Assembly: GCF_013032455.1 (NCBI RefSeq)
Contig: NZ_WQCF01000002.1
Coordinates: 248,001 to 312,000, forward strand
Direction: 5' to 3'
DNA length: 64,000 nt
Source: Ruegeria atlantica
GTDB lineage: Bacteria > Pseudomonadota > Alphaproteobacteria > Rhodobacterales > Rhodobacteraceae
This document shows positions 1 to 64,000 of this stretch, in pieces. Both the position numbers and the translations under genes were made by a program. The notes beneath the pieces were generated by a model. It ran no database searches, had not been told where the DNA came from, and saw nothing but the letters and a program-made list of their open reading frames with translations. Positions within the stretch are counted from its first letter, which is position 1. Every line of letters begins with the position of its first letter.

Positions 1-2
1 AC

Positions 3-431
3 AAACCGGCAGCATTGGCCGAGATTTACCGCGTGCTGAAACCGGGTGGGCGATTGTGTCTGACCTGCTGGCGCGCCATCTCGCCCTTTAACAACGCATT
101 GGCCGAGGCATTGGCAATTCATGTCGGCGATGACGCAGCACAAAAAGCTCGTGCGCCGTTTTCGTTCCGCGACGGGGACGTCATCACCAACCTGCTGCGA
201 CAAGCGGGATATTCGATTGCCCTACACGACGGGATCATTCTGCAACGTCGGTTCGAGGATCTGAGAGCGCAGGTCCTTGCCTTGCCGGTCGAACAGGACA
301 TGCGCGAAAAAGGCGAGGCCGTGATCGACCTCGTTTTGGACGACATTTCCACCCGCCTAGCCCCTTACGCGCAAAACGGCGTGTTTATCGTGCCGCAGGA
401 AGCGCATTTCTTTGTCACCATGCGGCCCTGA
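3..431 (+). CDS. SAM-dependent methyltransferase, C-terminal part (5' end outside window)
   Basis: The reading frame is open from the first bases of the window, so the gene starts upstream. The visible N-terminal part reads EIYRVLKPGGRLCLTCW, the post-motif region found in class I (type 11, UbiE-like) SAM-dependent methyltransferases, where the LKPGG turn follows the SAM-binding strands. The SAM-binding glycine motif itself lies outside the window. The rest is an alpha/beta segment ending in a hydrophobic strand before the stop. Substrate cannot be told from this fragment. It is followed after 41 bases by nth on the same strand. Confidence 0.75.
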   Translation, partial: KPAALAEIYRVLKPGGRLCLTCWRAISPFNNALAEALAIHVGDDAAQKARAPFSFRDGDVITNLLRQAGYSIALHDGIILQRRFEDLRAQVLALPVEQDMREKGEAVIDLVLDDISTRLAPYAQNGVFIVPQEAHFFVTMRP

Positions 432-472
432 CGCCCTTTACCCGCTGGCCTGCACACGGCATTAAGGCGCGG

Positions 473-1117
473 ATGGCAAAGCAACTCGATTATCATACGA
501 TCCGCGAGATCTTTACGCGTTTTCAGGACGCCGACCCGGAACCCAAGGGCGAGCTGGAGCATGTGAACGTCTATACTCTGGTCGTGGCTGTCGCGCTGTC
601 GGCGCAGGCGACCGATGCAGGCGTCAACAAGGCCACGCGAGAGCTGTTCAAGATCGCTGACACGCCACAAAAGATGCTGGACCTTGGCGAAGAAGGTCTG
701 ATCGAACATATCAAGACCATCGGCCTGTTCCGACAGAAGGCCAAGAACGTCATCAAGATGAGCCGCATTCTGGTTGACGACTACGGTGGCGAGGTCCCGA
801 ATTCCCGTGCCGCTCTACAATCGCTGCCGGGCGTGGGGCGCAAAACCGCCAATGTGGTTTTGAACATGTGGTGGCGACAACCGGCGCAGGCGGTGGACAC
901 CCATATCTTTCGCGTTGGAAACCGCAGCGGCATCTGCCCGGGTAAGGACGTGGATGCGGTAGAGCGCGCCATCGAGGACAATATACCCGCGGATTTCCAG
1001 CTGCATGCGCATCACTGGCTGATTTTGCATGGCCGCTATCACTGTAAGGCACGCAAACCCATGTGCGGCACCTGTATCATCCGTGATCTCTGCGAATTTG
1101 AGGACAAGAACCTATGA
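473..1117 (+). CDS. nth: Endonuclease III (DNA glycosylase/AP lyase)
   Basis: This is a base-excision repair enzyme that removes oxidised pyrimidines and cleaves the abasic site. The 214-aa length fits the family. The helix-hairpin-helix is visible as LPGVGRKTANVVL near residue 118, the catalytic aspartate lies in VDTHIFR about 20 residues later, and the C-terminus carries the 4Fe-4S ligand pattern C-X6-C-X2-C-X5-C. Its stop overlaps the start of the following sugar kinase gene by 4 bases (ATGA), so the two are probably co-translated. The nth-kinase pairing is, as I remember it, common in this bacterial family. Confidence 0.96.
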   Translation: MAKQLDYHTIREIFTRFQDADPEPKGELEHVNVYTLVVAVALSAQATDAGVNKATRELFKIADTPQKMLDLGEEGLIEHIKTIGLFRQKAKNVIKMSRILVDDYGGEVPNSRAALQSLPGVGRKTANVVLNMWWRQPAQAVDTHIFRVGNRSGICPGKDVDAVERAIEDNIPADFQLHAHHWLILHGRYHCKARKPMCGTCIIRDLCEFEDKNL

Positions 1118-2103
1118 AAACCTACCAGCTTGTCGGCATCGGAAATGCCGTTGTGGACGTGATTTCCCAAGCCGATGACAGTTTCCTGGAACTGATGGGC
1201 ATCGAAAAAGGCATCATGCAGCTGATCGAGCGGGACCGGGGCGAGGTCCTTTATGCGGCAATGGAAGGGCGGGTGCAGACACCCGGCGGTTCGGTCGCCA
1301 ACACGATCGCGGGCGCGGGCGCGCTGGGGCTGGATTCGGCATTTATCGGACGGGTGCATGACGACGCCTTGGGTCGCTTCTATGCGGATGCGATGAACGA
1401 GGACGGCGTCGATTTCGTCAACCCGCCGGTACCGGGGGGCGAGCTGCCAACCTCGCGCTCTATGATCTTCGTTTCGCCCGACGGCGAGCGTTCGATGAAT
1501 ACTTATCTGGGCATTTCTTCCGAACTTTCGTCTGCGGATGTCTCCTCAGACGTGGCGGGCAACTGTCAGCTCATGTTCCTTGAGGGCTATCTGTTCGACA
1601 AGGAAAAAGGCAAGGCCGCGTTCCTTGAGGCCGCGCGTAACTGTCACAAAGGCGGAGGCAAGGCCGGGATCGCCATTTCCGACCCGTTCTGTGTCGAACG
1701 TCACCGGGTCGATTTCCTGCTGCTGATCGAAAACGAGCTGGATTTCGTTATCGGAAACGAGGCCGAGATCAAATCACTGTTCGAAACCGACGATCTGGAA
1801 GAAGCACTGGCGAAAACTGCCGGGATTTGCCCTCTGGTCGTCTGCACTCGTTCGGGCGACGGGGTGACCGTTCTGCATGACTGTCAGCGCATCGACGTGC
1901 CGGTTGAAAAAGTGGTGCCCGTGGACGCAACCGGCGCTGGCGACCAGTTCGCAGCCGGGTTCCTGTACGGGATGGCCACGGGTCGTGATTACGAGACCTG
2001 CGCCAAAATCGGCAATGTCTGCGCCCGGGAAGTGATCAGCCATATCGGCCCACGCCCCGAGGCCAATATGCAGGAACTGTTGCGCGCTGAAGGTTTGCTG
2101 TAG
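1114..2103 (+). CDS. PfkB-family carbohydrate/adenosine kinase
   Basis: A 329-aa ribokinase-fold kinase. The N-terminal part has the GIGNAVVDVI strand and a TPGGSVANTIAGAGALGL substrate-binding stretch. The C-terminal PfkB signature DATGAGDQFAAGFLYG lies near residues 271-286, with D277 as the expected catalytic base and the GAG as the anion hole. Members with this length and neighbourhood are often annotated as adenosine kinase, but fructokinase or another sugar kinase activity cannot be excluded from sequence alone. It starts inside the end of nth (4-bp overlap). A small inverted repeat (GTTCTG, 4 nt, CAGAAC) spans its stop and that of the convergent gene. Confidence 0.9.
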   Translation: MKTYQLVGIGNAVVDVISQADDSFLELMGIEKGIMQLIERDRGEVLYAAMEGRVQTPGGSVANTIAGAGALGLDSAFIGRVHDDALGRFYADAMNEDGVDFVNPPVPGGELPTSRSMIFVSPDGERSMNTYLGISSELSSADVSSDVAGNCQLMFLEGYLFDKEKGKAAFLEAARNCHKGGGKAGIAISDPFCVERHRVDFLLLIENELDFVIGNEAEIKSLFETDDLEEALAKTAGICPLVVCTRSGDGVTVLHDCQRIDVPVEKVVPVDATGAGDQFAAGFLYGMATGRDYETCAKIGNVCAREVISHIGPRPEANMQELLRAEGLL

Positions 2104-2112
2104 GTTCTGTCT

Positions 2113-2949
2113 TCAGAACTCTGCGGCAGTATCGTTCAAGGCCCAGTCGTATTGGTAGGCTCTGACGCGCTGAGCCTCCTGTATCCGCGCACGCAATTCG
2201 GGTTCGGCCACTGTGCCGATATAAGCCAGAACAGCCTGCTCGTCCGGCCCGAAATCCTCACGGAACCAGATGTAGATCTTGGACAGGATTAACCCGCCGC
2301 GCGCGTCAAACCGCACCCCGCGCGGATCGTTGACATAGGCGCGTTCGGCGGCGGCAAAGTCACGCTCTAGCGTTTCGGCCCGCCAGGCGCGATCCATCAG
2401 GTTCGGGCAACCTACAGCGGCGCAGTTCAGGGCATAATGAATGCGCGGCTCATCGAATGTGGGTCGGATAATGCGATGTTCGATATCGTTCAGGCTCAAA
2501 TCCTCGCCCGCCACCTGCACCAAAGGCCGGCTCCAGGGACCAATCGAAAACGGCCCGTCCTTTATATCGCGGATCGAGGCGACCGGGTAATCCTCCAGCA
2601 CGACATCCACCGTCGCCGCGTTATAGAGGTTGATCCAAAAGGCCAATTGCTGATCGCGTGTCAGGTCTGCCGGATCGACGGCCTGCAGTTCGATAAGGTA
2701 CCTATCCAGCCGATCTCGGTCAGGTATTGTCACCCTTCCATAGGCCACCCGGTTCACGCCTTCTGCGTCCAGTGCAACGTAGCGAGACAGAAAATCCGTC
2801 CAATCCCGGTGATCGACCTGCTGCCCAGGCGGTGGGGCAAAACTGGTCAGTGATTTCTGTGGCAAAGCCTCGGGTGCAGGCAGCGCAAGGCGTTCGACAC
2901 TGGCACAAGCCGCAAGCAAAGGCAGCAACAGGATCAACAGCTTTTTCAT
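2113..2949 (-). CDS. DUF547-domain lipoprotein
   Basis: A 278-aa exported protein. The N-terminus MKKLLILLLPLLAACASVER is a lipoprotein signal with an LAAC lipobox, so cleavage before Cys15 and lipid anchoring are expected. The body matches what I know of DUF547: a DWTDFLSRYV segment, FWINLYNAATVDVVL, and the later ALNCAAVGCPNL stretch with two cysteines. The molecular function of DUF547 is not known to me. The gene follows the radical SAM gene on the same strand with a 4-bp overlap, so the two are probably expressed together. Confidence 0.85.
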   Translation of the reverse strand: MKKLLILLLPLLAACASVERLALPAPEALPQKSLTSFAPPPGQQVDHRDWTDFLSRYVALDAEGVNRVAYGRVTIPDRDRLDRYLIELQAVDPADLTRDQQLAFWINLYNAATVDVVLEDYPVASIRDIKDGPFSIGPWSRPLVQVAGEDLSLNDIEHRIIRPTFDEPRIHYALNCAAVGCPNLMDRAWRAETLERDFAAAERAYVNDPRGVRFDARGGLILSKIYIWFREDFGPDEQAVLAYIGTVAEPELRARIQEAQRVRAYQYDWALNDTAAEF

Positions 2950-4319
2950 GATGCGTCCTTCCGGGCCCGGCGAAGGGCCCGCATCTTTCCTTTGAGGTGC
3001 TTCAACGGGGCCATTGCTGGATCATTTAAATCCGGTAAGTCTGGCGTGGCGGACAGACGTGGAGCAGCCGCGTTCCACCAACTTGGCCCAGAGGGGCCTT
3101 CAATTCGGTCAGGCGTCGCAAGATGCAGATCGCGTTGTGCATTGTGTGCGCACATGGACAAGGGACCATTCGCCGTAGCCACCATGAACACGCAAGATGC
3201 GCAGCGATCTTCCTCCAACGCATCCGCCGCCATAAAGTTATGGATGAACACCGCCTGACGCCGCATCGGACCACGCAGCAACCCTGACCCCAGCCGCGCC
3301 ACGCTCAGCGCCAAATGACCCAGCACCCGCAAAGCCAGCAGCGGATAACGCAGGATCACGCGACGTACTTTGGCGCGGATACGGATATGCGCGTCTTTCT
3401 GGTCGTCCACGGCCTCAAGCGCGGCAATCACCTGATACACCAGCCGCCGGTTCGACAGAAGAGAGACCGCCCGCCCGCCGGCCGTGAGCACACTGGCATA
3501 TCGGTTGCATTTGGAATGCCCAACGGCCGCAGCGCCAAAATGTAACGGGGTGCCATAACCCGCCTCAATTGCGCGCGCCACGCTGTCCTGTGTGATCGCG
3601 TCGGGCCGTTCACGCAGGACCCCACGCCCGGTATCGGCCTGCATCTGGAACGAGACAAATGCGACCTCTGGACAATCCCGCAAAAACCGTGCCAGCGCAG
3701 AAAGCTCGTCGAAATTGCCGCCGAACACGGTGGTGTTGAACAGGATGCGCAGCCCCAGCCCGCGTGCCCGGCGGATATAGGCGCGCCGCACCGTGTTCAG
3801 CTCGGCCTCGTTGCCGAAGCCTTTGCGCTCCTGCGTCATGTCTACGTGGAAGGCCACATCATCCAGCCCGGCCGCCGCAAGCCGCGTCAGAAATGCCCGG
3901 CTGGCGCGAATACCGTTTGTCATCAGACAAGACCGCATCCCCAAGCGGCGAATTTCACGACAAAGCGCCTCAATATCTTCTACCTTGCGCAGGGTCGGAT
4001 CACCCCCGGTCAACTGTACCGAAACCCCGGTGCCATAGTGGCTGCGGATCGTGGCAAGCCGCGCGTATAGAACCGAAAGCGGCGGATCATAGGTCATTTC
4101 GGCCCGGTCCGAGAGATAACACAGCGTGCAATCCAGATTGCAGCGCTGGGTGACCTCAAGCGCGACGCAGGCGATAGGATAGAAGCGCCCCGCCGTCTGA
4201 CCCGCACCATATTCACCGCAACCTTGCAAACCCCCGCGCAAAGGCGCGCGACGGTCGGTGCCAAGAAATTTGCGCCCGGCGGGGACGATGCTGCACAGGC
4301 TTGAAGCGGTATCTTTCAT
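2946..4319 (-). CDS. Radical SAM protein with extra C-terminal cysteines
   Basis: A 457-aa protein from the ATG at 4319, chosen because TTGAGG precedes it and the conserved part follows. A longer frame reaches 4457 without a better ribosome site. The radical SAM cluster motif C-X3-C-X2-C is C60, C64 and C67 (VTQRCNLDCTLCYLS), followed by a QLTGGDPTLR strand that stands where GGEP normally is. Further cysteines sit in HSKCNRYASV and in the C-terminal DRCASCVFMV and LSMCAHNA, which could bind an auxiliary iron-sulfur cluster. The layout resembles broad COG1964-like oxidoreductases, but I cannot name the reaction. It is translationally coupled to the DUF547 lipoprotein gene. Confidence 0.8.
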   Translation of the reverse strand: MKDTASSLCSIVPAGRKFLGTDRRAPLRGGLQGCGEYGAGQTAGRFYPIACVALEVTQRCNLDCTLCYLSDRAEMTYDPPLSVLYARLATIRSHYGTGVSVQLTGGDPTLRKVEDIEALCREIRRLGMRSCLMTNGIRASRAFLTRLAAAGLDDVAFHVDMTQERKGFGNEAELNTVRRAYIRRARGLGLRILFNTTVFGGNFDELSALARFLRDCPEVAFVSFQMQADTGRGVLRERPDAITQDSVARAIEAGYGTPLHFGAAAVGHSKCNRYASVLTAGGRAVSLLSNRRLVYQVIAALEAVDDQKDAHIRIRAKVRRVILRYPLLALRVLGHLALSVARLGSGLLRGPMRRQAVFIHNFMAADALEEDRCASCVFMVATANGPLSMCAHNAQRDLHLATPDRIEGPSGPSWWNAAAPRLSATPDLPDLNDPAMAPLKHLKGKMRALRRARKDAS

Positions 4320-4501
4320 ACGCCTCAAGTTAAAGGCGAGGGGCATCCCCGGCCACGCCCCTTCACGGCAAATTGTGGGATGGCGAGGTCGGGATGACGC
4401 GCCACGCACCAATAAATTTGCGGGCCCCGGCGTGACCCTGCAGGGGATCAATGGCAAACTGACCGGAAATGCTGGCCGGCCTCTGAATACCTTGAGGAAC
4501 T

Positions 4502-4999
4502 CTAGTCCGAAGAAAGACCAAGAAAGTCAGCAAAAGCGTCCACCACCTTCTCGTACACCTCACGCTTGAACGGTACGATCTCTTGGATCAGCTTGTCGGG
4601 GTCTTGCCATTTCCAATGGGTGAATTCCGGGTGATCTGTGGCGATGTTGATCTGATCGTCTCCGCCAGTGAACCGCAACAAAAACCATTTCTGCTCCTGA
4701 CCTCGGAAACGGCCCTTCCAGATCTTGGGCACAATGTCATGGGGCAAGTCGTAGGGCAGCCAGCCGTCGGTCTCGGCCACGATTTCGACCAGATCAGACG
4801 TCACGCCGGTTTCTTCCCACAATTCGCGTAGGGCGGCATCGCGCGGGTCTTCGCCTTTGTCCACACCGCCCTGAGGCATCTGCCAGGCGTCCTTGTGGCG
4901 ATCATTGCGCTGGCCGACGAATATCTTGCCCTTGGCATTCATCAGCATCAGCCCGACGCAAGGGCGATAGGGCAGCTTGGCGATTTCTTCCGGGGTCAT
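4502..4999 (-). CDS. rppH: RNA pyrophosphohydrolase (Nudix)
   Basis: RppH removes pyrophosphate from 5'-triphosphate RNA, which starts RNase E-dependent decay. From the ATG at 4999 (GAGG seven bases upstream) the protein is 165 aa and begins [16 protein letters not shown], the usual N-terminus of the family. The Nudix box covers residues 45-66 (GGVDKGE then RELWEETGV). The [14 protein letters not shown] stretch before it is the typical RppH substrate region, which separates it from generic Nudix enzymes. An in-frame ATG at 5011 is possible but lacks a ribosome site. The 182 bases between this gene and the start of the radical SAM gene hold nothing I recognise. Confidence 0.93.
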
Positions 5000-5071
5000 G
5001 CGCGGCCTCATAATTCTGCTACGAACTGTCTGTAACAAGCACGGCAGCGCCCGCAAAGGGGGTGACGTTAG

Positions 5072-7165
<2,094 letters not shown>

Positions 7166-7260
7166 GTACGGTCAATTTCGACGCAGATATGTCGGCAATC
7201 ACCTAGTAAACGACGATTGACCGACTAGAGTGGCAATGCCGAATGTAGGGGCGGCTTGCC

Positions 7261-8172
7261 ATGGTCTTTGCCACCATATTATCCGGGCTTGCCCCGAGTT
7301 TCCTGATGGTCGCGCTCGGCGGGGTGATCCGGGCGCGCTTGTCTGAGAATGCATGGCAGGGCCTCGACAAGCTGAACTTTGAAATTCTGTTTCCCGCATT
7401 GCTGTTTGTCGCGGCCTGTAAACGGCCCATCGCTGTGGCGGATGTGCTGCAGATTGGCCCAGCTGTTTGGACCATTCTGATTTTTGCGATGCTTTTAGGC
7501 TGGGCAGCCCGACCAATCGGCCCGGACCGGTTTCTGGATTTTGCGGGCGGCTGGCAAACGGTGTGGCGCTTTAACTCGGCAATCGCACTGGTGGCATCAC
7601 AAACCCTGGGGCCGGGCACAATCGGTCAGATGGCTGTAGCCATCGGGATGGCGGTGCCTGTTGCCAACATGCTTGCGGTTTTGGTGCTGTCAAAAGGAGG
7701 CAGCCTGAGCGTTTTGCAAACCTTGTCCAAAGTAGCGCTGAACCCCTTTTTGCTGGCAAGCGTCCTAGGCGTGGCGGTCGGCCTTTCCGGCATCTCTATT
7801 CCTGCGCCCATTCTGGCCCCACTTGAAATGGTCGCTGCGGCGGCAATTCCGATTGCGCTGATTTCAATCGGCGCAACAATGAACTGGACCGCTCTGGCAA
7901 AGATGGATCGGTTCAGCGGATATGTTTGCCTGACACAGCTGGTTCTGGTGCCGGGCGCTACATTTCTTGTCTGCCTTCTTGCCGATGGGGCGAACGGGCT
8001 GGCCCCTGTATTGATCCTTTTTGCAGCACTGCCTACCGCGTCCGCTGCACATGTTCTGGCGTCTGGCTTCGGCGCTGATAGAAAACTGGTGGCCACGCTG
8101 ATAGCTCAATCAACACTTCTAAGCGCTGTGACCCTGCCACTGTGGATACTGGCGGCAAGAGCCGTGTTTTAG
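7261..8172 (+). CDS. AEC-family transporter (auxin efflux carrier-like)
   Basis: A 303-aa membrane protein with about eight to ten hydrophobic segments spread over its length and no signal peptide. The N-terminal region FATILSGLAPSFLMVALGG and the C-terminal pair of helices with PTASAAHVLASGFGAD fit the AEC (auxin efflux carrier/malonate permease) family, where a conserved small-residue stretch near the C-terminus forms the crossover region. These carriers move organic anions across the inner membrane. The substrate here cannot be told. It is monocistronic by position: 95 bases separate it from the FadH-like gene and a convergent gene follows. Confidence 0.82.
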   Translation: MVFATILSGLAPSFLMVALGGVIRARLSENAWQGLDKLNFEILFPALLFVAACKRPIAVADVLQIGPAVWTILIFAMLLGWAARPIGPDRFLDFAGGWQTVWRFNSAIALVASQTLGPGTIGQMAVAIGMAVPVANMLAVLVLSKGGSLSVLQTLSKVALNPFLLASVLGVAVGLSGISIPAPILAPLEMVAAAAIPIALISIGATMNWTALAKMDRFSGYVCLTQLVLVPGATFLVCLLADGANGLAPVLILFAALPTASAAHVLASGFGADRKLVATLIAQSTLLSAVTLPLWILAARAVF

Positions 8173-8197
8173 GGATCGCACCGCCGTCTGTCAGGAC

Positions 8198-8638
8198 CTA
8201 CTCCACCGTAATCGTAATCACCTCGGACACAATCGGCGTGGCATGCGGCACGTGACCTGCATCACCAAGCACCAGCTGCAGGGTATGTTCTCCGGGGGCA
8301 AGGTCCAGCGTCACTTCCGTCTGGCCACCACCGAAATGAACATGGTTGTCATCTGACGGCAGCCCATAGGCCAATTCATCTGCCCCGTCTTCACCTTCAC
8401 CCAATGGCGGACGGTCGATCAGCAGATGATGGTGACCTGTGTTTTCTTTCTCGGTCCCGGCAGGTGCCACGCCCATACCGCTCAATCCAAAGACCACGGT
8501 AACGGGCGACTGAACTGTGTCACCGTCGGACAGATTCACAAAATAGACTTTGGCTTCGGGGTTGGAAGGCGTCTCTCCTCCTGCCAGCGCAAGGGTGGCC
8601 GATATGAAAAATGCTGCAATAGCGAAAAAGGCTTTCAT
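8198..8638 (-). CDS. DUF4399-domain exported protein
   Basis: A 146-aa protein from the ATG at 8638, supported by GGAGGAG just upstream. An in-frame extension to 8692 lacks such a site. Residues 1-19 (MKAFFAIAAFFISATLALAG) are a Sec signal peptide. The mature part has the pattern VYFVNLSDGDTVQSPVTVVFGLSGMGVAPAG, then HHHLLID, then a HVHFGGGQTEVTLDLAPGEHTL strand, which is the DUF4399 beta-sandwich layout as I know it. The several histidines could bind a metal, but no function is established. It diverges from the LysR gene across 228 bases. Confidence 0.83.
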   Translation of the reverse strand: MKAFFAIAAFFISATLALAGGETPSNPEAKVYFVNLSDGDTVQSPVTVVFGLSGMGVAPAGTEKENTGHHHLLIDRPPLGEGEDGADELAYGLPSDDNHVHFGGGQTEVTLDLAPGEHTLQLVLGDAGHVPHATPIVSEVITITVE

Positions 8639-8732
8639 GATCTCCTCCGTGGTCACAAATTTGCCATTCTCATCATAGCATATCAGCGCCAAGGCCTATA
8701 AATCCCTTTCTCTTTTGGGTTGTGGCACCGTT

Positions 8733-8748
8733 GGAAACCACTGTTTCC
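8733..8748. promoter_or_regulatory. Short perfect palindrome between the DUF4399 and LysR genes
   Basis: GGAAAC - cact - GTTTCC is a perfect 6-bp inverted repeat in the divergent intergenic region. It could be an operator for the adjacent LysR-type regulator or for either promoter, but it lacks a clear T-N11-A LysR core. Confidence 0.25.
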
Positions 8749-8866
8749 GCGTTTCCCAAGCGCAAACGATCCGAATAAAATCCCCGATATTATCCCATGT
8801 CCGCCCAGTTTCCGCCCAGATTGACCCCAATAGTGAGACAATGAATAAAGGACCTGGGGAACGAGA

Positions 8867-9781
8867 ATGGACAGACTGACCGAAATGGAGGCCTTTGCCA
8901 ATGTGGTGGACCAAGGTGGCTTCACCGATGCGGCGAAAAAGATGGGCATCTCCAAATCGGCCGTATCTAAGCACGTATCGAGCCTTGAGGCGCGACTAGG
9001 TGCACGGCTGCTGAACCGCACGACCCGACGTGTTTCACCAACAGAAATCGGGCTGGCCTACTATGATCGCGCCCGCCGCGTTCTGAATGACGCAGGCGAG
9101 GCGGATGCGCTGGTGACCTCGATGCAATCAGCCCCATCCGGTCTGCTGCGCATCAGCGTAGCGACAGATTTCGGCGTGAACCATTTGTCGCCGGTATTGT
9201 CGGAATTCCTGGCCGCTTACCCGGATATCACCGTAAATATGGTGCTGAACAATCGCTATGTGGAACTGATTTCGGAAGGGTTCGACGTGGCCGTGCGCAT
9301 CGGCGAACTGGAAGACAGCACGCTGCGCGCACGCAAGCTGACCGAAACCGTGAAACGTATGGTCGCCGCACCCAGCTATGTCGAGAAATTCGGTCGCCCG
9401 CAAAAGATCGACGATCTGAACGAACACAAGCTGCTGCATTACTCCAGCCAGTCTTCCGGCAACGTCTGGCGGCTGACCGCGCCTTCAGGTGAAAAACGCC
9501 AGGTTCGCACTGCCGGATGGCTAAGCGTTAATGACGGGCAATCTCTGTTGAATGCGGCCATCTCGGGGTTGGGTATCGCCTATTTGCCCAGCTACCTGTA
9601 CGCCGACGCGTTAAAATCCGGCGCGGTGCTGGATGCAATGCCATCGCTGCCAGACGAGGTACAAGGTGTCTATGCGGTTTACCCGCCCGGCCGCTTCACG
9701 CAGCCGAAGGTGCGCGCTTTCATTGACTTTCTGGTAGAAGCCTTCGCGGACAAGGGCCTGATGGACTGGTCGGGCTCGTAA
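8867..9781 (+). CDS. LysR-family transcriptional regulator
   Basis: A 304-aa regulator. The winged helix-turn-helix is in residues 1-60 (FANVVDQGGFTDAAKKMGIS then KSAVSKHVSSLEARLGARLL), followed by the substrate-binding domain with two lobes (LLRISVATDFGVNHLSPVL and the later VNDGQSLLNAAISGLGIAYLP). This belongs to the large AaeR/DsdC-like branch often next to oxidoreductases. Its regulon is not obvious: the upstream neighbour is the divergent DUF4399 gene and downstream is a convergent operon. No transposon or integrase is near. The effector is unknown. Confidence 0.93.
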   Translation: MDRLTEMEAFANVVDQGGFTDAAKKMGISKSAVSKHVSSLEARLGARLLNRTTRRVSPTEIGLAYYDRARRVLNDAGEADALVTSMQSAPSGLLRISVATDFGVNHLSPVLSEFLAAYPDITVNMVLNNRYVELISEGFDVAVRIGELEDSTLRARKLTETVKRMVAAPSYVEKFGRPQKIDDLNEHKLLHYSSQSSGNVWRLTAPSGEKRQVRTAGWLSVNDGQSLLNAAISGLGIAYLPSYLYADALKSGAVLDAMPSLPDEVQGVYAVYPPGRFTQPKVRAFIDFLVEAFADKGLMDWSGS

Positions 9782-9974
9782 GAACCTAATACATCACGGA
9801 AAACGTGTTGAACGCATATTCCCGCAACGCAGCGTGAAATCGGCGCTATTGCGGCGCTACGCCCCTAAGCATTGGCCTGTGCTCGCCCCGACAATCAACG
9901 CTTGGGAACATTATCCAGTCGACCGATTGAACCTTTTTTGATTCTGGAGGCCTACCTGACCCAAGTCACCCGGA

Positions 9975-10877
9975 TCAGTTGACCAGCAAAACCGCCTCGA
10001 CCCGGCGGTTCAACTCGCGACCTTTCGGCGTTTCATTCGATGTCAACGGTGCAAGATACCCGATGCCTCGCGCCTCCAGCCGGTCGGCGGCAACACCATG
10101 CGCTTCAATCATGCGGGCGCGAACGGCCTGTGCCCGGCCTGTGCTGACCGATATATTGGCGTCCAGCGCGCCGGTGTCGTCCGTATGCCCCACAAGCGCC
10201 AATCGTGTATCCGGATTGTCGGCCAGATAGCTCGCAATCTGTGCCAATGAGGTGAAAGGACCCTCCCCCAGAGTAATCTCGCCGGTTCGAAAATGCAGAT
10301 CATCCAGAATGACGTGGCCATTTTGATCCAGCGCAGCCAGAAGATCCACCGGAGTGCTAACCACTTCTTCAACTACCAGCGGCGGCGGGTCTTCTGAGCC
10401 AACCGGTGTAACACGGATCATCTGAATATATCCGCTGGGCGGATTGCGACTGATCAGTAGGCTCAGCACATCATCTCCGCGCGCAGCAGACAGAAATCGA
10501 TAATCCTGAATCGCCACATACATGTCAGGGGTCGGAACCACCTCGGTCGCGAAACGGAAATCAAATCCACCACAGGCGTCGGCCTCACATTCAAACAGCA
10601 CGTCATAGCCCTGTGCGATGATCTGGTCGCGCAGCGGTGCCAGCAATTGCAAAGTAGTGCTTGAGCCTGATTGCACACGCCAGGTAATCCGTTCCACCCG
10701 CCCTTCAGTTTGGCGCACCGGCAGAGTGTCGTTGGCAAAAGGACCGATGGGCAGATCGTAGCTGTCCAGCGGGCTGGTCCGGTCGCTGATCTGGCGCGAT
10801 CCGGTCGGCATAGTCATCTCTTGCGCGGCAATAGGCCCGGCCAGAAATAAAAGGATCAGTGAAGCAAATCGGATCAT
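9975..10877 (-). CDS. OmpA-family outer-membrane/peptidoglycan-binding protein
   Basis: A 300-aa envelope protein from the ATG at 10877. A longer frame to 10976 would overlap the preceding gene deeply. Residues 1-18 (MIRFASLILLFLAGPIAA) are a signal peptide. The C-terminal OmpA domain, about residues 190-300, has HFRTGEITLGEG, LALVGHTDDTGALDANISVS and the RAQAVRARM and GRELNRRVEAVL helices that hold diaminopimelate of peptidoglycan. The N-terminal half has two cysteine-containing strands (FECEADACGG) with no name known to me. Its start overlaps the stop of the AhpD-like gene by 4 bases. The 193 bases downstream, before the LysR gene, hold nothing I recognise. Confidence 0.88.
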   Translation of the reverse strand: MIRFASLILLFLAGPIAAQEMTMPTGSRQISDRTSPLDSYDLPIGPFANDTLPVRQTEGRVERITWRVQSGSSTTLQLLAPLRDQIIAQGYDVLFECEADACGGFDFRFATEVVPTPDMYVAIQDYRFLSAARGDDVLSLLISRNPPSGYIQMIRVTPVGSEDPPPLVVEEVVSTPVDLLAALDQNGHVILDDLHFRTGEITLGEGPFTSLAQIASYLADNPDTRLALVGHTDDTGALDANISVSTGRAQAVRARMIEAHGVAADRLEARGIGYLAPLTSNETPKGRELNRRVEAVLLVN

Positions 10878-11446
10878 CGGGCCTGCGCGTGGTACTCGTC
10901 GTTCGGGGCCATCGCCGTGGCGCTCGCCACCCGGTTCGACATGTTGAAAAATCCGGTGACGTTGGCGATGTCCCATATATCCCGGTCGGTGAACCCCGCA
11001 TCACGCAAGCGTTGACGATCAGGTTCCTCGATCTCGGTACTGGCAGTGGTCATCTTGGCGGCAAAGTCCAGCATCGCCCGCTGGCGCGCGTCCAAGGGGG
11101 CAACGCGGTAGTTCATTACCAGCATTTCGCCCAATTGTGGATCGCCTGACAATTGCCGCACCGCCGCACCATGGGCCACGAGGCAATAGAAGCATTTGTT
11201 GATCGCCGACACGACCACCGCGATCATCTCACGCTCCAATTTGCTCAGTCCGCTGTCGCCCAGCATCAGGTCGTTATACATCGCCGTGAACGCGTTCAGC
11301 TTATTGATATCAAAGGCATAGGCGCGCAATACATTCGGCACAAAGCCCAGTTTTTCCACACAAATATCAAAGTATTTCTGCGTCTCTGGCGGCAGGGGGT
11401 CCACCATCGGCAGGTCCAGCGCAGTGGGCTGATTTTGGTCGGTCAC
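10874..11446 (-). CDS. Peroxidase-related / AhpD-like carboxymuconolactone decarboxylase-family protein
   Basis: A 190-aa protein with the AhpD core: E71, then C85-X2-C88-X3-H92 in INKCFYCLVAHGAAV, the redox-active pair and proton relay of alkylhydroperoxidase-type enzymes. Members of this uncharacterised peroxidase-related branch are about this length. The usual role is peroxide reduction or thiol-disulfide chemistry in the cytoplasm, with an unknown electron donor here. It lies in a four-gene minus-strand run (CinA-like, GNAT, this gene, OmpA-like) with short or overlapping junctions, so it is likely co-transcribed with them. Confidence 0.88.
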   Translation of the reverse strand: MTDQNQPTALDLPMVDPLPPETQKYFDICVEKLGFVPNVLRAYAFDINKLNAFTAMYNDLMLGDSGLSKLEREMIAVVVSAINKCFYCLVAHGAAVRQLSGDPQLGEMLVMNYRVAPLDARQRAMLDFAAKMTTASTEIEEPDRQRLRDAGFTDRDIWDIANVTGFFNMSNRVASATAMAPNDEYHAQAR

Positions 11447-11460
11447 GTCAGGTTCTCTCC

Positions 11461-12171
11461 TTAGACAAGCTGACGGTAGTGGTATTCGCCGACAATCTCC
11501 ATCCCAAGGGTGCGATAAAGCCCGTTGGCCCCCTCATTTGCCTTGGTACAGATCACGCTAAGCGTTCCTGCACCGTTTTCCCGCGCCCAGAACGCGGCGG
11601 CGCGCATAGCCCAGTTTCCCATCCCCTGACGGCGGTGGTCGGGCAAAATTTCAAGTGCGTGGACCATAGCCACCCTGTCCTGTATCGAGACAAAACCGGC
11701 GCCAGCGGGCTGATCATTTCCGCGCAGAAGCAAACCAATTTTCGGGCCTTTGGCGCGCTGCATCACCGCGACCCTCTCAGGCCCGACGCCGCCCCGGGCC
11801 CAAATCTCACGCATGATGGCCAACGGCTCCCACGTTGTGAATACGGTGACTCGCGGGATCGGCAAATCCGTCAGGTGATCGACCGGGCAGGCATAGATGT
11901 TGACCGGGTCCAGAACCTCATAGCCTCGCGCGGCCAGTTGCTCATCAAGCACCTCGTCCCCCGGACGCAGGCAGAAGATACGCTTTTGCCCCATGGCCAG
12001 CATCTCGGCCTCGGCGGCATCGATATCCTCGTCTGTCACCGCACCCAGCGCGCTGGCAGCGGACACCCGCGAGCCACCGCCCCGCCCCTTCCGCAACTGA
12101 AACGGCCCCAGCCGATCGTACCCTGCGGCAGGCCAGGTGCCGTCCACGATTTCCGGCCAGCTGATGTTCAC
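11461..12171 (-). CDS. GNAT-family N-acetyltransferase
   Basis: A 236-aa acetyltransferase. The C-terminal GNAT core shows VAMVHALEILPDHRRQGMGN followed by WAMRAAAFWAREN, where RRQGMG is the acetyl-CoA pyrophosphate-binding loop (motif A), then LSVICTKANEGANGLYRTLGM as the family's last strand-helix. The N-terminal half (about residues 1-110) is a degenerate repeat of the fold or a lid. The substrate is unknown. Its start overlaps the end of the CinA-like gene by 4 bases and 14 bases separate it from the AhpD-like gene. Confidence 0.88.
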   Translation of the reverse strand: MNISWPEIVDGTWPAAGYDRLGPFQLRKGRGGGSRVSAASALGAVTDEDIDAAEAEMLAMGQKRIFCLRPGDEVLDEQLAARGYEVLDPVNIYACPVDHLTDLPIPRVTVFTTWEPLAIMREIWARGGVGPERVAVMQRAKGPKIGLLLRGNDQPAGAGFVSIQDRVAMVHALEILPDHRRQGMGNWAMRAAAFWARENGAGTLSVICTKANEGANGLYRTLGMEIVGEYHYRQLV

Positions 12172-12890
12172 AGACCCAGCTCTTTTGCCAATCGGGTGAC
12201 GGCGGCGTCGATACGGGCGCCATCAGTTCCGCGGATCACTACATTCGACCCAAAAGCACCGTTGACCTGAAACGGGTAGCTGCCGATGGACAAGTCCGAA
12301 AAATCCTTGGCCAGCGCTGACAGGGGGCCGGCGATATCACCCTCGCCCCGATCAACCCGCAATGTCTGCGACAGCAACGGGCTGCCACCGGTCAAGCCGG
12401 GCAGTACACTGGCCACCATGGCCTGAAAGACCGAGGGCACCCCGGCCATCACATGCACGTTTTGAATAGTGAAGCCCGGCGCGGTGGAAACCGGATTATC
12501 GATCAGCGTCGCACCGTCCGGGATGCGGGCCATACGCAGGCGAGCCTCGTTCAGCTCTTGCCCCGACTTGTCATAGCGAGCCTGCAACAAGGCACGCGCA
12601 TCCTCGCGCACGTCGATGGGGGTAGTGAAGGCGCGTGCGATGCAATCGGCGGTGATGTCGTCATGGGTCGGTCCGATCCCACCGCTTGTGAAGACGTTGT
12701 CATAGGTGTCCGACAAAGCCTTGACCGCGGCCTCGATCGCGGGTGCATCATCGCTGACAATCCGAACCTCTTTCAGGTCGATGCCGTGTTTGGTCAACTC
12801 ACCGGCCAGAAAATGCATATTCGTATCGCGGGTCCGGCCCGAGAGGATCTCATCCCCGATCACAAGCATTGCAGCGGTTGGATTGGCCAT
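12168..12890 (-). CDS. CinA-like molybdopterin-binding (MoCF) domain protein
   Basis: A 240-aa protein from the ATG at 12890 (GAGGGGG upstream). A longer open frame to 13169 runs into the divergent sfsA gene and is not used. It starts PTAAMLVIGDEILSGRTRDT, followed by TSGGIGPTHDDITADCIARAF, the MoaB/MogA-type motifs of the CinA N-terminal domain. The C-terminal nicotinamide-nucleotide amidase domain of full-length CinA (about 410 aa) is absent, and such single-domain versions are common in alphaproteobacteria. The role is inferred to be FAD/ADP-ribose pyrophosphatase-like or cofactor-related. It is the first gene of the operon running down to 9975 and is divergent from sfsA across 51 bases. 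Confidence 0.88.
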   Translation of the reverse strand: MANPTAAMLVIGDEILSGRTRDTNMHFLAGELTKHGIDLKEVRIVSDDAPAIEAAVKALSDTYDNVFTSGGIGPTHDDITADCIARAFTTPIDVREDARALLQARYDKSGQELNEARLRMARIPDGATLIDNPVSTAPGFTIQNVHVMAGVPSVFQAMVASVLPGLTGGSPLLSQTLRVDRGEGDIAGPLSALAKDFSDLSIGSYPFQVNGAFGSNVVIRGTDGARIDAAVTRLAKELGL

Positions 12891-12941
12891 GGCGCACGCC
12901 CCCTCTTGATCGACCCTTAAGGCAGGTATAGGCCCTGAGAC

Positions 12942-13643
12942 ATGCGATTTGAAACCCCCCTTGTCCCCGCCCGTCTGATCCGCCGCTACAAACGCTTTCT
13001 GGCCGATTGCACGCTTGAGGACGGGCGCGAGGTGACAGCGCATTGCGCCAATCCGGGCTCGATGATGGGATTGGCCGAACCAGGTGAGAGGATCTGGCTG
13101 GAGCCCAATGACGATCCGAAGAAAAAGCTGAAATACGGCTGGCGGCTGGTTGACCACGAGAATGGGCAATTTACCGGGGTCGATACCTCGGTCCCGAACA
13201 AGGCCCTGCGCGCAGCGCTGGAGGCCGGGGAAATTCCGGAACTGGCGGCCTATGAAACCATCCGCCCCGAGGTAAAATACGGCGAAAACAGCCGCATTGA
13301 CTTTCTACTGACCCAACCCGATTTGCCGGATGCCTATGTCGAGGTCAAAAGTGTCACCCTCTCACGCCAGCAGGGTCTGGCCGAGTTCCCCGACAGCGTC
13401 ACCGCGCGTGGTACCAAACATCTGGGCGAACTGGCGGCGATGGCGGCGCAGGGCCACCGGGCGATCATGCTGTATCTGGTGCAGCGCACCGATTGCGACC
13501 AGTTTACGCTGGCTGCCGATATTGACCCAGCTTACGCCGCAGCGTTCCAAGCGGCGCAGACACAAGGGGTGGAGCGGTTAATCTATGGGACGCGGATTTC
13601 GCCCGAGGGCGTTTGGGTTCAAACAACGCGTTTCACAGACTAA
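12942..13643 (+). CDS. sfsA: SfsA-family nuclease (sugar fermentation stimulation protein homologue)
   Basis: A 233-aa protein with the SfsA layout: MRFETPLVPARLIRRYKRFL at the start, an OB-like N-terminal domain with VTAHCANPGSM, then a nuclease-like domain with SRIDFLL, DAYVEVKSVTLS, and the FPDSVTARGTKHLGEL helix. The D-X-EVK pattern is the PD-(D/E)XK-type active site. SfsA binds DNA and is reported to have nuclease activity. Its original link to sugar fermentation is indirect. It is the first gene on the plus strand after the divergent CinA-like gene. The sfsA-map order common in the family is interrupted here by two minus-strand genes. Confidence 0.92.
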   Translation: MRFETPLVPARLIRRYKRFLADCTLEDGREVTAHCANPGSMMGLAEPGERIWLEPNDDPKKKLKYGWRLVDHENGQFTGVDTSVPNKALRAALEAGEIPELAAYETIRPEVKYGENSRIDFLLTQPDLPDAYVEVKSVTLSRQQGLAEFPDSVTARGTKHLGELAAMAAQGHRAIMLYLVQRTDCDQFTLAADIDPAYAAAFQAAQTQGVERLIYGTRISPEGVWVQTTRFTD

Positions 13644-13671
13644 AGACAGGCCATGGAAGTGACAGCCATCC

Positions 13672-14481
13672 TCATAATCGACAGTCGAACACGGTTGCGG
13701 ACAAAGGCATTTTGTAGTCGCTGATTTCAAAACGCTTTTGAAGAGCCGACAGGATTTCGGCGACGACAGCATCCGGATTCACATCGCCGCGCTCCTTGAT
13801 TTCATCAATCAGTGGGTTTCCATAGACCAACGCAGTCGCGAACTTCTCGACGTTGACGATCGGCTTCGTCAACTTGATGGTTTCGTGCCTGATATCCTTC
13901 CATCCGGCAGCCACAAGATCAGCACGAACGACCTCTGGGTCACCATAGTGAAACGGGACCTTGTAAAACCCCGGCGGATCATCCGGAAAGAATTGGGCCA
14001 CCGTCCTATGTGCCGTTTCAGAAAACGGGTTCTCGGTCATCGGACTCCAGACATTAAACACATAACGCCCACCGGGCTTCAAAACACGGGCTGCTTCCCG
14101 GTAGGATTCGGTTTTGTCCGGAAAGAACATCACTCCGAACTGACAGACCATTAAATCAAACGAGTCATCCTCAAACGGCAGTTCCATAGCGTCCGCAGTT
14201 GAAAACTCCACGTTTTCATCCTCGGAAAACTTGCCCTTTGCAATTTCAAGCATGGGGGCATTCAGGTCTGTAACCACCAAAGCTGAATCTGGGTGCAACC
14301 GATCTCGCAATCTCCGACTGACGATTCCTGTACCGGCCGCAAGCTCCAAAACACGCTCACTCGGGATGCTGCTGCACAAGTCAGCCAACTTCTCAGCGTA
14401 ATCTGTAAAAATATTTGGCCCCAGACCTTGATCGTAGTGGCTTGGAATATCACCAACAAAACTTGCAGAATTACTGGACAT
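13672..14481 (-). CDS. Class I SAM-dependent methyltransferase
   Basis: A 269-aa methyltransferase from the ATG at 14481, supported by GGAGGGGG just upstream. The SAM-binding strand and loop are RVLELAAGTGIVSRRL near residue 48, then DLNAPMLEIAKG and VEFSTADAMELPFEDDSFD, then VLKPGGRYVFNVW as motif III. This resembles UbiE/type 11 enzymes that methylate small molecules, but no substrate can be assigned. It lies between sfsA and the TPR-sulfotransferase gene, both genes on the minus strand, which together look inserted between sfsA and map. No mobile element remains visible at the borders. Confidence 0.88.
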   Translation of the reverse strand: MSSNSASFVGDIPSHYDQGLGPNIFTDYAEKLADLCSSIPSERVLELAAGTGIVSRRLRDRLHPDSALVVTDLNAPMLEIAKGKFSEDENVEFSTADAMELPFEDDSFDLMVCQFGVMFFPDKTESYREAARVLKPGGRYVFNVWSPMTENPFSETAHRTVAQFFPDDPPGFYKVPFHYGDPEVVRADLVAAGWKDIRHETIKLTKPIVNVEKFATALVYGNPLIDEIKERGDVNPDAVVAEILSALQKRFEISDYKMPLSATVFDCRL

Positions 14482-14567
14482 TGCCCCCTCCAAATTTGCC
14501 CTTTGCAAATAAGAGGAAATCTACCTGAAATACCGCTTTTTAGCGAGTCCGGGCAGGGGCTCTGAAC

Positions 14568-16223
14568 TTAATCCCGAAGGTCCGGCCACAAATCAGCATC
14601 GAGGCTTTGAACAAATGGCTTCAGCTGATCCGCCGCTGCCTGCCAGCCTCCGACCGAAGCCGTGTTAACCGGTTTGCGGGCCTGCAGATTACTGGCCGTT
14701 CGAATCGCATTCGCGGATTTGTCAGGCGACAGCATGGCGTCTTCGAACGGCAAATCGCAAATCCCCGCAATATCCTGCACAATGTCCTGCAGGTTGCTGA
14801 CCAGTGTTTCATAGTGAATGTCATGTACCCGACCCGGCAGGACCGCGTGCCAATGCCGCATGTATCGCTGATAGCGGTTGGCCTCGGCAGCCATCCATTT
14901 CAGGTCATGTGTGTAATACAACCCCCCAGCACCGAAATTCGCACGCCACATGGACAGAGCGACATCGCGCGGGTCACGCAGAACGTTCAGGATCACCGCG
15001 TTGGGAAAGGCCTGCGCGATATCCCCCAGAAAAGCGTAGTTGCCCGGAGCCTTGTCGACAAAGGCCACGGCATCCTCGGGCACAGTTGGCAGTTTTTTCA
15101 GATAGAAGTCCGCCAATTTGTGGTCCGCGCGCCAATCGGGCGATTGTGCCTCGGCCTTTCTGGCCCATTGGTGCACGGTTGCAAGCTCACCCAACCCCTG
15201 AACACGGGAATGTCGGGCCAGAATACGCTCAACCAGCGTAGTACCGGAACGGGGCAGACCGACCACGAAAATCGGTCGGGCTCTGTCTGGCAGAACGGAC
15301 TCAGCTACGGGCAGCGGAGCAGCCAGCCGCTTGGCGCAGTCCTGTTCGCTTTGCGCCTCCCAATCTTCAAACCCGGCGCGCTGTAGCTTATGGGCCTCGG
15401 CCAGATGTTGCATTTCCAACGGTGTATTTTTGTCCCGGCGCGCAAGGTTTGCCGCCGCATACTGAAGTTTCACAGCATCCTGAGGATTTGCAGTGCCACG
15501 CTCAAGTGACCCGGACACCTGAGGTTTGAGTACCGCGATATCCTCGAAGGTCAGGTTGGGTAGACCGGTTATAATCTCTAGCGCTTCGGGATGACCCGGC
15601 GCAATCGCCAAAGCTGCACGTACGTTTTTCAGAACGTCACCCAGTTGACCCAGACCAATTTGTGCTCTGGCCAGATGAAGCAGGCCGGGAAGGAACCTCG
15701 GGTTCTTTCTGACCGTAGCCTTTAGAACATCGACGGCGCTGTCCCACTGATGCATCTCGTTTAGACAGTCGGCTTTCAGAATCTGCGCATTCAGATTGGC
15801 GGGTTCAAGTTTCAAAACCTGATCAACGATGGCAAGCGCCTGCTCTGGCTCCTGCTCTTGCAGCAAGGCTAGGGCCCGGATGAACTTCTGCGCCGGGTTA
15901 AGAGGACCACGAGCGTTGATTTTATCGAGGAACTTCAATGCGGCTGCAGGGTCGCCACCCTGTACGAGACTCAGCGCGTAATTCTGGATCAGCTCGGCAT
16001 TGCCCGGGTCCAGCTGCCAAGCCCGTTCAAAATGAATCTGGGCCTGTTTGAAGTTTTGCTGCTGCACCGCACACAAAGCCGCAAGCCGGGGTAAAGCCGC
16101 AGCCTTGGGCCATTTTTTGGCTGCCTTGGTGGCACGTTTTAAGGCGCGATCCAGCCGACCTGCCTTGAGAAGCTCGCTGATACTTGCGATCTCTGCCCTC
16201 AACTGGTCAGCTTTTCTTTGCAT
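14568..16223 (-). CDS. TPR-repeat sulfotransferase
   Basis: A 551-aa protein. I take the ATG at 16223 because GAAGGG lies seven bases before it; the ATG at 16229 is too close to that site. Residues 1-270 are tetratricopeptide repeats (for example AWQLDPGNAELIQNYALSL and LKLEPANLNAQILKADCL). The C-terminal half is a sulfotransferase: RPIFVVGLPRSGTTLVERIL is the 5'-phosphosulfate loop for PAPS and NVLRDPRDVALSMWRANFG the 3'-phosphate site. Such fusions sulfate proteins or sugars, and the acceptor is unknown. It is in the likely inserted segment between sfsA and map. Confidence 0.9.
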   Translation of the reverse strand: MQRKADQLRAEIASISELLKAGRLDRALKRATKAAKKWPKAAALPRLAALCAVQQQNFKQAQIHFERAWQLDPGNAELIQNYALSLVQGGDPAAALKFLDKINARGPLNPAQKFIRALALLQEQEPEQALAIVDQVLKLEPANLNAQILKADCLNEMHQWDSAVDVLKATVRKNPRFLPGLLHLARAQIGLGQLGDVLKNVRAALAIAPGHPEALEIITGLPNLTFEDIAVLKPQVSGSLERGTANPQDAVKLQYAAANLARRDKNTPLEMQHLAEAHKLQRAGFEDWEAQSEQDCAKRLAAPLPVAESVLPDRARPIFVVGLPRSGTTLVERILARHSRVQGLGELATVHQWARKAEAQSPDWRADHKLADFYLKKLPTVPEDAVAFVDKAPGNYAFLGDIAQAFPNAVILNVLRDPRDVALSMWRANFGAGGLYYTHDLKWMAAEANRYQRYMRHWHAVLPGRVHDIHYETLVSNLQDIVQDIAGICDLPFEDAMLSPDKSANAIRTASNLQARKPVNTASVGGWQAAADQLKPFVQSLDADLWPDLRD

Positions 16224-16402
16224 TTGCATGCCCTTCCCTGTTTCACGCGCCCGCGCAGGCTCGTCATGTGCTAGTTGAAATTTAACTGAGGGTCTACATA
16301 TGATCAGACGCTCGCCTGACAGTACAAGCGCGCACCCTCTGGTACTTTCTGCACAAGCAGCGTAAAAGAAGTGCTGCGCGAAACTTTTGGAGCCTCGCAC
16401 CG

Positions 16403-17215
16403 ATGAAAGAACATCGTGGCCGTCTGACCAAGGATGGCATCCGCATTTACGAACAGGGTGACTTTGCCGGCATGCACGCGGCTGGGGCCTTGGCGGCGCG
16501 GATTCTGGATGACATTGCCGAGCACGTCTTTCCCGGCCAGACCACGGGCGTGATTGACGGGCTGATTACCCAGATGGTCGAGGACGCGGGTGCGACCTCG
16601 GCGACCATTGGTTATAAGGGCTATCAGCACGCCAGTTGCATCAGCGTCAATCACGTGGTCTGCCACGGCATTCCCGGCGACAAACGGCTAAAAGATGGTG
16701 ATATCCTGAATATCGATGTCACGGTCATCATTGACGGCTGGTTCGGCGACACGTCGCGTATGTATGTAGCCGGTAAGCTGCCCCGCAAGGCCGAGCGCTT
16801 GATCCAAGTGACCCATGACGCCCTGTTCAAAGGCATCGAGATGGTCAAACCTGGCAACACCTTTGGCGATATCGGCCACGCGATTCAGACCTATGTCGAA
16901 GCACATCGGATGAGCGTCGTCCGTGATTTCTGCGGCCACGGCCTTGGTCGTGTGTTCCACGCCCCGCCGAATGTTCTGCACTACGGCCGCCCCGGAACCG
17001 GCGCCGTGCTGGAAGAGGGCATGTTCTTCACCATCGAGCCCATGGTGAACTTGGGCCGCCCCGAGACCAAGACATTGGCAGATGACTGGACCGCTGTGAC
17101 CCGCGACAAATCGCTGTCAGCGCAGTTTGAACATTCGGTCGGTGTAACAGCAGATGGGGTCGATATCTTCACGCTCTCGCCGGGTGGCAAGTTTCATCCG
17201 ACCTACTCGTCCTGA
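16403..17215 (+). CDS. map: Type I methionine aminopeptidase
   Basis: Removes the N-terminal methionine from nascent proteins. At 270 aa it fits the type I enzyme. The metal ligands are visible in order: D in ILNIDVTVIIDGWFGDTSRM (two aspartates), H in CGHGLGRVFHAPPNV, E in FFTIEPMVNLG and E in AQFEHSVGVT. The start is the ATG preceding KEHRGRLTKDGIRIYEQG. The gene reads toward a small minus-strand open frame and a HAD gene. In related genomes map is, to my recollection, commonly followed by radC, which is not intact here. Confidence 0.95.
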   Translation: MKEHRGRLTKDGIRIYEQGDFAGMHAAGALAARILDDIAEHVFPGQTTGVIDGLITQMVEDAGATSATIGYKGYQHASCISVNHVVCHGIPGDKRLKDGDILNIDVTVIIDGWFGDTSRMYVAGKLPRKAERLIQVTHDALFKGIEMVKPGNTFGDIGHAIQTYVEAHRMSVVRDFCGHGLGRVFHAPPNVLHYGRPGTGAVLEEGMFFTIEPMVNLGRPETKTLADDWTAVTRDKSLSAQFEHSVGVTADGVDIFTLSPGGKFHPTYSS

Positions 17216-17382
17216 TCGACAGCCTGATCGCGCATCAGCTTCAACAGTAGGGTTTCCTGCCTCCACGGCGTAACCGCGTCATGGATAAACACCGGCGCGC
17301 GCAGTGGCTTGCGCCCCGGCTCGGTGGCGGCGTCGCTATCCCGTGAAGATGTCCAGAAAGGCAACCTAACAGCTTGATCCAT
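17203..17382 (-). CDS. Small open frame, hypothetical; possible radC remnant
   Basis: A 59-codon open frame from an ATG at 17382, read as MDQAVRLPFW at the start and ending AVDQDE. It overlaps the last 13 bases of map on the other strand. The middle, PLRAPVFIHD, resembles the N-terminal lead of RadC proteins in this family (a P-x-[YF]-I-H-D stretch before RLRERF). The +1 frame just after it reads TRLRRGG, also RadC-like. That suggests an eroded radC N-terminus with small indels rather than a working gene. It is equally possible that the frame is spurious. Confidence 0.3.
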   Translation of the reverse strand: MDQAVRLPFWTSSRDSDAATEPGRKPLRAPVFIHDAVTPWRQETLLLKLMRDQAVDQDE

Positions 17383-17406
17383 GCCCCGGATACTAACACG
17401 CCCTGA

Positions 17407-18042
17407 TCAAATACCCAAAAGCTCGGGCACCTGAGCCATGTTAGTAAAGAGTTCGGCCCCCAATTCGGCAAGGTCTTCGCCTCCTCCATTGGGCACAAAG
17501 GCCAAACAGCGCATCCCCGCACGCATCGCAGCGGTCACGCCGCTGGTGCTGTCCTCGATCACAACCGGAGCCAATGCACCGAACCGCTCGGCCGCGGTCA
17601 GAAAAAGGGTTGGATCGGGTTTCGCGGTGCCTAGAACATGAGCTGAAAATACGACCTGGCTGAAACGTTCCCAGACCCCGTTCTGGCCTAATGTGATCTT
17701 CATCTTGTCCGGGCTGCCGTTTGAGGCGACGCAAAAGGGGATCCCCTTGGCGTCCAGCGTGGTCAGCAATTCGGAAACACCCGGCATTAGATCCACACCC
17801 TGTCGAAGACGGTCATAAGTTTCGGCATAAACCTCATCTATCCAGTTTTCCGGCAAATCCGCCCCCAGATCGCGTGCCTTGTCCCTCACCCCGGCCATCG
17901 TGCCGCCAAGGAAGAATCCCACGCTGTCTTCCAGCGTCAGTTTCAGCCCATAACGCCCAAGGTTGTCGACCAGCACCTGGTTGGACAGAGGCTCGCTGTC
18001 CACCAGGACCCCGTCGCAATCGAAAATGACCAGATCGTGCAT
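17407..18042 (-). CDS. HAD-superfamily hydrolase (beta-phosphoglucomutase/phosphatase-like)
   Basis: A 211-aa haloacid-dehalogenase-type enzyme. Motif I is DLVIFDCDGVLVDSEPLS with nucleophile D8 and acid D10. The C1 cap domain follows (about residues 15-80), motif II is the FCVASNGS strand, and the last motif is KPDPTLFLTAA with VVIEDSTSGVTAAMRAGM. This matches the phosphoglycolate phosphatase/beta-phosphoglucomutase subgroup. The natural substrate is uncertain. It stands alone between the small frame after map and rsmD, 86 bases from the latter. Confidence 0.9.
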   Translation of the reverse strand: MHDLVIFDCDGVLVDSEPLSNQVLVDNLGRYGLKLTLEDSVGFFLGGTMAGVRDKARDLGADLPENWIDEVYAETYDRLRQGVDLMPGVSELLTTLDAKGIPFCVASNGSPDKMKITLGQNGVWERFSQVVFSAHVLGTAKPDPTLFLTAAERFGALAPVVIEDSTSGVTAAMRAGMRCLAFVPNGGGEDLAELGAELFTNMAQVPELLGI

Positions 18043-18128
18043 GTCTGCCCTCGTTTTTATTGCCAGCGCCTAGCCAACCGCACACGCAGATGCAAACCGG
18101 GCGTCAGCGTAACCTTGCCAGCAGGGAT

Positions 18129-18686
18129 TCAGACTGAAACATTTCGCCATATCAACGAGATATGCGTGTCACCATATTTCCGACTGTCCTGCATCACATA
18201 CCCTTCGGGCGCGGGCATCGGTGCGTTTTCTTCCCAGACGACTAAGGCATCATCGGCCACCCAGCCGCCGGACAGGGCCGCAATGGCTTTTTGACCCAGC
18301 GCCTTGCCATAAGGCGGATCCAGAAAGATCAGGTCATAAGCCGCGCCCGGATTGTCACCCAATCGCGTAGCATCGCGGCGGATCAGGTCGGTACGGTCAG
18401 CGCTGCGGGTCAGGTCGATATTTTTGCGGATCAGGCCCTGCGCCACCCTCCCGTCATCGACAAAGGTCGTGTGTGCGGCGCCGCGTGACAGCGCCTCAAG
18501 CCCCAGCGCACCGGTGCCCGCAAACAGGTCCAGCACGCGCAGCCCGTCAAAGTCGATCTGATGGCTCAACACATTGAACAAGCTTTCGCGCACGCGGTCG
18601 GTGGTGGGGCGCAGATGCGCGCCCGCATCCCCTTTGCCGACCGAGGCCAAGGCTCGCCCCCGGAACTCTCCGGCGATGATCCTCAC
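18129..18686 (-). CDS. rsmD: 16S rRNA (guanine(966)-N(2))-methyltransferase
   Basis: RsmD methylates G966 of 16S rRNA in the 30S subunit. The 185-aa protein starts MRIIAGEFRGRAL, the family's N-terminus, and has LRPTTDRVRESLFNVL, the SAM-binding VLDLFAGTGALGLEALSRGA near residue 51, and the catalytic DPPY at residues 123-126 (LIFLDPPYGKAL). Its start overlaps the stop of the upstream flavin reductase gene by 4 bases, so the two are likely translated from one message although their functions look unrelated. Confidence 0.95.
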   Translation of the reverse strand: MRIIAGEFRGRALASVGKGDAGAHLRPTTDRVRESLFNVLSHQIDFDGLRVLDLFAGTGALGLEALSRGAAHTTFVDDGRVAQGLIRKNIDLTRSADRTDLIRRDATRLGDNPGAAYDLIFLDPPYGKALGQKAIAALSGGWVADDALVVWEENAPMPAPEGYVMQDSRKYGDTHISLIWRNVSV

Positions 18687-19894
18687 GCTTTGAGGAGCGG
18701 CTTCAGATCCGCGTCAGGATTGGAAACCACTGCTGGATCAGCAGTTTTACCCGCATCGATCAAACGTTTGCCCACCATGTAAGCGCGCGGATCATTCATC
18801 GCGTCGACGGCGATCAACTGATCGTCCTTGTAGTACCAGAAGGATACGGTCTGGCCTTCACCCTGCCGGGTCACAACGCGATCATAACCGGTGTTCAACC
18901 CTGCGATTTGCAGCTTCACATCATACTGATCCGACCAGAACCACGGCGTCGCCACATAATCCTTGGCTGCACCCAGCATGTTCTGGGCCACAACCTCGGC
19001 CTGATCAATCGCATTCGGGACGCTTTCCAATCGGATTCGGTTGCCCTTGTATGGGAAAGACGCGCAATCGCCCGCTGCCCAGATCGATGGATCGGACGTG
19101 CGGCCATGGGCATCGGTCTTGATGCCGTTCTCCAACTCTAACCCGGCCATTTCAGCCAGTTGTGTCGACGGAACGATACCGACGCCAACCACGACAAAAT
19201 CAACATCCAGCTCTGTGCCGTCGCTCAGGACAGCGCCAACCACCTTGCCTTTTTCACCCACCAGATGATCCAGACCGACGCCTTCGCGTATATCGGCCCC
19301 GTGGTTCGTATGCAGCGTACGGAAGAAATCACTGGTCTCGGGCGCGGCGACACGTTGCAGGATACGGTCGGCCATTTCGACCAAGGTCACCTTGACGCCG
19401 CGCTTGGCACAAACCGCCGCTGCCTCAAGCCCGATATAGCCGCCGCCCACGATCAGCGCGAGCGCACCGTCTGTCAAGCGGGGTTCCATCTCGTCGATAT
19501 GGGCCAGATCGCGCACCACGTGCACGCCTTCCAGATCGCCACCAATCGCGGCAGGCAGATAACGCGGGTCTGACCCGGTGGTCAGCGCCAGTTCGTCATA
19601 CGCGATGACTTCATCGCCGACGGTCACAGTCTTTGCCTGAGGATCAATCGCGGTGACGCGCTGACCCAGACGCAGGGCGATATTGTTTTCGACATAAAAG
19701 CTCTCGGGCCGCAGGAACAGACGTTCCAGCTCCATCTCACCCAGCAGATAGGCTTTGGACAGCGGCGGGCGCTGATAGGGTAGATGCGGCTCAGCCCCAA
19801 TCAGGGTGATATCCCCTTTAAAGCCGTCTTTACGCAGTCTGGCCACAAGCGAAGACCCCGCCTGACCTGCACCAATCACGACAATATGGCCCAT
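18683..19894 (-). CDS. FAD-dependent ferredoxin/rubredoxin reductase-like oxidoreductase
   Basis: A 403-aa flavoprotein from the ATG at 19894 (GGGAGGA upstream). The N-terminal FAD fold is MGHIVVIGAGQAGSSLVARL, the NAD(P)H fold is ALIVGGGYIGLEAAAVCA, and the second FAD site is PSIWAAGDCASFPYK. The C-terminal reductase domain (ESVPNAIDQAEVVAQNML, then FWSDQYDVKLQIAG) places it in the ferredoxin reductase class that feeds Rieske oxygenases or P450s. The redox partner gene is not adjacent. It overlaps rsmD by 4 bases and is divergent from the peroxiredoxin gene across 99 bases. Confidence 0.9.
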   Translation of the reverse strand: MGHIVVIGAGQAGSSLVARLRKDGFKGDITLIGAEPHLPYQRPPLSKAYLLGEMELERLFLRPESFYVENNIALRLGQRVTAIDPQAKTVTVGDEVIAYDELALTTGSDPRYLPAAIGGDLEGVHVVRDLAHIDEMEPRLTDGALALIVGGGYIGLEAAAVCAKRGVKVTLVEMADRILQRVAAPETSDFFRTLHTNHGADIREGVGLDHLVGEKGKVVGAVLSDGTELDVDFVVVGVGIVPSTQLAEMAGLELENGIKTDAHGRTSDPSIWAAGDCASFPYKGNRIRLESVPNAIDQAEVVAQNMLGAAKDYVATPWFWSDQYDVKLQIAGLNTGYDRVVTRQGEGQTVSFWYYKDDQLIAVDAMNDPRAYMVGKRLIDAGKTADPAVVSNPDADLKPLLKA

Positions 19895-19993
19895 GTTCCT
19901 CCCGCCCTGTCGAATTACCGTGGTCTGATCCACACGACCACCTATATTGCGGCTTGGACTGACTCTGCAAATCCAAACGACAGGAGCTTAAAA

Positions 19994-20479
19994 ATGATTT
20001 CAACAGGTGACGCACTGCCCGATGCAACATTGTTTCAGATGGGCGCAGAAGGCCCTGAAGAGGTGCGGATTTCAGACAAGACCAAAGGGCGCAAAGTAGT
20101 GATCTTTGCGGTGCCTGGCGCGTTTACCGGCACGTGTACTAACACGCATGTTCCAAGTTTCATCCAATCTAAGCCCCAGTTCGACGCCAAGGGCGTGGAT
20201 GAGATCATTTGCGTCTCTGTAAATGACCCGTTTGTAATGAACGCTTGGGGAGAAGCTACAGGTGCGACGAAAGCAGGCCTGTCGATGATGTCTGATGCCG
20301 CTTCCGAATTCACCAAGGCCATTGGCATGGATTTCGACGCCCCGCCCGTTGGGCTGTATGGGCGATCAAAGCGTTATGCGATGCTGGTTGAGGACGGAAC
20401 GGTGACTACGCTCAATCTGGAAGAAAACCCCGGTTCGTGTGAAATTTCGAAGGGCAAGGGCTTGCTGGCCGCGATCTGA
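19994..20479 (+). CDS. Peroxiredoxin (Prx5/AhpE-like)
   Basis: A 161-aa thiol peroxidase from the ATG at 19994, with AGGAG eight bases before it; a longer frame to 19784 overlaps the divergent gene and is rejected. The peroxidatic cysteine is C48 in VPGAFTGTCTNTHVPSF, the Prx5 signature P-G-A-F-T-x-T-C. A second cysteine is in NPGSCEISKG near the C-terminus. The enzyme reduces peroxides with thioredoxin or glutathione/glutaredoxin. It is probably monocistronic and shares its upstream region with the flavin reductase gene. Confidence 0.93.
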   Translation: MISTGDALPDATLFQMGAEGPEEVRISDKTKGRKVVIFAVPGAFTGTCTNTHVPSFIQSKPQFDAKGVDEIICVSVNDPFVMNAWGEATGATKAGLSMMSDAASEFTKAIGMDFDAPPVGLYGRSKRYAMLVEDGTVTTLNLEENPGSCEISKGKGLLAAI

Positions 20480-20583
20480 TATTGCGCGTGGCGCCGGGGC
20501 ACCTCCTACCCATGCGTACTAATTAACTTGATGCAACGCCCTGATCAGCCAATAGTTGAGGCATAAGATCAGGGAGTTCATTG

Positions 20584-20829
20584 ATGAAACTAAAAATTTT
20601 CACTCTACTGCTTGGAACCGCGGGGGCACTGGCTGCTTGCGGTCCAGCCCCCACACCACAGCAACAAGCAGCGCGCCAGCACGAGATTGCCTGCCTCAGC
20701 GGCACTCTTGGCGGTGCGCTGATCGGCGGCGCCATCGGTAACCAGTTCGGCGGCGGGTCCGGCAAAGCGATCCTGACAGGCGCAGGTGCGGCAACCGGCG
20801 CTGTTCAAGGCAACAGATACGCATGCTGA
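20584..20829 (+). CDS. Small glycine-zipper lipoprotein
   Basis: An 81-aa protein from the ATG at 20584, with AGGGAG upstream. The start MKLKIFTLLLGTAGALAACG is a lipoprotein signal with an LAAC lipobox, so Cys19 should be lipidated. The second half is a glycine-zipper hairpin, GTLGGALIGGAIGNQFGGG followed by ILTGAGAATGAVQGN, of the kind that inserts into or spans membranes (SlyB/PcP-like). Function is unknown. It leads a run of three small exported proteins. Confidence 0.8.
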   Translation: MKLKIFTLLLGTAGALAACGPAPTPQQQAARQHEIACLSGTLGGALIGGAIGNQFGGGSGKAILTGAGAATGAVQGNRYAC

Positions 20830-20840
20830 GGAGAGTCCAG

Positions 20841-21188
20841 ATGACACGTGGAATTTTGATCGTCTCAACCGTAGTTCTGACCGGTGCGGCCTCGGCAGAA
20901 ACCACAGCCGAACTGCATGAAAACGAGCTGAACGCCATCGACACGAACAATGACGGGTTCCTGTCCCGCGATGAATTCAATGCCTTTTCCGACTACGCCT
21001 TTCAGGAAATGGATGAGGACAAGAACGGTACGCTGGGATTGGACGAAGCCAAGCCGTTTCTGGACATAAAGCAATTCCAGAATGTTGACCGCAACAATGA
21101 TGACTTTATTTCAAGGGCGGAATACGACGCGCAAATGAACGACGATTTCAATTCAGCGGATCAGGATGGCAATGGTCAGCTAGATTAA
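20841..21188 (+). CDS. EF-hand calcium-binding exported protein
   Basis: A 115-aa protein from the ATG at 20841 (GAGGAGAG upstream). Residues 1-20 (MTRGILIVSTVVLTGAASAE) are a signal peptide. Four EF-hand loops follow with canonical acidic spacing: DTNNDGFLSRDE, DEDKNGTLGLDE, DRNNDDFISRAE and a last DQDGNGQLD that runs to the C-terminus, so the fourth loop is cut short after its first nine positions. It should bind calcium in the periplasm or outside. It sits 11 bases after the glycine-zipper lipoprotein and 15 bases before another lipoprotein gene. Confidence 0.88.
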   Translation: MTRGILIVSTVVLTGAASAETTAELHENELNAIDTNNDGFLSRDEFNAFSDYAFQEMDEDKNGTLGLDEAKPFLDIKQFQNVDRNNDDFISRAEYDAQMNDDFNSADQDGNGQLD

Positions 21189-21203
21189 GAACTGGGGCGT
21201 ACC

Positions 21204-21509
21204 GTGAATAAATGGATTGGCTTGGGAACACTTGCACTGCTTGCGGCCTGCGACGCGCCGCAGGCGCCGATGGTGACAGGGCCGGATGGACAGCCGCGTA
21301 TTCAGATCAGCACATCCGGCCTAACCTGTTACAACAATCGCTGCCTCGATATTAACCCGGCCGCACGCAGTGTCCGTCAGGTCGGCAACCGGACAACCCG
21401 CATTCCACGCAATATCGACGTCAGCAGCGGCAGTGTAACCGCTGCTGAATTCGAGCAGATGGGAATCGCTGCGTCGCTTGCGGGTGGCGTCGGCTCGGGC
21501 AACCGCTAG
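21204..21509 (+). CDS. Small hypothetical lipoprotein (GTG start)
   Basis: A 101-aa protein with a GTG start and only a weak GGGGCG site before it. The N-terminus [20 protein letters not shown] is a lipoprotein signal, lipobox LAAC, with Asp at +2, which in enteric bacteria retains lipoproteins at the inner membrane. The mature part has a CYNNRC pair that could form a disulfide and no domain I know. It ends 4 bases over the convergent phhB stop. Function unknown. Confidence 0.7.
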
Positions 21510-21799
21510 CAGAGGCTATCCATCTTGCGCGCCAACTTGGCGTCCAACGCCGAAATGCCGCCAACATCATGAGTGGCCAGCGTCACCTCGACCGTGCGAT
21601 AGACGTTGGTCCATTCAGGGTGGTGGTTCCATTTCTCGGCAAAGATCGCCACTTGGGTCATCCAGCCGAATGCGTGGACGAAATCCTCGAAGATGAAGGT
21701 CTTGGTAATCGCATCCCGGCCTTCGACCATGGTCCAGCCGTTGTTGAACAGCGGGTCCAAAAGCGGTCCGCGAGTCTCGGGCGACAATAGTTCGGTCAT
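21506..21799 (-). CDS. phhB: 4a-hydroxytetrahydrobiopterin dehydratase (pterin-4a-carbinolamine dehydratase)
   Basis: This 97-aa enzyme regenerates the pterin cofactor after aromatic amino acid hydroxylation or removes side products. The signature HHPEW is in [18 protein letters not shown], with the expected second half [19 protein letters not shown]. No phenylalanine hydroxylase is in the window. Its start overlaps the stop of the upstream acyltransferase-like gene by 4 bases, and it converges on the small lipoprotein gene with overlapping stops. Confidence 0.95.
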
Positions 21800-22983
21800 T
21801 GCTGTTCCTCCGGGTTCGATTTCCTGAACGGGCCGTATTCCGTCAGAATCTCAATCTCTTGTCCCACTGCGTTGGCCTCGGCGTCCAGATATTTCTTGAT
21901 CGCATCGGCAAAGCCCGGATCAGCAACCCAATGCAAACTATGCGTGCGTGTTGGAAGATATCCGCGTGCCAGTTTGTGTTCCCCTTGCGCGCCAGCTTCA
22001 ACCCGCTCCAGACCTTGAGCAATGGCAAAGTCGATCGCCCTATAATAGCACAGTTCAAAATGCAGGCAGGCATGGTGTTCAACGCACCCCCAATACCGGC
22101 CGAAAAGCGTTTCACGCCCAATGAAATTCAGCGCACCCGCGATTGGATAGCCGTTACGCTCGGCCAGTACCAACGCCATGTCATCGGCCATGGTTTCCTG
22201 TGCGATATCAAAGAATTGTCGCGTCAGATAAGGCGAACCCCATTTGCGCGCGCCGGTATCCTGATAGAACCGCCAGAACGCATCCCAATGCTCAGGGCGC
22301 AGATCATCACCGGTCAAAGTGCGGATTTCGCCGCCAAAACCAACGGCCTGCGCGCGTTCCTTGCGGATATTCTTTCGCTTGCGCGAGGACAGCGCCGCCA
22401 GAAACCCTTCAAAATCGGCATATTCGTCATTCAGCCAGTGAAACTGCTGCGACTGACGCACCATCAAGCCCATCTGTTCTCCTGCCAGCGCCTCATCCTC
22501 GGTGCAGAAGGTGGCGTGCAGCGATGACACCCGGTTGTCCGCCGCCAGCTGCACAGCCCCCTGTACCAGTGCCGACATGCCCAGCGCCTCGTATCCCGGC
22601 CGCACCAGAAAGCGCCGCCCGGTGGCAGGGGTGAAGGGCACCGCGATCTGCAGTTTGGGATAGTAGCGCCCGCCTGCGTTCTCATAAGCGTGCGCCCAGT
22701 TATGGTCGAAGATGTATTCTCCCTGGCTGTGCGACTTGGCATACATCGGCGCCGCCGCGATCAGCATCCCATCCAGATAATTGGTCAGGTATTGCGGTTG
22801 CCAGCCGGTTCCCGGCCCGACCGAGCCACTGTTTTCCAGCGCCAACAGAAACCGATGGGTGGTAAATGGATCAAGCGGACGCCCCCCGTCGGATGTTTCG
22901 GGGCAGGCGCAGGCGTCCCAATCCTCGGCAGATATCTGCGAGAGTGATCCCAGAACCTGTACTTCGATTTGCGCCTGATCCAT
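21796..22983 (-). CDS. GNAT-fold acyltransferase, DUF482/peptidoglycan-biosynthesis-like family
   Basis: A 395-aa cytoplasmic protein. Diagnostic stretches are [11 protein letters not shown]-like [20 protein letters not shown], then [15 protein letters not shown] and a C-terminal [15 protein letters not shown]-type [17 protein letters not shown], which match the COG3146 (DUF482) family of GNAT-fold proteins. These are annotated as possible peptidoglycan acyltransferases by analogy to FemX, but the real substrate is not known. It lies in a minus-strand run whose next gene, phhB, overlaps its stop by 4 bases; the upstream GDPD gene ends 45 bases before its start. Confidence 0.88.
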
Positions 22984-23028
22984 GTACCCTCCGCGTCTGA
23001 TCTTTATCTGTGACGGTGGGGGAAGGGT

Positions 23029-23796
23029 TCAACCCGGGTGCGGGGCCAAATACCCTTCGAAGGTCACATTATCGGCAACAGCGCGGGCCTCGGCCTCCTG
23101 TTCCGGCGACCGCACGGTCCAGCACAAGATCGGTACGCCGCGCGCCTTCAGCTCGGCCACGCGGGGACGGTTCAGGTCCGCAACCTCATGGCTGATGAAA
23201 CTGGCGCCGACACAGTCAAAATCCGGGATGTCACGCAGGTGGTCGCAGACAGCCTGCGGTAACAATTCTATCTCGGGCTGGTACGAACACGTCACCAAAC
23301 CACGCGGCAGATGGGGCGCCAACCGTGCCAGCTCAGCCACGCTGTTGGGGTTGAATGACATCAGCGCCACCGGTCCGTCATATCCCTGCAATGCGCGCAC
23401 GGCATCTGCCTCCAGCAGTCCTACATCAGGACCCATCGCGCCATCCTGATCCTTGAACTCGATCAACAGAGGCACTTTGCCAGCCACCATTTCGAGCACT
23501 TCGTCCAGCGCTGGAATACCTTCATCAGCATGAAGCAACTGCGTCGCCTGTGCCTGCGCGGCCGAGATCTGCTGAATCGGGCCTGACTGCCCGGTCAAGC
23601 GGGCCATGTCATAGTCATGAAACACCATCGCCCGGTTGTCCGAGGTCAGCTGCAGGTCGATCTCGATTCCATACCCGGCCTCGATGGCGGCGGCAATGGC
23701 CGCCCGGCTGTTTTCCGGGCGGTTGTCGGTCTTGTCGTGAAGCGCCCGATGCGCGATCGGGGTCTGCAGGAACGCGGTCGACAGGGTCGGTGTCAT
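23029..23796 (-). CDS. Glycerophosphodiester phosphodiesterase-family protein
   Basis: A 255-aa GDPD-fold enzyme that would hydrolyse glycerophosphodiesters to glycerol-3-phosphate and an alcohol. The catalytic set is visible: H16-R17 in PIAHRALHD, E45-X-D47 in GIEIDLQLTSD and H60 in MVFHDYDM, with a later LIEFKDQDG strand as metal ligand. No signal peptide is seen, so it is likely cytoplasmic. Its start overlaps the stop of the RidA gene by 4 bases. Confidence 0.92.
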   Translation of the reverse strand: MTPTLSTAFLQTPIAHRALHDKTDNRPENSRAAIAAAIEAGYGIEIDLQLTSDNRAMVFHDYDMARLTGQSGPIQQISAAQAQATQLLHADEGIPALDEVLEMVAGKVPLLIEFKDQDGAMGPDVGLLEADAVRALQGYDGPVALMSFNPNSVAELARLAPHLPRGLVTCSYQPEIELLPQAVCDHLRDIPDFDCVGASFISHEVADLNRPRVAELKARGVPILCWTVRSPEQEAEARAVADNVTFEGYLAPHPG

Positions 23797-24248
23797 TGGA
23801 CCTCGAAAATACCTTCGATTTCGACGGCCACACCCAGCGGCAGCGACGCGGCGCTGACGGCAGACCGGGAATGTCGACCCGCATCGCCCAATGCCTCGAC
23901 CAGGAAATCAGACGCGCCGTTGATCACCTTTGGCTGGTCCGTGAAATCAGCGGTCGAGTTCACAAAGCCGGTCAGCTTGATCACCCGCACCAGCTTGTCA
24001 ATGTCCCCGCCGCAGGCTGCCTTTACCTGAGCCAACAGGTTAATAGCACAGACCTTGGCTGCTTCGGCGCCAGCCTCAACCTCCATGTCGTCACCCAACT
24101 TGCCTGTGATCAGGCCATCTGCTTTGGAAATCTGACCAGAGACATAGACGATGTTGCCAACCCGCACGAAGGGCACGTAATTTGCCGCCGGTGCCGGCGC
24201 GTCCGATAGGCTGACGCCCAGGCTTTCCAGTTTCGCTGCAATGCTCAT
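23793..24248 (-). CDS. RidA-family protein (reactive imine/enamine deaminase)
   Basis: A 151-aa protein from the ATG at 24248, with GGGAGGA upstream. It has the RidA/YjgF layout: NYVPFVRVGNIVYVSGQISK, then AKVCAINLLAQVKAACGGDI and KVINGASDFLVEALGDAGRHSR at the end of the fold, where the arginine of GRHSR is the carboxylate-binding residue. This longer subgroup is less studied than E. coli RidA, so imine hydrolysis is inferred from the family. It is the first gene of a four-gene minus-strand run ending with phhB. Confidence 0.92.
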   Translation of the reverse strand: MSIAAKLESLGVSLSDAPAPAANYVPFVRVGNIVYVSGQISKADGLITGKLGDDMEVEAGAEAAKVCAINLLAQVKAACGGDIDKLVRVIKLTGFVNSTADFTDQPKVINGASDFLVEALGDAGRHSRSAVSAASLPLGVAVEIEGIFEVQ

Positions 24249-24416
24249 GAAGTTTCCTCCCAATCTTTGAGTCGGGGCGAAGCTAACCGGGAAGCGTCAG
24301 TTCGAAAAGTACGAAAACAGGGATGGACGCGCCTGAAAGGTGGGCGTAACTTTTCTTATTCCAAAGAGTTGAACCGGTGCGACTTTACCTACAACCGAAA
24401 TGCAGGTTAAACGCTA

Positions 24417-24443
24417 GCTGTTTCATATTGAGCGTGAAACGGC
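24417..24443. promoter_or_regulatory. Imperfect palindrome upstream of mlaA, candidate operator
   Basis: GCTGTTTCA - 9 nt - TGAAACGGC, one mismatch in nine pairs, lies 51 bases before the mlaA start in the 246-base gap between the divergent RidA and mlaA genes. It could be a regulator site for either. Nothing else in that gap is recognised. Confidence 0.3.
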
Positions 24444-24494
24444 TATGGACATCGGATTGGGCCATGCCAAGTGGCCACAGGCAGTATTGATTAA

Positions 24495-25355
24495 ATGTTC
24501 GGACAAACAACGTTCGAACGGTTTGGAGTGGCAAAGACCGTGTTGAGCAGACCCCGTCTGAAATACCTGATCATTCTGCCGTTGCTGGCAGCCCTTGGCG
24601 CCTGCGCCACGCGTCCGCCAGAAGGCACTCCGCCCAACGAAGTGTTCGATCCTTACGAAAATACCAATAGGGGTATTCACAAGTTCAATCTGGGCGTCGA
24701 CAGGTTCCTGTTCCGCCCGGCTTCGAAAGGCTACGTGAAAATCGTTCCCGATCCCGTAGTGACCAGCTTTAACCATTTCGCCGAAAACCTGACGATGCCC
24801 GGACAAGCGCTGGACTACCTGTTGCAGGGCAATGTCAAACAATCCGGCAATGCGTTGCTGCGCTTTGTGGTTAACACCACGGTGGGTGGTTTTGGTCTGT
24901 CTGACCCGGCCGCCGAACTGAACCTGCCGCCCGTGGACACCGATTTCGGCGAAACCCTGCACGTTTGGGGCGTTGGCGAAGGCGCCTATGTCGAATTGCC
25001 GTTTTATGGCCCTTCCACCCAGCGTGATGCGATCGGCGTTGTCGTCAATTTGTTCTCGAACCCGATCAATTTCAGCCCTACCCGCCCGATCGACAATATC
25101 GGTGTTTATGCCGAGGTGGTGCGGCGCATGGGCGACCGGGGTCGGTTCTCGGACACGGTCGATTCGATCCTGTATGAAAGCGCCGACAGTTACGCGCAGG
25201 CACAAACAATTTACATCCAGAATCGTCGCTTTGAACTGGCACGCGATGATGAGGACGCCTATCTGGGCCTGTATGACGACCCTTATGCAGAAACCGGGAC
25301 CGACCCAGTCAGGGACCCCTACATAGACCCCTACGAGGACCCCTATGCCGAATAA
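24495..25355 (+). CDS. mlaA: MlaA/VacJ-family outer-membrane lipoprotein
   Basis: A 286-aa lipoprotein that in the Mla system removes mislocalised phospholipids from the outer leaflet of the outer membrane. The lipobox is LGAC in LPLLAALGACATRPP. Conserved VacJ stretches are FDPYENTNRGIHKFN, the VVTSFNHFAENLTMPGQAL segment and FGETLHVWGVGEGAYVELP. The ATG at 24495 gives an unusually long, charged pre-signal; a GTG at 24540 (GGAG upstream) would give a normal signal peptide and may be the true start. The C-terminus has repeated D-P-Y triplets. It overlaps mlaC by 11 bases. Confidence 0.92.
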   Translation: MFGQTTFERFGVAKTVLSRPRLKYLIILPLLAALGACATRPPEGTPPNEVFDPYENTNRGIHKFNLGVDRFLFRPASKGYVKIVPDPVVTSFNHFAENLTMPGQALDYLLQGNVKQSGNALLRFVVNTTVGGFGLSDPAAELNLPPVDTDFGETLHVWGVGEGAYVELPFYGPSTQRDAIGVVVNLFSNPINFSPTRPIDNIGVYAEVVRRMGDRGRFSDTVDSILYESADSYAQAQTIYIQNRRFELARDDEDAYLGLYDDPYAETGTDPVRDPYIDPYEDPYAE

Positions 25356-25938
25356 TCATTTAAAACGACGTGATTTTATCGCCACCGGCCTGGCTGGTTT
25401 GGCACTGACCGCCCTGCCCGCCTTCGCCCAGACTGAAGCCAGCGCCAAGGCTCTGGTCGTCAGTGTTGTCGATGACATCAACCGCGTGATCGCTTCGGGT
25501 AAATCCGAAAAAGCCATGATCCGCGATTTCGAAAAGATCTTTGTGCAGTACGCCGATGTGCCGATCATGGCGCGCTATGTGCTGGGGGCCGATGGTCGCT
25601 CGGCCAGCCCCTCGCAGATCAAGCAATTCACCAGGGCGTTTCAGGGCTATATTTCCAACAAATACGGTCGCCGCTTCCGTGAATTCATCGGTGGTCAGGT
25701 CACCGTGCGCAATGCCCGCAAAATCAAAGCCGGTTACGAAGTGCGCACTTCGGTCAAGCTGCAGGGATCGTCCCCATTTGAAGTAACATTTCTGGTGTCA
25801 GACAAATCGGGCCGCGACAAGTTCTTCAACATGTTTATTGAAGGGGTGAACATGCTGCTGACAGAACGGACCGAGATCGGTGCCATGCTGGATGCCCGTG
25901 GGGGTGACCTGAACCGTCTGATTAAGGATATGAGCTGA
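25345..25938 (+). CDS. mlaC: MlaC/Ttg2D-family phospholipid-binding periplasmic protein
   Basis: A 197-aa periplasmic shuttle that carries phospholipid between MlaA and the inner-membrane MlaFEDB complex. The N-terminus LKRRDFIATGLAGLALTALP has a twin-arginine-like RRDFIA motif followed by a hydrophobic stretch, so Tat export is plausible. Family stretches are FVQYADVPIMARYVLGADGR and GYISNKYGRRFREFIGGQV. The inner-membrane components are not in the window. The gene overlaps mlaA in another frame and is followed by a strong terminator. Confidence 0.93.
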   Translation: MPNNHLKRRDFIATGLAGLALTALPAFAQTEASAKALVVSVVDDINRVIASGKSEKAMIRDFEKIFVQYADVPIMARYVLGADGRSASPSQIKQFTRAFQGYISNKYGRRFREFIGGQVTVRNARKIKAGYEVRTSVKLQGSSPFEVTFLVSDKSGRDKFFNMFIEGVNMLLTERTEIGAMLDARGGDLNRLIKDMS

Positions 25939-25970
25939 AAACAGGTTAACTGACCTGATGCATTGGTTGA

Positions 25971-26007
25971 AAAAGCGCCGCGCGACGGGCTTCGCGCGGC
26001 GCTTTTT
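25971..26007. terminator. Bidirectional intrinsic terminator
   Basis: AAAAGCGCCGCGCG - 8 nt - CGCGCGGCGCTTTT with a T-run on the plus side and the complementary A-run on the other. It ends the mlaA-mlaC operon and, in the other direction, the sugar ABC operon whose last stop is at 26011. Confidence 0.9.
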
Positions 26008-26010
26008 CGT

Positions 26011-27108
26011 TCAGTTTAACCGCTCACCGGTTTCCTTGGCGAAATAGGACACTTTGCTCATGTCAAAGGCCAGGTTCAGCATCTTGCCCGCCTGCGCAGT
26101 TGTTTCAGCGTGCAACCGTGCGGTGACCTGTTTGCCGCCCAATTCCGAAACCACATAGGTGTCGGCCCCGGCAGGCTCGACCATATCAACCAGGCACTCA
26201 GCCTCTTGCACGCCATCACCGGCACGGAAGCCAGCCTCGGCGATATCTTCGGGGCGCAAGCCAAGGATGACATCCTTGGGAAGCGACAGATCGCGGGCAT
26301 CTTTCAGCACCAGAGTCTCACCGGTTTCGCGCGCGATGGCGATTTCTGTGCCGGATCCGTTCTTGGTCGCCTGCGCGGGGATCAGGTTCATCGCGGGTGA
26401 GCCCATGAAATCGGCCACAAAAAGGTTGGCCGGATTGTTGTAAATCTCGGCCGGGCTACCGATCTGCTGAACGATACCTCCTTTCAGAACGACGATCTTG
26501 GTGGCCAAAGTCATCGCTTCGATCTGGTCATGGGTCACATAGACGATGGACGCGTCCAAAGTCTGGTGCAGTTTCTTGATTTCAGTCCGCATCTCGACCC
26601 GCAGCTTGGCGTCGAGGTTGGACAGTGGCTCGTCAAACAGGAACAGCTTGGGATCGCGCACCAGCGCCCGGCCCATCGCCACCCGCTGACGCTGACCGCC
26701 CGACAATTGACTTGGGCGGCGGTTCAACAGCGGCTCGATCTGCAGCAGTTGGGCGACCTCTTTCAGCTTGGCGTCCTGTGTGGCCTGATCGACCCCGCGC
26801 ACCTTCATGCCAAAGGTGATGTTCTTGGCCACGGTCATGGTCGGATACAGGGCGTAGGACTGGAACACCATTGCGATGTCACGATCCTTGGGGCTGACAT
26901 GGGTCATGTCCTTGCCCCCGATAGACAGCGTGCCGCCGGTGATTTCCTCCAGCCCCGCGATACAGTTCAGCAGGGTGGACTTGCCGCAGCCCGAAGGGCC
27001 GACCAGCACCAGGAAATCGCCCGGTTCGATCGAGATATTGATTTCTTTCAGAACCTCGGTCGCACCGTAATTCTTGTACAGATTGTTGATATCAAGGATG
27101 GGAGCCAT
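26011..27108 (-). CDS. Sugar ABC transporter ATP-binding protein (UgpC/MsmK family)
   Basis: A 365-aa ATPase that powers carbohydrate import. Walker A is GPSGCGKST near residues 37-45, the signature loop is LSGGQRQRVAMGRAL, and Walker B is KLFLFDEPLSNLD. The C-terminal OB-fold (TOBE) region has VILGLRPEDIAEAG, typical of the MalK/UgpC group and often the site of regulation. It is the last gene of the four-gene sugar operon (binding protein, two permeases, ATPase). From the binding protein's similarity I infer glucose or mannose as substrate. Confidence 0.95.
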   Translation of the reverse strand: MAPILDINNLYKNYGATEVLKEINISIEPGDFLVLVGPSGCGKSTLLNCIAGLEEITGGTLSIGGKDMTHVSPKDRDIAMVFQSYALYPTMTVAKNITFGMKVRGVDQATQDAKLKEVAQLLQIEPLLNRRPSQLSGGQRQRVAMGRALVRDPKLFLFDEPLSNLDAKLRVEMRTEIKKLHQTLDASIVYVTHDQIEAMTLATKIVVLKGGIVQQIGSPAEIYNNPANLFVADFMGSPAMNLIPAQATKNGSGTEIAIARETGETLVLKDARDLSLPKDVILGLRPEDIAEAGFRAGDGVQEAECLVDMVEPAGADTYVVSELGGKQVTARLHAETTAQAGKMLNLAFDMSKVSYFAKETGERLN

Positions 27109-27113
27109 GGGTC

Positions 27114-28013
27114 TTATCCCTTCACTGAGCCAGCGGTCAGGCCGCGGATGAAATACTTACCGGCGACGACATAGACGAGCAGCGTCGGCAGGCCCGCGAT
27201 GATCGCGGCGGCCATGTCGACGTTGTATTCTTTGACGCCGGTGGTGGAGTTTACGATGTTGTTGAGCGCCACGGTCACGGGCTGCGTGCCAGCCTGGCTG
27301 AACGACACGCCGAACAGGAAGTCGTTCCAGATCTGCGTGAATTGCCAGATCACGGTCACCACAATGATGGGCAGCGACAGCGGCAGGAAGATCGACCAGA
27401 AGATCCGCAGGAAGCCCGCGCCATCAACCCGGGCGGCCTTGGTCAGCTCGGCCGGAATGGTGACATAGTAGTTGCGGAAAAACAGCGTGGTGAAGCCCAA
27501 CCCGTAGATCACGTGGACAAAGATCAGCCCCGGAATGGTCCCGGCGATCCCCATCATGCCCAGCAGACGCGCCATCGGAAGCAGAACCACCTGAAACGGG
27601 ATGAAGCAGCCGAACAGCATCAGCGAGAAGATGATGTTCGCCCCTTTGAACCGCCACTGCGCCACGACATAGCCATTCAGCGCGCCCAGCAAGGTTGAAA
27701 GGGCGACCGCAGGCACCGCGATCAGGACCGAGTTCCAGAAGTAGGGCCTCAGGCCTTCACACTGGATCCCGGTACAGGCACCGGACCAAGCGGTTTTCCA
27801 GGCCTCGAAACTGACCTCTCGCGGCAGGGAAATCAGGCTGCCTGTGCGGATTTCCTCAAGGCTTTTCAACGATGTAGTCAACATCACGAAGAGCGGCATC
27901 AGGTAATACAGCGCGAACAGGCCCAGCAGGACATACAGCAACCAGCGCAAGGCAATCTTGCCAGTGGCGCTTTGGGTGCGGGTTTGGGTTTGGGGCATCG
28001 ACAGATCAGTCAT
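27114..28013 (-). CDS. Sugar ABC transporter permease (MalG/GtsC type)
   Basis: A 299-aa inner-membrane subunit with six hydrophobic segments. The EAA loop that docks to the ATPase is visible as PAELTKAARVDGAGFLRIFWSIFLP near residue 190. The N-terminal cytoplasmic lead (MTDLSMPQTQTRTQS) is followed by ALRWLLYVLLGLFALYYLMP, the first membrane helix. Its start overlaps the end of the other permease gene by 8 bases, and its stop is 5 bases from the ATPase start, so the three are one transcript. Confidence 0.93.
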   Translation of the reverse strand: MTDLSMPQTQTRTQSATGKIALRWLLYVLLGLFALYYLMPLFVMLTTSLKSLEEIRTGSLISLPREVSFEAWKTAWSGACTGIQCEGLRPYFWNSVLIAVPAVALSTLLGALNGYVVAQWRFKGANIIFSLMLFGCFIPFQVVLLPMARLLGMMGIAGTIPGLIFVHVIYGLGFTTLFFRNYYVTIPAELTKAARVDGAGFLRIFWSIFLPLSLPIIVVTVIWQFTQIWNDFLFGVSFSQAGTQPVTVALNNIVNSTTGVKEYNVDMAAAIIAGLPTLLVYVVAGKYFIRGLTAGSVKG

Positions 28014-28878
28014 TTTTCGCCCTCAGCTCTGAGTAAAGATAGGGAACCACGATGGCAAAGACGACCAGCATCATGATCATCGCGGACGAGGCCGCCTGAC
28101 CGATATCGCCGCGCGAAAATGCCATGGCGTACATATACGTGGCCGGCAAATCAGTCGCGTAGCCCGGACCGCCACCCGTCAGGGCGATGACAAGGTCAAA
28201 GCTCTTGATCGCGAGGTGGGCCAGCACGATGAAAGCAGACAGGAAGATCGGGGCCATCGAAGGGATGATGATCGCCGTGTAGATACGCCACGTCGGAATA
28301 CCATCGACCTGCGCGGCCTTGATGATTTCACCGTCCACCGAGCGCAAGCCCGCGAGGAACAGCGCCATAACGAAGCCCGAGCTTTGCCAGATCGCGGCCA
28401 TCACGATGGTGTAAATGGCGTAATCGGGGTTCACCAGCCAGTCGAATTCAAAGTTCGGAAAGCCCCAGCCCTGCACCATGGATTCGATGCCCAGACCCGG
28501 GTTCAGGATCCATTTCCAAGCGGTACCAGTCACGATCATCGACAGCGCCATCGGGTACAGGTAGATCGTGCGGATCGCCCCTTCGACGCGGATTTTCTGA
28601 TCCAGCAGGATCGCCAACAACAGGCCCAGCACCATCGCGATCACGATGAACAGCGCGCCAAAAATATACAGGTTGTTGATTGCCGTATCCCAGCGAGGGG
28701 AATCAAACAGGCGTTCATATTGGATGAAGCCCTTGATCTCGTATTTCGGCAACAATTTCGATCGGGTCAGCGACACCCATGCGGTCCATCCGATAAATCC
28801 GTAGACAAAGATCAATACGGCGATGAACGACGGTGCCAGCACCACCTTGGGCAGGTGGTTTTCCAGCCATTCGGACAT
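28006..28878 (-). CDS. Sugar ABC transporter permease (MalF/GtsB type)
   Basis: A 290-aa inner-membrane subunit with six membrane helices, starting MSEWLENHLPKVVLAPSFIA. The EAA docking loop is in GEIIKAAQVDGIPTWRIYTA near residue 195. A clear GGAGG ribosome site precedes the ATG. It lies downstream of the binding protein gene, from which it is separated by a 10-bp perfect stem-loop at 28899-28927. The N-terminal stretch LPKVVLAPSFIAVLIFVYGF resembles the GtsB permeases of pseudomonads as I remember them. Confidence 0.93.
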   Translation of the reverse strand: MSEWLENHLPKVVLAPSFIAVLIFVYGFIGWTAWVSLTRSKLLPKYEIKGFIQYERLFDSPRWDTAINNLYIFGALFIVIAMVLGLLLAILLDQKIRVEGAIRTIYLYPMALSMIVTGTAWKWILNPGLGIESMVQGWGFPNFEFDWLVNPDYAIYTIVMAAIWQSSGFVMALFLAGLRSVDGEIIKAAQVDGIPTWRIYTAIIIPSMAPIFLSAFIVLAHLAIKSFDLVIALTGGGPGYATDLPATYMYAMAFSRGDIGQAASSAMIMMLVVFAIVVPYLYSELRAKND

Positions 28879-28898
28879 TTTTTCCTCCGGGGAAAGAT

Positions 28899-28927
28899 GC
28901 TCTGCCCCTCACTATAGGGGGCAGAGC
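28899..28927 (-). promoter_or_regulatory. Intercistronic stem-loop between binding protein and permease genes
   Basis: A perfect 10-bp inverted repeat, GCTCTGCCCC - 9 nt - GGGGCAGAGC, lies nine bases after the binding protein stop and 20 bases before the permease start. There is no T-run after it, so it is probably not a full terminator. Such hairpins protect the upstream binding-protein message from 3' decay and give it higher expression than the membrane genes. Confidence 0.7.
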
Positions 28928-28935
28928 GTGTTGGA

Positions 28936-30180
28936 TCAGTAGCTGTTTGCCACTGCGTCCGCCAGTTGCTGAACCGCGTCAGCCGAGGACATATCCGAGT
29001 TGAAATGCGCGGTCACAACGTCCGTAATCGCACCGGACTGCGACCCGCGCAGCGCCATACCGTGGGCATAGGACGGCAGCAGCGAGCCCGCAGCCGAGGT
29101 CGAACCCATGTCTTCGGCCGACAGGTTGGCGCAGATGTCGAAATCATCCAGCGCCACGTCGGTGCGCGCGGGGATCGAGCCTTTGTTCAGGTTGAACACT
29201 TTCTGGAAGTTCGGTGCGACGATCAGCTTGGCCAGCAGGTCCTGACCGGCTTTCTTGTCGTCACCGTCGACATCGAACATGGCAAAGCTGTCGACGTTGT
29301 AGAGGTATCCGTCGCCGGGGGTCGAGGCGCACAGGAAGTCCTCGCCGGGGGTCTTGCCCGCCGCCAGAAACTCACCCTTGGCCCAGTCGCCCATGATCTG
29401 GAACGCCGCTTCGCCATTCATCACCATGGCCGTGGCAAGGTTCCAGTCACGGCCCGAGAAGTTCTCGTCCACATATCCACGCATGGTCCGCATCTGATCA
29501 AAGACCTGAACCATCGTGTCTGAGGTCAGCGCCTCGGGGTCCAGATCAACCAGTGCCTTTTGGTAGAACTCAGGTCCGCCAATACCCAACAGAACTGCTT
29601 CAAACACGGTAGCGTCCTGCCAGGACTGCCCACCATGGGCCAGCGGGATCACACCGGCATCCATAAGCTTGACGGCGGCGGCGTTGAACTCGTCCCATGT
29701 GGTCGGCATCTCGATGCCGTTGGCGGCCAGGATATCGGCATTGGCCCAGATCCAGTCAACACGGTGCACGTTCACGGGCGCAGCGCACCATGCGCCTTCG
29801 CACATCATGTGGCCTGCAATGGATGCAGGCAGCACATCCGCCCAACCTTCGGCCTCGGCCACAGATGAGATATCGGCCAGAACGCCCTCTTCGTACCATT
29901 CCTGAATGGCGGGGCCTTTCAGCTGAACGGCGGTCGGCGCGTTGCCTGCTAAAACCCGGGCGCGCAGCGCGGTCATCGCGGCGTCACCACCGCCACCAGC
30001 GACTGGCATATCCGTCCATGTACCGCCATTTGAGGCGAACTCTTCCTGCAGAACGGCCACCGATTTGGCTTCACCGCCCGAGGTCCACCAATGCAGAACC
30101 TCAGCCTGAGGTTCGGCCACAGCCGACGATCCTGCCACAACGGCCAGTGTCGAAACGGTGGCAAATGCAAAACGCTTCAT
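28936..30180 (-). CDS. Sugar ABC transporter substrate-binding protein (glucose/mannose type)
   Basis: A 414-aa periplasmic protein with a signal peptide (MKRFAFATVSTLAVVAGSSA). The mature N-terminus VLHWWTSGGEAKSVAVLQEE and the DMPVAGGGGDAAMTALRARV segment match what I recall of the Pseudomonas GtsA-type glucose/mannose binding proteins. A LAHGGQSWQDATVFEAVLLG stretch is also shared. It is the first gene of the operon, with GGAGG upstream, and diverges from a two-component system across 219 bases. Specificity for glucose is inferred from this resemblance. Confidence 0.92.
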   Translation of the reverse strand: MKRFAFATVSTLAVVAGSSAVAEPQAEVLHWWTSGGEAKSVAVLQEEFASNGGTWTDMPVAGGGGDAAMTALRARVLAGNAPTAVQLKGPAIQEWYEEGVLADISSVAEAEGWADVLPASIAGHMMCEGAWCAAPVNVHRVDWIWANADILAANGIEMPTTWDEFNAAAVKLMDAGVIPLAHGGQSWQDATVFEAVLLGIGGPEFYQKALVDLDPEALTSDTMVQVFDQMRTMRGYVDENFSGRDWNLATAMVMNGEAAFQIMGDWAKGEFLAAGKTPGEDFLCASTPGDGYLYNVDSFAMFDVDGDDKKAGQDLLAKLIVAPNFQKVFNLNKGSIPARTDVALDDFDICANLSAEDMGSTSAAGSLLPSYAHGMALRGSQSGAITDVVTAHFNSDMSSADAVQQLADAVANSY

Positions 30181-30310
30181 GTCGTGTCTCCTCCCTAGAG
30201 AACATAGTGACTGCTAATGCAGCAATGCCCGCCATAGTGAGGTCAGAAAACTGTCTGGCAACGCAGAATCCGCGCCAAAACCCTGCACTCGCCCAATTTT
30301 TCACCGCTTT

Positions 30311-30356
30311 TGTTACAGCGTGTTACTTTGACATTGAATCTGTTTCCGTTCGTTAC
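30311..30356. promoter_or_regulatory. Helically phased GTTAC repeats, candidate OmpR-type operator
   Basis: TGTTAC occurs at 30311 and 30321, TGTTTC at 30341 and CGTTAC at 30351, all spaced in exact multiples of 10 bases. Direct repeats one helical turn apart are how OmpR/PhoB-family regulators bind as tandem dimers. The site lies 44 bases before the response regulator start and in the divergent region with the sugar operon, so it could control both. Confidence 0.55.
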
Positions 30357-30399
30357 AATGGATGATGACGGAGGAGCAGAAACTGGGAGGACAAGCTGC

Positions 30400-31137
30400 G
30401 TGAGCATTCCGCGACTTTTGGTGGTGGATGACGACCCCGAGATGCGGTCGATGATGACCCAATTCCTGCATAAGAACGGGTTCATTGCCCTGCCCGCCAG
30501 TTCGGAAAATGAAATCCGGTCGCATCTGACCTCTGGCCGGATCGACCTGATCCTGCTGGACGTGATGCTGGGGGACGAAAACGGGGTCGAAATCTGCGCC
30601 CGGCTGCGCGCAGAACAGGATGTGCCAATCATCCTGGTCTCGGCCCTGTCTGCCGATCATCAGCGCATGGCAGGGTATGAGGTCGGGGCCGATGACTATA
30701 TCGCCAAGCCTTTCAATCCACAGCTTCTGCTGGCCCGGGTTCGCGCGGTGATGCAGCGCGCCCGACGCACGCCTTCGCTGGCCTATCGCCGCCGAACCAA
30801 GAGTTTCCAGTTCAACGGCTGGAGCTATGACGGCAAACGCGATGAAGTGCATTCGCCCGAGGGCTATCTGGTCTCACTGTCGCAACGGGAAACGGCGCTG
30901 CTCAAGGTTTTGCTGGCCAATCCGCATATCCCCCTGACCCGGGATGAGATCGCCGCCGCGTTGGATGTCACCGGCAGTGCTGACAAGCCCGAGGCGCAGG
31001 GCCGCGCCATCGACATGCTGGTCGGACGGTTGCGATCCAAGATCGAGGCCAACCCGAAAGACCCGCAGATGCTGCGCACCGAACGCGGGGTCGGCTATGT
31101 CTTTGCTGCCGAAGTATCGATGGAAGAGGACGCATGA
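30400..31137 (+). CDS. OmpR-family response regulator
   Basis: A 245-aa regulator from the GTG at 30400, chosen for GGGAGG nine bases upstream; a longer frame from 30310 has no good site. The receiver has the acidic pair D10-D11-D12, phospho-acceptor D54 in LILLDVMLGDENG, S81 and K103 in DDYIAKPF. The C-terminal winged helix (about residues 140-240) includes LSQRETALLKVLL and a long loop before RAIDMLVGRLRSKIE, then RTERGVGYVF. It overlaps the kinase gene by 4 bases. By analogy to GltR/GtrS next to glucose transporter genes in pseudomonads, it may control the adjacent sugar operon. Confidence 0.93.
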   Translation: MSIPRLLVVDDDPEMRSMMTQFLHKNGFIALPASSENEIRSHLTSGRIDLILLDVMLGDENGVEICARLRAEQDVPIILVSALSADHQRMAGYEVGADDYIAKPFNPQLLLARVRAVMQRARRTPSLAYRRRTKSFQFNGWSYDGKRDEVHSPEGYLVSLSQRETALLKVLLANPHIPLTRDEIAAALDVTGSADKPEAQGRAIDMLVGRLRSKIEANPKDPQMLRTERGVGYVFAAEVSMEEDA

Positions 31138-32585
31138 CAGCGCGTGCCCCGCGCCTGCGCAGCCTGGGCTGGATCTGGACCGGAGCGGCCTTTGCCTCGG
31201 GCCTGCTGTCCGCCGGTCTTTGGTTCGCCTCAGCCCGTGCATGGGACCAGTTTCTAACCAGAGCCTATGTCGCCGGGTTTGCTGTTTACGAAGAGTTGCG
31301 CGTGGGCCAGATACCTCCGCCGGGGATCACCATCACCCCCTTGCCACCAGAGGCGGCGAAACTGGCAGATGCCGGAAAATTCGAGCAATTACCGGGCCTG
31401 TCGGATCGTAGCTTTGTCACCAACCTTTCGATTCTGACCGACAACGCCGCCCCGCTTGCCGGGCGCGAACTGACGCTGGCGGTGATGTCCGACCGGCTGG
31501 TCTATCCGGTTTCGGATATCATGTCGCGCCTCGACCAGATTGGGCCTGAGAAACTGGGCAATCTGACCCGTCTACTGGCCACCTATTGCAGCGAACCGAT
31601 CCTGATCGCACAGTTCGGGCGCAGTGAGTGGAAGAAGGTGGACGGCACCGATGTCTGGGGCTGCAAAGCTGCCCCTGCCGATCTGCGCCTGCCTGCCATT
31701 CTGGCCGCGATTGTGGCGCTGGCGGTCATACTGACCTCGGTTGGCAATGTTTCGGACAGCTTCACCCGCTTTGCAACCGCGCTGCGTGACCGCAAGCGCC
31801 GGGGCGGGCCGAACAGTTATGACGCCGATGGTCCGGCGGAATTGCGCGAGATTGTTTCGGCTGTGAACGCGCATTTGGATGATGAAAGGATGCAGCTGGA
31901 AAAGCGCGCAACGGTATTGTCCGGCGTCAGCCACGACCTCGGAACCCCAGCGACGCGTGTTCGTTTACGAGCCGCGCTGATCGCCGATGACGAGCTACGC
32001 GAAAAGCTTGAGGCCGACGTAGACCAGATGACCGGCATGATCGAAAGTGTTCTGACCTATACCAGGTCAGAGCTCAGCGTTGAGGAGCCGCAACAGATTT
32101 CGTTGACCGCCTTGGTCGAGTCCTTGGTCGCCGATTACCAGGACATGGACCTGCCAGTAACGCTAAGGAAAATCGATCCGGTCGCTGTCGAAGGAGCGCC
32201 TTCGGTCTTCATGTCCCGTCGCGGGCATGGATCATTGCCGGAAACGCGGCGCATGTTGGTAATGGGGCGGCCGATTTCTCTGAGACGTGCGCTGACCAAC
32301 CTGATCGACAACGCGTTGAAATATGGTCGCCACGCCGAGGTTCAACTGGAAACCGATGCCCGCACGGCCACTATTACAGTTGAAGACAAGGGTGCTGACC
32401 TTTCCGTCTCAGACATAGAGGCCCTGATGGCACCATTCCGGCGGGGTTCCAATATCGGATCGTCCGATGGGTTCGGTCTGGGTCTGACCATCGCCGCAAC
32501 CGTTGCAGAGCAACATGGCGGCGCGCTGAGTTTCGAAGCCGGAGATCAAGGCTTGCGGGCACGGCTGCAAATCACCCGGCAATGA
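31134..32585 (+). CDS. Sensor histidine kinase
   Basis: A 483-aa membrane kinase. One membrane helix is near residues 12-32 and a second near 186-204 (LPAILAAIVALAVILTSVG), leaving a periplasmic sensor of about 150 residues with two cysteines (YCSEP and WGCKA). A HAMP-like linker follows, then the H box with H267 in VSHDLGTPATRVRLRA, the N box NLIDNALKYG and the G box FGLGLTIAATVAEQHGG. The HDLGTP variant in place of HDLRTP is seen in this kinase group. It pairs with the overlapping response regulator and likely reads a periplasmic sugar signal or a binding-protein complex. Confidence 0.93.
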   Translation: MTARAPRLRSLGWIWTGAAFASGLLSAGLWFASARAWDQFLTRAYVAGFAVYEELRVGQIPPPGITITPLPPEAAKLADAGKFEQLPGLSDRSFVTNLSILTDNAAPLAGRELTLAVMSDRLVYPVSDIMSRLDQIGPEKLGNLTRLLATYCSEPILIAQFGRSEWKKVDGTDVWGCKAAPADLRLPAILAAIVALAVILTSVGNVSDSFTRFATALRDRKRRGGPNSYDADGPAELREIVSAVNAHLDDERMQLEKRATVLSGVSHDLGTPATRVRLRAALIADDELREKLEADVDQMTGMIESVLTYTRSELSVEEPQQISLTALVESLVADYQDMDLPVTLRKIDPVAVEGAPSVFMSRRGHGSLPETRRMLVMGRPISLRRALTNLIDNALKYGRHAEVQLETDARTATITVEDKGADLSVSDIEALMAPFRRGSNIGSSDGFGLGLTIAATVAEQHGGALSFEAGDQGLRARLQITRQ

Positions 32586-32589
32586 TAGT

Positions 32590-33324
32590 TCAGGTCATGT
32601 AACTGCGCACCAGCGCCCCGGCGATAAGCGACCATCCATCGGCTATGACAAAGAAGGCCAGCTTGAACGGAAGCGATACAGTCGCAGGCGGCACCATCAT
32701 CATCCCCATCGACATCAGTACCGCGGCCACCACCAGATCAATGATCAGAAATGGCAGGAAGATCAGGAATCCGATCTGAAAAGCCCGTGCAATCTCGGAC
32801 AGCATGAAGGACGGCATCAGGATCGACAGTGGAGCATCGGGCGCTAACGCAATTGCGTCTCCGCCGGGGCGCAATGCTGCCATGGCGTGAAACGTGTTGG
32901 GGTCCAGCCTTGCGGCCATGAACGAACGGAAGGGTTGAATGGCGATCTGCAGCGCCAGTTCGACCCCCACGGTTTCGTCGATCATCGGTCGGATACCGGT
33001 GGTCCATGCCTCGGTAAACACCGGTTCCATGATGAAATAGGTCAGGAACATCGCGAGGCTGACGATCAGCATGTTGGGCGGCGATTGTTGCAAGCCGATG
33101 CCCTGCCGCAGAATGGCCAGCACGGTGATCAGAAACGGGAAACAAGTGACCATGATCGCCAGTCCCGGCGCAAGGCTTAGGATGGTGATCAATAGAATCA
33201 GCTGAATTGTCCGTGCCGAGATCGAGCCGCCCTCGCCCAGTGACAGCGACAGCTCCTGCGCCGCGGCGAGCGAAGGGAACAGCGTTGCCAGTACGGCCAC
33301 AAGCCAGAGCAGACGCCGCATCAA
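32590..33324 (-). CDS. fliP: Flagellar export apparatus protein FliP
   Basis: A 244-aa core component of the flagellar type III export gate. Residues 1-23 are a cleavable signal peptide (MMRRLLWLVAVLATLFPSLA). The family stretches are LAPGLAIMVTCFPFLITVLA, RQGIGLQQSPPNMLIVSLAM and the C-terminal VDLVVAAVLMSMGMMMVPP-like run (IIDLVVAAVLMSMGMMMVPP). Its start overlaps the fliN stop by 4 bases. It is the last gene of the minus-strand fliF-fliH-fliN-fliP operon and its stop faces that of the histidine kinase 4 bases away. Confidence 0.96.
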   Translation of the reverse strand: MMRRLLWLVAVLATLFPSLAAAQELSLSLGEGGSISARTIQLILLITILSLAPGLAIMVTCFPFLITVLAILRQGIGLQQSPPNMLIVSLAMFLTYFIMEPVFTEAWTTGIRPMIDETVGVELALQIAIQPFRSFMAARLDPNTFHAMAALRPGGDAIALAPDAPLSILMPSFMLSEIARAFQIGFLIFLPFLIIDLVVAAVLMSMGMMMVPPATVSLPFKLAFFVIADGWSLIAGALVRSYMT

Positions 33325-33608
33325 CCGATTCCGTTTTGCAAATCCGCGATCTCGGTCAGGCGCACAGCAAGCTGCCCAGCTGGATCGCCCTCGACTTCTT
33401 CCAGCTGGCCACGGGCGACCAGTTGATCCCCGACATACAGGTCCACTGGGTCTTCGATCCGCTTGTCCAGCGTCAGAACGGCGTTTTCGCCCATGTTCAG
33501 CAAATCACGGATGAGTGGACGCGCGCGCCCAACCGAGACCGTCACCTCAATCGGAACTGCTTCAAACGGATTGGCTTTTTCGGGTTTTGGGGTCTGGGGA
33601 TCACTCAT
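33321..33608 (-). CDS. fliN: Flagellar motor switch protein FliN (SpoA domain)
   Basis: A short, 95-aa C-ring protein that consists almost only of the SpoA domain: VPIEVTVSVGRARPLIRDLL, then GENAVLTLDKRIEDPVDLYV and VGDQLVARGQLEEVEGDPAG. It forms the base of the switch complex with FliM and binds FliH. It overlaps fliH by 8 bases and fliP by 4. FliM and FliG are not in the window. Confidence 0.93.
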   Translation of the reverse strand: MSDPQTPKPEKANPFEAVPIEVTVSVGRARPLIRDLLNMGENAVLTLDKRIEDPVDLYVGDQLVARGQLEEVEGDPAGQLAVRLTEIADLQNGIG

Positions 33609-34197
33609 TGTTCATTGCCTCTTTTGCCTCGAATACATACGCGTCAAATGCCTCTGCGACCGAGGCGAGCAGACCACTGCAATCCACCTCGCGCTGGGAT
33701 GTACCGACCTGCAACCGCGCTTGCCCTGGCTCAAGCGATAGGTCTTCAATCACGCGGGTAGGCAGCGATAGGTCTGGGGGCAGCAGCGCATCGACGTCAG
33801 CCGCACATCCTTTAGGAACATATATCTGCATGGGCTGGCCGATCTGCTCACGTGCCATATCGATAAGTTGTTCGACCAGCCGGGTGGCAAAGCCTCGGTC
33901 CAGCATTTCGGGCAGGACGACATTCACCAGGCTTTGGAACATCGCCTCCAGCGACAGGGTCATGCGGCTGGTCGCTTCGTGATATGTAAAGGACATATCC
34001 TCCAAAGATCTGTCCAGAATAGTCGAAATCTGACCCCGGCTTTGCTCTTGCGCCTGAACCGCGTCTTCCCATCCGGCGCTATAGCCCTGTTCGAAAGCAG
34101 CCAGCCGGTGTTCCTCCAAGGTCTCCTCATCCAGTAGCTGAAGCTTGCCGCCCTCGGCCTGCAACGTGAAATCCTGAAGAAGATGAGCAATCGACAT
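33601..34197 (-). CDS. fliH: FliH-like flagellar assembly protein
   Basis: A 198-aa protein between fliF and fliN, the usual place of fliH. The N-terminal part has LEEHRLAAFEQGYSAGWEDA, the glycine-and-aromatic helix seen in FliH before the ATPase-binding region, and the C-terminal half has EMLDRGFATRLVEQLIDMAR followed by beta strands. FliH regulates the export ATPase FliI and links it to FliN. In this bacterial group it is divergent and often unnamed, so the call rests on position plus these stretches. Its start shares one base with the fliF stop (TGATG). Confidence 0.75.
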   Translation of the reverse strand: MSIAHLLQDFTLQAEGGKLQLLDEETLEEHRLAAFEQGYSAGWEDAVQAQEQSRGQISTILDRSLEDMSFTYHEATSRMTLSLEAMFQSLVNVVLPEMLDRGFATRLVEQLIDMAREQIGQPMQIYVPKGCAADVDALLPPDLSLPTRVIEDLSLEPGQARLQVGTSQREVDCSGLLASVAEAFDAYVFEAKEAMNNE

Positions 34198-35792
34198 CAG
34201 ACACGCTCCTCACCTTCTTCAAGCCAACTGCGCAAGATTTCGACAGTCTCTTCCTGCTTGTCGCCAATCATCGCCCGCAGACGATCCACCGGATCAGCGC
34301 CCTGCTGCACAGCCAACGCCGGAACGCCCCCAGCAGGCGCTTGCTCTGGAAAGGGGGTGAATTGACCGCTCTCGTCGGTTGCAATTTCGCCGGTCAGAAC
34401 AGCTTCGGCTTCAGATTGTGCACCAGCGGGCAGCAATGCAGGGGCCGTCACGGGATTGGTCAGGATCGGGCGGATCACGAATAACCCAAGCACCAGCGAG
34501 ACAAGTGCCAGAACCACCATCTGGATCAGCGACATCGCATCGAAGTGCACTTTTTGCCAGATCGACGTTGAAGCAAGCGTACCTTGTGGCTCAACTACCG
34601 GAAGGTTCAGGGATTTCAAGGTAATGACATCCCCGCGTTCCGCATCAAAACCCACGGCTGACGCCACCAACTCTTTCAGCGCATCCATCTCGGCCTCAGG
34701 CATCGGTTCAAAAGTTTCTGCTCCAGCAGCATCCACAGATCGCGTTCCATTGACCAGAACCGCCACCGTCAGCCGTTTGATCGCACCGGGGGCATTGTGA
34801 ACCTCCAACTCGGTTTCCGAGACCTCATAATTCACCCGCTCCCTCGTCTGGGTCGCGTTGGAATTCGATTCGTCCCCGCCAGCGCCATCACCATCTGGCA
34901 AGTTCGAAGCCACGGTGACATCAGCGGACTGGTTGCGAGCGCTGTCCGAACGCTCCTCGATATCGGTGCTGATCGCGACGCGGCCATTGGGGTCAAAACG
35001 GCGTTCACGAATGGATTCTGTTTTGGTCACCGTATCAACGCTGACCTCAACCACAGCATTACCCGTGCCAACGCGCGCCTCGACAAGCCGCATCACCCGC
35101 TCGCGCAACTGGCGTGCCTTGTCATCAGCGGTATCAGCGGCAACGGCAGTTTCCTGCCCCCCGATCACCGATCCGTTTGAATCGACCACCGTGACATTCT
35201 CGGGCGCCATACCGCTGACTGCCGAGGCGACAAGAAAACGGATCGCCTTGGCCTGATCGGCCGTGATCTGAGCCCCGGACGGCACCAGATAAACAGAGGC
35301 CGTCGGCGCAACGCTACGCTGAAATGGATTGTTCGAGCCATTGGCGATATGCACCCGCGCCTGACTGACATGTGGGCTGCCGACTATTGTACGGGCCAGT
35401 TCACCCTCTTTCGCACGCCAATAGGCAGCGTCGAACATCTGTGACGTGGTGCCAAACCCGCTGAGTGAATCAAGCAGTTCATAGCCTTGATTTCCATTGG
35501 CGGGCAGGCCCTCGCTGGCCAGTGTCAGACGCAGCTCATCCCGCTGCGAACCGGGCACATATATCGAGCCGCCCCGAACCTCGTACGGGACCCCACGCTG
35601 GTCCAGCGAGCGGACGATATCCCCCGCCGCACCGCTTTCCAGCCCGGCATAGAGCAAGGTCATTGAGGGCGCTGTCACCAGTCGCGACATCGTCAGAACC
35701 CCGAGGAATACCAGTACGACCGCACCGGCGACGATGATTTGTTTACGCCTGTCCAAACTTGCCCAGACAGTTCCGATCTGCTGCACGCTCAC
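34197..35792 (-). CDS. fliF: Flagellar MS-ring protein FliF
   Basis: A 531-aa inner-membrane ring protein. The first membrane helix is near residues 18-40 and the second near 430-450 (SLIQMVVLALVSLVLGLFVI). The periplasmic ring-building motifs include MTLLYAGLESGAAGDIVRSL and the LPANGNQGYELLDSLSGFG and EGELARTI(V) stretches. The C-terminal tail RLRAMIGDKQEETVEILRSW is the FliG-binding segment. It is the first gene of the minus-strand flagellar operon and diverges from fliL across 113 bases. Confidence 0.96.
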   Translation of the reverse strand: MSVQQIGTVWASLDRRKQIIVAGAVVLVFLGVLTMSRLVTAPSMTLLYAGLESGAAGDIVRSLDQRGVPYEVRGGSIYVPGSQRDELRLTLASEGLPANGNQGYELLDSLSGFGTTSQMFDAAYWRAKEGELARTIVGSPHVSQARVHIANGSNNPFQRSVAPTASVYLVPSGAQITADQAKAIRFLVASAVSGMAPENVTVVDSNGSVIGGQETAVAADTADDKARQLRERVMRLVEARVGTGNAVVEVSVDTVTKTESIRERRFDPNGRVAISTDIEERSDSARNQSADVTVASNLPDGDGAGGDESNSNATQTRERVNYEVSETELEVHNAPGAIKRLTVAVLVNGTRSVDAAGAETFEPMPEAEMDALKELVASAVGFDAERGDVITLKSLNLPVVEPQGTLASTSIWQKVHFDAMSLIQMVVLALVSLVLGLFVIRPILTNPVTAPALLPAGAQSEAEAVLTGEIATDESGQFTPFPEQAPAGGVPALAVQQGADPVDRLRAMIGDKQEETVEILRSWLEEGEERV

Positions 35793-35905
35793 CTCCGACT
35801 CGCCGACATTCTGCCCGACGCATCCCTTGTTTGGACGATTGCCCTTAACAATCGGTTAGTCCCTGCCGGGTTATGACGATTGCAGAACGGATAAATGAGG
35901 ACGCC

Positions 35906-36403
35906 ATGGCTGACGCGACTGCAGAACAGGCAGAAGCCCCAGATAAATCTGGGAAAAAGGGGATGATCATCGGGGTGATTCTGGCCGTTATCGGGGCTGG
36001 GACAGGCTTTTTCCTGACGTCCTCTGGGCTGCTACCCTTTGGGGGAAAGCCCACGACGGAAGAGGTCGGGGAAAAGGGAAAAGACAAGTCCGTAGTGGCC
36101 TTGCCGCAGGTGGGGTTTATCGACCTGCCGCCAGTGATCGTCTCGGTAAACGCAGGCGATTCGCGGCATTTGAAGTTTCACGCGCAGCTTGAGGTGAAAA
36201 GCGAACACATCCCCGACGTTGAAAAGATGAAACCGCGAATCATGGACGTCCTGAATGGTTACCTGCGCGCGGTCGAAGTGTCTGACCTTGAGGATTCGCT
36301 CGCCCTGATGCGCATCCGCGGCCACCTTCTGCGGCGCATCGAACTCGTCGTCGGTGAGGGGCGTGTACGCGATGTCCTCGTCATGGAATTTGTACTGAAT
36401 TAG
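35906..36403 (+). CDS. fliL: Flagellar basal-body protein FliL
   Basis: A 165-aa single-pass inner-membrane protein that lies next to the stator and supports torque. I take the ATG at 35906 (GAGGA upstream) over an in-frame ATG at 35873. The membrane helix is GMIIGVILAVIGAGTGFFLT near residues 20-40. The periplasmic domain has VGFIDLPPVIVSVNAGDSRH and ends DVLVMEFVLN, typical of FliL. It opens a plus-strand run continuing through motE, motA and a large periplasmic protein gene. Confidence 0.93.
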   Translation: MADATAEQAEAPDKSGKKGMIIGVILAVIGAGTGFFLTSSGLLPFGGKPTTEEVGEKGKDKSVVALPQVGFIDLPPVIVSVNAGDSRHLKFHAQLEVKSEHIPDVEKMKPRIMDVLNGYLRAVEVSDLEDSLALMRIRGHLLRRIELVVGEGRVRDVLVMEFVLN

Positions 36404-36412
36404 GAGGCGGAC

Positions 36413-36895
36413 TTGGAGCTGATTGCAGATATTTTGCTGGTCGCCGGCGCGTTGGGTGCGGGTCTTTATTGTTTCGTGCTGTCCCGGCGGCTCAGGCGGT
36501 TCACCAATCTGGAAAGGGGAGTGGGCGGTGCGGTTGCCATTCTGTCGACACAAGCGGAGGAGTTGAAGAAATCTCTGGATTCGGCGCGGGATGCTTCGGA
36601 CCAATCCGGTGCGGTTCTGAAAGAGTTAACGCAGCGGGCCGAAACGGTTGCACAACGGCTGGAGCTGATGATGGCTTCTATGCACGATGTCGTTCCACCT
36701 GAGGAAAAGACAGAGGAACCAGCGCCAGCCGCCGCCCCAAAAGACGCAGCCAATGAGGAACAGGAAGAAAGCACAAAAGCTATAGAAGAGCCTGATGAAT
36801 CGGGCAAAGAAGAATCTGCCGCGGCTCAGGCCAAGCGGCCCAGTGGTTTGATGTTCTTCAGACATGACCGCTCACAGGGTGGGGACACCACATGA
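36413..36895 (+). CDS. Flagellar-cluster membrane protein of unknown function (TTG start)
   Basis: A 160-aa protein with a TTG start directly after a strong AGGAGG site. Residues 4-24 form one membrane helix (IADILLVAGALGAGLYCFVL), followed by a basic RRLRRF cluster, a long coiled-coil stretch (about residues 40-85, TQAEELKKSLDSARDASDQS and on) and an acidic, alanine- and glutamate-rich tail (about 95-150). It lies between fliL and motE and overlaps motE by 4 bases, so a role near the motor or stator is likely. I know no name for it. Confidence 0.8.
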   Translation: MELIADILLVAGALGAGLYCFVLSRRLRRFTNLERGVGGAVAILSTQAEELKKSLDSARDASDQSGAVLKELTQRAETVAQRLELMMASMHDVVPPEEKTEEPAPAAAPKDAANEEQEESTKAIEEPDESGKEESAAAQAKRPSGLMFFRHDRSQGGDTT

Positions 36896-37467
36896 CCGGG
36901 CGACAAACTGATAGGCGTCCAAAAGGCGGTGTGCTGGCGGTCATCTCTTTGTTGATGATCGGGTCTGCCGCGATTCGACTTGGGTTAGAGGCCGGGCCCG
37001 CGCTGGCGAAAACGGTCGAACCTTTCGCACCCAAGATGAAGCAGGCGCAAGCTGATCTGCCCGGAGCACAGGTATTGCTGACTGAATTGCTGCGCCGGGA
37101 AGAAGCCGTGAAGCGGCGCGAAGCGGCAGCATTGGACAAGGAAAAGGCGCTTTCCATAGCCGATCAGGCGATCGAGACGCGTCTGGCCGCCCTGCAAGAG
37201 GCCGAAGAGTCTCTGCGCGCAACCCTCGCCATAGCCGAAAAGGCAGCCGAAACCGACCTGACGCGCCTGACGGATGTCTATCAAAGCATGAAGCCAAAAG
37301 ACGCGGCCGCTCTGTTTGAAACGATGGATCCGGGTTTCGCTGCCGGTTTCATGTCACGCATGCCTCCGGACGCGGCCGCAGGCATTCTGGCCGGGCTCAA
37401 CCCCGAGGCGGCTTACACAATCAGCGTTATCATGGCCGGTCGAAATGCGGCGGCCCCTCAGGAATAA
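36892..37467 (+). CDS. motE: MotE-like flagellar motor chaperone (MgtE-N fold)
   Basis: A 191-aa exported or membrane-anchored protein with one N-terminal helix (VLAVISLLMIGSAAIRLGLE), a coiled coil (about residues 65-120, LRREEAVKRREAAALDKEKA) and a C-terminal MgtE-N-type bundle: RLTDVYQSMKPKDAAALFE, then PGFAAGFMSRMPPDAAAGIL. This is the layout of MotE, the periplasmic chaperone of MotC in rhizobia. Position between fliL and motA supports a stator role. It overlaps its upstream neighbour by 4 bases. Confidence 0.87.
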   Translation: MTGRQTDRRPKGGVLAVISLLMIGSAAIRLGLEAGPALAKTVEPFAPKMKQAQADLPGAQVLLTELLRREEAVKRREAAALDKEKALSIADQAIETRLAALQEAEESLRATLAIAEKAAETDLTRLTDVYQSMKPKDAAALFETMDPGFAAGFMSRMPPDAAAGILAGLNPEAAYTISVIMAGRNAAAPQE

Positions 37468-37504
37468 GATTTAACCCCTCAAAGGGCTTTGCTGGAGACT
37501 TCCC

Positions 37505-38374
37505 ATGATCGGACTAATCGGAATTGTCGTCATCTTCGCCATGGTGTTTGGCGGTTATCTGGCTGCGGGTGGCAAAATGGCTATCATTATGAAATCCCTG
37601 CCCTTTGAGATGATGATGATCGGTGGGGCAGCCGTAGGTGCTTTTTTGATCAGCAACGACATGAGCGCGGTCAAACACACGGCCAAGGACATGGGCAAAG
37701 TGTTCAAGGGGCCAAAATGGAAATCCGAAGATTACCGCGATCTTCTGTGCCTTTTGTTTTCGCTGATCCGTATCGCCAAAGCCAACCCGGTCGAGGTCGA
37801 ACAGCACATCGAAGATCCTGAAAACTCCTCTTTGTTCTCGACCTATCCGAAAATTCAATCGGATAAAGAGGCGGTTGACCTGATCTGTGACACGATGCGG
37901 TCGGCGTCGATGAACTATGACGATCCGCATCAGGTGGAAGAGGTGTTGGAGAAACGAATGGAAGCGAATTTCCACCACGCCATGCACTCTAGCCACGCCT
38001 TGCAGACGGTTGCAGATGGCCTGCCTGCCTTGGGCATTGTTGCGGCGGTGTTGGGGGTGATCAAAACGATGGGTTCCATCGACCAACCGCCAGAAGTGTT
38101 GGGCAAACTGATCGGTGGCGCCCTTGTGGGAACCTTTCTGGGCGTGTTCCTGGCCTACGGTCTGGTCGGTCCTTTTGCAGGCAAGCTGAAGGCCGTTGTC
38201 GAAGAAGACAACCATTTCTACCAATTGATCAAAGAGGTTCTGGTCGCCAACCTGCACAATCACAACGCGGCCATGTGCATCGAAGTCGGACGTCAGAATA
38301 CGCCAACTCACAACCGTCCGAACTTCACCGAACTGGAAGAAGCACTGAAAGAGCTTAAACAGGCTGCGGCATGA
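37505..38374 (+). CDS. motA: Flagellar stator protein MotA
   Basis: A 289-aa proton-channel subunit of the motor stator. It starts MIGLIGIVVIFAMVFGGYLA and has four membrane helices, the last two at about residues 175-225 (LPALGIVAAVLGVIKTMGSI and LIGGALVGTFLGVFLAYGLV), which carry the conserved prolines. The long cytoplasmic loop (about 70-170) holds FliG-contacting charged residues. MotB is not next to it in this window. Its stop overlaps the start of a large periplasmic TPR-like gene by 4 bases. Confidence 0.95.
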   Translation: MIGLIGIVVIFAMVFGGYLAAGGKMAIIMKSLPFEMMMIGGAAVGAFLISNDMSAVKHTAKDMGKVFKGPKWKSEDYRDLLCLLFSLIRIAKANPVEVEQHIEDPENSSLFSTYPKIQSDKEAVDLICDTMRSASMNYDDPHQVEEVLEKRMEANFHHAMHSSHALQTVADGLPALGIVAAVLGVIKTMGSIDQPPEVLGKLIGGALVGTFLGVFLAYGLVGPFAGKLKAVVEEDNHFYQLIKEVLVANLHNHNAAMCIEVGRQNTPTHNRPNFTELEEALKELKQAAA

Positions 38375-40509
38375 CCCGGTTCGCAATTGTTGTCTCTGCC
38401 CTGATCGCGACGGCCAGTGGCGCGAGTGCCCAGAATTTGACGGTGCGCTCGGGCGAGCATGAAGGCTATACCAGACTGGTTGTTCAGGTTCCGCCAGATA
38501 CAGGATGGGTTTTGAAACAGACGAAGAATGGCGCGCGTCTGAATGTCGAACTGAAGGATGTGGTCTTTCAAACCGGCTCAGTCTTTCAACGGCTGACCGA
38601 AAACCGATTGGCGGCAATTTCCCAACCGGAACCCGGCGCGGCTCTTGAGTTGGAGTTTGGTTGCGACTGTGTCGCCTCGGCCTTTTTGTTCAAGCAAACA
38701 ATGATCGTGATGGACATCGCGCCCGGGACATTCCTGTCACCGCCGACCAGCGACATCCCGTTACCCGTTCTGCCCAAGGCCCCTAAGAAAACGCGAGGTT
38801 CCGATCTGACAATTGATGCCCCGGCCCTGCCGTTGCTGAATCTGAACGCAAACGGCTTCGAAGACCAACTGTCGACGCGGCTGCTGCAAGGGGCGGATCG
38901 AGGGATCGTGGACCTTAACATTGCTCCGGCTGGATCACGTGCATCTACCAGTAATCAGACTCTGTTTATGCCTTCAAATGTCGAGTTGAACGTACAGGTG
39001 ACTACAATTCTAGACGACCTGAACGGGCTATTGGGCCCCGACATCCCGCCGTTAGAACGCCGCCCACCCTGTATATCCAACGCCGAATTTGCATTTGAGA
39101 AATGGTCAGATCATCGGCCATTTACCGAACAGGCTGCGCAGTTACGGTCTGGTCTTTTTCAAGAGTTCGACATCATCGACAAAACGCACGCGCTGCAACT
39201 GGCCAAGCTTTATGCATATTCCGGCTTCGGTGCCGAAGCACAAACGGCTCTCGGTCTGCTGGGAGATCAATCGGCCGAATCTGAGCGTATCGCCGCTATT
39301 GCCCGCGTTCTGGACCATGGGCCGTTGACTGGGAAAAACCCGTTCTCGGAACTACAACGATGCGACAGCAATGCCGCTTTGTGGGCAGTACTATCCGAAG
39401 GTCGCTTGCGCGCGGACGCCAACTTGACGGCGATAGAACAGGCATTTGCGCGTTTACCTGATCACTTACGGCGCCATGTCGGTCCGGCACTGTCTGAAAT
39501 TCTGGTGGACGGGGACGAACTGGAAGCCGCCCGCCGAATTTTGCGTTCGGTTGATCGGGTCAGAACACAAGCCCGGGCAAGTGTAACGCAGGCAAAGGCC
39601 AAAGTTTCATCGGCCGAAGGTGACACACCCAGAACCGAAACATTGCTCACCGAAGTGATCGGATCACTGGACGCCACCCTGGAAGCCCCGTTGGCGTTGG
39701 TTCGTCTGGTCGACAAACGCTGGACCGAACGCGGATCAATGTCGCCTCAGGAACTCCAATTGTCTGAATCCTACACGGTCGAGTTCCGCAGGGCCGAGAT
39801 CGGCCCAACGATGCAGCAGACCCATGCGGTTGCGCTGAGTTTGGGTCAAGAATTCGACGCGGCGCTCGACCTTGTTGCGGAAATGCCGAACGACCCAGCA
39901 AACGCCAAGATGCTGAATCGTGTGGTGTTAATTTTGACCGAACGGGCCGATGACGCCACTTTTTTACGCCGTATCCTCAGCATGCCATCCGCGCAATCGA
40001 TGGAACTGACAACGGACACCGCCATTGCCGCAGCAGGCAGGTTGGCAAACCTCGGGTTCTCGCGACAGGCACATGCTCTGGCAAAACGTCCTCAGGATAG
40101 GGTTAGGCGGGGTGAGCGGGCCCGCCTGCGTGCCAGGGCCGCACTTTTGGCGCAGCGCCCCCATCAAGCGATGCTGGAACTGGGCGACGATCCAACAGAT
40201 GCGGGCGTTGCGCTGCGTGCCGAAGCTTTGACCGCAGTCCAGGATTATGCAGCGGCGGGTGCTCTGATGCGCGGTTCCGATTATGTGAATGAAGCAAACC
40301 GTTTGTTTTGGCTTGCTGATCTGCCAGATGAAGTGGATCTGCAATATGGCACGAAGTTCAGCAAGGTTGTGCAGATGACTCAGGATCTAACCGCGCCACA
40401 ATTACGTGTGCCTGACAAACCACTGGCCGACGCCGAGAATTTACTGCGTGACAGCGCGGCGACTCGCGAAAAGATAGCCGAGTTGTTCGAGGCACTGCAG
40501 AAGGATTAA
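38371..40509 (+). CDS. Large exported protein coupled to motA (AMIN-like domain and helical repeats)
   Basis: A 712-aa protein with a signal peptide (MTRFAIVVSALIATASGASA). Residues about 22-115 look like an AMIN-type beta domain (EGYTRLVVQVPPDTGWVL then VELKDVVFQTGSVFQRLT). After a linker, the rest is helical and repeat-like (TPR/SEL1-type, for example LAKLYAYSGFGAEAQTALGLL). It starts inside the end of motA (ATGA overlap). In rhizobia the third motility protein MotC is also periplasmic and partnered by MotE, so a MotC-like role in the cell envelope is an inference. I do not recognise a named family for the whole protein. Confidence 0.8.
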   Translation: MTRFAIVVSALIATASGASAQNLTVRSGEHEGYTRLVVQVPPDTGWVLKQTKNGARLNVELKDVVFQTGSVFQRLTENRLAAISQPEPGAALELEFGCDCVASAFLFKQTMIVMDIAPGTFLSPPTSDIPLPVLPKAPKKTRGSDLTIDAPALPLLNLNANGFEDQLSTRLLQGADRGIVDLNIAPAGSRASTSNQTLFMPSNVELNVQVTTILDDLNGLLGPDIPPLERRPPCISNAEFAFEKWSDHRPFTEQAAQLRSGLFQEFDIIDKTHALQLAKLYAYSGFGAEAQTALGLLGDQSAESERIAAIARVLDHGPLTGKNPFSELQRCDSNAALWAVLSEGRLRADANLTAIEQAFARLPDHLRRHVGPALSEILVDGDELEAARRILRSVDRVRTQARASVTQAKAKVSSAEGDTPRTETLLTEVIGSLDATLEAPLALVRLVDKRWTERGSMSPQELQLSESYTVEFRRAEIGPTMQQTHAVALSLGQEFDAALDLVAEMPNDPANAKMLNRVVLILTERADDATFLRRILSMPSAQSMELTTDTAIAAAGRLANLGFSRQAHALAKRPQDRVRRGERARLRARAALLAQRPHQAMLELGDDPTDAGVALRAEALTAVQDYAAAGALMRGSDYVNEANRLFWLADLPDEVDLQYGTKFSKVVQMTQDLTAPQLRVPDKPLADAENLLRDSAATREKIAELFEALQKD

Positions 40510-40803
40510 AACGGCTCTAACACTGGGGTTTTACGAGTCAGATGGATTTTTAAGCTCTGCCATTTGGTCCTCTAATTCTCAGAGATAAAGGCTGCAAACC
40601 AACTATGTTCCGGTGAAAGGAGTGCCGGGACTTGATCGCGATTTTGAGAATTTCGAGAGACAGGCGTCATTTGTCTGAATTCAACAAACAGCTTTAATGA
40701 AGGGCAAAGACGCGCGGCTGAAAGCCCCCCTTTTTGGTTCCCACTGAACCGCCCCGTTCCATACAGAGTTTTGTACGGAACAGAGCTTAGATCGTCATCT
40801 TGA
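40510..40803. other. 294-base gap with no recognisable gene
   Basis: No convincing coding frame. It contains a small imperfect hairpin at 40756-40781 (GTTCC(A/G)TACA arms) downstream of betB and a 5-bp hairpin at 40736-40750, neither followed by a T-run. I see nothing else. Confidence 0.5.
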
Positions 40804-42258
40804 TCAGTAAGGCGCTTCGACGTCATTCATCGAAACATAAACCGTTTTCATCTCGCTGAAGTGGTTGATCGCCAATTTCGAATTCTCACGTCCGACACCA
40901 GACATCTTCGACCCACCAAAGGGGGCCTCGACCGGGGCGAGGTTGTAGGTGTTGATATAACAAGTACCCGCCTCGAACCCTGCCACAATGCGATGGGCGC
41001 GGGTCAGGTCATTGGTAAACACCCCGGCTGCCAGCCCGAACTCGGTGTCATTGGCGCGGGCAAGAACCTCTTCCTCGGTGTCGAAATCGAGCACGGACAT
41101 AACCGGGCCAAAGATTTCCTCGCGCGCGATGGTCATATTGTCAGTGACATCGGCAAAAACTGTAGGCTGCATGTAGAACCCGTCAACTGCGATGCGCGCA
41201 CCACCAAAGACTAACCGCGCGCCTTCGGCTTTGCCCTTTTCGACATAGCTCAGCGCAATGTTCATCTGGTTTTCACTGACCATGGGCCCAAAGTTGATAT
41301 CTTCATCCAGAGGGTCGCCGATTTTCGCAGTGGCAAGGCGTTCGGACAGACGGGCTAGGAAGGCCTCTTTGATGCCTTTCTGAACGAATACACGGGTGCC
41401 ATTGGAGCAAACCTGCCCCGAAGAATAAAAGTTACCCAGAATCGCACCCGAAACGGCGTTTTCAATATTTGCATCGTCAAACACGATCATCGGGGATTTT
41501 CCGCCCAGTTCCATCGTGACGTGCTTCATGCCGTCTGCCGCTGCGGCGTATACCTTGCGGCCGGTCGGCACAGACCCGGTGAGCGAAACCTTGGCCACGC
41601 GCGGATCAGTGACCAGCAACGCGCCCACGTCGCCATAGCCCTGCACCACATTATAAACGCCTTTTGGCGCACCGGCTTCGATCAGAATCTCGGCCACTTT
41701 CAACGCGGAAAGAGGTGTAGTTTCTGAGGGTTTGAACACCATCGTGTTGCCGCAGGCCAGTGCAGGTGCACCTTTCCAGCAGGCGATCTGGGTCGGGTAG
41801 TTCCACGCGCCTATCCCCACGCAAACGCCCAGTGCCTCACGGATGGTGTAAACAAAGTCGCCGCCACCCAGTGGGATGTGTTCGCCAGTCAATGAGGCCG
41901 TCAGACCGCCGAAATACTCCAGCGCATCAGCGCCGCTTGTCGCGTCTGCCACGAGTGTTTCCTGCAAGGGCTTACCGGTGTCATGAGTTTCCAGGACCGA
42001 CAGTTCATAATTGCGGTCACGCATGATGTCAGCAGCGCGGCGCAGAACACGCCCACGCTCGGTTCCTGACATCGCAGCCCATTCTGCCTGAGCCTGTTTG
42101 GCACTGTTTAGAGCCTTATTGACAATCTCAGGTGTAGCCGAATGCAGCCGCGCGATGACTTCTCCGGTCGCCGGGTAGATGACGTCGATCGGAGCGCCGT
42201 TCGTGTCCTCAACATATTCGCCATCAATGAAGTGGCTGGCCTTAGGCTGATATTTCAT
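40804..42258 (-). CDS. betB: Betaine-aldehyde dehydrogenase
   Basis: A 484-aa aldehyde dehydrogenase that oxidises betaine aldehyde to the osmoprotectant glycine betaine, using NAD(P). The catalytic cysteine is C284 in [15 protein letters not shown], and [16 protein letters not shown] is the conserved glutamate and NAD region. The N-terminal [20 protein letters not shown] and the end [18 protein letters not shown] fit BetB more than the second aldehyde dehydrogenase of this window. A BetI-like box lies 66 bases upstream, although betI and betA are not in the window. Confidence 0.9.
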
Positions 42259-42323
42259 GCCGCGTCCTTTTCATGTGTGCCCGCCTGTCTGCGCAGGGCA
42301 TTTCCAAGCGGATTTATCGTTTT

Positions 42324-42342
42324 TTGATTGATCAGTCAATAA
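42324..42342. promoter_or_regulatory. BetI-like operator upstream of betB
   Basis: TTGATTGATCAGTCAATAA resembles the TetR-type BetI box I remember from bet genes (TTGATTG then a spacer then CAATAA). BetI represses choline-to-betaine genes until choline is present. The box lies 66 bases before the betB ATG. Confidence 0.6.
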
Positions 42343-42439
42343 ACAGGGAGCCTGCGGTTTCCCGCCCAGCCCCACCATCATCTCTTGAAATAAATGGTTA
42401 ATGTTCTATATTTGTTCCACACAGTCAGAGGAACATCCG

Positions 42440-42769
42440 ATGGCCCAGTACTCACGAAATTCCGCCCTGAGCGGACCATCCAATGACTATCACCTGCTAC
42501 CGGTGACCGACCGGCAGATGCGATATGCCCGCGCGATTGCCGAACAGTCGGCGCTGGAAATTCCTGTTGAGGCGCGGCGCGACCGAAAGTCGATGTCAGC
42601 CTGGATTTCGGCGCATAAACCGCACGACCCATCGCCCTTTTCCAATTATCCTTCTGGCAAACAGGTGGCCTTTGCCGAGCGGATTTCGCGCAGCAAACGC
42701 AGGCCGATCCCGTCCGAGTGTTTCCGGGACAAACACGCCATGTCTGCGTGGATCGATCACAACAAGTGA
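42440..42769 (+). CDS. Small protein with an internal 38-residue duplication
   Basis: A 109-aa protein from the ATG at 42440 (AGGAAC upstream). Residues 23-60 and 72-109 are two copies of one unit, each with the pattern x-[DG]-[RK]-Q-[MV]-x(2)-A-x(2)-I, then I-P-x-E-x(2)-[RF], then R-D-[RK]-x(2)-M-S-A-W-I. The second copy ends the protein (AMSAWIDHNK). The unit is small, basic and helical, perhaps a nucleic-acid or protein-binding module. I know no named family. It lies between betB and the K+ channel gene. Confidence 0.75.
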   Translation: MAQYSRNSALSGPSNDYHLLPVTDRQMRYARAIAEQSALEIPVEARRDRKSMSAWISAHKPHDPSPFSNYPSGKQVAFAERISRSKRRPIPSECFRDKHAMSAWIDHNK

Positions 42770-42773
42770 TAGG

Positions 42774-43277
42774 TCAGTGTCGGCCGTGATCGCGCGCGTA
42801 AATGCCCACTGCGGCCGCGACGAACAAGCCAAGCAGTATATATCCGGTAATTGCCTCGGCCACAGCCAGACCTCGGCAAAGGCCAGCGGGATGCAAATCA
42901 CCGAAACCGACGGTCGTGAAAGTTACGTAAGAAAAATACAGAACATCCGAAGGCCCTTTGGCCCCCACAACACACAGATCGTAATATCCAAAAGAGCCGT
43001 AGACAGCGGCGAACAGGAACGGCACGACCTGAATGAAAGAAATCCCCATCAGCAGCAGTTGACGGCGCGGTGTTTTCACCTGGGTTATGTAGTACCAGGT
43101 CTGCGACACCAACCAGATCATCAGCAACACTGTGGTTGCTGTGCCGATCTTGTCCCCTGCGGTCGTCTCACTCAGCCGTGAAAGACCGTACCAGGCGACA
43201 AAACTCACGATCACCAAACCCAGTGCGGCAACCAGAGTCGATTTCCATTCTTCCAGAGTTTTCGGGTCGCGGCGCAT
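42774..43277 (-). CDS. Small K+ channel-like protein (two-pore-helix filter)
   Basis: A 167-aa membrane protein with four hydrophobic segments, of which the last two flank the selectivity filter TVGFGD at residues 122-127 (YVTFTTVGFGDLHPAG). TVGFGD is a potassium-channel filter. The N-terminal two helices (about 15-65) may be a non-channel membrane addition, as in the ion channel (Ion_trans_2) family. No RCK or cyclic-nucleotide domain follows, so gating is unknown. It is convergent with the small duplicated protein gene. Confidence 0.87.
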   Translation of the reverse strand: MRRDPKTLEEWKSTLVAALGLVIVSFVAWYGLSRLSETTAGDKIGTATTVLLMIWLVSQTWYYITQVKTPRRQLLLMGISFIQVVPFLFAAVYGSFGYYDLCVVGAKGPSDVLYFSYVTFTTVGFGDLHPAGLCRGLAVAEAITGYILLGLFVAAAVGIYARDHGRH

Positions 43278-43352
43278 GTAACCTCCGATACGGCGATACG
43301 GGCACTATGATCGACATTCCGACACGCGCCCGCAACTTTATTTATCAGAGAG

Positions 43353-44258
43353 TTAGTCGGCGCCCAGATGCTCTTGCCCGCGCTGGCGTGCCAGACCAAT
43401 CTGTTTTTGCCGTTCGCGAAAACGCATCTTGTCAGCTTCCGAGGTCTCATCCACGCATTGATGGCAAGACACGCCGTGTTCATATTCCTGGCGTTTCATA
43501 TCCTCGGGCAGGATCGGGCGGCGGCAGCCGTGGCACAGGTTGTGCGGTCCCTCGACCAACCCGTGTCCAACTGAAACGCGATTGTCGAACACAAAACACT
43601 CACCCTGCCAGGTGCTGTCATCAGAGGGCATTTCCTCAAGATAGCGCAGGATGCCGCCTTTCAGGTGATATACATCCTCGACCCCCTGCCCCAGCAGGAA
43701 ATTGGTGGATTTCTCGCAGCGAATGCCACCGGTGCAGAACATGGCGACGCGCTTGTTGTGGAAACGGTCCTTGTTGTCTTCCCACCAAGCCGGAAACTCG
43801 CGGAAACTAGCTGTTTCAGGGTCTATTGCACCTTCGAACGTGCCAATCGCCACCTCGTAATCGTTGCGCGTGTCGATCACCACCACATCGTCTGAGCGGA
43901 TTAGGTCATTCCAGTCCTCGGGTTCGACATAGTTGCCGACACGGGCGCGCGGATCGACATCCGGCTGGCCCATGGTCACGATCTCTTTCTTCAACCGCAC
44001 CTTCATCTTGCCAAAGGGCGGATGATCGGCGGTGGCTTCTTTCAACTCAAGATCGGCGCAACCGGGCAGCGACTTGATATGCGACAGTACGGTGTCGATC
44101 CCGGCACGGGGGCCTGCGATAGTGCCGTTGATCCCCTCCTGCGCCAGCAGCAATGTGCCTTTGACGGATTGTGCGCGGCACAGGTCCAGCAGCGGCTCGC
44201 GCAGGGCAGCGTGATCCGGGAAACGGGTGAAGTGATAGAGAGCAGCTATCGTATACAT
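43353..44258 (-). CDS. trhO: tRNA uridine(34) hydroxylase TrhO (rhodanese-domain)
   Basis: A 301-aa protein, formerly called YceA, that hydroxylates U34 of tRNA using an oxygen-dependent route. The N-terminal acylphosphatase-like domain has SVKGTLLLAQEGINGTIAG. The rhodanese domain has VVVIDTRNDYEVAIGTFEGA and the active-site loop VAMFCTGGIRCEKSTN with C175 and C181. The C-terminal part carries a Cys-rich zinc-like site (NLCHGCRRPI, GVSCHQCVD). It stands alone, divergent from pncA. Confidence 0.94.
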   Translation of the reverse strand: MYTIAALYHFTRFPDHAALREPLLDLCRAQSVKGTLLLAQEGINGTIAGPRAGIDTVLSHIKSLPGCADLELKEATADHPPFGKMKVRLKKEIVTMGQPDVDPRARVGNYVEPEDWNDLIRSDDVVVIDTRNDYEVAIGTFEGAIDPETASFREFPAWWEDNKDRFHNKRVAMFCTGGIRCEKSTNFLLGQGVEDVYHLKGGILRYLEEMPSDDSTWQGECFVFDNRVSVGHGLVEGPHNLCHGCRRPILPEDMKRQEYEHGVSCHQCVDETSEADKMRFRERQKQIGLARQRGQEHLGAD

Positions 44259-44350
44259 AAGGGCCGTCTAAACCCGCATTCAAAGAGTCGCAAGGGATCG
44301 GATTGACGCCCCCTGCCCATCCCCGTACCGATAGTGAAAAGGAGACCGAG

Positions 44351-44944
44351 ATGCCCCATGCCCTGCTCGTAGTCGACGTTCAGAACGATTTCTGCCCCGG
44401 CGGCGCGTTGGCGGTTCCCGGTGGAGATGAGATTGTTCCCGCGATCAACGCCATGATGGATGATTTCGACTCTGTGATCCTGACTCAGGATTGGCATCCG
44501 GCTGGGCATTCCTCATTCGCCAGTTCCCATGCAGGGAAAAACCCATTCGACCTGACCGAAATGCCCTATGGCCCTCAGGTCCTGTGGCCGGATCACTGTG
44601 TGCAAGGAACGCATGGCGCCGAATTTCATCCAGATCTGCGTACAGACGGCGATCTGATCCTTCGGAAAGGATTCCGCAGCAGCATCGACAGCTATTCCGC
44701 CTTTTTTGAGAATGACCAGACCACGCCGACAGGGCTGCAAGGGTATCTGACCGCGCGTGGTATCGACAAACTGACTCTGGTGGGATTGGCTACGGATTTC
44801 TGCGTTTATTTCTCGGCCGCGGACGCAGCGCGGCTTGGGTTTGACGTAACGGTGCGGATGGAGGCCTGTCGGGCAATTGATTTGGATGGATCGCTGGCTG
44901 CCGCAATTAGCGCCATGCGGGCCGCAGGAGTCACTTTGGCCTAG
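44351..44944 (+). CDS. pncA: Nicotinamidase/pyrazinamidase
   Basis: A 197-aa enzyme that deamidates nicotinamide to nicotinate in NAD salvage. From the ATG at 44351 (AAAGGAG upstream) the catalytic triad is D9 in VVDVQNDF, K106 in ILRKGFRSS and C151 in TDFCVYFSAAD, and the metal ligands are D47, H49 and H53 in TQDWHPAGHSS. A longer frame from 44303 lacks a site. It pairs functionally with pncB at 45568 in this window, with a minus-strand hypothetical gene between them. Confidence 0.95.
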   Translation: MPHALLVVDVQNDFCPGGALAVPGGDEIVPAINAMMDDFDSVILTQDWHPAGHSSFASSHAGKNPFDLTEMPYGPQVLWPDHCVQGTHGAEFHPDLRTDGDLILRKGFRSSIDSYSAFFENDQTTPTGLQGYLTARGIDKLTLVGLATDFCVYFSAADAARLGFDVTVRMEACRAIDLDGSLAAAISAMRAAGVTLA

Positions 44945-45474
44945 GGGGTGGCCCCGATCGAAGCCAGATATCGCAGGATAGCAATCACAAGAACGGCCAG
45001 GCCAAACGCAACTCCGACACGCATAAAAATTGACCGCCTTTTTGGCTTAGCCTCGGTGGGTTGCTTCGGCTTTGGTGTTTGGTCCGGCAGATCACGGATA
45101 ATCTCTGCTTTTGGTCGCGCTCTTTTCACGTCATCGAGAAACTGCCAGAAATCGAAATCTCCACAATTCTCACCTTGCACACCCATGTTGCGGATATTTG
45201 CAAACAACCGTTTCAGGATACGTTCACGGTCTTGTGCGTCTTCGGCCCAGTAAAGGCCATGCGGTAGGTCTCCACCTCTTGCCTCAAGGCTAAAACCTGA
45301 TTCAGCAAATATTCGGCGAATCTTCGGAGACGCACTGTGCAGAGCCTGAACAGTTCGAGTATTGCGAAACGAAGCACGCACGGCGCGGTGACCTGTTACG
45401 GCAGCCACACCGTGTTCAGGATCCACTTCATGCGGTGCGATCGCCACAATATCAAAGTCGTACTCGAGACCCAT
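44941..45474 (-). CDS. Tail-anchored hypothetical protein between pncA and pncB
   Basis: A 177-aa protein without a signal peptide. The N-terminal two-thirds are soluble and polar, with three cysteine-poor strands (YDFDIVAIAPHEVDPEHGVA) and a NCGDFDFWQFLDD stretch. A proline- and lysine-rich linker (PKPKQPTEAKPKRR) follows, then a single membrane helix near the C-terminus (VGVAFGLAVLVIAILRYLAS). It looks like a tail-anchored or C-terminally anchored membrane protein facing the cytoplasm. I do not recognise a family. Confidence 0.6.
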   Translation of the reverse strand: MGLEYDFDIVAIAPHEVDPEHGVAAVTGHRAVRASFRNTRTVQALHSASPKIRRIFAESGFSLEARGGDLPHGLYWAEDAQDRERILKRLFANIRNMGVQGENCGDFDFWQFLDDVKRARPKAEIIRDLPDQTPKPKQPTEAKPKRRSIFMRVGVAFGLAVLVIAILRYLASIGATP

Positions 45475-45567
45475 TCACTAATTAAACCTTGTCACTGTCC
45501 CCAATCTAGCCACTCTTGCCAATCCATGCACCTATTGATCTAACAACGGAAATCGCAGGAGTTCCCC

Positions 45568-46860
45568 ATGGTCGATATTGCGACGCGCGTGTACAATCAT
45601 AAATGGAAGATTGACCCGATTGTCCGGTCTTTAATCGACACAGACTTCTACAAACTGCTGATGTGCCAGTCAGTGTTTCGAAATAAGCCCCAAACGGATG
45701 TGGTTTTTTCACTGATCAACCGGTCGAATCACATTCCTTTGGCTGAATTGATTGACGAAGGCGAGTTGCGCGAACAATTGGATCACATCCGGTCGCTCAG
45801 CCTCAGCCGGGGTGAAAGCACCTGGTTGCGGGGCAATACCTTCTACGGAAAACGGCAGATGTTCCGCTCGGACTTCATGGAGTGGTTCGAGAATATGCGC
45901 CTGCCGCCCTATCACCTGGAGCGCAAGGGCGATCAGTTTGAACTGACATTCGAAGGCAAATGGCATGAAGTCATGCTGTGGGAGATTCCCGCGCTTGCGG
46001 TGTTGATGGAACTGCGGTCCCGCGCGGTTCTGAACAATATGCGCCGGTTCGAACTGCAGGTGCTTTATGCCCGCGCGATGACCCGAGTGTGGGAAAAAAT
46101 CGAACAGTTGCGCCAGATCGACGGGCTGGGCATTGCTGATTTCGGCACGCGCCGACGGCATTCCTTCCTTTGGCAGGACTGGTGCACGCAAGCGATGATC
46201 GAAGGGCTGGGCTCGGCATTTACCGGCACCTCAAATTGCCTGATCGCCATGCGCCGCGAGGTTGAGGCAATCGGGACCAACGCGCATGAACTGCCCATGG
46301 TGTATTCCGCACTGGCCGAAACGGATGAAGCGCTGGCGCAGGCCCCATATGACGTTTTGAGCGATTGGCATGACGAGCACGATGGCAATCTGCGTATCAT
46401 TCTGCCTGATACCTATGGCACGCAAGGGTTTCTGAACCATGCACCCGATTGGCTGGCGGGCTGGACCGGTATCCGCGTCGACAGCGGCGACCCGGCTGCA
46501 GGTGCCGAGATCGCCATCAGTTGGTGGAAGTCGCGTGGCGAGGACCCAACACAAAAGCGGATCATTTTCTCGGACGGGCTGGATGTCGAGAAGATTAAGG
46601 AACTGCATAGCCAATTTGCGGACCGTGCAAATATATCCTTTGGCTGGGGCACCTTGTTGACCAATGATTTCCGCGGGTTGGTGCCTAATGACGCGCTGGC
46701 ACCGTTTTCACTGGTCTGCAAAGCAATCTCGGCCAATGGACGCCCGACCGTTAAACTGTCGGACAACCCGGAAAAGGCGATGGGGCCGAAGGATGAAATC
46801 GAACGCTACAAGCGGGTGTTCGGCGTCGGCACGCAGCAGTCGATTGAGGTCATCGTTTAG
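45568..46860 (+). CDS. pncB: Nicotinate phosphoribosyltransferase
   Basis: A 430-aa enzyme that makes nicotinate mononucleotide from nicotinate and PRPP. Family stretches are IDTDFYKLLMCQSVFRNKP near the start, DFGTRRRHSFLWQDW, FTGTSNCLIAMR and GWTGIRVDSGDPAAGAEIAI (the PRPP-site region), then IIFSDGLDVEKIKEL and NISFGWGTLLTNDF. The histidine that is phosphorylated in the family is expected in the RRRHSF loop. It follows the divergent hypothetical gene and converges on the aldehyde dehydrogenase. Confidence 0.95.
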   Translation: MVDIATRVYNHKWKIDPIVRSLIDTDFYKLLMCQSVFRNKPQTDVVFSLINRSNHIPLAELIDEGELREQLDHIRSLSLSRGESTWLRGNTFYGKRQMFRSDFMEWFENMRLPPYHLERKGDQFELTFEGKWHEVMLWEIPALAVLMELRSRAVLNNMRRFELQVLYARAMTRVWEKIEQLRQIDGLGIADFGTRRRHSFLWQDWCTQAMIEGLGSAFTGTSNCLIAMRREVEAIGTNAHELPMVYSALAETDEALAQAPYDVLSDWHDEHDGNLRIILPDTYGTQGFLNHAPDWLAGWTGIRVDSGDPAAGAEIAISWWKSRGEDPTQKRIIFSDGLDVEKIKELHSQFADRANISFGWGTLLTNDFRGLVPNDALAPFSLVCKAISANGRPTVKLSDNPEKAMGPKDEIERYKRVFGVGTQQSIEVIV

Positions 46861-46863
46861 ACC

Positions 46864-48315
46864 CTAACCATGGTACGCAGCCACGGTTTTCACCTGTGAG
46901 AACCCATAGAGCGCTTCGAACCCTTTTTCGCGGCCGTGACCTGATTTTCCAACTCCGCCAAAGGGCAATTCCACCCCGCCGCCCGCGCCGTAGTTGTTGA
47001 TAAACACCTGACCCGAGCGCAACCGTTTCGCCAGCCGCATCTGTCTTGCGCCGTCGCGGGTCCAGACGCTGGCGACCAGACCGTATTCGGTGGCGTTGGC
47101 GATCTGGATGGCTTCTTCCTCGGTCTCAAAGGGGATCAGAACTTGCACCGGGCCAAATATCTCATCCTGAGCCAGAATGTGATCAGGAGGGACATCGGCA
47201 AAAAGGGTGGGCTGCACATAAGCGCCGTCATCTGGCGCATGATCAATAATGCGCCCCCGACCGGCGACGCTGAGATCCGCGCCCTTGGCTAGAAATTCGG
47301 TCACGATCTCTTTCTGACGGATGGAGATCAGCGGTCCAACCCGCAAATCCTCTTGCGCCGGACCAACGGTCAGCTCGGAATACGCTTCTGCCATTCGAGC
47401 TTTCACCTCCTCATATACCCTACGCTGCACAAGAATACGGGACGAAGCCGAACAGGTCTGCCCTGCGTTCTGAATGCCCGCATTCACAAGAAACGGCAGC
47501 GCCGTATCAAGATCGGCATCGTCAAATACCAATTGCGGGGACTTTCCGCCCAATTCCAGCGTCACCGGCACCACATTGCGCCCCGCCGCCTGCTGGACCA
47601 GCGCGCCCGTGGCGACCGAGCCGGTGAACGAGATATGGTTTACGCCCGGATGTGCCGTCAGCGCGGCCCCGGCTTCAGCCCCTAATCCCGGCACGACGTT
47701 CAGCGCACCAGGGGGCAGACCGGCCTGTTGTGCCAGGTGGGCAAAGGCCAGCGCGGTCAGACAGGCCTCTTCTGCGGGTTTCAGCACACAGGCATTGCCC
47801 ATCGCCAGCGCGGCCCCGACCGAGCGGCCAATAATCTGCATCGGATAATTCCACGGAACGATATGGCCGGTCACCCCATGTGGTTCACGCAGGGTATATA
47901 CAGTGTAGCCATCCAGATAGGGGATCGTCTCGCCCATCACTTTGTCCGCCGCTCCGCCGTAAAACTCGCAATATCGCGCCAGGGCCACTGCATCGGCGCG
48001 CGCCTGCGTCAGCGGTTTTCCCACATCCATTGCCTCAAGCTTGGCAAGGTCATCAACGCGCTCTAAAACCATCTGCCCCAAACGTGTAAGGATGCGTCCC
48101 CGCTCCAATGCGGTTTTGCGACCCCAGTTACCATCCAGAGCAGCTTCGGCGGCGTCGACCGCCTTATGTATGTCCGCGTCGGTCCCTCGTGCGATCTGGC
48201 AGATTTCCGAGCCATCCGACGGGTCAATCATCGGGATCGTCTGCTGTGAGACTGAGGGAACCCACGCGCCGCCAATCAGGCAAAGGGTGGGATTGAACCA
48301 GATTGAATTGGACAT
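46864..48315 (-). CDS. Aldehyde dehydrogenase at the end of the channel-transporter operon
   Basis: A 483-aa NAD(P)-dependent aldehyde dehydrogenase. The catalytic cysteine is C288 in QNAGQTCSASSRILV, with ELGGKSPQLVFDDADLD as the preceding glutamate and NAD region. It differs from BetB at its ends, and its substrate is unknown, perhaps a gamma-aminobutyraldehyde- or betaine-type aldehyde. A GGAGG site precedes the ATG. It lies 20 bases after the double-ATPase gene, so it is the last gene of the operon that imports the ligand, and it could oxidise the aldehyde made from that ligand. Confidence 0.9.
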   Translation of the reverse strand: MSNSIWFNPTLCLIGGAWVPSVSQQTIPMIDPSDGSEICQIARGTDADIHKAVDAAEAALDGNWGRKTALERGRILTRLGQMVLERVDDLAKLEAMDVGKPLTQARADAVALARYCEFYGGAADKVMGETIPYLDGYTVYTLREPHGVTGHIVPWNYPMQIIGRSVGAALAMGNACVLKPAEEACLTALAFAHLAQQAGLPPGALNVVPGLGAEAGAALTAHPGVNHISFTGSVATGALVQQAAGRNVVPVTLELGGKSPQLVFDDADLDTALPFLVNAGIQNAGQTCSASSRILVQRRVYEEVKARMAEAYSELTVGPAQEDLRVGPLISIRQKEIVTEFLAKGADLSVAGRGRIIDHAPDDGAYVQPTLFADVPPDHILAQDEIFGPVQVLIPFETEEEAIQIANATEYGLVASVWTRDGARQMRLAKRLRSGQVFINNYGAGGGVELPFGGVGKSGHGREKGFEALYGFSQVKTVAAYHG

Positions 48316-48334
48316 TGGGACCTCCGTTTAGGCT

Positions 48335-49945
48335 CTAACAAATAGGTTTAGCCATGCTTCTACCGATCTCGGGCAGAGTCGGTGCGGCCTGTATCAGACT
48401 TTGGGTATAGGGGTGTTGCGGGTCCGAAAAGACCTGTTCCGTCTCGCCGTGTTCAACGATCCTACCCGCTTTCATGACCAAAACCCGGTCAGTGATCGTG
48501 CGTACGACACTCAGATCATGACTGATGAAAAGATAGGTCAGATCATAGGCGGCGCACAGCTCGGCCAGCAGATCCAGAATCTGTGCCCGAACGGATACAT
48601 CCAAAGCCGAGACCGCCTCATCAAACAGGATCAGTTCCGGGCGGATGATCAAGGCACGGGCAATGGCGATCCGCTGCCGCTGCCCGCCCGAGAATTCGTG
48701 GATGTACTTGCTGGCATCATTGGGGCTGAGACCCACAGCCGCCAGTATCTCGTCGATACGGTCCTGTCGTTCCGCCCCAGTTGGCGGTGCGTCCAACAGA
48801 TAAAACGGCTCGGTGATCAGACGCGCGACGCGATGGCGGGGATTAAAACTGCCATAGGGATCCTGAAACACCACTTGCACCTTGCGACGCACATCCCGGT
48901 TGGGCGTGTGACCCGAAAAGACAGGCTTACCGTCCAGCCGAATTTCACCGCTCTGCACGTCCGCCAACCCTAATATTGCCTTTGTTAGGGTCGATTTTCC
49001 ACAGCCGGACTCACCGACCAATCCCAGACGCTCACCCCGATTGAGGGTGAAGCTGACATCATTCACCGCACGGTGCTGGCCCGGCACCCCGAACAGACGT
49101 TTCCTGGGCAGACGATAATCACGAACGACGTTTTTAACCTCAAGCAATGGGCGTGGCTGCGGCGGTTGCGGAAGCGTCACCTGATGGTTTGAGGCCTCAA
49201 ACAGCATTCGGGTGTAGGGGTGCTGCATGTTGTGCAGCAATTCGGCCGTTGCCCCGCTTTCGACCACCTCGCCGTGTCGCATCACAACAATCCGATCTGC
49301 CAAATCGGACACCACCGCCAGATCATGGGTGATTATCAGCAGCCCCATGCCATATTCTTCCACCAACCCTTTGAGCAGGTCGAGGATTTGCGCTTGCGTG
49401 GTCACATCCAGCGCCGTTGTCGGCTCATCCGCGATCAATAGCTTGGGTCGCAAGGCGATGGCCATGGCGATCACTACCCGCTGACGTTGTCCCCCGGATA
49501 ACTCGTGCGGGTAGCGTGACAGCGAGAACTGATCGGACGGCAAGCCGACGCGGGTCAGGACCTCCTTGGCGCGTTCGCGGGCCTGCGCGTGGGACATGGC
49601 TTTGTGTATCAGGATGGTCTCCATCACCTGATCACCGATGGTCTTGACCGGGTTGAGCGCCGTCATCGGTTCCTGAAACACCATCCCAATGGACGCGCCG
49701 CGCAGGGCGCACATCTCGGCCTCGGGACAGTTCAGCAGGTCTTGGCCCTCGAGCCGGATTGATCCTTCTGTTTTGGCCCCATTGGGCAACAACTGCATCA
49801 CCGCCAATGCGGTCATGGATTTGCCCGAGCCGCTCTCACCTGTTACGGCCAAGATCTGGCCGGGGTCGATGGAAAAGCTGACCTGCTTCAGGATTTCCGT
49901 CCCGTGGATGGCCACAGACAGGTTTTCGATCTGCAGCAACCTCAT
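48335..49945 (-). CDS. Peptide-type ABC transporter fused double ATPase
   Basis: A 536-aa protein made of two ABC domains in one chain, equivalent to DppD plus DppF. The first has Walker A GESGSGKSM and signature LSGGQRQRV, the second Walker A GESGCGKST and signature FSGGQRQRI. Walker B segments are KLLIADEPTTALD and ELILFDEAVSALD. The linker carries the peptide-transporter type region after each ATPase. It is the energy-coupling part of the importer with the two permeases and solute-binding protein of the operon. It overlaps the permease by 4 bases. Confidence 0.95.
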   Translation of the reverse strand: MRLLQIENLSVAIHGTEILKQVSFSIDPGQILAVTGESGSGKSMTALAVMQLLPNGAKTEGSIRLEGQDLLNCPEAEMCALRGASIGMVFQEPMTALNPVKTIGDQVMETILIHKAMSHAQARERAKEVLTRVGLPSDQFSLSRYPHELSGGQRQRVVIAMAIALRPKLLIADEPTTALDVTTQAQILDLLKGLVEEYGMGLLIITHDLAVVSDLADRIVVMRHGEVVESGATAELLHNMQHPYTRMLFEASNHQVTLPQPPQPRPLLEVKNVVRDYRLPRKRLFGVPGQHRAVNDVSFTLNRGERLGLVGESGCGKSTLTKAILGLADVQSGEIRLDGKPVFSGHTPNRDVRRKVQVVFQDPYGSFNPRHRVARLITEPFYLLDAPPTGAERQDRIDEILAAVGLSPNDASKYIHEFSGGQRQRIAIARALIIRPELILFDEAVSALDVSVRAQILDLLAELCAAYDLTYLFISHDLSVVRTITDRVLVMKAGRIVEHGETEQVFSDPQHPYTQSLIQAAPTLPEIGRSMAKPIC

Positions 49946-50757
49946 GCGCGCGCCACCTTGATCCGCGGGTCCAGCCAGTCGCGCAGCCCGTCGCCCAATA
50001 GGTTCAACCCCAACACCGTGACGATGATCGCCAAGCCGGGAATCAGAGCCAAATGCGGAGCAAAACTGACCATTGTCTGCGCATCGGCCAGCATCCGACC
50101 CCAGCTGGGCGTGGGTGGCTGCGCGCCAAGACCGACATAGGAGAGGCCCGCTTCGGCGAGTATCCCTAGCGAGAACTGGATAGTCCCCTGCACGATCAGC
50201 AAGTTCGCCACATTGGGCAGGATATGTTCCGCCGAGATACGCGCTGCACCTTTGCCTGACACACGGGCGGCGAGAATGAACTCACGCTCCCAAAGCGACA
50301 GAGCCGCGCCGCGGGTTATGCGAGCGAAGACGGGAATGTTGAAAATGCCGATGGCAATGATGGCATTGATTGCTCCGGCACCGAATACGGCGGTGATCAG
50401 GATGGCGATGACCAGCGAGGGAAAGGCAAAGACCAGATCATTGCCGCGCATGATTACCTCATCAAGCCACGACCCCTTGCGTGCCGCAGCAGTCAGGCCA
50501 AGAGGCACGCCCAGCGCCATGCCTATACCCACCGCCACCAATGCCACGGCAATCGAGGTCCGCGCACCGACCATGATCATCGAAAACATGTCCCGGCCAA
50601 AATGATCGGTGCCAAACACATGCTGCGAATTTGGCGGCTGTAGTTTACTGGGAATGTTCAGCGCTGCGTGGTCATAAGGCGTCCATACGAACGAGATCAG
50701 CGCCGCCAGCAACACCAGAGAAGACAGAGTCGCACCAAGGATTAGATTGCGCCTCAT
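49942..50757 (-). CDS. Peptide-type ABC transporter permease (DppC-like)
   Basis: A 271-aa membrane subunit with five to six helices. It starts MRRNLILGATLSSLVLLAAL and shows the DppC-type HVFGTDHFGRDMFSMIMVGA motif. The ATPase-docking loop is in REFILAARVSGKGAARISAE near residue 175. Four-base overlaps with both neighbours place it in the same transcript. Such permeases carry dipeptides, nickel, opines or amines, so the class alone does not set the substrate. Confidence 0.94.
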   Translation of the reverse strand: MRRNLILGATLSSLVLLAALISFVWTPYDHAALNIPSKLQPPNSQHVFGTDHFGRDMFSMIMVGARTSIAVALVAVGIGMALGVPLGLTAAARKGSWLDEVIMRGNDLVFAFPSLVIAILITAVFGAGAINAIIAIGIFNIPVFARITRGAALSLWEREFILAARVSGKGAARISAEHILPNVANLLIVQGTIQFSLGILAEAGLSYVGLGAQPPTPSWGRMLADAQTMVSFAPHLALIPGLAIIVTVLGLNLLGDGLRDWLDPRIKVARA

Positions 50758-51701
50758 GTCCGGCTCCTCAGGCGCGGGTCAACAGCGGCATAGGCCAGAT
50801 CGACCAGAAAATTCACGGTGATGACCGCGAAAACCAACAGCATGACAACGGATTCAACCACGATCAGGTCACGCGCCGAAATGGCCTGAAACACCAACCG
50901 GCCGAGACCGGGTAAATAGAATACCTGCTCGATGATAATCGACCCGGCCAGCAGGAAAGAGAACTGTAACCCGACAATGGTCAGTACCGGGATCAGCGCG
51001 TTGCGTACCCCGTGCCGCCAAAGGGCCTGACGGCGCGACAAGCCCTTGGCGCGCGCAGTGCGCATGAAATCCTCACCCAGGATATCCAGCAGGGAAGACC
51101 GCATGACCCGTGCCAGAATGGCCGCCTGAGGCAAGGCCAGCGCAATGGCGGGCAAGGTCAGCGAGTGCATTCCGGCCAAGAACCCATTGTCCCAACCGAC
51201 GAACCCTCCGGCGTTGAACCATCGCAAATTGATGGCGAAGATCAGCACCAGCATCATCGCGAACCAGAAATTCGGCACCGCAATACCCAGCTGCGTCGCC
51301 CCCATTACCGTCAGGTCTCCGGGCTTTCCCCGGCGCGCAGCAGCGTAGATCCCAGCGGGAAAGGCGATCAGGGTGGACAACGTCAGCGCATAAAGCGCCA
51401 GCGGCAGAGACACCCACAACCGGTCCGCGATCATCTGCGACACCGGCGTGCGATAGGTGTAGGAGGTGCCGAAATCCCCCACCAACATGCCGCCTACCCA
51501 CGTTAAATAACGCTGCACTTTAGAGCCGTCCAACCCAAGCTCGGCCCGCAGCGCGGCTAGCGTATCCTCTTGTGCATTCACGCCCAACATGAATGAGGCC
51601 GGATCGCCCGGAGCCACCTCGATCACTGCAAAGATGACCACTGATGCAACCACAAGGCTGATCAGCAGAGATATCAGGCGTTTGAGGGCATAGCGGAGCA
51701 T
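50754..51701 (-). CDS. Peptide-type ABC transporter permease (DppB-like)
   Basis: A 315-aa membrane subunit from the ATG at 51701, where the family N-terminus MLRYALKRLISLLISLVVAS begins. A longer frame to 51842 would overlap the ion-channel gene and is rejected. DppB-type stretches are FAVIEVAPGDPASFML, FGTSYTYRTPV and GLQFSFLLAGSIIIEQVFYL, and the docking loop is in DFMRTARAKGLSRRQALWR. It begins 40 bases after the stop of the channel gene, with no clear Shine-Dalgarno. Confidence 0.92.
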   Translation of the reverse strand: MLRYALKRLISLLISLVVASVVIFAVIEVAPGDPASFMLGVNAQEDTLAALRAELGLDGSKVQRYLTWVGGMLVGDFGTSYTYRTPVSQMIADRLWVSLPLALYALTLSTLIAFPAGIYAAARRGKPGDLTVMGATQLGIAVPNFWFAMMLVLIFAINLRWFNAGGFVGWDNGFLAGMHSLTLPAIALALPQAAILARVMRSSLLDILGEDFMRTARAKGLSRRQALWRHGVRNALIPVLTIVGLQFSFLLAGSIIIEQVFYLPGLGRLVFQAISARDLIVVESVVMLLVFAVITVNFLVDLAYAAVDPRLRSRT

Positions 51702-51741
51702 TGAGACCACGTTAGGATCACATATCGCGCGGGTCCAGCAC

Positions 51742-52812
51742 CTAAGGCACCAGCAGATAGGCAAAAATCGCATAGCCGACGATGGCGGCATAGCCCAGAG
51801 GATAGATCCACTTGATCGCGTAATTGTCCAGCATTCTCGCACCGTCCTCGCGCCCAGAGACCTTTAATTTGCGCAAGGCCACGTTGAACACGATCAACGC
51901 CCCGGTCATCAGGAACATGCATTGCAGAACAAAATCCAGAAAGGTCAGGTATCCAAGCTTGGGCAGGTCGGCAGAAATCGCCCAATTGAAGGCTACAAAG
52001 ACCAGCAGGTTGCCCCCGGCGATCTCAATCCGGCGTCGATATTCATCGAGGAAAAACAGCGCCCAGCCCACTGTAATCAGAACCAGCATCGGCAGGAAAA
52101 CCCGGATCACGTAATAAGTCAGGTGACGGTGGCCCTCAAACGCCAGCGCAATCTGATCGCTGTCGCGACCGGACAGACCAATGACTGTCGAGTGTTGAAC
52201 CCGTGCGTTGTCCAATATCCACTCTTCTTCTCCCAGCAGGTCACCGAGGCCGGAAAACTCTTCAAGCGGGTAGTAAGTCACGTAGCCGGACGGAAAAACC
52301 GACACGACTTCGAAAAAGAACTGTTGCGTGTCGAAAGGGTATTTGCGGAAATCAAAATGCGGGGCCTGCAAAGTCAGCGAAGATTTTTCGACATAAACCA
52401 CCTCGCCGTCATGACGCAGCGAGGCCGCGGATTCGTGTATCCATTTGTTGGACTGCTGGTTGTGGACAACAAAGGCCGGTACAATCGCCCCAAGACCACG
52501 CGCGTGATCTGCCAATGCCGGAGGGTTGAAGACTTGGAAGTCCCGCCCGACTGCCTCGCGATCAAAAGCCAGCGCCGGGTCGGTCCATTCGGCACGCAGA
52601 ACAACCACAGCACCGTAATTCTCGGCCTTCTGATCTACGCTTGTGACCTGATCAATGCGGATACCAATGCCAACCTGCAACGGGTTTTCAGGCGTGCCGA
52701 CCAGCGTCCCCAGCCCGCGCTCTAACCCATTCTGTGCCGATACCTGACCACCGCTGAAAGAGATCAGGCACAGGGCTAAAACAATAATGCAAATGGCGCG
52801 GACCACGGTCAT
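51742..52812 (-). CDS. Prokaryotic pentameric ligand-gated ion channel (GLIC/ELIC type)
   Basis: A 356-aa protein with a signal peptide (residues 1-26, MTVVRAICIIVLALCLISFS) from the ATG at 52812. The extracellular beta-sandwich domain (about 27-230) has the Pro-loop FDFRKYPFDTQQF at 153-165, the equivalent of the Cys-loop but without cysteines. Four membrane helices follow at about 233-255, 262-280, 290-311 and 335-354, with AFNWAISADLPKLGYLTFLD at the end of M2 and in the M2-M3 loop matching the GLIC/ELIC pattern. The M3-M4 loop is short, as in bacterial channels. It sits between the binding protein and permease of an ABC operon. Confidence 0.93.
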   Translation of the reverse strand: MTVVRAICIIVLALCLISFSGGQVSAQNGLERGLGTLVGTPENPLQVGIGIRIDQVTSVDQKAENYGAVVVLRAEWTDPALAFDREAVGRDFQVFNPPALADHARGLGAIVPAFVVHNQQSNKWIHESAASLRHDGEVVYVEKSSLTLQAPHFDFRKYPFDTQQFFFEVVSVFPSGYVTYYPLEEFSGLGDLLGEEEWILDNARVQHSTVIGLSGRDSDQIALAFEGHRHLTYYVIRVFLPMLVLITVGWALFFLDEYRRRIEIAGGNLLVFVAFNWAISADLPKLGYLTFLDFVLQCMFLMTGALIVFNVALRKLKVSGREDGARMLDNYAIKWIYPLGYAAIVGYAIFAYLLVP

Positions 52813-52872
52813 GTTCAGGCTCGCTCTGATGTACACAAACCCGGGGCCACCGATTGCAGCCACGGGAATTGG

Positions 52873-54354
52873 TTATTCGGACCAGCTGATTTGGGTCAGG
52901 TCGATGGCAGCGGTGGGCGCATTTTTCCACAACCCCTGCACACCCGCCTTGGCGACCCCCAGCTTGGCCAGTTGGAACAGGTAACCGTTGACAAAGTCAT
53001 TGGCGATCAGGCGCTGCATTTCACCCAGCAGCTTTTTACGCTCGTCCGGGTCGGTCGTTCCATTCAGGATATCCATCAGCGTCTGCGCATCCAGGCTATC
53101 ATACTGGAAATAATAGTCAGGGCGCGCGTAGATGCCGATATCCATCGGTTCGGTATGACTGACGATGGTCAGATCATAATCCTTGCCCTTGAAAACTGTT
53201 TCCAGCCACTGCGCCCACTCCACGTTGATGATCTCGGCCTTGATGCCGACTTCGGCCAACTGCGCGGCGACGATCTCACCCCCGCGTCGGGCATAGGATG
53301 GCGGTGGCAAGTGGAGTGTGGTCTCAAACCCCTTTTCATAGCCCGCATCGGCCAGCAGTTCGGCGGCCTTCTTCGGGTCATAGGCCGAGGTGCCAGTCAG
53401 ATCGACATAGGCCGGGTTATGAGGCGCAAAATGAGTACCGATCGGGGTGCCGTAACCAAACATCGCGCCATCAATAATCGCTTGCCGGTCGATGGCATGG
53501 GCCAGCGCTTGCCGCACGCGAATATCGTCAAAGGGCGGTTTCTTGTTGTTGGTCGACACGATGGTTTCGCCTTCGGTCGTGCCAACAAGCACCTGAAAGC
53601 GCCGATCGGCCTCGAACTGAGGCAGGTTTTCAGGCGCAGGAAAATTGTCAAACACGTCCACATCCTCGGCCATCATCGCAGCAAAAGCGGCGGTCGGGTC
53701 CGAAATGAACTTAAATGTGGCTGTCTCTAACGCAGGCTGATCACCCCAGTAATTCGGGTTTCTGTTCAGCGTAATGCTGTCGCCCTGCATCCAGTTGCCA
53801 AAGGTGAAGGCACCGGTGCCCACGGGGTTGGTCTTGATGGTGTCGATACTGTCTGCCGAGACGATCACTGCATCGCCCCAGGCCATATTGAACAAGAAAT
53901 TCCCGGTAGGCTCGGACAGGGTAACCTTGACCGTCAGAGGATCGACAACCTCAACGCTTTCAATGGCTGCAAACAGCGCCTTTTGCGCATTGGCACTGTC
54001 TTCGGCCGTGGCACGATCCAAGGTGAACTTGACGTCTTCGGCGTCCATGGTGGTGCCATCGTGGAACGTGACGCCATCATGCAGCTTGAATGTATAAACG
54101 GTACCGTCCTCGGATATCTCCCAGCTTTCGGCTAGGCCCGGCACGACCGAACCATCCCCCATAAACCGGGTCAGACCCTCGAAGATATTTGTGTACACCA
54201 CGGAATCGATCGCCTGCGCCGCAGCACTTGTGGGATCCAGATGCGGGGGCTCAAGCTGCATCGCGATGGTGATATCGGACTTGGCCAAGGCCCCGGTAGC
54301 AAAGACGCTGGCCCCCAGCGCCAGTACAGATGCAAATGATCGCAACGTCTGCAT
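52873..54354 (-). CDS. Peptide-type ABC transporter substrate-binding protein
   Basis: A 493-aa periplasmic family 5 binding protein from the ATG at 54354, after a GGGGGG stretch. Residues 1-24 (MQTLRSFASVLALGASVFAT) are a signal peptide. Diagnostic parts are AMQLEPPHLDPTSAAAQAID, then ENYW-like NRNPNYWGDQPAL and RVRQALAHAIDRQAIIDG. Such proteins bind peptides, opines, amines or polyamines. It is the first gene of the channel-transporter operon and 60 bases before the ion-channel gene. The upstream 173 bases, shared with panB, hold no pattern I recognise. Confidence 0.94.
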   Translation of the reverse strand: MQTLRSFASVLALGASVFATGALAKSDITIAMQLEPPHLDPTSAAAQAIDSVVYTNIFEGLTRFMGDGSVVPGLAESWEISEDGTVYTFKLHDGVTFHDGTTMDAEDVKFTLDRATAEDSANAQKALFAAIESVEVVDPLTVKVTLSEPTGNFLFNMAWGDAVIVSADSIDTIKTNPVGTGAFTFGNWMQGDSITLNRNPNYWGDQPALETATFKFISDPTAAFAAMMAEDVDVFDNFPAPENLPQFEADRRFQVLVGTTEGETIVSTNNKKPPFDDIRVRQALAHAIDRQAIIDGAMFGYGTPIGTHFAPHNPAYVDLTGTSAYDPKKAAELLADAGYEKGFETTLHLPPPSYARRGGEIVAAQLAEVGIKAEIINVEWAQWLETVFKGKDYDLTIVSHTEPMDIGIYARPDYYFQYDSLDAQTLMDILNGTTDPDERKKLLGEMQRLIANDFVNGYLFQLAKLGVAKAGVQGLWKNAPTAAIDLTQISWSE

Positions 54355-54527
54355 GGTTAAAAATCCCCCCGTCTGAAATAGCTGAACCCGCTGTTTTACG
54401 GGCGTTTCTTTAAACAATGTCCCCTTAAATCTCGGGTCAATCAAGGGAATGTTCGCGCAACCGGGGTTTCTATAACCATGTGCAATCTGCTATGCCGCGC
54501 TGCAACATGAACCCCGGAGGAGCGACC

Positions 54528-55367
54528 ATGAGCGCCACCGCCCGTAAAAAAGCCCCAAATGCCGAGGACATTCGTGCCCGAAAAGGCACGGAACCACTGG
54601 TCAGCCTGACCGCATATACTACGCCGATGGCGCGGTTGATGGATGCCCATTGCGATTTCGTTCTGGTGGGCGACAGCGTCGGCATGGTGTTGCACGGGCT
54701 GGAATCGACCCTTGGTGTGACGATGGAAATGATGATCCTGCACGGTCAGGCCGTCGCGCGCGGTCTGGAGCGGGCAATGATGGTCATCGACATGCCCTTT
54801 GCCAGTTACGAGGAAAGCCCCGCACAAGCTTTTCGCAATGCCGCCCGCCTTATGGCGGAAACCGGCGCGGGGGCGGTCAAGCTGGAGGGTGGCGTCGAGA
54901 TGGCCGAAACCATCCGCTTTCTGGTCAAGCGCGGCATCCCGGTTATGGCGCATATCGGCCTGACGCCGCAATCGATCAACACGCTAGGTGGGTACAAAGT
55001 TCAGGGCCGTGACGAACAGGCCGAAGCCGTTCTTGCCGATGCCCGCGCTGTGGCCAAAGCTGGTGCGTTTTCTGTAGTGCTTGAGAAGGTGCCGCAGGGT
55101 TTGGCCGACCAGATCACGGCCGAGGTCGCTATCCCGACCATCGGCATTGGTGCATCTGCTGGGTGCGACGGGCAGATTTTGGTGGTGGATGACATGGTCG
55201 GCTTCTTCACCGCCTTCAAACCAAAATTCGTAAAACGCTATGCCGAGCTGGGCCCGCAAGCCGAGGCCGCCATCGCCGAATACGCCGCCGAAGTGCGCGC
55301 CCGCGCCTTTCCTGCCGACGAACATGTCTTTGCCGATCAGGCTCCTTCCAAAGGGCCCAAGGCATGA
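54528..55367 (+). CDS. panB: 3-methyl-2-oxobutanoate hydroxymethyltransferase
   Basis: PanB makes ketopantoate from alpha-ketoisovalerate and methylene-THF in pantothenate synthesis. From the ATG at 54528 (GGAGGAG upstream) it is 279 aa. Family stretches are [60 protein letters not shown] and [21 protein letters not shown] longer frame from 54480 is possible but has no site. It overlaps panC by 4 bases. Confidence 0.96.
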
Positions 55368-56206
55368 CTGCCCCTATCCTGCGCCGCCTGTCCGAACTGC
55401 GTGCACTGACTACAAAATGGCGCCGCAATGGTGAAACCATCGGCGTGGTTCCGACCATGGGCGCGCTACATCAGGGGCATCTGTCGCTGGTCGAGGCCGC
55501 AAAGGCCGGCACCGACCGGGTGATCGTGACGATCTTTGTGAACCCCAAACAGTTCAATAACCCCGAAGATCTGGCCAAATACCCGCGCACCGAACACGAG
55601 GATGCGCAAAAACTGGCCCCTTACGGTGTCGATGTGATCTATGTTCCCGAACCCGAACAGATCTACCCGCAGGGCTTTGCCACCAATGTCTCTGTGACCG
55701 GCCTGACCGATGTGATGGAGGGTGAGTTCCGCCCCGGCCATTTCGATGGCGTCGCCACCGTGGTTGCGAAACTATTTCTGCAAACGCAGGCAGATCGAGC
55801 CTATTTTGGGGAAAAAGACTATCAACAGCTGATGATCGTCCGCCGCATGGCTCGCGATCTGGACATTCCGATCGAAGTGATCGGCTGCCCCACGGTGCGC
55901 GAGCCCTCGGGTCTTGCGATGTCATCGCGTAACCTGCGTCTGTCGCCCGATGGGTTGGCGATTGCTGCCAATAAGCATCGGATCATGCAGGGGATAGCCC
56001 AATCGCTGAAGGCCGGGACCACGTTCGATACGCTGGCCGCAAAAGCCGAGACCGACCTGCTGGCGGCAGGGTTCACTCAGGTGGAATATGTGCAGCTGCG
56101 CTGCGCCGAAACGCTTGAGCCTCTGATCCACGCCAGCCGCCCCGCGCGGTTGTTTGCAGCGGCCTGGGCGGACGGGGTGCGGTTGATCGACAATATTCCT
56201 GTCTGA
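55364..56206 (+). CDS. panC: Pantothenate synthetase
   Basis: PanC joins pantoate and beta-alanine with ATP. The 280-aa protein shows [19 protein letters not shown], with the HIGH-like HQGH ATP-site, then [56 protein letters not shown] and [12 protein letters not shown] with the KMSKS-like loop. It starts 4 bases inside panB, so the two are translationally coupled. panD, panE and panK are not in the window. Confidence 0.96.
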
Positions 56207-56273
56207 ACGCTCTGGTCCGATTGTCGTTGTTTGCGCTAAAGTCCTGCAAAACCAAACGGGAGGGGCGCGAGGA

Positions 56274-57752
56274 ATGACGTATATTCTCGCCATTGATCAG
56301 GGCACCACTTCATCACGAGCCATTTTGTTCGATGCGGAAATGCAGCGCGCTGGCACCGCGCAGCACGAGTTCACGCAGCATTTCCCGCAAGAAGGTTGGG
56401 TTGAACACGACGCCGAAGAAATCTGGGACAGCGTTCTGCGCGTTTGCCGCGAGGTCATGGAGACGACCGGCGTCACCCCCGACCAGATCGTCGGGATCGG
56501 CATCACCAACCAGCGTGAAACCACCGTCGTCTGGGACCGCGCCACCGGCAAGCCGATCCACAATGCCATCGTCTGGCAGGACCGCCGCACCGCCGAGATT
56601 TGCGCGCGCTACAAGCAAGCCGGATGCGAGGATGACGTCACCGCCCAGACCGGTTTGCTGCTCGACCCGTATTTCTCGGGCACCAAGGTCAAATGGCTGC
56701 TGGATACCGTGCCGGGCGCACGCGACCGCGCCGAAGCCGGAGAGTTGATGTTCGGCACCATCGACTGCTTTCTGATCTGGCGACTGACTGAAGGGCGCAG
56801 CCACGCAACTGACGCCACCAACGCCGCCCGCACCTTGCTGTTCGACATCCATAAAGGTGAGTGGAGCGCAGAGATCTGCGATCTGCTGGACGTGCCCTTA
56901 AACATGCTTCCCGAAGTGCACGATTGCGCCTCGGATTTCGGGAATACGACCCTATTAGGGGGGAATATCCCGATTCTGGGCGTAGCCGGAGATCAGCAGG
57001 CTGCCACAATCGGGCAGGCCTGTTTCCAGCCGGGTATGATGAAATCGACCTATGGAACGGGTTGTTTCGCGCTGTTGAACACGGGCGACAAACCGGTTGA
57101 GTCGAATAACCGTCTGTTGACGACAATTGCGTATCAACTGGACGGCAAGCGCACCTACGCGCTGGAAGGGTCGATCTTTGTGGCCGGGGCCGCAGTGCAA
57201 TGGCTGCGCGATGCGCTGCAGATCATCGAGTCGGCCCCGGAAAGCGGTGAACTGGCGCAACAGGCCGATCCGAACCAACACGTTGTTTTGGTACCTGCCT
57301 TCACCGGGCTCGGTGCGCCATATTGGAAACCCGATTGCCGTGGCGCCGTGTTTGGTCTGACCCGCAATTCGGGCCGCGCGGAATTTGCCAAGGCCACTCT
57401 GGAAAGTATCGCTTATCAAACCCGCGATCTGTGGCACGCCATGCAGGGCGACTGGGGGGCCGAAACCGACGTGACCCTGCGCGTGGACGGAGGTGCCAGC
57501 GCCTCGGACTGGGCCATGCAGGGGCTGTCGGACTACTTGGGCGCTGAAGTGGACCGCCCGGTCATGCAGGAAACCACCGCCCTTGGCGCAGCGTGGCTGG
57601 CCGGGATGCGGGCGGGTGTTTATCCGGATCAGCAGGGATTTGCGGAAACCTGGGCACTGGATCGCCGGTTCGAACCGAAACTGTCCGCCGAGGATCGGGA
57701 CGCCGCCTATGACCGCTGGAAACGCGCCGTTTCGGCGGCCATGGCGTTCTGA
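56274..57752 (+). CDS. glpK: Glycerol kinase
   Basis: A 492-aa FGGY-family kinase that phosphorylates glycerol to glycerol-3-phosphate. It starts [20 protein letters not shown], the phosphate-binding loop of the actin-like ATPase fold, and shows [55 protein letters not shown] and the C-terminal [18 protein letters not shown] loop. A GGGAGG ribosome site lies upstream. No glpF or glpD is adjacent. It is convergent with smpB. Confidence 0.95.
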
Positions 57753-57765
57753 AACCGGTGAAGGA

Positions 57766-58248
57766 TCAGCTGTGGTCCTTCATCAGCCGCTGCTTCTGAC
57801 GTGACCAGTCCCGCTTGGCCTGAGTCTCGCGCTTGTCGTGCAGCTTTTTTCCCTTGGCGATGCCAATCTTCAGCTTCGCCCGGCCCTTGTGATTGAAATA
57901 CAGAACCAGCGGCACCAGCGTCATGCCCTTGCGCTGAGTCGCGTTCCACAGGTTCGACAGCTCTTTGCGCGAGACCAGCAGTTTGCGGCGGCGGCGTTCC
58001 TCGTGTTTGAAGACCTTCGCCTGCTCGTAGGGCGCGATATAGCTGTTGATTAGCCACAGCTCTCCGTCATCAACCGAGGCATAGCTCTCGGCGATGTTTG
58101 ACCCACCCGCGCGCAGGGATTTGACCTCGGACCCCTCCAGCACGATGCCGCACTCGATATCCTCTTCGATCGCGTAATCGAAGCGCGCACGCCGGTTCTC
58201 GGCGATGACTTTGTAATTCGGGTCAGTCTTTTGCTTTTGCTTGGCCAT
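57766..58248 (-). CDS. smpB: SsrA-binding protein
   Basis: A 160-aa partner of tmRNA in trans-translation of stalled ribosomes. It has the SmpB core: [20 protein letters not shown], then [40 protein letters not shown] and the basic C-terminal tail [20 protein letters not shown] that enters the decoding site. Length is standard. The tmRNA gene is not in the window. arfB, another ribosome rescue gene, lies 3 kb away. Confidence 0.96.
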
Positions 58249-58295
58249 GACGCGTTGATTTAGGCGGCTTGGGCGGCCCTTGCAAGCAGAGGATG

Positions 58296-58838
58296 TCAGG
58301 ATGAGGCCGAGATGATCAGATCAGGGCCAAAAATCGTGTCGGCGTGATTATGCAAGTAAATCTTCAACCACGGTGTGAACCGATCCGGATGGCGCTGCAC
58401 CTCGGCCAGAAGATCGTGGTAATCGACCCAGCGGATATCCATGACTTCGTCCGGGTTAGGCTCGATTTTTAGCGGGCCGCGGACATGCGCAAGAAAGATG
58501 TCGACGACTTCGTGTTCGATCATGTTGTTGCCGACATCAGCGTGGTATTCCAGCCGGTGCCGGTATTCAGGGTACAGACCGGTGATACCCAGTTCCTCTC
58601 GCAGACGACGCACGGCGCATTCCGAGGGCGTCTCACCCCAATCCGGATGAGTGCAGCAGGTATTCGCCCACAAGCCTGGCGTATGGTATTTTCCCAAGGC
58701 CCGGCGCTGCAGCAGAATCTCAGTGCCACGGACAACAAAGACCGACACCGCCTTGTGCCGGAGGCCCTTTTCATGCGCCTCAAGCTTGTCCACGGGGGTC
58801 AACTCGCCATCAACCCAGGCCGGGATCATGATTCCCAT
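58296..58838 (-). CDS. idi: Isopentenyl-diphosphate delta-isomerase (type 1)
   Basis: Idi interconverts isopentenyl and dimethylallyl diphosphate in isoprenoid synthesis. The 180-aa protein has the Nudix-like fold with [20 protein letters not shown], where C62 in the CCTHP stretch is the expected acid/base cysteine, then RLREELGIT as the Nudix helix and [11 protein letters not shown] with the metal-bound glutamates. The ATG at 58838 has AGGAG seven bases upstream; an in-frame ATG three codons later is less likely. In this family idi commonly serves carotenoid or bacteriochlorophyll synthesis, which is not evident here. Confidence 0.93.
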
Positions 58839-58987
58839 CTGTCGTCTCCTGCTGCCGATCCGCCAAAGCGGCGGGATGTACGGAATTGGCTGCCGCCGGA
58901 TCGGCTTGGCTTTGCGAAATCATGCAAAGACATGATGAACCGCGCATCCTCAAGGTGGCGCTGATCCATCCGGTTATCAATCGCACG

Positions 58988-59013
58988 AAAGGCCGCAGGG
59001 GCTGCGGCCTTTT
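58988..59013 (-). terminator. Intrinsic terminator after the cytochrome c gene
   Basis: AAAGGCCGCAG - ggg - CTGCGGCCTTT is an 11-bp stem with short T-runs on both strands, located 31 bases downstream of the cytochrome c stop on the minus strand. Confidence 0.8.
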
Positions 59014-59043
59014 GTAACTTCTCTATTGAATGTGTTTCAGGCG

Positions 59044-59457
59044 TTATTCGCCAGACACGCTGACGATATAGGCGTAAACGTCCTCGGCGCCCGACTTCAG
59101 CTTGAAGGTCATTTTTGACTTGGCAGCGGTGTCATCCAGATAGGTTTTCAGGAAACCTTTGGGGTCCTGCGCGTATTCGACAAAGGTGGTTTCATCCCAG
59201 ATCAGACCGTTTTCACCTGCGGCCACGATGCTGTCACCGTATTTGAAGCCTTCGACGGTGCCCGCAGTACGGCCAGCAACGCCATACAGGTTAGGCCCGG
59301 TCTTGCCACCTTTGACGATCACTTCGCCAGCAGGGTCAGCGATCAGGTGGCAGGATTTGCATTTGTTGAAAGCCTTCTTACCGGCTTCGGCATCACCTTC
59401 AGCATAGGCGGGAAGGGCCAACAGGCCGACGATTGCGGTAGCGAGGATGCGATTCAT
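59044..59457 (-). CDS. Cytochrome c (class I, c2-like)
   Basis: A 137-aa periplasmic electron carrier from the ATG at 59457 (GGAGC upstream). Residues 1-19 (MNRILATAIVGLLALPAYA) are a signal peptide. Haem is attached at C33-X2-C36-H37 in FNKCKSCHLIA, and M116 in AKSKMTFKLKSG is the likely sixth ligand. The GKTGPNLYGVAGRTAGTVEG stretch is a c2-type conserved region. It may carry electrons between the bc1 complex and an oxidase. It has its own terminator and no close neighbour on the strand. Confidence 0.93.
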   Translation of the reverse strand: MNRILATAIVGLLALPAYAEGDAEAGKKAFNKCKSCHLIADPAGEVIVKGGKTGPNLYGVAGRTAGTVEGFKYGDSIVAAGENGLIWDETTFVEYAQDPKGFLKTYLDDTAAKSKMTFKLKSGAEDVYAYIVSVSGE

Positions 59458-59506
59458 AGCTTTTGCTCCGATACAAATTTGGCTGCACCGAATGGACCGT
59501 CGGCGC

Positions 59507-59537
59507 AAAAAAGAGTCAACGCGCGGATTGCCGCGCG
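59507..59537 (-). terminator. Probable intrinsic terminator after the P1 peptidase gene
   Basis: On the minus strand CGCGCGG - 4 nt - CCGCGCG is a 7-bp stem with a TTTTTT run seven bases later, 35 bases after the stop of the peptidase gene. The spacing to the T-run is longer than usual. Confidence 0.4.
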
Positions 59538-59571
59538 GGCGCACTGTGCCACTGCGGCATATAGGCCGTCC

Positions 59572-60588
59572 TTAACTTAAGTCATGTGGAGCGGACCAGC
59601 AGGGCAAAAGATCACCTGCCGCCGGTGTCGCCAGATAGATCGCCCGCGCGATGGATCTTGCCAAACAGATCGCGGCCGCATGTCCGATCAGCCCAAGCTC
59701 GGCTTCAGCATTCACCGACTGTGCGCCGGTACTAACGCCAAAGACCAGATCTCCATCGCCCGGTGTGTGTGCGGGCAGGATGGCACGGGCGATACCGTCA
59801 TGGGCAGCCACCGCCAGCCGCTGGCACTGCGGCTTTGAGAGGACAGCATCAGTGGCAACGATGGCAATAGTGGTGTTACCTTTTTCAGGCTGAGCCAATC
59901 GCATGGCTTGCGCCTTGCGGCTCGGCGCGGGCATACCCAACCCGGCGCTGGAATCAGGCCCTAACCCGCCGAACTCACCGTCGAATTCGAACGGCGCGGC
60001 CCAGAAATGGCGATCTCCCGGCGTGGTCACGCTGCCCAATGGATTGGCGGCAACCAATGCCCCAACGGTCACGCCCGAATCCAGAACCAGCGAGGCGGAA
60101 CCCAACCCGCCCTTGTGCCGAGCAGCCAAGGCCCCGGTCCCTGCACCAGCGGTTCCCAAATCGAAGTCTTCGGCGGCTTGCTCGAAAGCCGTTTTGCCCA
60201 AGGCGCGATAGGGGTTTTCATCCCACCCCTTATCGCCACCATTCAACAGGTCAAAAAGGATTGCACCCGGCACGATCGGCACAACCGCGTCACCCACCAA
60301 ATACCCTCTGCCCTGAGACCGCAACGCATCCGACACGCCAGAACAGGCATCCAACCCAAAAGCAGAGCCACCGGACAGGGTAATGGCGTCGACTTGCGCG
60401 ACTGATTTATCCGGGGCCAGAAGATCGGTTTCCCGCGTACCTGGTGCGCCACCCATGACGTGCACGGAGGCCGTGAAAGCCTGATCCGAGGTCAGAACAG
60501 TGGTGCCGGATTTCAAAGCCTCGTCCTGCGCATTGCCGACCAGAAGGCCCGGGACATCGGTGATCAGGTTTTTGGGTCCGGGGGTCAT
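59572..60588 (-). CDS. P1-family peptidase (DmpA/NylC-like Ntn hydrolase)
   Basis: A 338-aa N-terminal nucleophile hydrolase. The autocleavage site is expected at N238/T239 in EKGNTTIAIVATDAV, with T239 as the new N-terminus and nucleophile, as in NylC. Other stretches are GAILFDLLNGGDK near residue 109, ITLSGGSAFGLDACSGVSDA and HKGGLGSASLVLDSG. DmpA removes N-terminal amino acids from amides and peptides, NylC cleaves nylon oligomers. The substrate here is not known. No signal peptide is seen. Confidence 0.93.
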   Translation of the reverse strand: MTPGPKNLITDVPGLLVGNAQDEALKSGTTVLTSDQAFTASVHVMGGAPGTRETDLLAPDKSVAQVDAITLSGGSAFGLDACSGVSDALRSQGRGYLVGDAVVPIVPGAILFDLLNGGDKGWDENPYRALGKTAFEQAAEDFDLGTAGAGTGALAARHKGGLGSASLVLDSGVTVGALVAANPLGSVTTPGDRHFWAAPFEFDGEFGGLGPDSSAGLGMPAPSRKAQAMRLAQPEKGNTTIAIVATDAVLSKPQCQRLAVAAHDGIARAILPAHTPGDGDLVFGVSTGAQSVNAEAELGLIGHAAAICLARSIARAIYLATPAAGDLLPCWSAPHDLS

Positions 60589-60669
60589 TTCAACCTCAGG
60601 CGCGTTGGCAAGAAAGCGCGCAGGCGCGCTGCCTCCGGCGGGGATATTTTTGGCCAGATGAAGACCGGA

Positions 60670-61416
60670 TCAGATACAGCGGCCACCGTCGACCTCCAAT
60701 GCTGTGCCTGTGATCATGCTGGCCTCGTCCGAGCACAGGAAACAGGCTGCGTTGGCCATATCCTCAGGAGTAGAAAAACGGCCCATAGGGATAGTCGAAA
60801 GGAACTTTGCGCGCATCTCGGGCGTGTCCTCGCCCATGAACGATTTGAGGAGCGGCGTTTCTCCGGCTACTGGGCAAATTGCGTTTACGCGCACGCCGGA
60901 CGGCGCAAGCTCCACAGCCATCGCCTTGGTCGCGGTGATCATCCAGCCCTTGGAGGCGTTGTACCAGTTCAGGTTTGGGCGCGGCGATAGGCCCGCCGTC
61001 GAGGCCACATTCAGGATCGCACCTGCCCCTTGTGCCTTCATTGTGGGAACCAAAGCGCGGGCGGTCAGGTAGACCGATTTCATATTCACGCTGAAAACGC
61101 GGTCGAAATCTTCTTCTGTTACATCTTCCAGCGGCATTGGCAGATGAGTGATCCCCGCATTGTTGACCAAAATGTCCAGATGCCCGAACCGATCCATCGC
61201 GATATCGGCCATGGCCTGTACCGAAGCAGCATTCGCCACATCAACCATATGAGCAACCGCATTCGGGCCAAGTTGATTGGCCTGCACTTCGGCTGCATCA
61301 CCGTTGATGTCGGCGATCATGACCCGCGCACCTTCGGACAGGAATTTCTGCACGATCCCGGCACCAAAGCCCGACGCACCTCCGGTGACGATTGCGGTTT
61401 TTCCCTCTAACCTCAT
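60670..61416 (-). CDS. SDR-family oxidoreductase
   Basis: A 248-aa classical short-chain dehydrogenase from the ATG at 61416 (GGGAGAG upstream). The NAD(P) site is TAIVTGGASGFGAGI, the ADP-contact DVANAASVQA and NNAGI follow, and the active site is Y-X3-K in LNWYNASKGWMITA with S and N upstream (ILNVASTAGLS). The acidic residue after strand 2 (MIADINGDAA) suggests NAD over NADP. The alcohol substrate is unknown. It lies 81 bases from the peptidase gene on the same strand, with no sign of coupling. Confidence 0.93.
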   Translation of the reverse strand: MRLEGKTAIVTGGASGFGAGIVQKFLSEGARVMIADINGDAAEVQANQLGPNAVAHMVDVANAASVQAMADIAMDRFGHLDILVNNAGITHLPMPLEDVTEEDFDRVFSVNMKSVYLTARALVPTMKAQGAGAILNVASTAGLSPRPNLNWYNASKGWMITATKAMAVELAPSGVRVNAICPVAGETPLLKSFMGEDTPEMRAKFLSTIPMGRFSTPEDMANAACFLCSDEASMITGTALEVDGGRCI

Positions 61417-61470
61417 GATCTTGCTCTCCCCTACAAGACCAAAGTAGCAAGGACCCACGAAGTTTCCAGA

Positions 61471-61890
61471 TCAATCTTCCGAGACCTTACCGCGCAGCGC
61501 CTTAACATCCGCGCGCGCCTTTTTCGCAGCCAACCGCCGTTTGACTGAGCCGTAAGTGGGCTTGGTAGCGATCCGTCGCTTGGGTTTAACCAATGCTCGG
61601 GCAATCAACTCTGCCAGCCGAGAGCGGGCAATTTCGCGGTTTCGGGCCTGGCTGCGGGTTTCCTCACACTGAATGATGATCGCACCATCCTTGGTCCAGC
61701 GCCGCCCGGCCAGTCGTTTCAGCCTGTTTTTGACTGGATCGGGCAAGGAGGGCGAGCGCGCAGCCTCGAACCGCAATTCTACGGCGGTCGAAACCTTGTT
61801 GACGTTCTGCCCGCCGGGACCGGACGAGCGCACAAAGCTCTCGGTCATTTCCCAGTCTTGCAGGGCGATATCATCGGTGATGCGCAACAT
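61471..61890 (-). CDS. arfB: Alternative ribosome-rescue factor B (peptidyl-tRNA hydrolase)
   Basis: A 139-aa protein that releases stalled peptides from ribosomes without a stop codon. The GGQ motif is at residues 26-28 in VRSSGPGGQNVNKVSTAVEL, and the C-terminal basic tail (RKPKRRIATKPTYGSVKRRLA, in part) inserts into the mRNA channel. It starts 28 bases after an intrinsic terminator on the same strand at 61922-61951, itself preceded by a peculiar leader with a full-length Shine-Dalgarno and a short open frame, so expression may depend on read-through of that terminator. Confidence 0.95.
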   Translation of the reverse strand: MLRITDDIALQDWEMTESFVRSSGPGGQNVNKVSTAVELRFEAARSPSLPDPVKNRLKRLAGRRWTKDGAIIIQCEETRSQARNREIARSRLAELIARALVKPKRRIATKPTYGSVKRRLAAKKARADVKALRGKVSED

Positions 61891-61921
61891 GGGTTAGACC
61901 TTATCCGGCACGGGCAGAAAC

Positions 61922-61951
61922 AAAAAGGGCCGCCCCGGCGGGACGGCCCTT
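61922..61951 (-). terminator. Intrinsic terminator upstream of arfB
   Basis: On the minus strand AAGGGCCG - loop with a CCC/GGG inner stem - CGGCCCTT followed by TTTTT (A-run 61922-61926 on the plus strand). It lies between the leader region and the arfB ATG at 61890, so it can act as an attenuator for arfB or as the end of a small RNA. Confidence 0.85.
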
Positions 61952-61960
61952 CGAAAGTAT

Positions 61961-62093
61961 AAGGAGGTCGGGTCGGTTAGATCAATCGACCAGCCGGAGC
62001 GAGCGCTCCGCCAAGGGCTGCCTTAACAGGCGATCCCCCCGGTTGTTCCGACACCTCTCTCCAATCTCTTTCTCGACACTGGATCACCTCCTT
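61961..62093 (-). promoter_or_regulatory. Leader with Shine-Dalgarno / anti-Shine-Dalgarno pairing
   Basis: On the minus strand the segment starts with AAGGAGGTGATCC (62093-62081), complementary over 13 bases to the 3' end of 16S rRNA, and ends with ACCTCCTT (61968-61961), which can pair with the first 8 of those bases. Between them lie a short coding frame and two hairpins (GGAGC/GCTCC and GGTCG/CGACC). It could switch between an open and a closed ribosome site before the terminator at 61922-61951. Confidence 0.5.
62023..62079 (-). CDS. Candidate 18-codon leader peptide with a perfect Shine-Dalgarno
   Basis: A GTG start at 62079 lies seven bases after the GGAGG core of a 13-base Shine-Dalgarno. 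The frame reads MSRKRLERGVGTTGGIAC and stops at TAA (62025-62023). Codons 3, 5 and 8 are AGA, which I expect to be rare in this group. No homologue is known to me. Its placement just before the terminator and arfB suggests a regulatory minigene rather than a functional peptide, but a short real protein cannot be excluded. Confidence 0.4.
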   Translation of the reverse strand: MSRKRLERGVGTTGGIAC

Positions 62094-62154
62094 TTCTATC
62101 TGTTGCGGTTAACTTTGAGCCTGACACAAGATGCGCCATTCTCAAAGCACTTTT

Positions 62155-62799
62155 TTACGCAGGCTGAGCGGTCAACCGCGCAACGATCACCTTGAACGGA
62201 ATCAACGCGATCAGCGCCAGCGACAGTTTCACCAGCCAATCGGCAAAGGCCAGCGTTACCCACAGAGGGGCCATCGGACCGGTCAGCATGAATGGCACAG
62301 GTTCCCACGCCCAGTTGATTGCGGCGTCTGCGTTGGCGCCGAAGAACGTGACCGAAGCCGAGAATGCGATGGTGAAGAACAGCGCGGTATCCAGCGCCGA
62401 ACCGACCAAGGTTGAAACCAGCGGCGCGCGCCACCAACGGCCACCACGCATCGCGTTAAACACGGTGACATCGGTCAGTTGCGCGATCAGGAAAGCCGTT
62501 CCGGACGCGACTGCGATCCGCAGAGGCACGGCGGCATAGGTAAAGCCATCGCCCTGCAGCATGATCTGGCTGCCGACCAGCGAGCAGACGATACCAGTGA
62601 CAAACCCGGCAAAGACGACCTTGCGGGCCGGGCCTACGCCATAGACGCGGTTCATGATGTCTGTGACCAGGAAGGCCAGCGGATAGGTGAAAGCACCCCA
62701 GGTCAGCAGACCGTCAAGGATCAGGAACTGGACCAGGATGTTTGAGGCCACAACAATGGCGGCCATGGCAATGATGCCGGGAATAAAGCTGCGTTGCAT
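62155..62799 (-). CDS. yhhQ: Queuosine precursor transporter (VUT family)
   Basis: A 214-aa inner-membrane protein that imports queuine or preQ0/preQ1 for tRNA modification. It has about six helices and starts MQRSFIPGIIAMAAIVVASN at 62799. Family stretches are LTWGAFTYPLAFLVTDIMNR, with the TWGAF[TS] and DIMNR conserved parts, then GPARKVVFAGF and VALRIAVASGTAFLIAQLTD-like PLRIAVASGTAFLIAQLTD. There is no normal Shine-Dalgarno, and the leader can fold into a possible pseudoknot over the site (62805-62855). An ATG at 62859 is not supported. Confidence 0.93.
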   Translation of the reverse strand: MQRSFIPGIIAMAAIVVASNILVQFLILDGLLTWGAFTYPLAFLVTDIMNRVYGVGPARKVVFAGFVTGIVCSLVGSQIMLQGDGFTYAAVPLRIAVASGTAFLIAQLTDVTVFNAMRGGRWWRAPLVSTLVGSALDTALFFTIAFSASVTFFGANADAAINWAWEPVPFMLTGPMAPLWVTLAFADWLVKLSLALIALIPFKVIVARLTAQPA

Positions 62800-62804
62800 T
62801 TTCA

Positions 62805-62855
62805 GATGCCCGTTTTGACAAGGTAGCGGCGACTTGGCCCCGGGCTCATCCCAAG
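62805..62855 (-). promoter_or_regulatory. Possible pseudoknot in the queuosine-transporter leader
   Basis: On the minus strand CTTGG (62855-62851) can pair with CCAAG (62837-62833). The 13-base loop carries GCCCG (62845-62841), which pairs with CGGGC (62812-62808) eight bases before the ATG. The loop also has GAT, matching ATC right after CGGGC. An H-type pseudoknot here would cover the place where a Shine-Dalgarno should be. A regulatory or riboswitch function is an inference. Confidence 0.35.
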
Positions 62856-62890
62856 GCAAGCCGTGCGTTTAGACCTTTGGCTGACCCGAG

Positions 62891-63775
62891 TCAATCAGGC
62901 AGAAGGTATTCCACCAATTCGGTACGCTGCAGGGCCATGAAATTATCATCCGAGACCATCGTGGCCCGCAGCCGCCCCTGATCATCGCGCCAGACGGACA
63001 GCCCTTCAAGGTTGTCATGCGCGCCAGTACCGGTGGTGAAAAGAGTTTCCTCGGAAATTGGTTCACCCTTTGTGATCTGCCATCGTCTCAGGCGTGACTG
63101 AAAGCCGATTAGGGAAAGCTTGCGCTCCAAAACATAGAACCTGCCATCGGGTCCGAAATCCGCAGAGACAGGCAGGAAATCATCTCGCTGTGGCAGCACG
63201 AATGGCGTCGACCAGACTTTTCCGTCCCAGCGATAAACCGGGATGTCGCCCTGATCGGTCCGGCTTTTTTCAGGCAGGGTGTATAACCATCCCTTTCCGT
63301 CTATTGCCAGCGCTTCGAGTGACCCATTCCCACTTAGACCCTTGAACGCTTTGGGGCGCGGCAACACCTGCGCCTTGGCACCTGGGCCTGCATAGCGGGC
63401 TACGCGATGCACTCCTTCGAATGAGATGAAAAAGCCGCCGTCCGACGTGACGGCGATACCTTCAGAGTCCCCCGCTCGTCCAGAAAGGGGACGACCTGTA
63501 CTGGACAGAACAGGCCAGTTTCCAGTAATCCGAACGCCGGTGATATTATCTCGGTCCCGGGAAATAGCGGCGCGCACCAATACCGCTCGGTCGCTCAGCA
63601 CGATCAACTGATGACCATCGTCCGAAACGTGCAAAGCGGAATACCCTCCGAACCAGTCGGCACTGTGACGCCAGGCAAAACTGCTCAGGTGTGTTGCCGT
63701 CTTGACCTCGACCGCCCATGCCGAAGCAGCCCACAGCAATGCCGTGCTTAGTTGGATTGCAAAACTGAAGCGCAT
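62891..63775 (-). CDS. Phytase-like / esterase-like exported protein
   Basis: A 294-aa protein with a signal peptide (MRFSFAIQLSTALLWAASAW). The mature part matches the secreted beta-propeller-like family annotated as esterase-like activity of phytase: SALHVSDDGHQLIVLSDRAV, GRAGDSEGIAVTSDGGFFIS, FKGLSGNGSLEALAIDGKGW and GTGAHDNLEGLSVWRDDQGR. Blades with LEGLS and SEGIA repeats are typical. Function is not well defined, possibly phosphoester hydrolysis in the periplasm. It overlaps the mepA stop by 28 bases. Confidence 0.9.
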   Translation of the reverse strand: MRFSFAIQLSTALLWAASAWAVEVKTATHLSSFAWRHSADWFGGYSALHVSDDGHQLIVLSDRAVLVRAAISRDRDNITGVRITGNWPVLSSTGRPLSGRAGDSEGIAVTSDGGFFISFEGVHRVARYAGPGAKAQVLPRPKAFKGLSGNGSLEALAIDGKGWLYTLPEKSRTDQGDIPVYRWDGKVWSTPFVLPQRDDFLPVSADFGPDGRFYVLERKLSLIGFQSRLRRWQITKGEPISEETLFTTGTGAHDNLEGLSVWRDDQGRLRATMVSDDNFMALQRTELVEYLLPD

Positions 63776-64000
63776 TGCTGAGGCAAATCGGCCAGAACAT
63801 ACTCCCGGCGTTTCTTCGGTGGTGGTGCGTTTGGATCGGGTGGCGGCGGGTTGAGGATATTACGCACCCATTGCTGCGCCTCAGCACAACCATCCCCTTT
63901 GGGCGGCGGGTCCTGATTGACACAGCCGCGCGAGCCCTTGGGGCATTTCAAACGAACATGGAAGTGATAGTGATGCCCCCACCACGGGCGAATTTTGCGC
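63748..64000 (-). CDS. mepA: Penicillin-insensitive murein endopeptidase, C-terminal part (cut by window end)
   Basis: The frame is open to the window edge, so the N-terminal part, with signal peptide and first metal ligands, lies beyond it. The visible C-terminus has WWGHHYHFHVRLKCP, the LAS-type metallopeptidase motif with an H-x-H pair, then SRGCVNQDPPPKGDGCAEA, typical of MepA disulfide and linker regions. MepA cleaves D-Ala-mDAP crosslinks in peptidoglycan. It is a minus-strand gene whose stop overlaps the phytase-like start. Confidence 0.9.
   Translation of the reverse strand, partial: RKIRPWWGHHYHFHVRLKCPKGSRGCVNQDPPPKGDGCAEAQQWVRNILNPPPPDPNAPPPKKRREYVLADLPQQCASVLQSN

Follow-up and report, generated by a model that had tools for sequence, protein, structure and literature searches.

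A putative calcium- or pH-responsive channel gene in an exchangeable slot of a family-5 importer locus of Ruegeria atlantica

In a window of 64,000 nucleotides from Ruegeria atlantica (the whole stretch of DNA analysed here), the gene of a pentameric ligand-gated ion channel (pLGIC) lies between the binding-protein gene and the first permease gene of an ABC importer. The explanation that we favour, with a probability of roughly 55%, is that this gene encodes a calcium- or pH-responsive channel, housed in a permissive slot within a family-5 importer locus that is otherwise independent, and transcribed apart from the permeases. The comparison of sequences is what provides the slot, its exchangeable contents, the element before dppB, the purifying selection and the calcium-site acids.

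Results

Layout of the locus and importer proteins

Six genes follow one another on the minus strand, in the order SBP_5 binding protein, pLGIC, DppB, DppC, fused DppDF and aldehyde dehydrogenase, with spacings of 60, 40, -4, -4 and 19 bases, as a first-pass annotation of this DNA had described. The positions of the genes and of the elements discussed below are given in Table 1.

Table 1. Features of the channel and importer locus, with positions in the window.
Feature	Position	Strand	Basis
Substrate-binding protein, SBP_bac_5 family	52873..54354	-	Pfam, 317 bits
Intergenic stretch, G+C-rich stem-loop past binding-protein stop	52813..52872	-	shuffle z-scores
pLGIC channel, ATG 52812 to stop	51742..52812	-	PF02931; sTeLIC/DeCLIC alignment; model and fold search; dN/dS
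Glu64 codon (Met = 1), counterpart of DeCLIC Ca2+-site E347	52621..52623	-	alignment; site from PMC9897478 (available part)
Glu195-Glu197 codons, counterparts of DeCLIC loop F E479-E481	52222..52230	-	alignment; PMC9897478 (available part)
Promoter-like element TGGACC-N17-TAACGT, 7 bases ahead of DppB ATG	51709..51737	-	motif comparison
DppB-type permease	50754..51701	-	ORF call, profile scans
DppC-type permease, overlaps DppB by 4 bases	49942..50757	-	ORF call, profile scans
Fused double ATP-binding protein (DppDF/YejF-like), two ABC_tran domains	48335..49945	-	profile scans
Aldehyde dehydrogenase	46864..48315	-	Pfam, NCBIfam scans

A Pfam scan recovered the make-up of an Opp/Dpp-type ABC importer (SBP_5, two permeases, two ABC domains), with SBP_bac_5 in the binding protein, BPD_transp_1 in two proteins and a double ABC_tran with oligo_HPY. 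The window departs from importers of that type in that its binding protein and permeases score under every NCBIfam cut-off among the families listed, and thus yielded no substrate class among these. DppDF passes some NCBIfam ATPase cut-offs, but through the summed score of its two fused domains, and the aldehyde dehydrogenase stays under every cut-off among the 25 NCBIfam families listed. We take SPO0097-SPO0101 of Ruegeria pomeroyi to be the equivalent importer locus. SPO0098 is named only "Peptide/opine/nickel transporter, ATP-binding" in the available part of PMC4809877, and no importer substrate was found in the available parts of two Ruegeria pomeroyi transporter papers (PMC10130141, PMC9870897).

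Identity and relatives of the channel

The channel matches Neur_chan_LBD (PF02931) with 44.9 bits (cut-off 26), the transmembrane model PF02932 gave no match to it at E 0.01, and TIGR00860 covers residues 59-330 with an E-value of 1e-23 that nevertheless stays under its cut-off. The Pro-loop FDFRKYPFDTQQF and the M2 stretch AFNWAISADLPKLGYLTFLD, from which the gene had first been recognised, are present in the sequence as quoted, and the four membrane helices claimed along with them appear in a predicted model (mean pLDDT 75) as four C-terminal helices at 230-353 that follow a beta domain.

Using phmmer against PDB chains, we obtained sTeLIC as the best match (E 3.7e-76), and of the 53 other genus genomes 37 carry an orthologue, at 64-89% identity; because of these two results the channel call is not a product of chance. 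E-values against the channel were 3e-76 for sTeLIC, 5e-66 for DeCLIC and 2e-22 or weaker for GLIC, and identity by sequence and fold alignment was 34-41% to sTeLIC and DeCLIC vs 21-22% to GLIC. By E-values and fold search the channel is assigned to the sTeLIC/DeCLIC branch. Viral contigs held no relative of it.

The channel of the Tevnia jerichonana endosymbiont (sTeLIC; PDB 6fl9, 9ex6) is the top match by both sequence and fold, with about 41% identity over 310 columns; the two share an EEEW loop F and the Pro-loop, and neither has an N-terminal domain. They differ in the vestibule, where W75 of sTeLIC, a residue given in the available part of PMC11988449, aligns with a Val of the window channel. 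According to its PDB titles sTeLIC is gated by alkaline pH and was obtained as a Ba2+ complex. The Desulfofustis channel (DeCLIC; PDB 6v4a, 7q3g) is 34-36% identical and carries an extra N-terminal domain, which the window channel does not; the examined stretch around it (L226) holds no orthologue of the window importer.

The channel gene is under purifying selection, as judged from its coding sequence (median dN/dS 0.10 over 44 comparisons). Because of an N-terminal hydrophobic segment, the ligand domain should face the periplasm, the same side as the binding protein.

GLIC is gated by protons and ELIC by primary amines. Both belong to the same superfamily as the window channel, but they are distant from it (GLIC 21-22% identical by fold alignment) and their gating cannot be transferred. 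Gating of the GLIC/ELIC type was dropped as a guide, the closest characterised relatives being sTeLIC and DeCLIC; the idea of an amine ligand, earlier drawn from ELIC, loses its footing with it.

Calcium site

The Ca2+ site of DeCLIC consists of E347 and E479-E481, according to the available part of PMC9897478. These residues align with E64 and E195-E197 of the window channel, so that all four site acids are kept, and Glu occupies all four positions in each of the 50 slot channels and in 74 of the 79 channel loci. Our best reading, by analogy with the gating of relatives, is an ion-responsive channel, answering to calcium and perhaps to pH.

Gene order across relatives

Gene order in relatives was a check named beforehand. 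The binding protein has an orthologue in 240 of 394 genomes of the family and in 54 of 54 of the genus (one of which was examined in part only for this protein). Channels of the sTeLIC/DeCLIC type occur in 17 of the 394 family genomes, 13 of these having them directly behind the binding protein, and in 38 of the 54 genus genomes. The order was kept: all 38 genus genomes with a channel have it directly behind the binding-protein gene, and the binding protein lies directly upstream in 50 of 79 channel loci. A channel with no binding protein alongside is found in 27 of the 79, and in 13 loci, Shimia included, the orthologue adjoins typA, away from any copy of the window importer. Where extra genes are found, they sit between channel and DppB (five loci).

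That the channel is always behind the binding protein in the genus, with extra genes only after the channel, hints at a link between the two, and channel distances track the binding protein best (r 0.86, vs 0.76 for the panB/pncB flanks and 0.72 for DppB). These observations, together with three examined loci in which other channel classes have a binding-protein or Cache-domain gene nearby (phosphonate-binding type in L257, SBP_bac_3 in L255, dCache_3 in L254), agree with a relay in which the loaded binding protein presents its ligand to the channel and the permeases are mere neighbours. We nonetheless regard such a relay as unlikely, given that most genomes with the binding protein are without the channel, that over a third of the channel loci (27 of 79) are without the binding protein alongside, and that a stem-loop often stands between the two genes. 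One insertion followed by vertical descent explains the adjacency as well, the unrelated flanks panB and pncB being often conserved too.

Neighbours of other channel classes were read by eye, with a Pfam scan of ten chosen proteins. A PF02931 survey over 398 genomes of the phylum yielded channels in just 6, a number too small for statistics on neighbours. In one genome (G180) another class of channel, 29% identical, lies behind a TAXI-type TRAP transporter alongside a DppBCDF set. A relative of that channel occurs in ten other family genomes; in eight of the ten (inspected visually, using a crude ORF caller, with G207 and G141 left out) no TRAP genes were noticed beside it, and the link to TRAP transporter and importer is so far taken as a single case.

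An exchangeable slot between binding protein and dppB

Other genes fill the position of the channel in 13 of the 16 channel-less genus genomes, in antisense orientation in four. Of 62 channel-less loci, 40 have more than 300 bases between binding protein and DppB, and over all loci gaps of this size occur at the later junctions in 0 of 105, 0 of 102 and, at the fourth, 11 of 94. On the opposite strand, the slot holds an SH3_3 gene in 4 genus genomes and a histone-deacetylase-family gene in 8 of 27 other-insert loci, the latter also behind the channel in 3 Leisingera loci; on the same strand, it holds a cupin in 6 of the 27 and, in 9 genus genomes, a secreted protein with no Pfam match, these families having been assigned by Pfam applied to one example each. 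On a tree of 114 loci the slot state changes at least 28 times and the channel label 18 times, 7 of them forced by well-supported branches, and one relative retains only the apparent last codons of the channel gene. By these comparisons the slot is permissive, taking unrelated genes on either strand.

Some genera hold damaged channel copies: G007 has stops inside the gene, and the reading frame of G110 is split. Sequencing error could also explain the damage.

Conserved elements flanking the channel gene

The sequence TGGACC-N17-TAACGT is matched at 10 or more of 12 positions ahead of DppB in 90 of 129 loci (duplicates included), the corresponding counts being 6 in 2580 shuffles and 0 in 116 stretches ahead of DppC, and its exact form is present as a single copy in 4.24 Mb of genome. 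The element stands ahead of DppB whatever occupies the slot and is kept in 4 of 4 loci with an antisense SH3 gene there; in clean-junction loci it is mostly weak, with 10/12 reached by 6 of 22. A sigma-70 promoter scan did not report it, its match to the promoter consensus of E. coli is poor, and an operator instead of a promoter is conceivable.

On the other side of the channel, a stem-loop often follows the binding-protein gene, with a median shuffle z of -2.8 and values below -2 in 37 of 52 channel loci, against 5 of 52 for a control inside the gene. It is weak in the window (z -0.95) and absent from the secreted-protein loci (0 of 9 below -2). Since just 2 of the 6 pairs in the consensus fold have changed on both sides, the case for the hairpin rests on the shuffle z-scores.

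The first-pass annotation had inferred an operon from this run of genes; the short gaps are real, but the channel gene is flanked on either side by conserved elements, and these speak against a single simple transcript. Its larger proposal was that channel and importer, sharing an operon, respond to one ligand, taken here as a small amine or peptide that gates the channel directly. Short spacings and conserved order fit this, as does the binding of 4-bromophenethylamine and 4-bromoamphetamine in the sTeLIC vestibule (PDB title; PMC11988449, available part). We find it quite improbable, and a functional unit with a common ligand is not supported by the comparison: the binding protein is usually without the channel (240 of 394 genomes vs 13), dppB has its own promoter-like element, the slot exchanges unrelated genes, three Leisingera loci have an antisense gene inserted after the channel and ahead of DppB, and orthologues are found unlinked to the importer, as in the 13 typA loci. 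Moreover, the closest relatives answer to pH or calcium, and the importer proteins fit no listed NCBIfam substrate class.

Discussion

In the calcium- or pH-responsive arrangement that we favour, an inner-membrane channel of the sTeLIC/DeCLIC branch would be encoded between the hairpin at the 3' end of the binding-protein gene and the promoter-like element of dppB. Its transcription would come mainly from read-through from the binding-protein promoter, at a level that the hairpin would lower, and the permease, ATPase and dehydrogenase genes would have their own, probably leaderless, promoter. As in its relatives, periplasmic calcium would close the channel and falling calcium or a pH shift would open it; the open channel would pass cations and thereby give a depolarisation signal. 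The importer substrate need not be the channel ligand. Because the slot holds unrelated genes in many related bacteria and the permeases seem to be switched separately, the neighbourhood is weaker evidence of shared function than at first sight.

The linkage had been put forward as a clue to a physiological role for the bacterial relatives of nerve receptors, and the order is indeed kept, but such linkage is not new in kind. Already in 2004, bacterial channels were described whose conserved neighbourhoods include stand-alone PBP-II genes, and the binding proteins were proposed to help sense ligands, which is the same relay as weighed above (PMC549065, available part). Those predicted ART-LGIC/PBP-II operons resemble the window in the binding-protein gene next to the channel and in the proposed cooperation; they differ in that the window has a complete family-5 importer locus, and the slot and promoter-like element find no mention in the available part of that paper. 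We doubt a version in which the family-5 binding protein gates the receptor-type channel and the cell depolarises on nutrient with calcium co-regulating; if true, a periplasmic ligand relay would be a physiological role in bacteria for this channel family. A neutral passenger with no tie to importer or host sensing, maintained by drift and recombination only, would suit the patchy presence, the repeated change on the tree and the damaged copies of G007 and G110 (if these are not sequencing errors), but is very improbable in the face of the low dN/dS (median 0.10, 44 comparisons), the calcium-site acids fully kept in slot channels and a channel in 38 of 54 genus genomes.

The slot case warns that conserved gene order need not mean shared function, and it makes calcium and pH, instead of the importer substrate, the place to look. 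This channel branch is common in one marine genus (38 of 54 genomes), whose channel-less members keep the binding protein, which brings a comparison between the two within reach.

Locus anatomy and conservation of gene order

In the window the channel gene lies within a six-gene minus-strand run, between the genes for the binding protein and DppB, with successive spacings of 60, 40, -4, -4 and 19 bases from the binding protein to the aldehyde dehydrogenase; coordinates, spacings and Pfam assignments all agree with this arrangement, as proposed in the first-pass annotation. The binding protein and the permeases reached no NCBIfam cut-off among the matches listed, which leaves the importer without an assigned substrate. 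From sequence appearance, we take the plus-strand flanks to be panB (54480 onwards) and pncB (45568-46860).

Genes of the channel/importer run in the window
Feature	Position	Strand	Pfam
Family-5 binding protein	54354-52873	minus	SBP_bac_5
Channel	ATG 52812, stop 51742	minus	Neur_chan_LBD
DppB	51701-50754	minus	BPD_transp_1
DppC	50757-49942	minus	BPD_transp_1
Fused double ATP-binding protein (DppDF)	49945-48335	minus	ABC_tran twice, oligo_HPY
Aldehyde dehydrogenase	48315-46864	minus	Aldedh

The gene order is kept in relatives. The channel is present in 38 of 54 genomes of the genus (Ruegeria group), with one match per genome, and in all 38 it shares the strand of the binding protein and lies behind it, the matched ends being 50-143 bases apart. 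Among 394 Rhodobacteraceae genomes a channel was detected at E <= 1e-10 in 26. Seventeen of these are of the window type, with best matches of at least 44%, against 29% or below for the others; among the 17, the binding protein is directly upstream in 13, elsewhere in three, and cut off by a contig end in one. We also fetched 79 channel loci from named genomes: the binding protein immediately precedes the channel in 50, two truncated loci retain DppB downstream, and 27 show no linkage to the window's importer. In five of the 50 linked loci (L175, L177, L179, L183, L194) channel and DppB are separated by 0.46-6.6 kb, the three from Leisingera (L177, L179, L183) carrying an opposite-strand histone-deacetylase-family gene in between. 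The interval is about 6.5 kb in locus L040 (genome G043, a relative in the same genus) and holds genes that, by eye only, resemble sarcosine oxidase subunits.

In 13 of the 27 unlinked loci the channel directly follows a gene that we take, from sequence appearance, to be typA (L198, L199, L201, L203-L211, L220; Shimia, Thiosulfatihalobacter and others). These channels are 45-48% identical, share the strand of the typA-like gene, and keep this arrangement across species without the window's importer.

An exchangeable slot between binding protein and DppB

An orthologue of the binding protein occurs in 240 of the 394 family genomes. All 54 genomes of the genus carry it too, one of them having been partly read. 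We fetched 60 family genomes without a window-type channel (the 40 best-scoring listed plus 20 lower-ranked): DppB was missing from the fetched stretch in 13, the junction was shorter than 260 bases in 20, and in the remaining 27 it spanned 0.48-3.5 kb filled with other sequence. Using a crude ORF caller, and Pfam on one example of each, these 27 inserts included an opposite-strand histone-deacetylase-family gene in eight (L102, L103, L104, L110, L112, L126, L127, L130) and a same-strand cupin in six. The slots of the 16 channel-less genomes of the genus hold a small antisense SH3_3 gene in four (L229, L230, L234, L237), a secreted protein in nine (L231-L233, L236, L239-L243), nearly nothing in two and unread bases in one. 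The secreted protein has about 340 residues, starts close behind the binding-protein stop and gave no Pfam match in the one example scanned. Of the two slots with next to no content, one keeps the apparent last channel codons and stop, which suggests that the channel was lost there.

Junctions longer than 300 bases were found in 40 of 62 channel-less binding protein/DppB pairs, against 0/105, 0/102 and 11/94 for the second to fourth importer junctions, taken as control. On a FastTree phylogeny of 114 loci, built from binding protein plus DppB, slot content changed at least 28 times, a count from which gains and losses are indistinguishable; the channel label changed 18 times, seven of them forced by well-supported branches, and labels were clustered relative to shuffles. 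Judged from these comparisons, the channel occupies an exchangeable slot.

Distance correlations, computed from the 46 loci that have the full set of eight genes, gave 0.86 for channel and binding protein, 0.76 for panB, 0.76 for pncB and 0.72 for DppB, indicating that neighbourhood and channel are inherited together. When the average of both flanks was controlled for, the partial correlations were 0.49 (binding protein) and 0.31 (DppB); a higher value for the binding protein is expected from physical closeness and from cooperation alike.

Elements flanking the channel gene

The element TGGACC-N17-TAACGT ends 6-8 bases 5' of the DppB ATG and matches at 10 or more of 12 positions in 90 of 129 loci, a set in which some genomes are counted twice. 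Shuffled sequences reach this score in 6 of 2580 cases, and none of the 116 stretches preceding DppC does. Without duplicates, such matches occur in 46/52 channel loci, 16/27 with other inserts, 4/4 with antisense SH3, 7/9 with the secreted protein and 6/22 clean junctions. The exact element is single-copy in the 4.24 Mb genome (51737-51709). Its placement, spacing and conservation are suggestive of a promoter for a leaderless dppB message, but it was not listed in a sigma-70 promoter scan and fits the E. coli consensus poorly. It is also possible that the element is an operator.

A G+C-rich stem-loop directly 3' of the binding-protein stop has z < -2 (mononucleotide shuffles) in 37/52 channel loci, 17/27 other inserts, 4/4 SH3, 9/17 clean and 0/9 secreted-protein loci, and in 5/52 control stretches inside the binding-protein gene. 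With dinucleotide shuffles z < -2 was reached in four of nine loci including the window, whose own stem-loop is weak (z -0.95). Given the frequent stem-loop and the element before DppB, the channel gene is flanked by a binding-protein hairpin and a probable dppB start.

Channel class and putative calcium site

In a search of PDB chains, repeated with the query trimmed to just behind the ATG, the closest solved chain was sTeLIC (3.7e-76), followed by DeCLIC chains at about 6e-66 and GLIC at 2e-22 or weaker. The structure predicted from 14 orthologues comprises a beta domain along with four helices at the C-terminal end (mean pLDDT 75, pTM 0.60), and Foldseek placed sTeLIC first (41% identity) and DeCLIC second. 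PDB titles describe sTeLIC as 'gated by alkaline pH', its entries including Ba2+ and 4-bromophenethylamine complexes. In DeCLIC, a calcium ion is surrounded by E347 of the beta1-beta2 loop and E479-E481 of loop F, and calcium depletion activates the channel (PMC9897478). Like DeCLIC, the window channel has Glu at all four positions, which align with its E64 and E195-E197 (numbered from the Met at 52812). Four Glu are found in 50/50 channels at the importer slot and in 74/79 fetched loci, the exceptions being two EEEA, one QEVE and two loci that begin inside the channel and lack positions. The median dN/dS of 0.103 (44 comparisons) indicates that purifying selection acts on the channel gene; values for binding protein and DppB were 0.055 and 0.041.

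Nine unlinked loci from Anaerolineae, other Chloroflexi, Scalindua, Pleurocapsa and Desulfofustis records (L213, L215, L216, L218, L219, L221, L223, L224, L226) encode channels with long, DeCLIC-like extensions at the N-terminus, in open reading frames of 631-763 residues. None of the nine has the window's importer orthologue alongside, L215 having two nearby, distant ABC ATPases on the opposite strand (35-37% identity to DppDF).

In L034 (G180:C57, 487-9863) a channel of another class comes after the genes for a TAXI-type binding protein (NMT1_3) and for a DctM permease, and the set adjoins a DppBCDF set 64-73% identical to the window's, making a second, different channel/importer neighbourhood. 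In L032, L033 and L036 other-class family channels lie beside two long genes that, by eye, resemble tamA and tamB.

An earlier study (PMC549065) describes bacterial channels whose conserved gene neighbourhoods include stand-alone PBP-II genes, and proposes that they act in chemoreception. A similar theme appears at three loci whose channels belong to other classes, with a phosphonate-binding type (L257), an opposite-strand SBP_bac_3 (L255) and dCache_3 (L254). Among the matches listed, no paper dealt with a channel in this importer arrangement, and the one listed paper that contains both 'ligand-gated ion channel' and 'Ruegeria' concerns a whelk microbiome.

Proposed working of the channel

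The proposal that channel and importer form one operon and respond to the same ligand is weakened by the exchangeable slot, the likely separate dppB start and the 27 of 79 channels unlinked to the importer. The binding protein may nevertheless present a ligand to the channel in a relay, since the channel invariably adjoins the binding-protein gene in the genus.

While locus anatomy, slot and conserved acids are established by genome comparison, we infer gating, expression and current. Most likely, this is an ion-responsive inner-membrane channel whose ligand domain would face the periplasm. Calcium would keep it shut, and alkaline pH would perhaps open it; its transcript would arise by read-through from the binding-protein promoter, and the downstream permease genes would start from a promoter of their own.
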